Virus record (IMG/VR): IMGVR_UViG_3300034031_000054
Span: 1-31,633 of that record
Reading direction: 5' to 3' (one strand)
Length of the DNA: 31,633 nucleotides
From: a virus
The translations under genes were made by a program, and so were the position numbers. This document shows, in pieces, positions 1-31,633 of the stretch. Within the stretch, counting starts at the first letter, position 1, and each line of letters begins with the position of its first letter. Below the pieces are notes generated by a model. It had not been told where the DNA came from, did no database searches, and saw nothing but the letters and a program-made list of their open reading frames with translations.

Positions 1-657
1 TTAATTATATTCAAAAATGTAACCATGCGAACTAGGTCTGAGTCCTCTACAGCATCTAGCAATACAAGTTTTTGATATTGATGTTAGTCTTGATGCCTCA
101 GCAACTGATTCATATTTAGAAATAAATTCTCTGTTCAAATTATACTGAACTACTTCTTTTTTTCTCTTATCGGGTGTTATAACAAAGTCTTTATCATAAC
201 TCCAACAGAATCCTTTACAGGTGTTGTAAAAGCCTAAACAAACATCGCTAATGTTTTGCTTAACGGCATCAACTGCTGAAGCAGCTTGCGATAGTGATTC
301 AAAGGAATTAATTAACTCACCTGATTTAGAATCAAATTGATAAACAGTCTTTTTTATGCCACCGCCTCTATCTTCATTATAGCCTTTTTCAGCTGATTCA
401 TAAAGTTGTATATAGTGAATTTCTTTTTTAGCTAATTCATCGCTTGTTGAGGCTGTATCAATTTGTTCCCATGTAAAAGCATCTATTCCGTAGATTTGAA
501 TTGCTTCTTGAAATTTAGAGCCACAACCCGTTTCTGATCTTTGATAATGATCTATTTTTCTTTTCTCTATACTTTGTGTTGTTGCTCCTATATAAATTTC
601 ATTGGTATTAATATTTAGAGCTTTGTATATTATATAACTATTGTAATTCTCTTTCAT
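1..657 (-). CDS. GIY-YIG homing-type endonuclease with NUMOD-like repeats
   Basis: This 218-aa protein has the GIY-YIG nuclease core at its N-terminus: IIY at residues 9-11, YIG at 22-24, a conserved Arg near 33 (EKRKID), a Glu in the KKEIHYIQ helix near 80, and the closing YNEDRGG. Two NUMOD1-like DNA-binding repeats follow (about 102-155 and 167-217), each with a pattern like 'YQFD..GE.I..F.S..EA'. Such free-standing nucleases nick or cut DNA at a specific site and spread themselves. The start codon lies 20 nt inside the 3' end of the upstream AAA ATPase gene, so the two are probably co-transcribed and translationally coupled. The stop codon is at the very edge of the window, so the gene is complete. 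The family call is confident; the target site is unknown. Confidence 0.9.
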   Translation of the reverse strand: MKENYNSYIIYKALNINTNEIYIGATTQSIEKRKIDHYQRSETGCGSKFQEAIQIYGIDAFTWEQIDTASTSDELAKKEIHYIQLYESAEKGYNEDRGGGIKKTVYQFDSKSGELINSFESLSQAASAVDAVKQNISDVCLGFYNTCKGFCWSYDKDFVITPDKRKKEVVQYNLNREFISKYESVAEASRLTSISKTCIARCCRGLRPSSHGYIFEYN

Positions 658-1723
658 CCTTCATCTTTATTGTATATTCTCCTTTTTTCACCATTTCAAT
701 TAAACCTTCATTCACCAATTTATCTAATGACTTATATAAGGTATCTTTTGACATTATCTTTGTATCATTGTCTACAAAATCTCTTTTCAAATCTGCTGTT
801 AAAGTAGTCTGACTATCCTGACTACGCTTACTTTGGATATAACTTAAAATACGATTTGGATTTGTAGAATCTTTTCTATAATCTATTTTAACATCCTTAT
901 ATAAATCATATTTGTTTTCAATACTTATGTTTTCAACCCAATTTTCAGAATTGATTTTATATGTGTAAGCTGTTGTATCATCTTTCTCTACATACTTGTT
1001 ATAGAGTACGGATAAGTAACTTCCGCCTCTAGTTGGGATATTTCCTAATCCAATTGCGTATTCAAATTCTTGAGCTATAATTCTACTTCCAGCAATACTG
1101 TCTTGATCTATTGGTTTTTCATTTCCTTTAGTATTGTGATGTACAATAATTATAGTTTTATTTAATGAAGAAATAAACGTCCTAAATCTTTTCACAAATC
1201 TTATGGCGGGTTCACTATTCTCAATTTGCCCTTCAAACATGTGAGAAAGACTATCAATAAATACATATTTTGGATCAACTTCCTCTATATATTTATTTAT
1301 ATAATTCCAATTATCGTCTGTAACTAAAAATTCGGGAAAATCTTCAGGCGTAGAGTAATAGTTCTCATTAAATAGAAGTTTTTCATCTTCTGTAAGTATA
1401 GAAATCTGTTTTAGATTCCTTCTACTTCTAACCCTAAAACTTTCTTCTAAATTAATAAATAAAACTTTTTCTGGTTTTCCTTTCAATGGGTAATTGAAGA
1501 ATTCTTTCCTACCTACTGCCAACGAAATAGCTAAATTTTCCGCTAGTGTAGTTTTCCCTGTTTTACTTACTCCTACAATAAGTCCTTTAGAACCTTCTAC
1601 TATTCCATTCCAAACGATTTCAGGTTCAGGTTCGTTTTGAATTTTTAAGATTAAATCTTTTGCTTTTGTAATTTTGAAGTTAAATTGACTAAACTCATTT
1701 TCATTTTGCTTAATAGCATCCAT
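638..1723 (-). CDS. RepA-like AAA ATPase (replicative helicase type) with winged-helix tail
   Basis: This 361-aa protein has a Walker A motif GVSKTGKTT at residues 51-59, a Walker B-type strand (KYVFIDSLSH, about 152-161) and a sensor-like 'IIIVHHNTKG'. It therefore belongs to the RecA-fold AAA_25/RepA group found in plasmids and integrative elements, where members act as hexameric helicases for element replication. The last 70 or so residues (from 'ILSYIQSKRSQ') read like a winged helix that could bind DNA. The gene is preceded by an unusual 540-nt region with palindromes and A-tract repeats, a plausible origin or control region. The GIY-YIG gene overlaps its end. A regulatory ATPase or a DnaC-like loader cannot be excluded. 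Confidence 0.75.
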   Translation of the reverse strand: MDAIKQNENEFSQFNFKITKAKDLILKIQNEPEPEIVWNGIVEGSKGLIVGVSKTGKTTLAENLAISLAVGRKEFFNYPLKGKPEKVLFINLEESFRVRSRRNLKQISILTEDEKLLFNENYYSTPEDFPEFLVTDDNWNYINKYIEEVDPKYVFIDSLSHMFEGQIENSEPAIRFVKRFRTFISSLNKTIIIVHHNTKGNEKPIDQDSIAGSRIIAQEFEYAIGLGNIPTRGGSYLSVLYNKYVEKDDTTAYTYKINSENWVENISIENKYDLYKDVKIDYRKDSTNPNRILSYIQSKRSQDSQTTLTADLKRDFVDNDTKIMSKDTLYKSLDKLVNEGLIEMVKKGEYTIKMKDERELQ

Positions 1724-1870
1724 CTGTAAATAATTTAAAATTAATAAAATTTTAAATTACAATCTTAGTAACCTCTATATCTTTATTTGTGAGTCTATTT
1801 TATTGTCAGACCAGTCTGTTTAGTCAGACTAAATTATAAAGAGCTATAGCTTTAAGTTTTATTTTTACTA

Positions 1871-1946
1871 TTTTACTCTTTTTACTCTTTTTACTTTTTT
1901 TACTTTTTTTACTTTTTTTACTTTTTTTACTTTTTTTACTTTTTTG
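1871..1946. repeat. Tandem 9-bp repeat ACTTTTTTT
   Basis: From 1893 the unit AC followed by seven T occurs five times in succession and ends with AC plus six T before GAAC. It is preceded by shorter TTTACTC-type variants from 1871. On the minus strand this reads as A-tracts separated by GT, spaced 9 bp apart. Such spacing is close to helical and could bend DNA, and the runs are prone to slippage. It lies about 150-220 bp upstream of the AAA ATPase start. Confidence 0.85.
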
Positions 1947-2064
1947 AACTTTGAAGCTAAAAATACACAGTATTGTAATTTATAACAAAAATAAGAAATA
2001 TATTTGACAATTCCTAATTTTAATAGGATTATTTTCATAAAAATATTAAATTAATGTTTGAAAA

Positions 2065-2100
2065 ATCAAAAAAACTACATTTAGTCAAGTAAATGTAGTT
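2065..2100 (-). terminator. Rho-independent terminator after the 82-aa gene
   Basis: An 11-bp perfect inverted repeat, AACTACATTTA (2073-2083) and TAAATGTAGTT (2090-2100), has a 6-nt loop. Read on the minus strand it is followed by a run of T residues, so it should end leftward transcription from 2262-2510 before the AAA ATPase control region. Confidence 0.8.
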
Positions 2101-2261
2101 CTCAATTAATAGCTATCACTTTTTCAGGGTTTTTTTGATATAGCAGAAAACGGCTCAAATAGTTTGGTTATACGAAATACAACATAACTGCTTAGATATT
2201 TACGGATAATTATAAGTCTACATATTAAAAATAAATATATCTTATACTTATTTTCAGTTAG

Positions 2262-2510
2262 TTAAACCAATATTTCAAAATAGTAATAATAATAAGGTTC
2301 TTTATCAATAATGTAGACTGTTTTTAATTCTAGTGTGACTTTAATTTCTTGTACTAAGACTATATTTCCTTTTTCAATCTTTTTTATTTTAACTAGTGCT
2401 CTAACTTTAAAAGGACTAAACACTCGTATTAGTACTCCATAATGAGTAATTATATAGATTTCTTTTGGAGAACTGTATTTTAATAGCTCTACCAGCGTTT
2501 TTTCTGTCAT
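2262..2510 (-). CDS. Small hypothetical protein (82 aa)
   Basis: I do not recognise this protein. The sequence begins MTEKTLVELLKYSSPKEIYI, is rich in beta-strand residues (Val, Ile, Tyr) and ends with an odd run of five tyrosines (PYYYYYFEILV). There is no signal peptide or clear membrane span. It has its own terminator at 2065-2100 and is preceded by a 215-nt spacer with direct repeats, so it is probably a separate transcription unit of the left element. The codon use and base composition match its neighbours. Confidence that it is real is moderate. Confidence 0.55.
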   Translation of the reverse strand: MTEKTLVELLKYSSPKEIYIITHYGVLIRVFSPFKVRALVKIKKIEKGNIVLVQEIKVTLELKTVYIIDKEPYYYYYFEILV

Positions 2511-2524
2511 TTTTGTGGATTTAT

Positions 2525-2661
2525 TTTATTCTTTTTAGGTGTTATTTGATATATAAATGCACTATTAAATGCTATTACTATATAATAGAAGGTCAAATAA
2601 AATTTATTCTTTTTAGACGTTATATGATAGGGTTTTTCTAACCTAACGTTTGATAGCAATG
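2525..2661. repeat. 27-bp direct repeats upstream of the 82-aa gene
   Basis: Positions 2525-2551 and 2603-2629 match at 24 of 27 bases (TTTATTCTTTTTAG, then GT or AC, then GTTATxTGATA), with a period of 78 bp. A third, shorter relative (ACGTTTGATAG) follows near 2645-2657. They fill the intergenic space between the 82-aa and 114-aa genes and could be binding sites or remnants of a duplication. Confidence 0.7.
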
Positions 2662-2685
2662 ATTTTATGCTATTAAGTTTGAATT

Positions 2686-2713
2686 ATAAAAAGGTCTCCC
2701 AATTTGAAGACCT
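2686..2713 (-). terminator. Rho-independent terminator after the 114-aa gene
   Basis: AGGTCT (2692-2697) and AGACCT (2708-2713) form a stem with a 10-nt loop. On the minus strand the stem is followed by TTTTTATAA. It starts 13 nt after the stop codon of the 114-aa gene. Confidence 0.75.
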
Positions 2714-2725
2714 CTTCTATTTAAC

Positions 2726-3070
2726 TTAGTAAACGGATTCACTATCCACTACTTGATTTTCTAGCAACGAGGCTGTGTCTGTTACATACTCATAACGATG
2801 AGTTAATTCAATTACCTCTCCACTTTCTTTAATAGTGTATTTATAAGGCTCGCTAGTAACCTTAACTATTGCACCACTAAATTGACTTCCGATCAAACTC
2901 TTGCAAGTGATTTCATTAAAGGTTGCAGGAACTTTTACTGTCCGTGCGGTAAAATACATTCTACCTGTGGCTTCACTCTTAATTAATTCAACTCCACCTT
3001 GTAATATCAACAACATGAATTCTTTCCCATCTTCTTTTGTAACTGATTCAAAATCTACTACTGTAACCAT
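2726..3070 (-). CDS. Hypothetical protein (114 aa), possible small DNA-binding beta-protein
   Basis: The protein starts MVTVVDFESVTKEDGKEFML and continues with alternating beta-type segments (GGVELIKSEATGRMYFTART, then GAIVKVTSEPYKYTIKESGE). It ends in an acidic tail (ENQVVDSESVY). There is no Cys or His cluster and no membrane span. I know similar-looking proteins from flavobacterial integrative elements but cannot name a family. The compact beta fold with an acidic C-terminal tail is reminiscent of single-strand-binding proteins; this is only a guess. It has its own terminator (2686-2713), and a G-rich structured patch (3146-3197) lies just upstream, so it is probably monocistronic. Confidence 0.65.
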   Translation of the reverse strand: MVTVVDFESVTKEDGKEFMLLILQGGVELIKSEATGRMYFTARTVKVPATFNEITCKSLIGSQFSGAIVKVTSEPYKYTIKESGEVIELTHRYEYVTDTASLLENQVVDSESVY

Positions 3071-3145
3071 AATTTTAATAATTTATAAGATTAAACATTT
3101 AATTGTATTTCCATAGATGATAATAATCAATCATAATTAATTCAT

Positions 3146-3197
3146 CCACGGGGGTGCAACCCAAAATTTTGAAAGTGTCCGGGGGTGATCGTGGGTT
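3146..3197. other. G-rich patch with nested repeats upstream of the 114-aa gene
   Basis: In otherwise very AT-rich DNA this 52-bp patch carries two direct copies of GGGGGTG (3150-3156 and 3181-3187). These are flanked by inverted CCACG (3146-3150) / CGTGG (3190-3194) and AACCC (3158-3162) / GGGTT (3193-3197). It lies in the 5' leader region of the leftward 114-aa gene. It may be a replication nick site, a protein-binding site or a structured RNA leader; the sequence does not decide. Confidence 0.5.
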
Positions 3198-3248
3198 AGT
3201 TCATGCTTTTTTTTAAAAAAAATTTAAAAAAATTCAATTTAAAGCATT

Positions 3249-3275
3249 AAAAAAGGGCTTACTTAATGTAGCCCT
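3249..3275 (-). terminator. Rho-independent terminator after the TPR gene
   Basis: AGGGCT (3254-3259) and AGCCCT (3270-3275) form a stem with a 10-nt loop. On the minus strand it is followed by TTTTTT. It would end the transcript of the TPR gene plus the possible 33-aa ORF. Confidence 0.8.
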
Positions 3276-3312
3276 GTAATTACTATAAATTAATGATTGT
3301 TTGAAAATCTTA

Positions 3313-3414
3313 CTAATCTGGTGTGCCTGTTAAACCTTTAACTGTTCTACGGACATAAAATGACCTGCCTTCTTTTTTCTTTACATTACATATCGTGAAT
3401 GTATTAGTTTTTAT
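3313..3414 (-). CDS. Possible 33-aa ORF with AUA start, coupled to the TPR stop
   Basis: Directly after the TPR gene, the frame ending at 3313 reads KTNTFTICNVKKKEGRSFYV, then RRTVKGLTGTPD. This is a coherent small basic protein rather than random translation, and it lies before the shared terminator. There is no ATG, GTG or TTG in this frame. The first plausible start is ATA at 3412-3414, overlapping the TPR stop as ATAA. It could be a real small gene using a rare start, a fragment of a larger gene, or chance. No function can be assigned. Confidence 0.3.
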   Translation of the reverse strand: MKTNTFTICNVKKKEGRSFYVRRTVKGLTGTPD

Positions 3415-4418
3415 TTTCTATTACAATATTGCTTTATCTTTTCATAGGCTGTTGGTTCATCAAGTTCTCCAGCTTTAGATAAGTCTTGGCACCCTTTAGT
3501 TTTTTCTCCTTTTTTAATATGAGCTAAACCTCTAATAAGATATGAATTTCCATTGGGTTGTATACCTATTGCTTTATTACAATCAGCAATACAGTTATCT
3601 AATTTTCCCATATTTAAAAATATTTCAGCTCTTGTATCCCAAATATACCATTCAGCTTTATCTAACTGTAAAGCTTTTTCAACTAGGGGCAAAGCTGCTT
3701 CATAATTCCCTAACTGCACTAAACAATATGCTTTGTTATTATAAACAGTGGAAAGTTTATTGTATTTAAGTTTAACTTTTTCTTGTATCGTCAGTATCTT
3801 ATCATAGTCACTAATAGCTCCATATCTATCCCCAATTTCACTTTTTGCTAATGCTCTAAAAAAAAGATTATCAGGATTGTTAGGTTCGTTTTCGAGGCTT
3901 TTTGTGTAGCTTTTTATTTTATTTTTATACTCTTTTTCTTTAGTGTCTTCGGTAGAATAATTTTCAACCTCATTTGCTTTTGACTCTTGATTCTCAGGTT
4001 GGTTTTGATCCTCTGGTAAGTTTTGAATTTTCGATTTTTTAGAATTTTGCTCTGAAACAAATAGATTATATTCTGTAATAATTTCGTTTATTCCTATTTC
4101 TCTTTGGTTTAGTGCTTTTGTAGCACGAGCTAAATCTTCATCTTCCATTGAGGTTAAAACACTATACTCTCCGTTTAATCTCCCTAAAAAAGGTTCTTCT
4201 TTAATTAAGCTTTTTAATTCAAGTACCCATTTTTTTAAATGATATAAATACTTTTGATTTTCATCATATTTAGCTTGAAGAGCCATCGGAACTGACATTA
4301 TTTCGCTATTAGTCATTGGGGTATAAGTAGAAGTAGATATTGTACTATTTCTATTTTGAGAGTATGTCGTTATGAACGATATTACTAGTAAGAATGTGAG
4401 TATTTTTTTCATTTTCAT
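3411..4418 (-). CDS. Secreted TPR-repeat protein
   Basis: This 335-aa protein has a clear signal peptide (MKMKKILTFLLVISFITTYS, cleavage likely just after the TYSQ region), so it is exported or lipidless periplasmic. After a coiled, charged middle region (about 50-170, with EDQNQPENQESK and KEKEYKNKIK) come about four TPR-like units from residue 170 to 320. Consensus positions are visible in 'NLFFRALAKSEIGDRYGAIS', 'YNNKAYCLVQLGNYEAALPL', 'WDTRAEIFLNMGKLDNCIAD' and 'YLIRGLAHIKKGEKTKGCQD'. TPRs mediate protein binding. Such a gene in an integrative element is most likely cargo acting at the host envelope; its partner is unknown. A start two codons later (MKKIL) is equally possible. Confidence 0.8.
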   Translation of the reverse strand: MKMKKILTFLLVISFITTYSQNRNSTISTSTYTPMTNSEIMSVPMALQAKYDENQKYLYHLKKWVLELKSLIKEEPFLGRLNGEYSVLTSMEDEDLARATKALNQREIGINEIITEYNLFVSEQNSKKSKIQNLPEDQNQPENQESKANEVENYSTEDTKEKEYKNKIKSYTKSLENEPNNPDNLFFRALAKSEIGDRYGAISDYDKILTIQEKVKLKYNKLSTVYNNKAYCLVQLGNYEAALPLVEKALQLDKAEWYIWDTRAEIFLNMGKLDNCIADCNKAIGIQPNGNSYLIRGLAHIKKGEKTKGCQDLSKAGELDEPTAYEKIKQYCNRK

Positions 4419-4424
4419 TTTCTA

Positions 4425-4615
4425 TTATTTTTGGATAATTAAATTTTCAGTGTAATCTTTTTTGTAGGCGCCAAGTACATTCCTTATTATCTTTTTGCCA
4501 TATTCATCTTTAGTAACAGTATTTCAGAATAATCTTTTGAGTAGCTTATATCTTGTAATTTTGACAAAAACTTAAAGTTGCTACTAATGAAGGTTATGTA
4601 AAAATTAATTATCAC
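4425..4615 (-). pseudogene. Possible decayed gene fragment upstream of the TPR gene
   Basis: Read on the minus strand, one frame gives VIINFYITFISSNFKFLSKL, then QDISYSKDYSEIL, and stops a few codons later. A different frame takes over at the same point with VTKDEYGKKIIRNVLGAYKK, then DYTENLIIQK, and a stop at 4425. A single-base indel near 4531-4540 would join the two into one reading frame of about 60 codons. I do not recognise it. It may be a remnant of an accessory gene, or chance in AT-rich DNA. Confidence 0.3.
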
Positions 4616-4619
4616 ATGA

Positions 4620-4654
4620 TAAGTAAAGATGCTCCTGATAAAACAAGAGCATCT
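4620..4654 (-). terminator. Rho-independent terminator after the 140-aa gene
   Basis: AGATGCTC (4627-4634) and GAGCATCT (4647-4654) form an 8-bp stem with a 12-nt loop. On the minus strand it is followed by TTACTTAT. It begins 13 nt beyond the stop of the 140-aa gene. Confidence 0.7.
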
Positions 4655-4667
4655 AGTTTAAAACTAT

Positions 4668-5090
4668 TTATAATGCATTATCAATAACATTCATTTTGTG
4701 TTCTTCAATTTTATAAACTCCATTTTTAAGAAAGTTTTTTGCAATCTTTTCTTGTTCGAACAAACTCAGATTTCTTACATTCTCATATCTTTTTGAATGT
4801 ACTATTTCCTTTTGAAAGTATTTATACCTCCAGTCTATAGTTAGCTGCCCAGTACTATATTGAAATTTGATTAATTGATTACTTCCAATTTCATATAGAT
4901 TAAATTCACGATTATCTAATCTTTCAATTACTCCTTTACCCTGATAAACATATTCGTTAATCATATTGGTTATTACATTAAATTTTTTATCTAATGTTTG
5001 TCCTTGTAGATCATCTTTATCTTTACTTAATGCAATAAAAAATTTTATGAGGATATAAAGAACTGCTACAATTACTATTGCCCAAATCAT
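4668..5090 (-). CDS. Hypothetical membrane-anchored protein (140 aa)
   Basis: The first 22 residues (MIWAIVIVAVLYILIKFFIA) form one strong membrane segment or uncleaved signal anchor. They are followed by a charged soluble domain with no motif I recognise (KVSKDKDD-type linker, then YVYQGKGVIERLDNREFN and a C-terminal helix-rich part). With positive residues after the span, the soluble part could be cytoplasmic. It is followed by its own terminator and lies divergent from the HTH gene at 5314, sharing a 223-nt intergenic region that contains a perfect 16-bp palindrome. The gene is probably real; its function is unknown. Confidence 0.6.
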   Translation of the reverse strand: MIWAIVIVAVLYILIKFFIALSKDKDDLQGQTLDKKFNVITNMINEYVYQGKGVIERLDNREFNLYEIGSNQLIKFQYSTGQLTIDWRYKYFQKEIVHSKRYENVRNLSLFEQEKIAKNFLKNGVYKIEEHKMNVIDNAL

Positions 5091-5253
5091 ATTTTCTCGT
5101 TGTTAAATTCTACACTTTTTTTTCATATTAATAATTCGGTTTTAATCCTTTAATGGTAATAATAATACTGCTTTGATGGTTCTTTAATTTTCATATTTTT
5201 TGATTTTGGTTAATTTTTCTCACTTTGAGATACATACAAATTTAAATTAATTT

Positions 5254-5269
5254 TCGACTTATAAGTCGA
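5254..5269. promoter_or_regulatory. Perfect 16-bp palindrome (operator candidate)
   Basis: TCGACTTATAAGTCGA is a perfect palindrome in the divergent intergenic region, 45 bp upstream of the HTH gene start at 5314. The size and position suit an operator for that small HTH protein or for another regulator of the element. No second copy was seen in the window. Confidence 0.55.
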
Positions 5270-5313
5270 GATTAGAAAATTTTTTTAGTTTATCCATTTG
5301 TTTTCTTTGTTTA

Positions 5314-5547
5314 ATGTTGCAACAAACAGAATTAATAGAAGCTGAACTAGTTAAAATTCTATATAAAGCTTTCCTTGTAAAATTCAATGGAAATAAATCT
5401 GATTTTGCAAGAAAGGCTTTATGTTCAGAGACTACTGTTAGAAGAGTTTTTAGAAATGAACAAAGAATGACTGTTAGTTTATTATTAAGATTCTGTATAG
5501 CTCTAGATAAAGATTTTAAAGAAATTTTTTCAGAAGTAAATCTTTAA
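5314..5547 (+). CDS. Small HTH (XRE-like) regulator
   Basis: This 77-aa protein has a helix-turn-helix of the Cro/CI type in its centre: KSDFARKALCSETTVRRVFR reads as helix, turn and recognition helix. It is followed by a third helix with 'MTVSLLLRFCIALD'. Nothing follows the DNA-binding domain, as in excisionase or Cro-sized regulators. It is the only plus-strand gene of the left element, converges on the broken integrase (40 nt apart), and diverges from 4668-5090. A role in controlling integration or excision is plausible, with the palindrome at 5254-5269 as a candidate site. Confidence 0.75.
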   Translation: MLQQTELIEAELVKILYKAFLVKFNGNKSDFARKALCSETTVRRVFRNEQRMTVSLLLRFCIALDKDFKEIFSEVNL

Positions 5548-5587
5548 TTAATATTGAATAAATTTCTATAGAATTTAATGAGCTTCT

Positions 5588-6795
5588 TTATTTTAATTTA
5601 TTTGTAAGTTTTGTCATTGCATCACTAACTTTTTTTTGAACAATTTTTCCATAACTTTCTTGAGTTATATTCATGTTTGAATGTCCAAGTAGTTCAGAAA
5701 CAATTTCCATTGGAACATCATTATAAAGTAGAACAGTAGATGCAAATGTTTTTCTTGCAATATGATGGGTAAGTGTTTTTTCTATCCCAAGAATATATGC
5801 AATTTCTTTAAGATAAGAATTGAATTTTTGGTTACTAATAACAGGGAAGATTTGATTACTCTCGCTAGAATATTTTTTAATAATTTCTTGTGCTTTTGGT
5901 AAAATTGGAATAGAAATTTGTCTTTGTGTTTTTTCACGTTTCATTTGAATCCAATCCATACCGTCAAATCCTGTTTGAATATTTTGTTTTTCAAGATTAG
6001 ACATTTCGTTATAAGCCAAACCAGTATAACAACAGAAAATAAATAAATCCTGAATTGTAGTTAATCTTTTTTGTTTGAGCACTGTTTCTTCAAGTATTTT
6101 GAGTTCATCTGTAGTTAAAAATACCACTGTTTTGCGAACAGTCTTAGCCTTATAAAGTAAAAACGGATCTCTATCTAAATAGCCCTCTGATATAGCTTGC
6201 TTATAGGCGCTCTAAGTCTTTGAATAGTTTTATTGATGGTGATTTGCAGTTGCTTCTTTTCTACCTTTAAATAGTACTCAAAATCATTTAGAAATTGTAG
6301 ATTTAATTCTTCAAGAGAAAAATCTGTTTTCTTAAACTTCCATTTCAAAAATGCTTCAAGATGATTGCCCACATAAACAAACTTGGTATAGGTAGTTTCT
6401 TTGAGCTCTATACCTATTAACTTCTTAATTTTAAAAAGATATTGGTTGTAATATGATAGTATAGACTCTTTGCTCTTTATTTCTTTACCAATGTATTTAT
6501 TATAGATGTCATCAACAGAAAAAGGATTTTCCTGCAATTTCAAAATCATATAGATATTATTAATTTTTGATTTTATTACGTCAAGTTGAGAATTAAGTAA
6601 AATTGCATTTTCATAAGATTTTAGAACTGTTTGGGTTTTTGAATCCCAATATTCAGATTCTATTTGAATTCCTGTATTAAGCTGTTTCCTGTCTCCATTT
6701 AATGTGATTCTACAATACAATGGGGATTGATTCGTCCTGTTTGTTCTGTTCTTTGCTTGAACAAATAAAATTTTTAATTTTTTTTCTGTTGTCAT
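5588..6795 (-). pseudogene. Tyrosine integrase, split by a one-base frameshift
   Basis: Two frames together give one complete Bacteroidota-type tyrosine recombinase. The N-terminal part (start at 6795, stop TAG at 6175-6177) has the Arm-DNA-binding domain (SPLYCRITLNGDRKQLNTGI) and the core-binding domain. The frame that takes over around 6205-6212 continues AYKQAISEGYLDRDPFLLYK and then the catalytic domain: Lys in 'KREKTQRQISIPI', HHIARKTF (H-x-x-R), GHSNMNITQ and the nucleophile in 'ESYGKI'. The first Arg is absent ('TGLAYNE'), which is normal for this subgroup. The total of 1208 nt is one base short of a 402-aa protein, the usual length, so a single-base deletion is the simplest explanation. 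As read, the protein is inactive. A sequencing error is possible. Confidence 0.85.
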
Positions 6796-6833
6796 AACTT
6801 TAGATTTAAGTTAGACATACAATTCAGTAGTGT

Positions 6834-6877
6834 AAAAGTGTTACCTATTTAAAAAAGTGTTACCTGGTATGTTACCT
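6834..6877. repeat. Three GTTACCT repeats upstream of the integrase (arm-site candidates)
   Basis: AAAAGTGTTACCT occurs at 6834-6846 and 6853-6865, followed by TATGTTACCT at 6868-6877. All are in the same orientation, between the integrase start (6795) and the tRNA fragment (7010). Direct repeats in this position typically serve as arm-type binding sites for the N-terminal domain of a tyrosine integrase. Confidence 0.65.
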
Positions 6878-6975
6878 TTTTCTTCAAAAAACTTGTCAAA
6901 ATGTCAAATATCAGATTTTACAGTTTGCAACAAATTAACTTGAAGTACTTATTTTACTGAGTTTAGTAAAAACAA

Positions 6976-7005
6976 AAAAAGCCCGACATTGCTGTCAGGC
7001 TTTTT
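6976..7005 (-). terminator. Terminator following the tRNA-Asn 3' end (bidirectional)
   Basis: The inverted repeat of AAAAAGCC and GGCTTTTT with an inner GACA/TGTC stem carries A-runs and T-runs on both sides, so it can work in either direction. It sits 5 nt from the tRNA-Asn 3' end in the tRNA's direction, as expected for the tRNA gene's own terminator. Confidence 0.8.
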
Positions 7006-7009
7006 AAAG

Positions 7010-7051
7010 CTCCCCCTCTTGGGCTCGAACCAAGGACCCTCTGATTAACAG
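7010..7051 (-). other. Attachment site: 3' fragment of tRNA-Asn(GTT)
   Basis: On the minus strand 7051-7010 reads as the anticodon loop CTGTTAA, the 3' anticodon strand TCAGA, the variable loop, a perfect T arm (CTTGG, TTCGAGC, CCAAG) and the acceptor strand AGGGGGA with discriminator G, without an encoded CCA. Upstream of the loop the 5' anticodon strand cannot pair (CTCCC instead of TCTGA), and no D arm or 5' acceptor follows. It is thus a 42-nt tRNA 3' fragment, the usual signature of integrase-mediated insertion, with crossover in or near the anticodon loop. In the tRNA's direction the interrupting DNA is to the right (the prophage) and the original flank to the left. It could also be an attP. 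Confidence 0.85.
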
Positions 7052-7146
7052 GGAGGATATTATCGAAAGCAAAAGCATAACTATTTGATTTTTAAGCTAC
7101 AAAATTGTTTAGAAATACGATTATTTATAAAATTTATTAACTCTAA

Positions 7147-7434
7147 TTATTTTTTTATTAACGGTTGGTTAGATTCAAAATCTTCAATATCGTCAAGGAT
7201 TTCAGAATTAAATATGTTCTCGCTATCATTGAAAATCCAATTTGCATTCACATCAAATTTTCTGCAAATGGATTCTATGTGCAATGTAGTAAAATGAGCT
7301 TTTCCGTTTTTAATTTTAGAAATTGTTTGCTCTAGCATTTCAACCTCAGAGCAAAAGTGCTTAACAGCTCGTACATGCTTATTATAAATCATGTAATCAA
7401 TCAATTCTAAAATTTTTTTGTCAATTGTATTCAC
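7147..7434 (-). CDS. Small HTH-like regulator of the lysogeny arm
   Basis: This 95-aa protein contains 'LEQTISKIKNGKAHFTTLHI' followed by 'ESICRKFDVNANWIF'. This is the recognition-helix region and third/fourth helices of an XRE-type HTH as seen in phage regulators of this phylum, where the 'NINWL'-like ending is typical. The preceding helix (VRAVKHFCSEVEM) is less standard, so the fold call is moderate. The C-terminal tail is acidic. It is the leftmost gene of the prophage's leftward arm, about 95 bp from the tRNA fragment. Confidence 0.55.
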   Translation of the reverse strand: MNTIDKKILELIDYMIYNKHVRAVKHFCSEVEMLEQTISKIKNGKAHFTTLHIESICRKFDVNANWIFNDSENIFNSEILDDIEDFESNQPLIKK

Positions 7435-7574
7435 TATTATGATAATTGGGTAGTTTCTGCTACTGATTTTTGATTATATAATTTTTGTCAATTAATCTTA
7501 TTCTATTATAAAAGGAAAGAATAAATGGAATTGCAAATTGATAAGCACTTAATTTATATAATTTGTTTTAACCT

Positions 7575-7952
7575 TTATATAAATTTATCGACTAAGGAAA
7601 CAATAGAATTTATTATTGAAACGCTAGTATTTGCTCCTGTTAAAGTGTTTTTTAAAGTAGTCTTAAAATCTTCTTTCTTCTTCCAAAAAGCGGTAAATCC
7701 ACCCTTCTCCAGTTCAGTTTTCCAAATTTCTTTATGTTCACCCATTTCAATGCAATATCCATAAATATCACTATTTTCTGCATATTCTAACAAATCCTTG
7801 TGATTTTCAATAAGATATTTAAAAATTGTCTTAATCTTTAATACTTGCCAGTCTTTAAAATAAAGTTTTTGAAAATCAATAGAATAATATGGCTTATTAG
7901 TTTCTATAAGCTTTTCTATGACTAAATCTATTTCACTTGCTTTAAATTCCAT
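7575..7952 (-). CDS. Hypothetical lysogeny-arm protein (125 aa)
   Basis: I do not recognise this 125-aa protein. It appears mostly helical with aromatic residues (PYYSIDFQKLYFKDWQVLKI), then a patch EKGGFTAFWKKKEDFKTTLK, and a C-terminal hydrophobic-amphipathic stretch (TGANTSVSIINSIVSLVDKF) that might be membrane-active or a packing helix. It is co-directional with the repressor gene (52 nt downstream of it) and probably expressed in the lysogen. Genes in this place often serve superinfection exclusion or act in immunity, but nothing in the sequence proves that here. Confidence 0.6.
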   Translation of the reverse strand: MEFKASEIDLVIEKLIETNKPYYSIDFQKLYFKDWQVLKIKTIFKYLIENHKDLLEYAENSDIYGYCIEMGEHKEIWKTELEKGGFTAFWKKKEDFKTTLKNTLTGANTSVSIINSIVSLVDKFI

Positions 7953-8004
7953 AATTACTAGTTTTGGGCTTTTAGAAATATTTTTTTTGCTTTATTTCGT
8001 TCAA

Positions 8005-8706
8005 TTATCTTCTATTTTTTTTTCTTTGAATATCTACAATATTCAATATCTGTTCAATATCATTTATGTTGACTTCATAATCTTCATAAAAATCATTAAG
8101 AGAATGGAGTGTTAAAATTCCATTCTCTACATCATGTTTTATTATTCTCTTTATAACAATACCTCTTTCTTTATGTACTATTACAAAATCCCATTTGTTA
8201 ATATGAAGCTTACTTTTCCAATATTCTTTATTAACATCCCTGCAAAGTAAAATATCACGCTCCTTTATAGCTTCATCAGTTCCGTCGTCCATACTGTCTC
8301 CTTTGGCTTCAAAGCAAATATACTTGCCCTTATGTTCCTGGTCAGCTGCAAAAGGAATTTTTGGTAATTCTTCTATAAACTCTGGATCTCCAAATCCACT
8401 CAAATACCCACCATAAGCGAATTGATTAACTAACGGAACATACATGACATTCATGATGTTGTAATTAACCCTAATAGCTTCAACTTCTTTGTTTATTTTG
8501 CTATTATCAATAAGCATACTTTCTAAACTTACTCCATCCGGCACTTCAAGTTCGAGTTCTCTATATATTTTAGTGAGTTTATCTAATGGTATTTTGTTTT
8601 GATCCGCTTCGTAATTCTGAACAGTTCTTAAAGAAACATTTAGCTTTTGCGCTAACGCACTTTGCGAAATTTTTTTTCTCTCTCTTAATTCTTTGATTGT
8701 CAACAT
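8005..8706 (-). CDS. CI/LexA-like phage repressor (HTH plus S24 peptidase)
   Basis: This 233-aa protein joins an N-terminal XRE HTH (SQSALAQKLNVSLRTVQNYE, residues 15-33) to a C-terminal S24/LexA-type self-cleaving domain. The catalytic Ser is in 'KGDSMDDG' (S138) and the Lys in 'GIVIKRI' (K186). Upon host DNA damage such repressors cut themselves and release the early promoter. The region where the scissile Ala-Gly normally lies reads FAYGGYLSG (97-104), with Gly-Gly instead of the usual Ala-Gly, so cleavage may be altered. The gene diverges from the Cro-like gene at 8823, with three operator-like repeats between them. The lysogeny repressor role is well supported. Confidence 0.9.
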   Translation of the reverse strand: MLTIKELRERKKISQSALAQKLNVSLRTVQNYEADQNKIPLDKLTKIYRELELEVPDGVSLESMLIDNSKINKEVEAIRVNYNIMNVMYVPLVNQFAYGGYLSGFGDPEFIEELPKIPFAADQEHKGKYICFEAKGDSMDDGTDEAIKERDILLCRDVNKEYWKSKLHINKWDFVIVHKERGIVIKRIIKHDVENGILTLHSLNDFYEDYEVNINDIEQILNIVDIQRKKNRR

Positions 8707-8717
8707 TATAAATAAAT

Positions 8718-8779
8718 TATGAAATATTATTGCGTATTTATTATGAAATAAATTTGCATATACGAAATATTATTGCGTA
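8718..8779. promoter_or_regulatory. Triple 19-bp operator array between repressor and early genes
   Basis: Three near-identical sites with partial dyad symmetry lie at 8718-8736 (TATGAAATATTATTGCGTA), 8742-8760 (TATGAAATAAATTTGCATA) and 8761-8779 (TACGAAATATTATTGCGTA). Start-to-start distances are 24 and 19 bp. The arrangement matches a lambda-type right operator, and the obvious ligands are the S24 repressor and the Cro-like protein. The last two sites cover the -33 and -7 elements of the rightward promoter. Confidence 0.85.
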
Positions 8780-8785
8780 TATTTG
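8753..8785 (+). promoter_or_regulatory. Early rightward promoter (Bacteroidota type)
   Basis: TTTG at 8753-8756 and TATATTTG at 8778-8785 match the -33 and -7 (TAnnTTTG) boxes used by the primary sigma factor of Bacteroidota, with 21 bp between. Transcription would start near 8792 and give a leader of about 30 nt before the ATG at 8823. The boxes overlap the second and third operator copies. Confidence 0.75.
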
Positions 8786-8822
8786 TACTATCAAAATTGA
8801 TATATCAAAAATATATAAAAAA

Positions 8823-9062
8823 ATGAGACTTACAGCAAAAGCAAAAGAAAAACTGAAAAATGATAGGGTTAAAATGGAAATAGCCTTGGAATTAGGAAAG
8901 TCTTATCTAACCTTAAGAAGGTGGATTAATACGAAAGAAGAAGAAGTGCATGATAACATTACTACTAAAAGATCAATAGAGGCTATTATGAAACACACAG
9001 GGTTGAAAGAAAACGAAATATTTGAAGAAGCGTCAGTTGAATCAATTATTCCTAAAAATTAA
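8823..9062 (+). CDS. Cro-like HTH protein, first early gene
   Basis: This is a 79-aa protein when started at the ATG at 8823, 30 nt behind the predicted transcription start. A longer frame from 8730 would begin inside the operators and is rejected. The HTH is read as KMEIALELGKSYLTLRRWIN, followed by an 'IEAIMKHTGLKENEIFE' helix typical of flavobacterial phage regulators. Its position opposite the repressor and its small size suggest that it represses the lysogeny promoter through the same operator array. Confidence 0.75.
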   Translation: MRLTAKAKEKLKNDRVKMEIALELGKSYLTLRRWINTKEEEVHDNITTKRSIEAIMKHTGLKENEIFEEASVESIIPKN

Positions 9063-9066
9063 AAAA

Positions 9067-9258
9067 ATGAATCAAACAAAAATACTTAAACGATTGGACC
9101 AGCTGGAAATACTAGGCGGTTTAATGCTACAAGAAGCTACGATGCTGAAGCAGGAGTTACTGGGTGTGGTGCCTGGTAACTCCACCCGAAAGGGGTTAAG
9201 TGCTGTTGAGGTAATGAAAATAAAAGCGAAAGCTGAAAAAAGAAGACAGGGAAAATAA
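9067..9258 (+). CDS. Small hypothetical early protein (63 aa)
   Basis: Starting at the ATG at 9067, five bases after the Cro-like gene, the protein reads MNQTKILKRLDQLEILGGLM and continues as one amphipathic helix. It has a basic tail (MKIKAKAEKRRQGK). The alternative start at 9022 lies inside the preceding gene and is less likely. It is probably a small helical, possibly coiled-coil, protein. I do not recognise it. Confidence 0.6.
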   Translation: MNQTKILKRLDQLEILGGLMLQEATMLKQELLGVVPGNSTRKGLSAVEVMKIKAKAEKRRQGK

Positions 9259-9260
9259 AA

Positions 9261-9286
9261 AAACCGACTGCGGAAACAATCGGTTT
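9261..9286 (-). terminator. Hairpin after the 63-aa gene, terminator-like on the minus strand
   Basis: AAACCGA (9261-9267) and TCGGTTT (9280-9286) form a 7-bp stem with a 12-nt loop. On the minus strand it is followed by TTTTTATTTTC and should terminate leftward (antisense) transcription before it reaches the immunity region. On the plus strand there is no U-run, so rightward transcription may only be attenuated. Confidence 0.6.
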
Positions 9287-9308
9287 AGAAAATTAAATTT
9301 TAATCAGG

Positions 9309-9659
9309 GTGAGTAAACCCATAAATTCAATGACAATGGCAAATTTAGAACAAAAATTATCAAACAACAAACGTTTAGCAGTTTTAAATGCTAGATATGA
9401 AAGACTGATCGAGCTGAACCAAAACCATCAATATACTTCGATGGTATTTACTAAAAATGGTTTAAAACCGAATCCAAAAGCGAAACAGTACACAAAGCTT
9501 TTAAAAAGGATTTATCAAGAGAAAGCAAGCATCTGGATTTCCAATAGAAAAGACAATAAAGTGTATGCTGAAAATCTTGAGACTGCAAAGACTGCAATAG
9601 TTTCAATGACACGTGACCATTTATTCCACTTGACTGCACCATTAACCTTAATGAAATAA
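9309..9659 (+). CDS. Hypothetical early protein (116 aa), GTG start
   Basis: The start is taken at GTG 9309, because the context 'taatcagggtgagtaaa' closely parallels the start of the RecT gene ('ttaatcaaaatgagtaaa'); an ATG at 9330 is the alternative. The protein is basic and helical (LEQKLSNNKRLAVLNARYER, KQYTKLLKRIYQEKASIWIS) with no motif I know. Basic helical proteins early in phage operons often bind nucleic acid; that is inference. It is the first gene after the hairpin at 9261-9286. Confidence 0.65.
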   Translation: MSKPINSMTMANLEQKLSNNKRLAVLNARYERLIELNQNHQYTSMVFTKNGLKPNPKAKQYTKLLKRIYQEKASIWISNRKDNKVYAENLETAKTAIVSMTRDHLFHLTAPLTLMK

Positions 9660-9663
9660 GATT

Positions 9664-9822
9664 ATGAAAAACAAGATCGAAATTGAATTACGAAATGGTA
9701 AGTGGCTGGTAAATGGTAAAGCTTACCAGGACTTATCCGATGTAGAGAAAGAATTTTTTAATGAATTTCTCATTGCGATGAGAATGGCAACTAAATCTGT
9801 CCCTGATCATGCTTATTATTAA
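9664..9822 (+). CDS. Small hypothetical protein (52 aa)
   Basis: The ATG at 9664, four bases after the previous stop, opens a 52-codon frame: MKNKIEIELRNGKWLVNGKA, then YQDLSDVEKEFFNEFLIAMR. The pattern of a short beta hairpin followed by 'DLxDxEKxFFNEFL' recurs in small proteins of Bacteroidota phages. The function is unknown. Its last 14 nt overlap the next small gene. Confidence 0.6.
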   Translation: MKNKIEIELRNGKWLVNGKAYQDLSDVEKEFFNEFLIAMRMATKSVPDHAYY

Positions 9823-9928
9823 GTGGTTTATTAAACAACCGAAAGCAGACAAAGCAATGATCCTTTTTCTACTACTGTCATTAAGCTATTTCGCAGCTGG
9901 AGTAATCAAAACAACAATTAAACTTTAA
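9809..9928 (+). CDS. Small single-span membrane protein (39 aa)
   Basis: The ATG at 9809, inside the end of the 52-aa gene, opens MLIIKWFIKQPKADKAMILF followed by LLLSLSYFAAGVIKTTIKL. It is a basic N-terminus and one membrane-spanning helix. It ends five bases before the RecT start. Tight packing on both sides supports expression. Its role is unknown. Confidence 0.5.
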   Translation: MLIIKWFIKQPKADKAMILFLLLSLSYFAAGVIKTTIKL

Positions 9929-9933
9929 TCAAA

Positions 9934-10818
9934 ATGAGTAAAACAAACACGCTAGAATTAATCAATAGTACTGCACCAGGTAAGATTGCAGAACTTGAAA
10001 TGGTAAAAGAAAAATTCATTACGAACTATAACCTGGCCAACGGAAGCAACCAGGGCGATTTGATGTACCATCGCCAGTTGGTGTACTTCAATCAGAACAT
10101 TTCAAATGTACCGGCACTTCAGAACAGCGACAAGTTTTCATTATATGCCTGTTTTATAACGGCTGCAGTAAATGGGTACTCTTTCGACCCGGAAGACAAT
10201 GAAGTTTATTTAGTAGCATACAAAGGAAAAGCAACTTTAATGCGCCAAGCTGGCGCACACGTTCGTCGACTAATCAGGACCAAACAAATACAATTTGTAG
10301 AGCAAGCGAAATTGGTATATGAGGGTGATCTGTTTGAGGTTGAAAATGGCAGGGTAAAACGACATATTGAGACCTTTCAATCTGAAAAGGTAGTAGCTGG
10401 ATATGCCCGGTTCGTACTTGACGTAAATGGTGCAGATCGTTATTTTATCTACCGCAAATCAGATTTTGAAGCTTGGAGAAAAAAATCGCCTAATCCAAGA
10501 ACCATTGAAAAAGCAGGGCAAAACGGTACCAAATACCTAGCGGAATCATTATGGGACAATGGTGTCTTAAATGGAACCGAATCGGATCCTGGTTTCTTAA
10601 GGACAAAAATAATCAAACATGCCTGTAAAGAGAAATGTTGGGCCACAGGTTCCACTCCTGCCGGTGCAGAAACTTTTTCAGGTGTTGAGGTTGAGGAAGA
10701 AGAATTCGCTCCTGAAGCAGAACCTGCACCACCTACACCACCGGTCCGAGAATATTCCAAATTCGAAGATGTACCAGAAGGTACGAGTGTGGAGGAAGTA
10801 GACGAAGAAGCATTTTAA
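9934..10818 (+). CDS. recT: RecT-family single-strand annealing protein
   Basis: This 294-aa protein carries the RecT core: 'FSLYACFITAAVNGYSFDPE' followed by 'EVYLVAYKGKATLMRQAGAH' (the family's helix plus 'xxxLvPYkgkatl..gykG'-like region), and a C-terminal part with 'GFLRTKIIKHACKEKCW'. The last 60 residues are an acidic, Pro/Glu-rich tail that may bind a single-strand-binding protein or other partners. RecT proteins anneal complementary single strands during phage replication and recombination, working with an exonuclease; a suitable nuclease is encoded at 12204. The family call is confident. Confidence 0.9.
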   Translation: MSKTNTLELINSTAPGKIAELEMVKEKFITNYNLANGSNQGDLMYHRQLVYFNQNISNVPALQNSDKFSLYACFITAAVNGYSFDPEDNEVYLVAYKGKATLMRQAGAHVRRLIRTKQIQFVEQAKLVYEGDLFEVENGRVKRHIETFQSEKVVAGYARFVLDVNGADRYFIYRKSDFEAWRKKSPNPRTIEKAGQNGTKYLAESLWDNGVLNGTESDPGFLRTKIIKHACKEKCWATGSTPAGAETFSGVEVEEEEFAPEAEPAPPTPPVREYSKFEDVPEGTSVEEVDEEAF

Positions 10819-10836
10819 TTATCAAATTTCTATCAA

Positions 10837-12036
10837 ATGAGTACACAAATAGCAACGCAAAACCAGTTACAGGAAGTAATTGTAAGCGGATCGGAGATTC
10901 TGCAAAAAAGTGAATTAAGGGTATCGAGAGCATTAACGGTTGGGGAAAAACTAATAGTGGAAATAGAAGCCAATGGCATGAGTGCTGAAATGGACGAAAG
11001 AGCAAATAAGTTTTTAGTGAATTGCCGCAACGCAAAGTCTGAAATTGAAGCACAAAGAAAACCCATTACTACTTTTTTTGATACCATCAGAAAACAGTTC
11101 ACGGAAATTGAGGGCAACCTGGACCCGAAAAAAGCGGATACGTATCCTGCAAAAATACAAACACATCGTGATGCTTATGTAAAAAAACTGCGTGACGAAG
11201 AGGAAAGAAGAAAGCGTGAAGCACAGGCAAAATTGGACAAAGACAATGAAATCATCTCAATCAGGGCCGCTATTGATGCTCAATTGTCAGAGTATGTTCA
11301 AGCTCATGTTCTGGAACGCAAACAAAAACTTCAATATACTTTTAATGCAATTACACTGGAGACTTTTGAAGCCAAGCAGAAAGCATTGAAGACGCTGGCT
11401 ATTTCTTATGACAGGGCACACTTCAATTCGTTCTTCCCAATCTGCCAGAGGAAGCACGTTTCACAAGAAGAAGTCATTGAAATAATGAGAGAAGTGACAG
11501 GTACCAAGGATTTTGACTTAATAGCGGCGGTTATTGTAAGCGAATTGCAAAAATTCAAATCAGAACTTATCGACAAATTGCCATCCTTAAAGACTTCATT
11601 GGAAGAAATGGCAAAAGCCGGGGCAGAAGAAAAAGAACGCCTTGCAGCAGAAAAAGCCAAACGTGAAGCCGAAGCCGAAGAAAAAATGAAAGCGGAAGCC
11701 GATGCCAAAGCCAAAGCGGAAGCGGAAGCGGTAGAGCGTAAAAAAGTGGCAGAACAAACCAACGCCTTAATGGATAATACAATGTTGATCAACTCTGTTG
11801 CGCCCGAGACGCGGGACGGTTTTAAACTCAACATACTAAATATTAGTGGTGTGGCTGAGGTGTTTACATTCTGGCTTCAAAATGAAGGGATAAACATGAC
11901 TATTGAAGATATGGAGAAAAAAACAATAGCACAGATGAAGGCATTCTGCGAAAAAGTAGGCCATAAGTCAGGTAATATGATTGTGAGTAAAAACGTAAAC
12001 TATGAACCGGTGTATAAAGCCGTAAACAGGAAATAG
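10837..12036 (+). CDS. Coiled-coil recombination-associated protein (DUF1351-like)
   Basis: This 399-aa protein lies between RecT and the exonuclease. The N-terminal third resembles the 'KFLVNCRNAKSEIEAQRKPI' segment of phage proteins in the DUF1351 type, where a core helix pair binds partner enzymes. A long charged coiled coil rich in Ala/Glu/Lys repeats ('EAEAEEKMKAEADAKAKAEA') fills residues 265-305. A small globular C-terminus ('TIEDMEKKTIAQMKAFCEKV') follows. The operon position suggests a role in recombination or host nuclease inhibition, but no biochemical function can be read. The family assignment is moderate. Confidence 0.65.
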   Translation: MSTQIATQNQLQEVIVSGSEILQKSELRVSRALTVGEKLIVEIEANGMSAEMDERANKFLVNCRNAKSEIEAQRKPITTFFDTIRKQFTEIEGNLDPKKADTYPAKIQTHRDAYVKKLRDEEERRKREAQAKLDKDNEIISIRAAIDAQLSEYVQAHVLERKQKLQYTFNAITLETFEAKQKALKTLAISYDRAHFNSFFPICQRKHVSQEEVIEIMREVTGTKDFDLIAAVIVSELQKFKSELIDKLPSLKTSLEEMAKAGAEEKERLAAEKAKREAEAEEKMKAEADAKAKAEAEAVERKKVAEQTNALMDNTMLINSVAPETRDGFKLNILNISGVAEVFTFWLQNEGINMTIEDMEKKTIAQMKAFCEKVGHKSGNMIVSKNVNYEPVYKAVNRK

Positions 12037-12037
12037 T

Positions 12038-12202
12038 ATGGGACAGATAGCAAACGATATGGTCAATGGGTTTAGTTGTTCGGAATGTGGAATTTATTTT
12101 GAAAAGGCACATGGTTATCCTGTGTTATGTGAATATTGTTTTGAAGACATTGATCAGGATGATGAATGCTTTTTACCAAGAGCAACCGAAGAAGAATTAT
12201 AA
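12038..12202 (+). CDS. Small zinc-ribbon protein (54 aa)
   Basis: The ATG at 12038, just after the coiled-coil gene, opens a 54-aa protein with two CxxC knuckles: 'CSECGIYFEK' and 'CEYCFEDIDQ', separated by 15 residues. This is a typical treble-clef/zinc-ribbon arrangement; the acidic tail follows. It ends one base before the exonuclease start, so the genes are probably coupled. It is likely a small metal-binding adaptor. The exact role is unknown. Confidence 0.65.
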   Translation: MGQIANDMVNGFSCSECGIYFEKAHGYPVLCEYCFEDIDQDDECFLPRATEEEL

Positions 12203-12203
12203 G

Positions 12204-12836
12204 ATGGAGGGGTACTATGAAAGGAACGAAGTAAGCAACTCGGATTTGTCCTGGCTCAATTCTTATTGGCAACCTGAAATGGATGAGGTTGTAAAACAGA
12301 AAGCTTACAAATTTGGTTCACTAATCGATGCCATTATAACCGAGCCTGAAACGGTAGACTATTTCAAATATATGGTAGGTAAGGTACAGTACTCACAGGA
12401 AGATTTTGAAAGGGCTATCGAGATGAAAAAATCATTTATGAAAGATGATTTGGCAAAGCACATCCTGCAGCAATCGGAAACTCAAAAAGTAATGATTACT
12501 AACCGTTCCTTTCATTATGATGGTGTAGATTTTAAACTGGATGTCAGGTGCAAGTGGGATTTGTGGATGCCCAATTTAGGTTGGGGCGGTGACTTAAAAA
12601 GCACTACCGCAACCACACAAAAGCAATTTGAGGAAGCCGTCAGGTTCTTTGATTATGACAGGCAGCGGGCGTGGTATATGGATATCGCCGACAGCAGACA
12701 GGATATATTAATTGGAGTTTCTAAAGTAAACTTCAAAGTGTTTAAAGTGCCGGTTCGTAGAGACGATGAACTTTATAAAAATGGATTTAAGAAGTATAAT
12801 GAGCTTGCTTTTAAATGGTGGGCATTATTTGAATAA
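12204..12836 (+). CDS. RecB/RecE-like PD-(D/E)XK exonuclease
   Basis: I place the start at the ATG at 12204, right after the zinc-ribbon gene; a longer frame from 12066 would overlap that gene in a different frame. The 210-aa protein has the nuclease core: 'FKLDVRCKWDLW' with D113, then 'GGDLKST' (D130-x-K132), and a QxxxY motif (Q154...Y158) in 'RQRAWYMD', as in RecB-family nucleases. This is the PDDEXK group that includes phage RecE-like exonucleases. It resects double-strand ends to give the single strands on which RecT acts. Family confidence is good; the exact polarity is not visible. Confidence 0.85.
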   Translation: MEGYYERNEVSNSDLSWLNSYWQPEMDEVVKQKAYKFGSLIDAIITEPETVDYFKYMVGKVQYSQEDFERAIEMKKSFMKDDLAKHILQQSETQKVMITNRSFHYDGVDFKLDVRCKWDLWMPNLGWGGDLKSTTATTQKQFEEAVRFFDYDRQRAWYMDIADSRQDILIGVSKVNFKVFKVPVRRDDELYKNGFKKYNELAFKWWALFE

Positions 12837-12839
12837 CAA

Positions 12840-13118
12840 ATGAAATATAAAATTTCACTTGAAGAGATTAAAGAGATATCAGAGAAATATGGATATTATT
12901 TAATTGACTATCAAGAAAATATAGGGTTAATTTCATTCGGAATTAAAGATGTGAGGATCAACATATACCTTACTAAAATGACAGTTTCAACATGTATTAA
13001 TCATCCAAAAAAAGGAAAGACACAACTCTTCAGAAAAAATGTTACAAAAGACCTTCTTGAAGAATTATTTGCAAAACCAAGAAAGCACACTGGCAAAGGT
13101 TATTATACTAAAAATTAA
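12840..13118 (+). CDS. Small hypothetical protein (92 aa)
   Basis: It starts four bases after the exonuclease stop. The protein has an N-terminal helix (ISLEEIKEISEKYGYYLIDY), a beta-rich middle (GIKDVRINIYLTKMTVSTCI) and a basic C-terminus (RKHTGKGYYTKN). I do not recognise a fold. Its place between exonuclease and replication genes and its compact size suggest a small accessory DNA-metabolism protein; that is only context. Confidence 0.65.
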   Translation: MKYKISLEEIKEISEKYGYYLIDYQENIGLISFGIKDVRINIYLTKMTVSTCINHPKKGKTQLFRKNVTKDLLEELFAKPRKHTGKGYYTKN

Positions 13119-13121
13119 AAT

Positions 13122-13511
13122 ATGAATAATACAATAGCAACACACTCAGAAATCAAAGCAGAACTAATTCAAATGCAGAAATTTCTGGAAATAGAATTAA
13201 GCGAAGATGCACAGGAAGCAGTAGTAAGAGGCAACACGCTAACAGTTTATATGGCACGTTCCGGAAAGCTTTTGGCAGATGCAAAAATATTGCACGATAG
13301 AAAATTACGAAGTGACATCATCGAACAGATCAAGAGTATCAATTCAATGGCACCAAGTGTGGCGGTAAAGTTTACCAACACTTTAGTTGAAAATGAAAGC
13401 TACCTGGTCAACTGGGCCACCAGGATCAATGCAAGCTGTACCCACCAGTTAGACTGGTGCCGTACACTCATAAGCAAAGCAAAAGCAGAAATGCAGGCGT
13501 TTAATAATTAG
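13122..13511 (+). CDS. Hypothetical protein (129 aa), helical
   Basis: This 129-aa, almost entirely helical protein (MARSGKLLADAKILHDRKLR, SAAVKFTNTLVENESYLVNW-type segments) has a conserved-looking C-terminal 'CTHQLDWCRTLISKAKAEM'. Similar small helical proteins occur in recombination/replication blocks of Bacteroidota phages, but I cannot name a function. It begins three bases after the preceding stop and fits the operon. Confidence 0.7.
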   Translation: MNNTIATHSEIKAELIQMQKFLEIELSEDAQEAVVRGNTLTVYMARSGKLLADAKILHDRKLRSDIIEQIKSINSMAPSVAVKFTNTLVENESYLVNWATRINASCTHQLDWCRTLISKAKAEMQAFNN

Positions 13512-13522
13512 ATAAAAATAAA

Positions 13523-13942
13523 ATGGGATACAACACAGATTTTTTAGGAGAATTAAAATTTACGACAGAATTAACTGGTAAAGCATTAGCAAAAGTAAAA
13601 TCTTTTTTAGGAGAAAATTGCCGGGACCACCCAGAATGGAATAGTAACGGTTCTTATATACAGCTAGAGTTCAATGATGACTTTACAGGTTTGAAATGGG
13701 ACGGTAACGAAAAGACTTATGGAATGACAGAATCTGTAAATCTTATTATTAGAGAAACCAAAAAAGAGTTTCCAGACTTTGGATTACAAGGTCAATTTAT
13801 TTGTCAAGGAGAAGATATAGAAGATAGATGGTTATTAAAAATAGAAAACGGAATTGCCATCGAAAAGAAAATTGAAATCAAAGGTGAAAAAATAAGATGT
13901 CCTCATTGTGAGGAAGAGTTTCTATTAGAAACAGAGGAATAA
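13523..13942 (+). CDS. Hypothetical protein with C-terminal zinc knuckle (139 aa)
   Basis: The 139-aa protein starts MGYNTDFLGELKFTTELTGK and has a mixed alpha/beta middle ('SYIQLEFNDDFTGLKWDGNE'). It ends with 'KIRCPHCEEEFLLE', half of a zinc-ribbon (CxxC); a dimer could complete the metal site. I do not recognise the N-terminal domain. It is part of the early operon with short spacers on both sides. Confidence 0.65.
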   Translation: MGYNTDFLGELKFTTELTGKALAKVKSFLGENCRDHPEWNSNGSYIQLEFNDDFTGLKWDGNEKTYGMTESVNLIIRETKKEFPDFGLQGQFICQGEDIEDRWLLKIENGIAIEKKIEIKGEKIRCPHCEEEFLLETEE

Positions 13943-13961
13943 CCAATTAAAAACTATAAAA

Positions 13962-14528
13962 ATGGATATTACAATCAAAAATGCCAGCATTAAAAGGATC
14001 CTATTCCTAAAGTATGGCTATGACCACTTTGTTAACAGTACAAAGTACACTCACAACTCATCGGGCGATGCGCCTATTCACAACGACTTACGGGAAGCAT
14101 TTCAAAACCTCATCCCTCATTTCGCTTTTATCTGCGAGGAGATAAACGAAAGTGTTTGCAGACAAGCGATCAATGACATTAAGAAGGGGGTTATCCAGGA
14201 TCCTGAAACTGACCCATTACGCAAATATGATGTAACTGGATTTACTTTAGGAAAGGACAGCGAAGGTGTTACAATTTCGGGCAGCAAAAGCTTAGAAAGT
14301 AGAAAATCGATACACATTAATACGCCATTTATAAAATGGGATGATGATACGTATCCTTTTATGACTGAACTACTGGAGGCTGTGGATTTATTAAAGTCAG
14401 AAGTGTATGAATATATCGAAGGTAAACGCGCCCCGGTTAAGCATCAGACCATTGATATGTTTGAGCAACAAGAGGACGATGAAGACGAAGGCCCAAGTCT
14501 AAAACACTTTGCAGACGTGGAGATATAA
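13962..14528 (+). CDS. Hypothetical protein upstream of SNF2 helicase (188 aa)
   Basis: The 188-aa protein begins MDITIKNASIKRILFLKYGY and has 'LREAFQNLIPHFAFICEEIN' and a long acidic tail (EQQEDDEDEGPSLKHF). The tail could be a docking peptide. Comparable proteins sit next to SNF2-type helicases in Bacteroidota phages, suggesting a link with that enzyme. No catalytic motif is visible. Confidence 0.65.
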   Translation: MDITIKNASIKRILFLKYGYDHFVNSTKYTHNSSGDAPIHNDLREAFQNLIPHFAFICEEINESVCRQAINDIKKGVIQDPETDPLRKYDVTGFTLGKDSEGVTISGSKSLESRKSIHINTPFIKWDDDTYPFMTELLEAVDLLKSEVYEYIEGKRAPVKHQTIDMFEQQEDDEDEGPSLKHFADVEI

Positions 14529-14552
14529 GCAGTACTTAATAAATCAGAATAA

Positions 14553-16232
14553 ATGCAAATAGTTGAATTTTTAAACGAGTTTCATATCACTACAGGCTTT
14601 GGCAGGTTCAAAGACAAAGAAAAGGATATGATTAAAAACCTGCACTATCCAGACGGGAATAAAGCCTACCGTTGGAACAATGAGAAGAAGGTCTGGATAG
14701 TGCCTATTTCATTTAAGGAAAAAGTGTACCATATCGGTAGGACATGCCGGGCTTCACACATTCAGATTAAAGACAACCTACCTGAAAGGGTAGATACCAT
14801 TCCGGCGCTTCCCAAACTTGATATAGCTATTCCTTTGAAAAAAGGCGCGATGCGTAATTATCAGGAGGAGGGTGTGGCCCGTGGGCTACAACTCAAAAGG
14901 TTTATTAACGGAGATCAGCCTGGATTGGGAAAGACCTTACAGAGCATTGCCACGCTCGCTGGTGCAGAAATTAAAGGCGATATAACATTTCCTGTATTGG
15001 TTATTTGCCCTTCAGCATTAAAGATCAACTGGAGCCGTGAGTTTGAAATGTGGACGGATAAAAAAGCTATTGTACTACACGACGGAATTAAAGATACATG
15101 GCAACGCTGGTGGGAGATGGACCTGGCCGATGTATTCATAGTGAATTATGAGTCCATGAAAAAGTATTTTGTTACCGATATGCCGACTAAGAAAAATTTA
15201 AGTCACAGCAGTCAGATTATAATGGATCCGCGGGTCAATATGTTTAAATCAGTAATCATTGATGAGAGCCATAGGTTAAAGGACCCGAATTCCATAACCG
15301 CGAAAATCTGTATCAATGTGACGAAAAATAAAGAGTACATCATATTGCTTACCGGAACACCGGTAGTAAATAAACCTGTCGACTTGTTCAGCCAGCTGGC
15401 CGTGATGTTCAAGCTCAATCATTTTGGAGGTGCCAACGGTTTCAAACAACGCTACTGCGAGGGCGGGCGTGGTGCTGCCAATCTCGCTGAATTAAATTAC
15501 CTGTTGAATGTGACGTGCTTTTTCCAGCGCAAAAAAGAAGATGTGCTAAAAGATTTACCGGCACTTACGAGGCAGACCATAATTTGTTCCATTACGAATA
15601 GATCTGAGTTTGATAAAGTAAAAAATGATTTTGTCAACTTCTTAAAGAAGTCGGACCTGACAGATGCCGAAATAAAAAAGAAAGTAAATGCAGAGGTAAT
15701 CGTGAAGATTACGATGTTGTTGCAGCTTTCTGCCATTGGAAAAATAGAAGCCGCTCAGGAATATATCGATGAAGTGGTAGGAGCGGGTTTAAAGATCATT
15801 ATTGGGGTCAAGCACCAGATCATCGTAGATAGTTTAATGAAGCTTTATCCTAAAGCCGTATGCGTAACGGGAAGGCAAAATGCAATTCAAAAGCAAGTTG
15901 CTGTAGATGGGTTCCAGACCAACCCGGGCATAAACATCATCATTGTGAATTACAAAGCGGGAGGTGTTGGTATCACACTTACGGCTGCATCTGAATTGCT
16001 TTTATTGGAACTGCCATGGACACAGGCAGACGTGGAACAGTTCGAGGCACGGGCGCATCGTATGGGCCAACCGTCGGGCGTAAGGTCTACCTCATTACTT
16101 GGTGAAAATACTTTAGATCAATGGATGTATAATATCATCCAGGAAAAGAAAGTAATAGCCAATGCCGTAACCGGTAATGAAGATGATATCCCGGTGAGTA
16201 TGATCAGCAAAGTAATTGATTTATTCAAGTGA
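14553..16232 (+). CDS. SNF2/SMARCAL1-like DNA helicase or translocase
   Basis: This 559-aa protein has all the SF2 motifs of the SNF2 family: Walker A 'GDQPGLGKTLQ' (120-130), DESH (237-240), 'LTGTP' (266-270) and a C-terminal 'QFEARAHRMGQ' (motif VI). The N-terminal 95 residues ('GFGRF.....AYRWNNEKKVWIVP') resemble the substrate-binding HARP-like modules of SMARCAL1-type fork-remodelling enzymes. Such proteins move along double-stranded DNA and anneal or remodel forks. Here it probably serves phage DNA replication and recombination. It overlaps the next gene's start as TGATG. Confidence 0.9.
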   Translation: MQIVEFLNEFHITTGFGRFKDKEKDMIKNLHYPDGNKAYRWNNEKKVWIVPISFKEKVYHIGRTCRASHIQIKDNLPERVDTIPALPKLDIAIPLKKGAMRNYQEEGVARGLQLKRFINGDQPGLGKTLQSIATLAGAEIKGDITFPVLVICPSALKINWSREFEMWTDKKAIVLHDGIKDTWQRWWEMDLADVFIVNYESMKKYFVTDMPTKKNLSHSSQIIMDPRVNMFKSVIIDESHRLKDPNSITAKICINVTKNKEYIILLTGTPVVNKPVDLFSQLAVMFKLNHFGGANGFKQRYCEGGRGAANLAELNYLLNVTCFFQRKKEDVLKDLPALTRQTIICSITNRSEFDKVKNDFVNFLKKSDLTDAEIKKKVNAEVIVKITMLLQLSAIGKIEAAQEYIDEVVGAGLKIIIGVKHQIIVDSLMKLYPKAVCVTGRQNAIQKQVAVDGFQTNPGINIIIVNYKAGGVGITLTAASELLLLELPWTQADVEQFEARAHRMGQPSGVRSTSLLGENTLDQWMYNIIQEKKVIANAVTGNEDDIPVSMISKVIDLFK

Positions 16233-16408
16233 TGGAAGCCCAGGTAGTGGAGGTCGTTTGTTGCAATTCGTTGAACGATGCCAACACCTGGTATATTTTC
16301 AGGGCAAATGGTGTAGAGGTTAAGATTGTATTTATTAAAAGCCAGTTCAAACCAGACAAGAAGTTGACACATTTAGAAATAGAATATTTGAACAATAACT
16401 TAATATAA
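16232..16408 (+). CDS. Small hypothetical protein (58 aa) coupled to the helicase
   Basis: The ATG at 16232 overlaps the helicase stop (TGATG), a mark of translational coupling. The 58-aa protein (MEAQVVEVVCCNSLNDANTW, then YIFRANGVEVKIVFIKSQFK) looks like a small beta-rich domain. The stop is one base before the next gene's start codon. The function is unknown. Confidence 0.6.
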   Translation: MEAQVVEVVCCNSLNDANTWYIFRANGVEVKIVFIKSQFKPDKKLTHLEIEYLNNNLI

Positions 16409-16409
16409 A

Positions 16410-17117
16410 ATGGCAGCAGACGAAAAAAAATCCTTTGTGTTATATGCCGACTTACTGAATTTGGTAAGCCAGCTGCCAGATGAAACTGCGGGAAAACTTT
16501 TTAAAGTAATACTTCAATATGTAAATGATGTAGAAGTATGCATAGAAGATTTGCTGTTAAAGGTTGCCTTTGAGCCTATACGTGCCCAACTGGAAAGAGA
16601 TTTCGCAAAATGGGACAAGATAAAAATAAGGCGTTCAGAATCAGGAAAACTGGGAGGCAGGCCAAAAAAAGAAGAGATTCAGACCGAACCGGAAACAGAA
16701 GCAGAAAAAGCAAAAAAAGCAAATGCTTTTTCAGAAAAGCAAAGCAAAGCAAAAAAAGCTGTAACTGTAAATGATACTGTAACTGTAACTGATACTGTAA
16801 CTGTAATAAATAAAGAAAGAGAAAAGAAAAACTTTTCTCCACCCTCTCTTTTGGAAGTTCAGGAATTTATTATTGAAAAAAAGTATGGTGTTAACGCACA
16901 TTCATTCTGGAATTTTTATGAAAGCAAAAACTGGATGGTTGGAAAAAACAAAATGAAAGATTGGAAAAAAGCAGTTGCAGGTTGGGATTCAAGAGAAAAA
17001 GAGAATTTAAAAAATAAAGATCAAAATGGAAAATCAAATAATACCAGTGGAACAAAGCAAGCTTACGAGTTTAGCGTTGACCGAATTATCGAGACCTACA
17101 CTGGCGATTCTGAATGA
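16410..17117 (+). CDS. Replication-type protein of DUF6291 kind (235 aa)
   Basis: The N-terminal 95 residues ('YADLLNLVSQLPDETAGKLF', then 'VAFEPIRAQLERDFAKWDKI') with 'RRSESGKLGGRPKK' match the DUF6291-type proteins that in phages stand where a DnaD/replisome organiser is expected. A low-complexity linker with an 18-bp DNA repeat follows (VTVNDT/VTVTDT). The C-terminus ('FWNFYESKNWMVGKNKMKDW') resembles the DnaT/DnaD-like segment seen in replication initiators. It probably helps load the phage or host helicase at the origin. The last 92 nt overlap the next gene in another frame. The role is inferred from family and context. Confidence 0.7.
   Translation: MAADEKKSFVLYADLLNLVSQLPDETAGKLFKVILQYVNDVEVCIEDLLLKVAFEPIRAQLERDFAKWDKIKIRRSESGKLGGRPKKEEIQTEPETEAEKAKKANAFSEKQSKAKKAVTVNDTVTVTDTVTVINKEREKKNFSPPSLLEVQEFIIEKKYGVNAHSFWNFYESKNWMVGKNKMKDWKKAVAGWDSREKENLKNKDQNGKSNNTSGTKQAYEFSVDRIIETYTGDSE
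16761..16808 (+). repeat. 18-bp in-frame tandem repeat in the linker
   Basis: The unit GTAACTGTAAATGATACT (16761-16778), its near copy GTAACTGTAACTGATACT (16779-16796) and a partial third copy (16797-16808) encode VTVNDT, VTVTDT and VTVI in the linker of the DUF6291-type protein. Being in frame, copy-number change by slippage would alter only linker length. Confidence 0.8.
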
Positions 17118-17862
17118 GGATTATCCAAAGGTTAAAACCATAGAATCCAAACAGGAAATCAATGGCCTGCTAAACTTTTTAATTACAATTCTAAACATCA
17201 AAGTTTCAAGCGAAGAAGAAAATCGGCAACTCGATAAGCAGATGATTTTGATTTTTGATTTAATAAAAACCAAATTCGGAAGCATGACAGTTCCCGAAAT
17301 CAAAGAAGCATTTAAGATGTACGTGGCCAAAGAATTCGAAGACGTCAAAGTCTTTAGGGTTTTGGATTGTGTGGCAGTAGGTGAAGTATTAAATGCTTTC
17401 AGAGAATACAGAAACGAAAGCCTTCGGGTGTATGATAACAAAAAGAAAAAGCTATTAGAAATGTCGGTACTCAGTAAAGAACAAATAAAAAGAAATCATG
17501 AGGAATTTTTGAAAACTATTTTCGATGATTTGAATGAAACAGGATTTAGTAGTGATTGTTGGCTGGTTTATGAAGCCTTGGAAAAAAAGGGACTAATTAC
17601 GATATCAAGTTCAGAAAAAAAGAAATTATATGAACAACAGGCCCAGATTTATTTAATAGAGCTGGTGCAGGAAACTACAACAAAATTTTTTCATTCTGCA
17701 AAATTTGTCATTGAGGAAGTAAGGAATAAAATAAGTACTGGTAAGATAATAGGTTCTGTAGCAAATAAATGCCGGAGCATTGTAGCTAGCGAATTCTTAA
17801 AAGATTATTTGACAGACTTTGAAGAATTTAAAAAGCAGATAGATGGCATGGAGCGAAAATGA
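17026..17862 (+). CDS. Replication-associated hypothetical protein (278 aa)
   Basis: The gene starts at ATG 17026, 92 nt inside the preceding gene in another frame. No later Met gives the same well-formed N-terminus (MENQIIPVEQSKLTSLALTE). The protein is mostly helical: 'GSMTVPEIKEAFKMYVAKEF' and 'VGEVLNAFREYRNESLRVYD' resemble a helical DNA-binding module often found after DnaD-like genes in Bacteroidota phages. I suggest a helicase loader or origin-binding partner, based on position rather than motifs. It overlaps the next gene by 20 nt. Confidence 0.65.
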   Translation: MENQIIPVEQSKLTSLALTELSRPTLAILNEDYPKVKTIESKQEINGLLNFLITILNIKVSSEEENRQLDKQMILIFDLIKTKFGSMTVPEIKEAFKMYVAKEFEDVKVFRVLDCVAVGEVLNAFREYRNESLRVYDNKKKKLLEMSVLSKEQIKRNHEEFLKTIFDDLNETGFSSDCWLVYEALEKKGLITISSSEKKKLYEQQAQIYLIELVQETTTKFFHSAKFVIEEVRNKISTGKIIGSVANKCRSIVASEFLKDYLTDFEEFKKQIDGMERK

Positions 17863-18295
17863 TTTAAAGAATTTAAAAGCCAAAGGTTACAAGATTGAGG
17901 ACAGCCAGGATTCTGGTCCTGATGATAAAGATGCTACTGAAACGAAACCGAAAGCAAGAACCGGAAAGATATCAGTTGAAAAAAACACGATTGAGTTATT
18001 CCTTAAACAATTCCAGCAACAGGGAATAATTGAAAGTTATACAATGGAATACCGCTTTGATGAATTTAGAAAGTTTCGGTTTGACTATGCAATACCAAGC
18101 GTCATGATCGCCATAGAGTATGAAGGGATCATGAGCAGCAAGTCAAGGCATACTACAGTAGGTGGCTACTCAAAGGATATTGAAAAGTATAATCTGGCGG
18201 TTACGCAAGGTTGGAAAGTGTTACGATATACGGCAATGAATTATCAGGATTTATATACTGATTTAGAAAAACTACTACATATAAAATCAAATTAA
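17843..18295 (+). CDS. PD-(D/E)XK endonuclease (Vsr/resolvase-like)
   Basis: This 150-aa protein has an N-terminal disordered, charged segment (to about 45) and a small nuclease domain: E51 in 'KNTIELFLKQ', D81 in 'RKFRFDYAIP', E92-x-E94 in 'VMIAIEYEG', and 'KYNLAVTQGWKVLRYT' with the basic/aromatic end of Vsr- and VRR-NUC-like folds. Phage enzymes of this size resolve branched DNA such as Holliday junctions, or nick near forks. Position next to replication genes supports that. The exact substrate is not visible. Confidence 0.75.
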   Translation: MAWSENDLKNLKAKGYKIEDSQDSGPDDKDATETKPKARTGKISVEKNTIELFLKQFQQQGIIESYTMEYRFDEFRKFRFDYAIPSVMIAIEYEGIMSSKSRHTTVGGYSKDIEKYNLAVTQGWKVLRYTAMNYQDLYTDLEKLLHIKSN

Positions 18296-18305
18296 AAATA
18301 AAGCA

Positions 18306-20840
18306 ATGATTAATATTAGAGAAAGCGTAAAAAATTATAATGATTTTTTAGAGAGTAAGATACTGGAGATTCCAAACACAGGATTTGAATATGATAGTTT
18401 TCACGAAAATACATTTCCGCATCAAAAAGATACCTGTAGGTGGGCACTGCATGGTGGAAGGCGTGCCATCTTTTGTTCTTTCGGTTTGGGAAAAACAGTC
18501 ATCCAGTTAGAGCTTGCAAAAGCCGTAATCGAGAAAACAGGAAAACCATTTCTTATTGGCTTACCACTTGGGGTCATGGGTGAATTCCGTGATGATGCGA
18601 AAAATATTTTAGGATTGGAAGTGGATTACGTAAAAGATCAGGAGGATGCGGAACATGCACAAAGTTTTTATGATAAACCACAAATCATGTTATCCAATTA
18701 CGAAAGGATCCGTAACGGTAACTTCGATACTTCTTATTTCGGAGGAGTGTCGTTTGATGAAGGTGACGCTATCCGGAACCTCGATACTAAGACATCGGAT
18801 TACATCATAAGTGAAATGTCTAAGATCGAATACCGTTTTATTGCCACGGCAACGCCCGCTCCTAACGAATACACTGAAATCCTGAATTATGCAGAATTTT
18901 TAGGAGTGTGCGATCGCGGGCAAGTATTAACCAGGTTCTTTCAGCGGGATAGTACTACAGCCAACAACCTTACGCTCTATCCGCACAAAGAGAAAGAATT
19001 TTGGATGTGGGTACGCAACTGGGCCATCTTCATTGAATATCCATCTGACTTAGGTTATAGTGATGAAGGCTATAGGCTTCCTGAGCTAAAAGTACATTAT
19101 CATCAAATCAATTTAGAAAATCGTTCCATTAAAATCGACAGGGACGGCAATGTGAAAATGTTTACCGATCCTGCAAAAGGAGCACCGGAAGCATCAAAAG
19201 AAAAAAAAGAAAGCCTGGCATTGAGAATTGATAAGTCTATAGCCATAGCGATGGAGCATCCGGATAAGCATTTTATTTTCTGGCATGACCTGGAAGATGA
19301 GAGAAGGTTATTGGAAAAAAAACTACCCAAGGAAAAAGCTAGGTCGGTGTACGGTACCCAGAAGCAAGAAGTAAAAGAGGAATTGCTTAATGGATTCAAA
19401 AACGGGGAGTTTCAATACTTAGCCACTAAACCTTCAATTGCCGGGGCCGGATGTAATTTCCAAAAGCATTGCTCTGATGCTATCTTTTGCGGTATCGGAT
19501 ATAAGTTCAAAGACTTCATCCAGGCCATACACAGGATCCTTCGCTTCAGGCAATCCAATGAAGTCAATATCCATTTGGTATTCACGGATGCCGAACTGGA
19601 AATACTAAAAAAGCTGGAGCGTAAATGGTCCGACCATAAGAGGATGATTGCTGAAATGACAGCATTAATGAAAAAGTACGGACTGGACCAGAAAGCACAG
19701 ATAGCTGAACTTAAAAGGGCAATCAATATCAATCGTCAGGAATGGAAAGGAGAAAAAGCAACTTTGATAAATAATGACTGCATCGATGAAGTAAGAACAT
19801 TTGCTGACAACTCCATACAGATGATACTTACCTCCATTCCCTTTAGCGATCAGTACGAGTATTGCGAAAATTACAGGGACTTCGGGCACAACGATGGCAA
19901 CAAAGGTTTCTTTGAACAAATGGATTTCTTAGTTCCGGAACTATTACGAGTTTTAGAGCCTGGGCGTATAGCTGCCATTCACGTAAAAAACAGGATGCAG
20001 TTCAAATATCAGAACGGTGTAGGTTTCATAACGCTTATTGATTTCAGGGGGCTTACTACTGCCAACTTCCAAAAGCATGGGTTTCATTTACTCGGCGAGC
20101 ATTATATCGATACGGATGTGGTACGTGAGAATGTACAAACTAATCGTTTGGGATGGACCGAGAATTGTAAAGACAGCTCAAAGATGGGGTGCGGATCACC
20201 GGAGTATCTTTTAATCTTTAGAAAAGCACCTACGAGCAATGATAATGCTTATGCTGATGTGAAAGTAGCAAAATCCAAAACCGAATATTCCAGAGGCAAA
20301 TGGCAGCTGGATGCTCACTCCAGATGGAGAAGCAATGGGAACAGGTTACTGTCTCCGGAAGAGCTGCGGTCGATGGATTTAAAGAAGATTTCCAGATGGT
20401 GGAAGAACTACATTAAAAACAATCCGTACAACTTTGAAGATCACGTAAGCTTATGCGAGATGCTGGATTCCATGAAAAAGCTGCCTTCGGGTTTTATGGT
20501 GCTATCTCCATTTACCCATACTCAAAATGATTATGTATGGGACGATATCAGTAGGATGCATACGCTTAACACACAACAAACGAGCAAAAAAAAAGAGAAG
20601 CATGTTTGCCCGCTTCAGTTCGATATTGTCGACAGGGCCATCGAACGCTACACCAACGAAGGTGATTTAATTTATGATCCTTTCGCAGGAATTGGAACGG
20701 TGCCATTGCGGGCCATTAAAAAAAAGAGAAGAGGCATAGGAACCGAACTGCACGAGCTATACTGGAAAGATAGTGTAGAGTATGTAAAAGCCGAAGAATA
20801 TCACCAGTCCGTACCCACTTTATTTGATTTAGCAATATGA
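18306..20840 (+). CDS. SF2 helicase fused to beta-type DNA methyltransferase
   Basis: This 844-aa two-domain protein has an N-terminal SF2 helicase: Walker A 'SFGLGKT' (58-64), DEGD (151-154), 'TATPAPNE' (181-188) and 'QAIHRILRFRQ' (406-416). A C-terminal aminomethyltransferase follows: motif IV 'LTSIPF' (508-513) in place of the usual DPPY/SPPY, and motif I 'DPFAGIGTVP' (791-800) at the end. The IV-before-I order is that of the beta class (N4-C or N6-A). The helicase part could move along or open DNA to reach target sites, as in type III or some BREX-like enzymes. It heads the modification block and overlaps the next gene by 4 nt (ATGA). No restriction partner is seen, so it probably protects phage DNA. 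Confidence 0.85.
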   Translation: MINIRESVKNYNDFLESKILEIPNTGFEYDSFHENTFPHQKDTCRWALHGGRRAIFCSFGLGKTVIQLELAKAVIEKTGKPFLIGLPLGVMGEFRDDAKNILGLEVDYVKDQEDAEHAQSFYDKPQIMLSNYERIRNGNFDTSYFGGVSFDEGDAIRNLDTKTSDYIISEMSKIEYRFIATATPAPNEYTEILNYAEFLGVCDRGQVLTRFFQRDSTTANNLTLYPHKEKEFWMWVRNWAIFIEYPSDLGYSDEGYRLPELKVHYHQINLENRSIKIDRDGNVKMFTDPAKGAPEASKEKKESLALRIDKSIAIAMEHPDKHFIFWHDLEDERRLLEKKLPKEKARSVYGTQKQEVKEELLNGFKNGEFQYLATKPSIAGAGCNFQKHCSDAIFCGIGYKFKDFIQAIHRILRFRQSNEVNIHLVFTDAELEILKKLERKWSDHKRMIAEMTALMKKYGLDQKAQIAELKRAININRQEWKGEKATLINNDCIDEVRTFADNSIQMILTSIPFSDQYEYCENYRDFGHNDGNKGFFEQMDFLVPELLRVLEPGRIAAIHVKNRMQFKYQNGVGFITLIDFRGLTTANFQKHGFHLLGEHYIDTDVVRENVQTNRLGWTENCKDSSKMGCGSPEYLLIFRKAPTSNDNAYADVKVAKSKTEYSRGKWQLDAHSRWRSNGNRLLSPEELRSMDLKKISRWWKNYIKNNPYNFEDHVSLCEMLDSMKKLPSGFMVLSPFTHTQNDYVWDDISRMHTLNTQQTSKKKEKHVCPLQFDIVDRAIERYTNEGDLIYDPFAGIGTVPLRAIKKKRRGIGTELHELYWKDSVEYVKAEEYHQSVPTLFDLAI

Positions 20841-22048
20841 AAAATCAGCTTAACATTTTTGGAACTGAAAAGATAGCTGTTGCTGATTCTATCGAACTTA
20901 CAATCCAAAGTTTAAAAGAATATGGAAGCAAGCACAAGCATTGGGCTGCAGCATGGAGTTGGGGAAAGGACAGCACGACAGTAGTAACTCTGGTAACCCA
21001 GCTGATAAATACGGGCCAGATTCCCGCTCCGGAATCATTTACAATTTTCGCGGCCGATACCAGGATGGAATTAATACCTCTTTGGCTTTCCGCACAAGTT
21101 ATAAAAAAACAGATGGAGGAGAGAGGAGTTAGGGTTGAAATAGTAACCGCCCCAATAGATGACAGGTTTTTGGTTTATATCTTGGGGAGAGGAGTTCCGC
21201 CGCCTTCCAATACTTTCAGGTGGTGTACTGGACAGATAAAAGTAGAGCCGATGGAAGAAGCCCTTTCAAAGTTTATTACAGATAAAGATGAAAAAGTCTT
21301 GATGCTTACAGGCGTGAGACTGGGAGAAAGTGCAATCCGAGACCAACGTATAAATGTAAGCTGTTCTAAAGATGGGGCTGAATGTGGACAAGGCTGGTAC
21401 CAGAACGGCTTGAAAAACGATCTATGCGCAACCCTAGCCCCAATACTGCATTGGAGGGTCTGCAACGTGTGGGACTGGCTGAAAGTATTAGCGCCAATGG
21501 AGAAGCATGGTAGCTGGAATACCGCTTTACTTGCTGATGCTTATGGAGGAGATGAAGCTGAAGAAATTAATGCGCGTACAGGATGTATAGGTTGTCCTTT
21601 GGTAGAAAAAGACAAATCTCTTGACACAATATTAAAAAATCCTAAATGGCAATACCTAGTGCCATTAAAAAGATTGAAAATGATTTATAGAGAGATGAGA
21701 TTTCCAAAATATAGACTTCGTAAAAATGGTAATGAGTTTAGAAAAGATGGATCCTTAGCAAAGAATCAATATAGAATGGGGCCATTAACACTTAAAGCTA
21801 GAGAGTATTTTTTAAATGAAATATTATTCATTCAAGAAGAGGTAAATACAAAAGCTATTGAAATAGGAATGCCGGTTATTGATATTCTAAATTCTGAAGA
21901 AAAAATTAGAATCGTTGAATTAATAGAGGCCAAAACGTATCCGAATAAATGGTCAGGAGATGAATTAAACGCATCAATTCCTCAAGATGAAATAATCTAT
22001 TCTGATGGAAGCATCATGGAAACACTTTTTAAAAACATAACAGAGTAA
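20837..22048 (+). CDS. DndC/PAPS reductase-like PP-loop enzyme
   Basis: This 403-aa protein contains a PP-loop 'SWGKDSTTV' (41-49) that binds ATP or adenylyl sulfate, 'RWCTGQIKVEP' (128-138) and 'GVRLGESAIRDQR' (159-171), all diagnostic of the PAPS reductase/DndC group. Further cysteines (C176, C183, C197, C209 and C250-IG-C253) could bind an Fe-S cluster, as in DndC. Relatives replace a backbone oxygen by sulfur (DNA phosphorothioation) or reduce activated sulfate. Here it sits between two DNA methyltransferases in a phage, with ATGA-type overlaps on both sides, which favours a DNA or nucleotide modification role. No DndA/B/D/E partner is seen. Confidence 0.8.
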   Translation: MKNQLNIFGTEKIAVADSIELTIQSLKEYGSKHKHWAAAWSWGKDSTTVVTLVTQLINTGQIPAPESFTIFAADTRMELIPLWLSAQVIKKQMEERGVRVEIVTAPIDDRFLVYILGRGVPPPSNTFRWCTGQIKVEPMEEALSKFITDKDEKVLMLTGVRLGESAIRDQRINVSCSKDGAECGQGWYQNGLKNDLCATLAPILHWRVCNVWDWLKVLAPMEKHGSWNTALLADAYGGDEAEEINARTGCIGCPLVEKDKSLDTILKNPKWQYLVPLKRLKMIYREMRFPKYRLRKNGNEFRKDGSLAKNQYRMGPLTLKAREYFLNEILFIQEEVNTKAIEIGMPVIDILNSEEKIRIVELIEAKTYPNKWSGDELNASIPQDEIIYSDGSIMETLFKNITE

Positions 22049-23844
22049 TGACAGATTCTCAATTAAAAACGGAAACCTCCGCTTTTATAGCTCACGTAAA
22101 AAAAACAGCGGATTTAACTAAACCGTTAGTCTTTTGGATTGATTTGTTCTGTGGGGCCGGGGGAACTTCTACCGGCATCCACTTTACTAATATTGCAAAT
22201 ATGTTTGTTGCGGCATGTGTCAATCATGATGCCAATGCAATACTAAGCCATGCACTTAATCATCCGGATACGCTTCATTTTACAGAAGATATTAGGGACT
22301 TTGAAGTTGTAGAAAAGCTAAAGTATCTGATTGATGAATTGCGCAAAAACTTTCCAAAATGTATAATAAATATTTGGGCGTCACTTGAATGCACGAACTT
22401 TTCAAAAGCAAAAGGAGGGCAGGCTAAGGATGCTGATAGCCGTACATTAGCTGAGCACATGTTCATGTATCTGGAAAGTTTGAACCCAGATTATTTTTGG
22501 ATTGAAAATGTGCGGGAATTCATGAGCTGGGGGCCGCTAGATGATAATGGTAAACCAATTTCGAGAACTGAAGGTAAGGACTATATTAAGTGGATCGAGA
22601 ATGTGAAGTCTTACGGATATCGCTATGATGCTAAGATATTAAATTCAGCCAACTACGGTGCCTACCAAAGTCGCGAACGTTTGTTCATTCAATTTGCAAA
22701 AAAAGATTACCCTATTCAATGGCCGGAGCAAACCCATACAAAGGATAAAGTTGTAAGTCCTTTATTTCCTATGGCAAAATGGAAACCAGTTCGCGAAGTA
22801 TTAGACTTAACGGATGAGGGCGTGAGCATCTTTGAAAGAAAAAAGGAACTATCTGATAATACATTAAAACGCATTTATGCTGGACTTATAAAATTCGTTG
22901 CAAATGGTAATGATGTTTTTACCAAAAGGTATAACGGAGGTAAATTAAATCCGGAACAAAAAGTAAATTCAATAGATAAGCCCATGGGAACTATTTGCAC
23001 CAACGGAACCCATGCCCTGGTAAAATCAGTTTTTATTAAAAAATATTATTCAGGTCGGCCAGAAGGTAAAGTAATAAGTATAGATGGTCCTGCAGGGACA
23101 GTTAAATGTATTGATGGCCAGGCAATGGTTACGGCTTCACATTTTATTCAGCAAAGGTATACTGGAGAACCAAAAGCTAAAATTATTGATGTGAATGGCC
23201 CTGCTAGAACTATTACCGCTACAGGAGGCAATCAGGAGATAGTTACAGCTTCACACTTGAATACCTATTACGGTAATGGCGGGATTCATTCAATCGATAA
23301 ACCTGCACCTACTATTACAACAAAAGATAGGATTAGTAAAATAGATGTAAACTTTATTGACCAGCAATACGGGACCGGGGTTGCAACTTCAATTGAGAAA
23401 CCAATAGGAACACTTACGACTATTCCAAAATTTAGTTTAGTCAAAGCAAAGCAATACGTTTTTAATCCATCATGGGGAGGTAACAACGGAAGTATTGATA
23501 ATCCCTGCTGCACTGTTGTAGCCAGACAAGATAAATCTCCTCTTTATTTGGTGTCTACTGAACTGGGACAAATAACTATTCCAGTGTATGAAAGTGATTC
23601 GGAAACGATGATATTAATAAAGGAGTTTATGGTTACGCATGGTATAATCGACATTAAAATGCGAATGTTAAACATCCCGGAACTAAAGCAAATCCAGGGA
23701 TTTCCAAAAGATTATAAATTGATAGGGAATTCAACACAACAAAAAAAGTTCATTGGAAATGCTGTAGAAGTTAACCAGGCAAAAGCTTTGGTGAGATGTA
23801 GCTATTTTTCTTTAGTGGAATACTTTAAAAAACAAGCAGCTTAA
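22048..23844 (+). CDS. C5-cytosine DNA methyltransferase with six-repeat insert
   Basis: This 598-aa enzyme has motif I 'IDLFCGAGGTSTG' (31-43), the catalytic Cys in 'ASLECTNFS' (C115), ENV in 'WIENVREF' (151-158), motif VIII 'QSRER' (207-211) and motif X 'GNAVEVNQAKAL' near the C-terminus. Motif IV has Leu-Glu-Cys in place of the usual Pro-Pro-Cys. From about 290 to 503, where the target recognition domain is expected, there are six tandem units of 33-37 residues. Each has 'SID.P..T(I/V)' after a 'F(I)..YY.G' start. It transfers a methyl group (or handles another C5 modification) to cytosine in phage DNA. Family clear, sequence specificity unknown. Confidence 0.9.
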   Translation: MTDSQLKTETSAFIAHVKKTADLTKPLVFWIDLFCGAGGTSTGIHFTNIANMFVAACVNHDANAILSHALNHPDTLHFTEDIRDFEVVEKLKYLIDELRKNFPKCIINIWASLECTNFSKAKGGQAKDADSRTLAEHMFMYLESLNPDYFWIENVREFMSWGPLDDNGKPISRTEGKDYIKWIENVKSYGYRYDAKILNSANYGAYQSRERLFIQFAKKDYPIQWPEQTHTKDKVVSPLFPMAKWKPVREVLDLTDEGVSIFERKKELSDNTLKRIYAGLIKFVANGNDVFTKRYNGGKLNPEQKVNSIDKPMGTICTNGTHALVKSVFIKKYYSGRPEGKVISIDGPAGTVKCIDGQAMVTASHFIQQRYTGEPKAKIIDVNGPARTITATGGNQEIVTASHLNTYYGNGGIHSIDKPAPTITTKDRISKIDVNFIDQQYGTGVATSIEKPIGTLTTIPKFSLVKAKQYVFNPSWGGNNGSIDNPCCTVVARQDKSPLYLVSTELGQITIPVYESDSETMILIKEFMVTHGIIDIKMRMLNIPELKQIQGFPKDYKLIGNSTQQKKFIGNAVEVNQAKALVRCSYFSLVEYFKKQAA

Positions 23845-23864
23845 TTAAAAATAACTAATAGTAG

Positions 23865-24065
23865 ATGGCAAATGATGATTATCCGGTAGGACAAAAAAAA
23901 TGCGCTTGGTGCGGGGAAGAAATCGATGTTTATAGCAATGCACAAAAATACTGTAGTCGTTCAGATAGTCCGGAATGCCAAGACGACAGATACTTCAGTA
24001 AGTCATGGGATAAAGGAAGGCATCCTATACAAATGGAACAAAAGGAACTAATAAAATCATTATGA
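23865..24065 (+). CDS. Small zinc-ribbon protein (66 aa)
   Basis: 'CAWCGEEIDVYSNAQKYCSR' and a later Cys in 'SDSPECQDD' form a four-cysteine zinc ribbon, similar to small proteins of the DUF2116 kind (MYND-like knuckle). The C-terminus is basic and short. It overlaps the second PP-loop gene by 4 nt (ATGA). It may be an adaptor for the modification enzymes; that is inferred from position only. Confidence 0.7.
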   Translation: MANDDYPVGQKKCAWCGEEIDVYSNAQKYCSRSDSPECQDDRYFSKSWDKGRHPIQMEQKELIKSL

Positions 24066-24922
24066 AAAAATTGATAACGATTAATAGTCTTTCAGGTGGT
24101 AAAACCAGTTCTTATTTAGCAGTAAATCATCCAGCAAGCGTTGAAATGTTTGCCATAGTTTGTATAGAAGACCACAATGCTGCTGGTTGGCTTAAAAAAG
24201 ATAAGAAAGCCTTGCAGTATGCTAATGATAAACTCGAAAAGTATATTCCGATCTATGGAGAATTTCGAGCAACTGCAGAGGATCCTTACATCATTTACAC
24301 AATGATGCAATTAGAGCAAAAAATAGGACGTGAAATAGTTTGGGTTCGTGGAAAATCATTTGAAGATGTCATTAAACAACATAAAGCATTACCAAATCAA
24401 GTTTGGCGATTTTGCACTACTGATCTTAAATTGATTCCAATCTTTGAATATACCTATATGAATTATGGTGAAGATGTCCTCATGAGATTAGGAATAAGAT
24501 ACGACGAAAAAGAAAGGGCCGAAACCATTTCAAATGAATTCAAATTCCCATTTTCCTGTAACAACTATGGAAAGAAAAAGCAAAATTGGAAAACAGTTGA
24601 ATGGCGTAATGTTGAATATCCAATGATTGAAAACGAAGATACTCATTATCGTGTTACACAGTTTTGGAATAATAATACGGATGTTAGGTTTTCTGAAGAT
24701 AGTAATTGTCAAATGTGTTTTTGGAAACATATACAGCAGTTAAGGAAAAACTTTGAAAGCAACCCGCCAATAATGTATTGGGCTGGTATACAAGAGTTGG
24801 TTAAAGGCAACACTTTCAAAAAAGAAATAAGCCTATTAGAAACAAAAGAAATAGGTATCCAACAAGATTTCAATTTTGGCGGAGGTGCTGAAAATTGTAA
24901 GTCAGGCTGGTGCCGAGGTTAG
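24062..24922 (+). CDS. Second PP-loop enzyme (PAPS reductase-like)
   Basis: This 286-aa protein has the PP-loop 'SLSGGKTSSYLA' (9-20), 'RFCTTDLK' (116-123), 'LGIRYDEKERA' (143-153, equivalent to GVRxxES.R), 'CQMC' (216-219) and C279/C284 near the end. It is a compact N-type PP-loop ATP pyrophosphatase of the PAPS reductase/DndC class, smaller than the one at 20837 and with only moderate similarity to it. Enzymes of this type activate a substrate with ATP (adenylation) and may use Cys-bound sulfur or an Fe-S cluster. Its co-localisation with the other PP-loop enzyme suggests that the two act in one pathway. Confidence 0.75.
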   Translation: MKKLITINSLSGGKTSSYLAVNHPASVEMFAIVCIEDHNAAGWLKKDKKALQYANDKLEKYIPIYGEFRATAEDPYIIYTMMQLEQKIGREIVWVRGKSFEDVIKQHKALPNQVWRFCTTDLKLIPIFEYTYMNYGEDVLMRLGIRYDEKERAETISNEFKFPFSCNNYGKKKQNWKTVEWRNVEYPMIENEDTHYRVTQFWNNNTDVRFSEDSNCQMCFWKHIQQLRKNFESNPPIMYWAGIQELVKGNTFKKEISLLETKEIGIQQDFNFGGGAENCKSGWCRG

Positions 24923-24970
24923 AGAGAAGGATAGATAATATTGTTTTTTAAAAAAATAAATCTGATAAAA

Positions 24971-25783
24971 ATGGCACAAGATTCTAAAATAGAGTGGACA
25001 AATCACACGGCCAATTTATGGTCCGGATGCACAAAAGTGCATGAAGGTTGTGATAATTGTTATGCAGAGACATTATCCCACAGATGGGGCAATGATGTTT
25101 GGGGCAATGATAAACCCAGGAAGTTGGTAAAGAAAGTATGGGCAGATTTAGCTAGGTTTCAAAAAACGGCATCCGTGGCAGGAGAAGTTCACCGGGTATT
25201 TGTCGGCTCCATGATGGATATATTCGAGAAATCGATGCCATTGATTGATGGAAAAGGAAATGAAATTGTTGTAGAACAAGAAGATGATTTTGCCCGAAGA
25301 CTTTTAACTGGAGATTTACGCCAGCAATTATTCAATAATATTACAGTAGGCTTATATCCTAATCTTATGTTCTTGTTGCTTACAAAACGGCCTAGTAATA
25401 TTAACAAACATATCCCGGAAAGTTGGAAAGTAAATCCCCCGGAAAATGTGATGTTTGGTATTTCATTAAGTTGTGAAAAGAATGTAAAAGATTTATTCCC
25501 ACACTTCGTAAAAGTAAGAGGACGTAAATTTTTGAGTGTTGAACCTCAAATTGAATCCATTGACCTTGCTGAACCAAATGAAAAATATGGGTATCCTATT
25601 CATCATATAGATCGGGTTATCCAGGGAGGTGAAAGCGGACATCATAGAAGGCCTTTTAATATTAAATGGGCTTATGAAATGAAAGAAGTTTGCGAAATAG
25701 CAAAAGTACCTTTCTTTTTCAAACAGATAGATAAAATTAAACAAATACCTGAAGATCTCTTAATTCGTCAATTTCCCAAATAG
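24971..25783 (+). CDS. Phage Gp37/Gp68 family protein (DUF5131)
   Basis: I choose the ATG at 24971 (MAQDSKIEWTNHTANLWSGC), the usual N-terminus of this family, over an upstream frame start at 24941. The 270-aa protein has 'SGCTKVHEGCDNCYAE', a CX6CX2C cluster resembling a radical-SAM-like iron-sulfur motif. It also has 'LLLTKRP', 'FLSVEPQIE' and 'VIQGGESGHHRRPFN', the recurring family segments (TIM-barrel-like). The activity of DUF5131 is not established to my knowledge. Because the family is common in phages next to nucleotide-modification genes, a redox or radical step in base modification is a reasonable guess. The family call is confident. Confidence 0.8.
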   Translation: MAQDSKIEWTNHTANLWSGCTKVHEGCDNCYAETLSHRWGNDVWGNDKPRKLVKKVWADLARFQKTASVAGEVHRVFVGSMMDIFEKSMPLIDGKGNEIVVEQEDDFARRLLTGDLRQQLFNNITVGLYPNLMFLLLTKRPSNINKHIPESWKVNPPENVMFGISLSCEKNVKDLFPHFVKVRGRKFLSVEPQIESIDLAEPNEKYGYPIHHIDRVIQGGESGHHRRPFNIKWAYEMKEVCEIAKVPFFFKQIDKIKQIPEDLLIRQFPK

Positions 25784-25821
25784 AAATGAAAGTATAAAAC
25801 TAAACTTAATATAATTGAATC

Positions 25822-26757
25822 ATGAAATTAACCATAAACGATTTTGATGGGTATAGTGAAGACTGTACAACCATAAAAAAGATAAAGTCTTGGATTGAAG
25901 AAAAAGGAGGAACTTTTGATATGGCAGAAATGCTTTTAGTTTTTGATAAAGCACATTACAATCTGAAAAGCGAGATCGTCAGATACATTAATTCTGAACA
26001 CTTGCAAAAATATTTAGAAGAATTTATTTTGGGGGAGAACCAATCTAATAAGTTTTGGAAAGACATACTTGAGTCTAAAGAAATAATAGATTTCAAAGCT
26101 AAAGAATTCGGATCAATGCTAAACGCAGAACAGTTAATTGATAGAAAAAAACAGCTTGAAGCATTTTATAAATCAAAGCTTTATTGGCTAGAAAAAGAAA
26201 TTGAAAAATATAAAGACTTTAAGGATTTCAATGAGCTGTTGCAACAAAATGTAGAATTAAAAAACGGCTATAATTATAAAGACGGCACAGTTTTACAAGT
26301 TTTGAATTACTTTTTCAATCAATCTTTTCAGCCACAATCATATGCAATTACCAATACAGTAATGAGATCAGTTCTTTATAATTTATGTATGGTTGCTAAG
26401 TTTGATGAGAATGATTTTCTAGAATTAATGAAGAATTTTAATTTCAGTTATTGGGGAGCTGGCTCAATAGAATCATTTTACACTACGATGATAAACAGCG
26501 GTAATAATTCTGCTTGGAAATCATTTGAAAAAGCACTTGATAGATATCCATTCATTATTAAAAATAAAAGAATGCATGAAGGAATTAAGTTCAAAGTAGC
26601 TGAAGATAATAAGTGGGTTTATTACAGATGCACAGGCTGGAACGAGGACAAAAAAATAAAATTTGTTGTTGAAAATGAAAAGAAACAAAAACGGTTTTCT
26701 TTTGATAACAAAGAATTTAAAGCGTTTTTTAAAGATAAAAAAGTAATTGAATTATGA
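25822..26757 (+). CDS. Hypothetical protein of the modification block (311 aa)
   Basis: I do not recognise this 311-aa protein. It starts MKLTINDFDGYSEDCTTIKK, is strongly helical in its first half, has 'QLEAFYKSKLYWLEKEIEKY', and in the second half 'GAGSIESFYTTMINSGNNSA' and a C-terminal beta segment ('KWVYYRCTGWNEDKKIKFVV'). No membrane span or signal is visible. The base composition is more AT-rich than in the recombination genes. It is joined to the next gene by a 4-nt ATGA overlap, so it is probably co-expressed with the MazG-like fusion. It may be a specificity or adaptor protein; that is a guess. Confidence 0.6.
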   Translation: MKLTINDFDGYSEDCTTIKKIKSWIEEKGGTFDMAEMLLVFDKAHYNLKSEIVRYINSEHLQKYLEEFILGENQSNKFWKDILESKEIIDFKAKEFGSMLNAEQLIDRKKQLEAFYKSKLYWLEKEIEKYKDFKDFNELLQQNVELKNGYNYKDGTVLQVLNYFFNQSFQPQSYAITNTVMRSVLYNLCMVAKFDENDFLELMKNFNFSYWGAGSIESFYTTMINSGNNSAWKSFEKALDRYPFIIKNKRMHEGIKFKVAEDNKWVYYRCTGWNEDKKIKFVVENEKKQKRFSFDNKEFKAFFKDKKVIEL

Positions 26758-27419
26758 AAACAGGAGTACAACTTATATCTCAAGAAAGAGATCGACAAAT
26801 ACAACAAGAAGGTTATCATATTACAAAAGATAGCAAATACCAAGAAGGAGAACTATTAGATGCAAGTGTAGCTTATATTCGACAAGATGATAGAGCATGG
26901 CCTTGGCATCAAGATACATTCAAGCTTACACCACATGATAGAATTAGAGAATTGGTCAAAGCTGGAGCTTTAATAGCTGCGGAAATTGACCGTTTACAAT
27001 TTGAAATTAATAAATCAATTTCAGATATGAAAACAAAAGAAGAATTATTTAGGATTTACTCAGCCTATTTGCCTTATGATCTGGAAGTAGAATTAAAAAG
27101 GGATAGTTTTCCAAAAAGAACAGGAATAGCAAAACTAACACCTGCATTATTATCTTCCATAAATTATGGGGTCACTACAATTAAACCACTTCTTTATCCT
27201 TTATCCATGCTCACAAAACCAATAGAGCATAATGGGGATAAGTTTGTGCCAATAGAAAAAATAAATGAAATGGCAGAAAGCGTTACATGTTATTCTTTAG
27301 GATTCTATGATGATTACATTAAGCATTTGCCATACTGGATAATTGAAAAACTACTCGAATGGCATTTTAACGTATTTGGATTAGATGAAAGTTTATTTAT
27401 AGATAAATCAACAATATGA
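26754..27419 (+). CDS. MazG-like nucleotide hydrolase fused to a phage domain
   Basis: Residues 1-85 match the phage MazG-like/dNTP diphosphohydrolase group: 'ISQERDRQIQQEGYHITKDS', 'GELLDASVAYI', 'WPWHQDTFK' and 'LVKAGALIAAEIDRL'. Such enzymes hydrolyse (d)NTPs, which in phages can prune or supply pools for modified DNA. Residues from about 92 ('KEELFRIYSAYLPYDLEVEL') to the end ('LEWHFNVFGLDESLFIDKST') are a second domain I know as a separate small phage protein. An ATG at residue 92 (27027) could give it independently. The fusion or overlapping expression is therefore notable. The gene is linked to its neighbours by ATGA overlaps. Confidence 0.7.
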   Translation: MKTGVQLISQERDRQIQQEGYHITKDSKYQEGELLDASVAYIRQDDRAWPWHQDTFKLTPHDRIRELVKAGALIAAEIDRLQFEINKSISDMKTKEELFRIYSAYLPYDLEVELKRDSFPKRTGIAKLTPALLSSINYGVTTIKPLLYPLSMLTKPIEHNGDKFVPIEKINEMAESVTCYSLGFYDDYIKHLPYWIIEKLLEWHFNVFGLDESLFIDKSTI

Positions 27420-27874
27420 AAGCACTATCAATAAAACAGCCGTGGGCAAGCCTAATTGCTCACGGCATCAAAGACATTGAAAACAGGACCTGGAAAACTA
27501 ATTTTAGAGGTCGAATTTATATTCATGCATCAGCAAGAACAGCTGAGTTTATCGATTTAGTTAGTAATCCAGCAAGTAACCAATTATTCATTCATTCTGC
27601 TTCTTTACGTGATAATCACGATATATTCAAAACATATCCTCATGCCGCAATCATTGGAGAAGTAGACATCATTGATTGTGTTATAAATCATTCTAGTATA
27701 TGGGCTGAAAAATCAGACTGGCAAGAAGTTGGTTGGACAGAAAAACAAATTTACAATTGGGTACTTGCTAATCCGGTTCTTTACAATAAACCAATATTAA
27801 ATGTAAAAGGGAAATTAAGCTTCTGGGAATATGAGAAACCCGAAACAGTCATTGTTTCCAAACGGCCAGTATAG
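27416..27874 (+). CDS. ASCH-domain protein
   Basis: This 152-aa protein is a full ASCH domain: 'MKALSIKQPWASLIAHGIKD', then 'IENRTWKTNFRGRIYIHASA', the usual pattern of a PUA-like beta-barrel that binds RNA or modified nucleic acid. A C-terminal 'GKLSFWEYE' strand fits the barrel end. Phage ASCH proteins are thought to recognise modified bases or act as nucleotide or RNA-cleaving enzymes. In this context, reading or processing a modified base is a reasonable idea. It overlaps the MazG-like gene by 4 nt. Confidence 0.85.
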   Translation: MKALSIKQPWASLIAHGIKDIENRTWKTNFRGRIYIHASARTAEFIDLVSNPASNQLFIHSASLRDNHDIFKTYPHAAIIGEVDIIDCVINHSSIWAEKSDWQEVGWTEKQIYNWVLANPVLYNKPILNVKGKLSFWEYEKPETVIVSKRPV

Positions 27875-27963
27875 ATGCATTAATGATAATTGTTGGAAAA
27901 TTTGGTATCATTAGAAGCCCGAGAAAAAGTAATAAAAGGAAAATTATTAATAATAGAAGAAAT

Positions 27964-28188
27964 ATGATAAACCCAAAAATTAAAACAAAAGTAGTTCATT
28001 CTCAATCAAAAAATGCATGGAATGTAGTTGCAAAAGCATTAGGAGGGAAGTATAAAATTGCTAGAATCCCTTATTTGGTAATTGATAATGAATTTATTAA
28101 TGATAGAGAAAAAATGGAAGCTTTTAACCATGCTGAGTTTATTTCAAAATGCTTCAATAAAGCCGATAGTATTATAGAATTACTTTAA
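27964..28188 (+). CDS. Small hypothetical protein (74 aa)
   Basis: The ATG at 27964 gives MINPKIKTKVVHSQSKNAWN followed by a compact alpha/beta chain ('VVAKALGGKYKIARIPYLVI', 'ISKCFNKADSIIEL'). An earlier in-frame ATG at 27883 would add a very basic, low-complexity stretch and is less likely. I do not recognise the family. It is near the end of the early operon. Confidence 0.6.
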   Translation: MINPKIKTKVVHSQSKNAWNVVAKALGGKYKIARIPYLVIDNEFINDREKMEAFNHAEFISKCFNKADSIIELL

Positions 28189-28232
28189 TATAATAAATGT
28201 CTTAGCTACAAATACTAAACAAATAGTAAATT

Positions 28233-28712
28233 ATGAAAAACCTAATACCCCTTACACAATACGTGTTAGAGCAAGAAAAAAAGTATAAAGAAGGTAAAAT
28301 TGATAAATATGCTTTTATTATCAATACAACAAACTGTGCCAAATTCCTTTTAACGCCACTAGAACTGAAAATGTTTGTACCATGCGATGCAGAAAACAAT
28401 ATTTTACAAGTGCCAGAAAGGTGGAACGACTGGAATTTTGGCATATTAGAAAATTTTTCTGATGAACTTATTTCTAAATGTAAACAATATGAAGAAGCAC
28501 AATCAAGGGTATTATTTGAGGGTTTTTCTTTAACGATGTTACCATACGTAAGCACCGATTCTTTCATGTTAGTGCATCATGATGTAGGCATAGTAGTGTG
28601 CTACCATGAAGTAAACGCAGATCATATATGTTGGAGATTTAAAACAATGGAAGATTTGATAAGGTGTAAATTACCATTAATAAGTGAGGCAATACAGAAA
28701 TATAACTTTTAA
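28233..28712 (+). CDS. Hypothetical protein (159 aa)
   Basis: The 159-aa protein (MKNLIPLTQYVLEQEKKYKE) mixes helices with aromatic/His-rich beta segments ('DSFMLVHHDVGIVVCYHEVN'). There is no catalytic signature that I can name and no membrane segment. It lies between the small gene at 27964 and the promoter-bearing gap at 28713-28846, and is likely the last gene of the first early transcript segment. Confidence 0.6.
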   Translation: MKNLIPLTQYVLEQEKKYKEGKIDKYAFIINTTNCAKFLLTPLELKMFVPCDAENNILQVPERWNDWNFGILENFSDELISKCKQYEEAQSRVLFEGFSLTMLPYVSTDSFMLVHHDVGIVVCYHEVNADHICWRFKTMEDLIRCKLPLISEAIQKYNF

Positions 28713-28784
28713 ACCCATTAAGATTAAATTATATTTTATTTAATTATTGAATCAATAACTAGTCAAATAAATAACTAAATTCTC

Positions 28785-28815
28785 TTGACACTCAAAATAT
28801 TCAACCCTAATATTG
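28785..28815 (+). promoter_or_regulatory. Promoter before the small genes at 28847
   Basis: TTGACA (28785-28790), a 17-bp spacer and TAATAT (28808-28813) form an almost perfect sigma-70-like promoter. The same segment also reads as the Bacteroidota form: TTG, 20 bp, TAATATTG (one mismatch to TAnnTTTG). It sits in a 134-nt intergenic gap, 31 bp upstream of the ATG at 28847, and would express the two small genes independently of the early promoter. Confidence 0.6.
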
Positions 28816-28846
28816 CTTTGTAATTAACACATTATAAATCAATATT

Positions 28847-29056
28847 ATGGCTACACTTTTATTTACTCCCAGGACTACAATCGATGCAAATTTATTTCAA
28901 TATCGCTTAGACAATTCATGTTATAACGCTGAATGGAATATGCGGACCGGAGCTTACGAATTTGAAGAAGAAGATAAAAACATCGATGAACTCGAAGAGG
29001 AATTATCATCCTCAATTACTTATGACATAGACGGATATTTTGAATTGCAAAACTAA
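28847..29056 (+). CDS. Small acidic protein (69 aa)
   Basis: This acidic 69-aa protein (MATLLFTPRTTIDANLFQYR, then acidic 'EFEEEDKNIDELEEELSSSI') has no recognised domain. It is preceded by its own promoter-like sequence, so it is expressed at least partly apart from the rest of the early operon. Small acidic phage proteins often mimic DNA or inhibit host enzymes; that is speculative here. Confidence 0.55.
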   Translation: MATLLFTPRTTIDANLFQYRLDNSCYNAEWNMRTGAYEFEEEDKNIDELEEELSSSITYDIDGYFELQN

Positions 29057-29063
29057 AGACAAA

Positions 29064-29249
29064 ATGAAGAAGTACATTCCAACAGACGAAACGGACCAAC
29101 AAGATCCCAGATACTTATTTTCATTAACTTCACTAGATTTACTTGGTGCGATAGTTAAAGGAGAAATTGACCCGGTAGAATTAGCAAGAAAGCAATTAGA
29201 GAATAGAGGTTATAATGAAGATGGATTCTGGGTTGGGTTTAAAGAATAA
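29064..29249 (+). CDS. Small conserved phage-type protein (61 aa)
   Basis: The ATG at 29064, eight bases after the preceding stop, is preferred to an upstream frame start at 29040 that overlaps that gene. The protein reads MKKYIPTDETDQQDPRYLFS and then 'LDLLGAIVKGEIDPVELARK' and 'LENRGYNEDGFWVGF'. I recognise this pattern from small genes near replication or regulatory blocks of Bacteroidota phages and elements, but its function is unknown. It is the last gene before the operon terminator. Confidence 0.65.
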   Translation: MKKYIPTDETDQQDPRYLFSLTSLDLLGAIVKGEIDPVELARKQLENRGYNEDGFWVGFKE

Positions 29250-29283
29250 CGTTCAACTCTATATAAAATAATAATTTAAAACT

Positions 29284-29310
29284 AAGCCACTTTTATAGGT
29301 GGCTTTTTTT
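29284..29310 (+). terminator. Rho-independent terminator of the early operon
   Basis: AAGCCAC (29284-29290) and GTGGCTT (29299-29305) make a 7-bp stem with an 8-nt loop. It is followed by a run of T to 29310. It stands 34 nt after the last small gene and directly before the late promoter region. Confidence 0.9.
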
Positions 29311-29314
29311 ATTA

Positions 29315-29355
29315 TAACAAATATTGTTATTTAATAACATATATTGTTATTTTTG
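29315..29355 (+). promoter_or_regulatory. Late promoter with two overlapping 15-bp operators
   Basis: TTG (29324-29326), 21 bp, and TATTTTTG (29348-29355) form a Bacteroidota-type promoter (TAnnTTTG) about 35 bp upstream of the ATG at 29390. Two inverted repeats overlap it: TAACAAATATTGTTA (29315-29329, perfect) and TAACATATATTGTTA (29335-29349, nearly perfect). They are 20 bp apart, i.e. about two helical turns, one over the -33 and one reaching the -7 box. Binding there should block or control late transcription. The regulator is not identified in the window. Confidence 0.7.
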
Positions 29356-29389
29356 TTGCATAATGTAACCAAAGAAAAAAACAGCATCA

Positions 29390-30880
29390 ATGAATCAGCC
29401 GACCATCAATTCAAGAGTCATTAAAACAGAGCTAATCAATTGGCGTGAGCTTCAATTTATTCAACAAGACAACTTTAAAGAATGGGTAAATAGCGGGGAA
29501 CAAAAACTGATTGAATCTATTTTAAAATATCAATTCATTGCTCCATTTATGGTTTGGCAAAACGAAGGTGTGAATTATTGTCTTGATGGCCGGCACCGCT
29601 ATATGGATTTAGAGAAAGTTTCAGGATTGGGTGCAAACGTTCCAGAACTATTGCCGGCAACTTTTGTTGATTGTGCTAATATGAAAGAAGCGGCCGAATT
29701 GGTTTTAGTGTATTCAAGTGCTTACGCCAGAATCACCCAACAGGGGCTATTTGATTTTGTAAATAACTTTGATTTAGACTTTCCAGATCTACAGGCGATG
29801 ATGAACATTCCAGAGTTTGACGATGTCGCATTTCAGGGATTATTAAATAAAATGGAAGGAAACGAAGAAGAAAAAATCATTTCACTAGCATTGAAAGATA
29901 GCTTTATATTTTCTCCCTTTTCAATTTTAGATACACGTTCTGGCGTATGGCAGGAACGTAAACGTAAATGGTTAGCACTTGGTTTCAATTCTCAGGAAAC
30001 AAGAGAGGATGTAGAAATAATTGCTAAAAGTGGACAATCGACAGCTATTTATGAATTGAGAAATAAAATGCGTGAAAGTTTGGGCCGAGATCCGGAATGG
30101 GACGAAATCCTGGAATACGCAAAGAAAAAAGGAATGCACATTTATGAAGGTGCAAGTATATTTGATCCTGTACTTTGTGAATTGTCATACCGGTGGTTCT
30201 GCCCGGATGGAGGTAAGATATTAGACCCGTTTGCCGGAGGTTCTGTTCGTGGCATAGTTGCCGGCGTTCTTGACTTTAATTATGTTGGGGTTGATCTAAG
30301 GCCGGATCAATGTGTTGCAAATAGAAACCAAGCATCAATTTTAAATTTAGATGTAGTTAAAACACAATGGTTGGCAGGAGATAGTAACGAGGTTTTAGAA
30401 AAAAAACTAAGTGAAGATGGATTTGATTTTGTTTATTCTTGCCCTCCGTATGCTTATCTGGAAAAATACAGCGATGACCCTAAGGATTTATCTAACATGG
30501 ATTATGAGGACTTTAAGGATGTATACTTTAGTATCATCAAAAAGTCTGTTGAACAATTAAAGGATGATCGCTTTGCCTGTTTTGTAGTTGGTGATGTTAG
30601 AGATAAAAAAGGGTTTTACTTAAACTTCGTGAGTGATACGATACAAGCATTTAAAGATGCGGGGATGGAACTATATAACGAAATTATATTAGTAAACGTA
30701 GTAGGCAGCTTGGCCATTCGGGTGCGTCGTCAGTTTAATGGAGGCAGGAAAATTGGTAAAATGCATCAAAATGTATTAGTGTTCTATAAAGGAGATCCTA
30801 AAAAAATCAAAGAAAACTATCCGGAATTGCATTTAGAAGAGGATATAGAATCGTTCAACAATGAATTAATGGAGATTTAA
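29390..30880 (+). CDS. ParB-like domain fused to DNA methyltransferase
   Basis: This 496-aa protein begins with a ParB/sulfiredoxin-like domain ('CLDGRHRYMDL', residues 64-74, is the conserved ParB box). It continues with a linker and a C-terminal amino-methyltransferase: motif I 'DPFAGGSVRG' (279-288) and motif IV 'SCPPY' (350-354). The I-before-IV order differs from the fused enzyme at 18306. ParB-methyltransferase fusions are common beside terminase genes and probably mark or protect DNA during packaging. It is the first gene after the late promoter. The final target and base are not visible. Confidence 0.85.
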   Translation: MNQPTINSRVIKTELINWRELQFIQQDNFKEWVNSGEQKLIESILKYQFIAPFMVWQNEGVNYCLDGRHRYMDLEKVSGLGANVPELLPATFVDCANMKEAAELVLVYSSAYARITQQGLFDFVNNFDLDFPDLQAMMNIPEFDDVAFQGLLNKMEGNEEEKIISLALKDSFIFSPFSILDTRSGVWQERKRKWLALGFNSQETREDVEIIAKSGQSTAIYELRNKMRESLGRDPEWDEILEYAKKKGMHIYEGASIFDPVLCELSYRWFCPDGGKILDPFAGGSVRGIVAGVLDFNYVGVDLRPDQCVANRNQASILNLDVVKTQWLAGDSNEVLEKKLSEDGFDFVYSCPPYAYLEKYSDDPKDLSNMDYEDFKDVYFSIIKKSVEQLKDDRFACFVVGDVRDKKGFYLNFVSDTIQAFKDAGMELYNEIILVNVVGSLAIRVRRQFNGGRKIGKMHQNVLVFYKGDPKKIKENYPELHLEEDIESFNNELMEI

Positions 30881-30881
30881 T

Positions 30882-30920
30882 AATTACGCAGTAATTTTGA
30901 TACAAATATTAAAATTACTG
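30882..30920 (+). other. Competing hairpins between the methyltransferase and the next gene
   Basis: CAGTAATTTT (30889-30898) pairs perfectly with AAAATTACTG (30911-30920), a 10-bp stem ending two bases before the ATG at 30923. The same GTAATT can also pair with AATTAC at 30882-30887 (loop GCA). Two mutually exclusive structures are thus possible in this 42-nt leader. They could control translation of the 79-aa gene or protect a processed mRNA end. Confidence 0.5.
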
Positions 30921-30922
30921 CC

Positions 30923-31162
30923 ATGGATGAAAAAAAACAAGTTGAGATTATGAGCGCTACAGTAAATTCAATTAAAGAACTTTTAGAAAAAAGATTATCA
31001 AATAGATTAGATGCTCTCGAAGCAATCGCTACAACGTCATTAGATAATGTTCCGGAATCAATTCAAAAAATGCGAGAGGAAGAAGCGTCTAAAACAAGGG
31101 CCGTAATTCAAGAACAAAGGGATATTCTTGATATAATTAAATCTTTATTCCCAAATACATAA
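30923..31162 (+). CDS. Small coiled-coil protein (79 aa)
   Basis: The 79-aa protein (MDEKKQVEIMSATVNSIKEL, then LEKRLSNRLDALEAIATTSL and 'REEEASKTRAVIQEQRDILD') is helical and coiled-coil-like, with no catalytic motif. It lies between the ParB-methyltransferase and the probable terminase gene. Small proteins there often belong to the packaging module. The start is preceded by a strong hairpin. Confidence 0.6.
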   Translation: MDEKKQVEIMSATVNSIKELLEKRLSNRLDALEAIATTSLDNVPESIQKMREEEASKTRAVIQEQRDILDIIKSLFPNT

Positions 31163-31168
31163 AACAAT

Positions 31169-31633
31169 ATGCCCGGCGTCAGGTCAAGTAAATTAGAAAC
31201 CGAAAAAAGAGTATTCACTATCCAGGGGTGGATAATCAATGGCGTACCCGACTATTTAATTTTAAAAAACATTGAGCAACAGTTTAAGAATAAGGATGGC
31301 CAATTCATTAAAAGGAGGCAATCTAAGGTACTGTTGCAAAAGGCCTATAAAATATGGCATGAAGAACAAGAAGCGACCATTGAACAAAAAAGAGCTCTAA
31401 AAATTGCAAAGCTAAAACAGGACATTCGTTCAATGGGATCTGAATTCAAAAATACACCTCAAGGTATGGCTGTTTTACTTAACTACGAAAAAGAAATAAA
31501 CAAACTTGAAGCCTTATATCCTGCAACAAAAGTTATACTCCAAGGAGATAAAGACAATCCTATAGTCATAAGTAATTCTGAGGAACGAGAAGCACGCATA
31601 GCTCAGCTAATCGCTAAAGCCGGAATAAAATAA
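31169..31633 (+). CDS. Probable small terminase subunit
   Basis: The 154-aa protein begins MPGVRSSKLETEKRVFTIQG ('WIINGVPDYLILKNIEQQF' suggests an N-terminal HTH). It has a middle helical region ('KVLLQKAYKIWHEEQEATIE') for oligomerisation and a C-terminal part ('LYPATKVILQGDKDNPIVIS') often seen before the large terminase. The size and position after a ParB-methyltransferase fit a small terminase that recognises phage DNA for packaging. The gene ends exactly at the right edge, so the expected large terminase would follow. The call rests on context and general shape. Confidence 0.6.
   Translation: MPGVRSSKLETEKRVFTIQGWIINGVPDYLILKNIEQQFKNKDGQFIKRRQSKVLLQKAYKIWHEEQEATIEQKRALKIAKLKQDIRSMGSEFKNTPQGMAVLLNYEKEINKLEALYPATKVILQGDKDNPIVISNSEEREARIAQLIAKAGIK

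Follow-up and report, generated by a model that had tools for sequence, protein, structure and literature searches.

A temperate phage encodes a predicted C5-cytosine methyltransferase with a modular array of six recognition units

The methyltransferase gene and its surroundings

The window, i.e. the whole stretch of DNA that was analyzed, is a virus record of 31.6 kb that contains genes for an integrase, a repressor, a RecT-like protein, and an exonuclease and therefore belongs to a temperate phage. The nearest relatives (79% identity) are located in Flavobacterium genomes, and the host of the phage is probably a Flavobacterium-like bacterium. One gene of this record (22048..23844, plus strand) encodes a protein of 598 amino acids that is predicted to be a C5-cytosine DNA methyltransferase. 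The conserved motifs I (residues 32-39), IV (112-119, SLECTNFS), and VI (153-155, ENV) are followed in order by the motifs of the C-terminal side, namely VIII (207-213), IX (539-545), and X (570-575). The protein matches the Pfam family PF00145 (E 5.5e-32; 111.9 bits vs. a cut-off of 22), phrog_116 of the PHROGs collection (E 4.8e-69), and the type II methyltransferase models of PADLOC; its score of 91.3 with the NCBIfam dcm superfamily model is under the cut-off of 100.65. The catalytic part together with a conserved connector (22048..22917, plus strand; residues 1-290) includes the PF00145 stretch (31-265) and is modelled by AlphaFold2 with pLDDT values mostly above 85. A Foldseek search with this model confirmed the catalytic fold only, which resembles those of DNMT1, M.HaeIII, and M.HhaI (E 7e-12 and 3e-11 for the latter two, respectively). 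The C-terminal section (23560..23841, plus strand; residues 505-598) consists of a linker, motifs IX and X, and a C-terminal helix.

In canonical C5-methyltransferases, the catalytic cysteine is preceded by a proline. Motif IV of the phage protein retains the catalytic cysteine but has no Pro-Cys dipeptide, as the cysteine is preceded by a glutamate (Glu114-Cys115, with Glu114 encoded at 22390-22392). This residue is Asp or Glu in 223 of the 225 proteins compared, with the sequence LEC or IEC in 139, PDC in 82, and PEC in two of them. Since the relatives with reported activity are homologues of PDC enzymes, the acidic residue marks a subfamily and is compatible with activity. Shared by the whole family of the protein, it constitutes a second testable peculiarity. 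The best match by sequence among PDB entries is CmoX (8yf3; E 5.6e-12), a phage C5-carboxymethyltransferase that is homologous to C5-methyltransferases but has only 372 amino acids and no array. An SPPC motif together with an arginine has served to define CmoX candidates (PMC12783734). As residues 112-115 of the phage protein read SLEC and not SPPC, carboxymethylation of the CmoX type was rejected.

No restriction endonuclease was found next to the methyltransferase among the neighbouring proteins scanned, which fits an orphan methyltransferase with an anti-restriction function. Directly upstream lies a DndC-like gene of the PAPS-reductase family (20837-22048, plus strand) that overlaps the start codon of the methyltransferase gene by one base, and in Escherichia phage Eeyore a gene of the PAPS-reductase family likewise directly precedes the methyltransferase gene (locus L172). 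In a search for conserved gene partners, the DndC-like gene was detected nearby in only two of 138 near relatives. Further upstream, an SNF2-type helicase is fused to an N6/N4 DNA methyltransferase (18306-20840, plus strand). Such a fusion lies near the C5-methyltransferase gene in 34 of the same 138 relatives and at most 300 bases upstream of it in 19 loci when near and distant loci are both counted. On the 3' side, a second PAPS-reductase-like gene (24062-24922, plus strand; phrog_424 with a weak SspD match) and a DUF5131 gene (24941-25783, plus strand) are located. A fusion of a ParB-like protein with an N6/N4 methyltransferase is encoded at 29390-30880 (plus strand), so that the record of 31.6 kb carries three DNA methyltransferases. 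A 9-bp tandem repeat, TTTTTACTT, is present in about nine copies at 1862-1945.

Six units with a TL core between motifs VIII and IX

The region between motifs VIII and IX contains an array of six tandem units of 31-37 residues each (residues 291-504; window 22918-23559). All units were located with a profile that started from these six and was then iterated over 140 proteins, and all lie on the plus strand. Unit 1 (22918..23025, residues 291-326; type 21) has an HMM i-E of 3.6e-12 and is followed by unit 2 (23032..23136, residues 329-363; type 25; 1.8e-14). Unit 3 (23143..23250, residues 366-401; type 17), which is missing in several close relatives, has a weaker value of 5.7e-7. Units 4 (23257..23349, residues 404-434; type 35) and 5 (23353..23448, residues 436-467; type 48) reach 6.6e-13 and 1.5e-13, respectively, and the array ends with unit 6 (23449..23559, residues 468-504; 1.3e-6), the constant C-terminal unit. 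In a leave-one-out test with 2000 shuffles per unit, the real score was reached by none of the shuffles for units 1, 2, 4, and 5, by two for unit 3, and by three for unit 6. The protein contains exactly six cores of the form P..T(I/L/V), one in each unit (at residues 312, 348, 385, 419, 452, and 486), with spacings of 36, 37, 34, 33, and 34 residues. In 2000 composition shuffles of the whole protein this core was met 0.41 times on average and four times at most. Thus, the profile search, the shuffles, and the core count bear out the six tandem repeats of a preliminary description of this DNA, whose unit starts at residues 291, 329, 366, 403, 436, and 469 are right within one residue.

The six units share 16-44% identity at the protein level and 45-61% at the DNA level, and Tandem Repeats Finder reported no DNA-level repeat across the array. 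The units are therefore old duplications and not slippage repeats. For the same reasons, a slippage-driven phase variation of the array was rejected.

The unit core corresponds to the TL motif in the target recognition domains (TRDs) of C5-methyltransferases. This motif forms the center of the TRD, has been used in domain swaps of multispecific enzymes, and has been published as (YFW)X(RK)X5P(STCA)PT(ILV)(TASV)X5-16H(PFYWL), located 10-50 residues before motif IX (PMC2413257). Among the six units, the strict form P(STCA)PT(ILV)(TASV) is met only by unit 4 (PAPTIT), and it is found in 28% of the inner units of the family. A looser form, P..(T/S/C/A/V)(I/L/V), covers 95% of 672 inner units. As a TL core is present in every unit, reader modules is a fair name for them. 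The window unit model also matches the M.SPbeta protein weakly. M.SPbeta has two TL motifs, and the unit profile aligned with the one in its last TRD with a score of 19.9 over 14 columns at 15.7% probability, while the best of 200 column-shuffled profiles scored 16.9. No PDB chain was found with the unit profile up to an E of 10, and searches of single units against Pfam yielded only scattered chance matches and no family. Homology of the units to TRDs is thus regarded as likely and not as proven, because the match is short and PDB sequences gave no match.

AlphaFold2 modelling of the phage protein with 66 relatives yielded a confident catalytic part, whereas units 1-5 had pLDDT values mostly below 50. 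Unit 6 is the only part of the array that was modelled with confidence, as three strands with pLDDT values of 55-81. The array was no better resolved in a second model that was based on 28 relatives, most of them of one five-unit arrangement, with the protein of locus L051 as first sequence. Likely causes of the poor array models are misalignment of the arrays by MAFFT and shallow alignments of closely related rows. We infer that each unit would fold as a TRD. The published code that relates the residues flanking the TL motif to targets covers four-base enzymes with another spacing.

Gain, loss, and replacement of whole units among relatives

The variation of the array was analyzed in 139 Bacteroidota-type relatives. 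Their arrays consist of three to nine inner units and one constant last unit, i.e. of four to ten units in all, and the 672 inner units fall into 56 types. Units of the same type share 62% identity between proteins, compared to 31% between different types and 30% between the units within one protein. The order of the types is nearly fixed: of 1365 ordered type pairs, no more than 14 show the minority order. A sequential order of TRDs is reportedly mentioned in the title of an article from 1988 that deals with the Bacillus phage enzymes.

In contrast to their order, the number and identity of the units change readily. Among 1040 pairs of relatives with at least 75% identity in the catalytic part, unit number differs in 611, and in 755 one or more units have no counterpart that reaches 50% identity. 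The differences between close relatives concern whole units and lie at unit borders. In one relative with a catalytic part 87% identical to that of the window protein (L089), unit 5 is replaced. Others lack unit 3 and have an extra unit before the last one (L001), lack units 2 and 3 (L093), or combine another unit 1 with the same unit 5 (L091). The preliminary description had suggested a modular array in the recognition region, which is supported by the gain, loss, and replacement of whole units in the 139 relatives. It had further proposed that copy number could change specificity. Unit number indeed varies between relatives by evolutionary gain and loss of diverged units, but not by slippage, and a change in unit copy number is likely to alter specificity.

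The constant last unit, NPQ.......GS(I/V)..PCFTLIARMDKMPPYL and variants, closes the array in all 139 relatives. Its conservation resembles that of the catalytic part, with mean identities of 63% and 66%, respectively.

Relation to known enzymes and possible function

In the Bacillus phage enzymes M.SPbeta, M.SPRI, M.phi3TI, M.rho11sI, and M.H2I, one catalytic domain is likewise combined with tandem TL-centered TRDs between motifs VIII and IX, and these enzymes are also phage-borne and have no partner endonuclease. The TRDs of the Bacillus phage multispecific enzymes have about 35-40 residues. M.SPbeta nevertheless belongs to another sequence family, as blastp against the window protein gave an E of 2e-6 over 107 residues that cover positions 115-220 only. 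In addition, M.SPbeta has a PC in motif IV, whereas the window protein has an acidic residue before the catalytic cysteine, and its two TL motifs contrast with the four to ten units of the Bacteroidota-type family. The constant last unit is a further feature by which the latter family differs from the Bacillus phage enzymes. Membership in the M.SPbeta/M.SPRI sequence group was rejected since there is no close full-length kinship; the working mode appears to be alike. In SPbeta-like methyltransferases of three viral contigs (L262, L265, and L267), the content of the recognition region differs and the last TRD is common. M.HhaI and M.HaeIII share the catalytic fold and a TL motif in the recognition domain (PMC2413257), but they have a PC in motif IV and one recognition unit instead of six.

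Judged by sequence, the family of the window protein is separate from the SPbeta group. It is very widespread and occurs across many phyla, in their phages, prophages, and plasmids. Phage records with a family match include phages of Gordonia, Mycobacterium, Pseudomonas, Arthrobacter, Vibrio, and Escherichia, and 412 records of a plasmid collection have such a match. Arrays of about three to eight units were found in members from Pseudomonas, Escherichia, Myxococcus, Aeromonas, Paracoccus, Marinobacter, Acetoanaerobium, Mycobacterium, and a haloarchaeal virus. The phrog_116-type enzymes of Escherichia phage Eeyore, Pseudomonas phage pAN, Myxococcus phage Mx4, the Aeromonas ARM81 phages, Paracoccus phage Pyei1, and Sinorhizobium phi2LM21 belong to the same family over their whole length and share TL-centered arrays of about three to eight units and the acidic residue before the catalytic cysteine. 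They differ from the window protein by an identity of only 25-30%, by PDC (or PEC) instead of the LEC of the Bacteroidota branch in motif IV, and by other unit types.

Several members of the family have been tested. Two Paracoccus aminophilus prophage enzymes were described as relaxed, with partial protection of many sites, several of them short (PMC3925955). Pyei1_p05, a homologue of these enzymes with about 69% identity (PMC6536676), carries some eight units, and its alignment to the window protein has an E of 8e-50. The Aeromonas ARM81 enzymes, which have five units, were also called relaxed, and the Sinorhizobium phi2LM21 enzyme was inactive in Escherichia coli (PMC5537653). The same paper condenses the relaxed specificity to a cytosine within a CC motif. 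The Pyei1 and ARM81 proteins align to the window protein with E values of 1e-46 to 1e-50. The tested relatives either share about 26-29% identity with the window protein or are homologues of proteins with this level of identity. No description of arrays in this family was found in the literature searched, outside of which most subscription journals lie.

Tandem TRDs in one polypeptide enable the Bacillus phage enzymes to methylate several targets and thus to protect DNA from several restriction enzymes (PMC8936443, PMC12707154, PMC5923457). By analogy, the window protein is proposed to be an orphan multispecific C5-cytosine methyltransferase of a phage, in which six TRD modules would be used singly and serve anti-restriction. 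We assign this reading a probability of roughly 0.62. According to this proposal, a single catalytic domain would be followed by six modules for target recognition, each about 35 residues long, which would be diverged copies of the TL-centered core found once, ahead of motif IX, in single-target C5-methyltransferases. At each DNA site, one module would dock in the groove beside the flipped cytosine, which would then be methylated by the catalytic domain. Different modules would admit different short targets, presumably one target per unit, and a single enzyme could thereby shield phage DNA from several restriction enzymes. Relatives gain, lose, or replace modules singly while the order remains nearly fixed and the constant last module stays next to motif IX.

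The main rival to the multispecific enzyme is one with relaxed specificity, in which the constant last unit would be the only true TRD and read little, the upstream units would add general DNA affinity or processivity, and many cytosines would be methylated in a loose context. Such an enzyme would explain why the last unit alone is present in all 139 relatives with a conservation like that of the catalytic part, why it adjoins motif IX, where M.HhaI has its single TRD, and why it alone is modelled confidently. It would also agree with the description of tested relatives as relaxed (PMC3925955) and with the CC-motif summary (PMC5537653), and their relaxed specificity could reflect weak discrimination by one reader. 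However, the protected sites include AGCT, in which no CC is present, the TL core is kept in every unit, and the identity of 62% within types of inner units, together with the sharp differences between types, exceeds what simple affinity units would need. A relaxed enzyme of this kind is therefore considered unlikely. It is even less probable that most modules are dead, i.e. that one or two units read DNA and the others are relics of duplication or spacers. The unit model does give lower scores to units 3 and 6, the latter of which belongs to another type, and the frequent gain and loss shows single units to be dispensable over evolution. Yet the types have been kept at about 62% identity with an intact TL core in many genomes of several bacterial classes, which argues for selection on each type.

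The preliminary description had also raised the idea of a long target, for which the six units would line up along the DNA and jointly read a single long sequence. Units spaced regularly at 33-37 residues and a nearly fixed order of unit types would suit such a reader, but it fits poorly because unit number changes freely, even between enzymes with nearly identical catalytic parts. The AlphaFold2 models, in which units 1-5 have low pLDDT values, contain no superhelix, and we know of no C5-methyltransferase that reads DNA by units lined up along one long target. In the closest characterized precedent, the Bacillus phage enzymes, tandem TRDs are used singly to reach several short targets, and several short sites are likewise protected by the tested relatives. 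The idea of a long target was therefore not supported and is regarded as very improbable.

The multispecific reading would place the window protein within an architecture that is already known, since C5-methyltransferases with tandem TRDs have so far been described from a few Bacillus phages. What is new are the family, the longer arrays, and the documented turnover of modules. As a tentative generalization, the family described as having relaxed specificity might consist of evolving arrays of four to ten modules. The Bacteroidota branch alone has at least 56 types of them, and each type would have a short target of its own. If the units act independently, the reported relaxed specificity would be explained, specificity would become predictable from unit types, and the family would represent a natural library of recognition modules. 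If each type has its own target, the modules would provide interchangeable parts for programmable 5mC methylation, and the restriction enzymes that a phage lineage has met would be readable from the content of its arrays.
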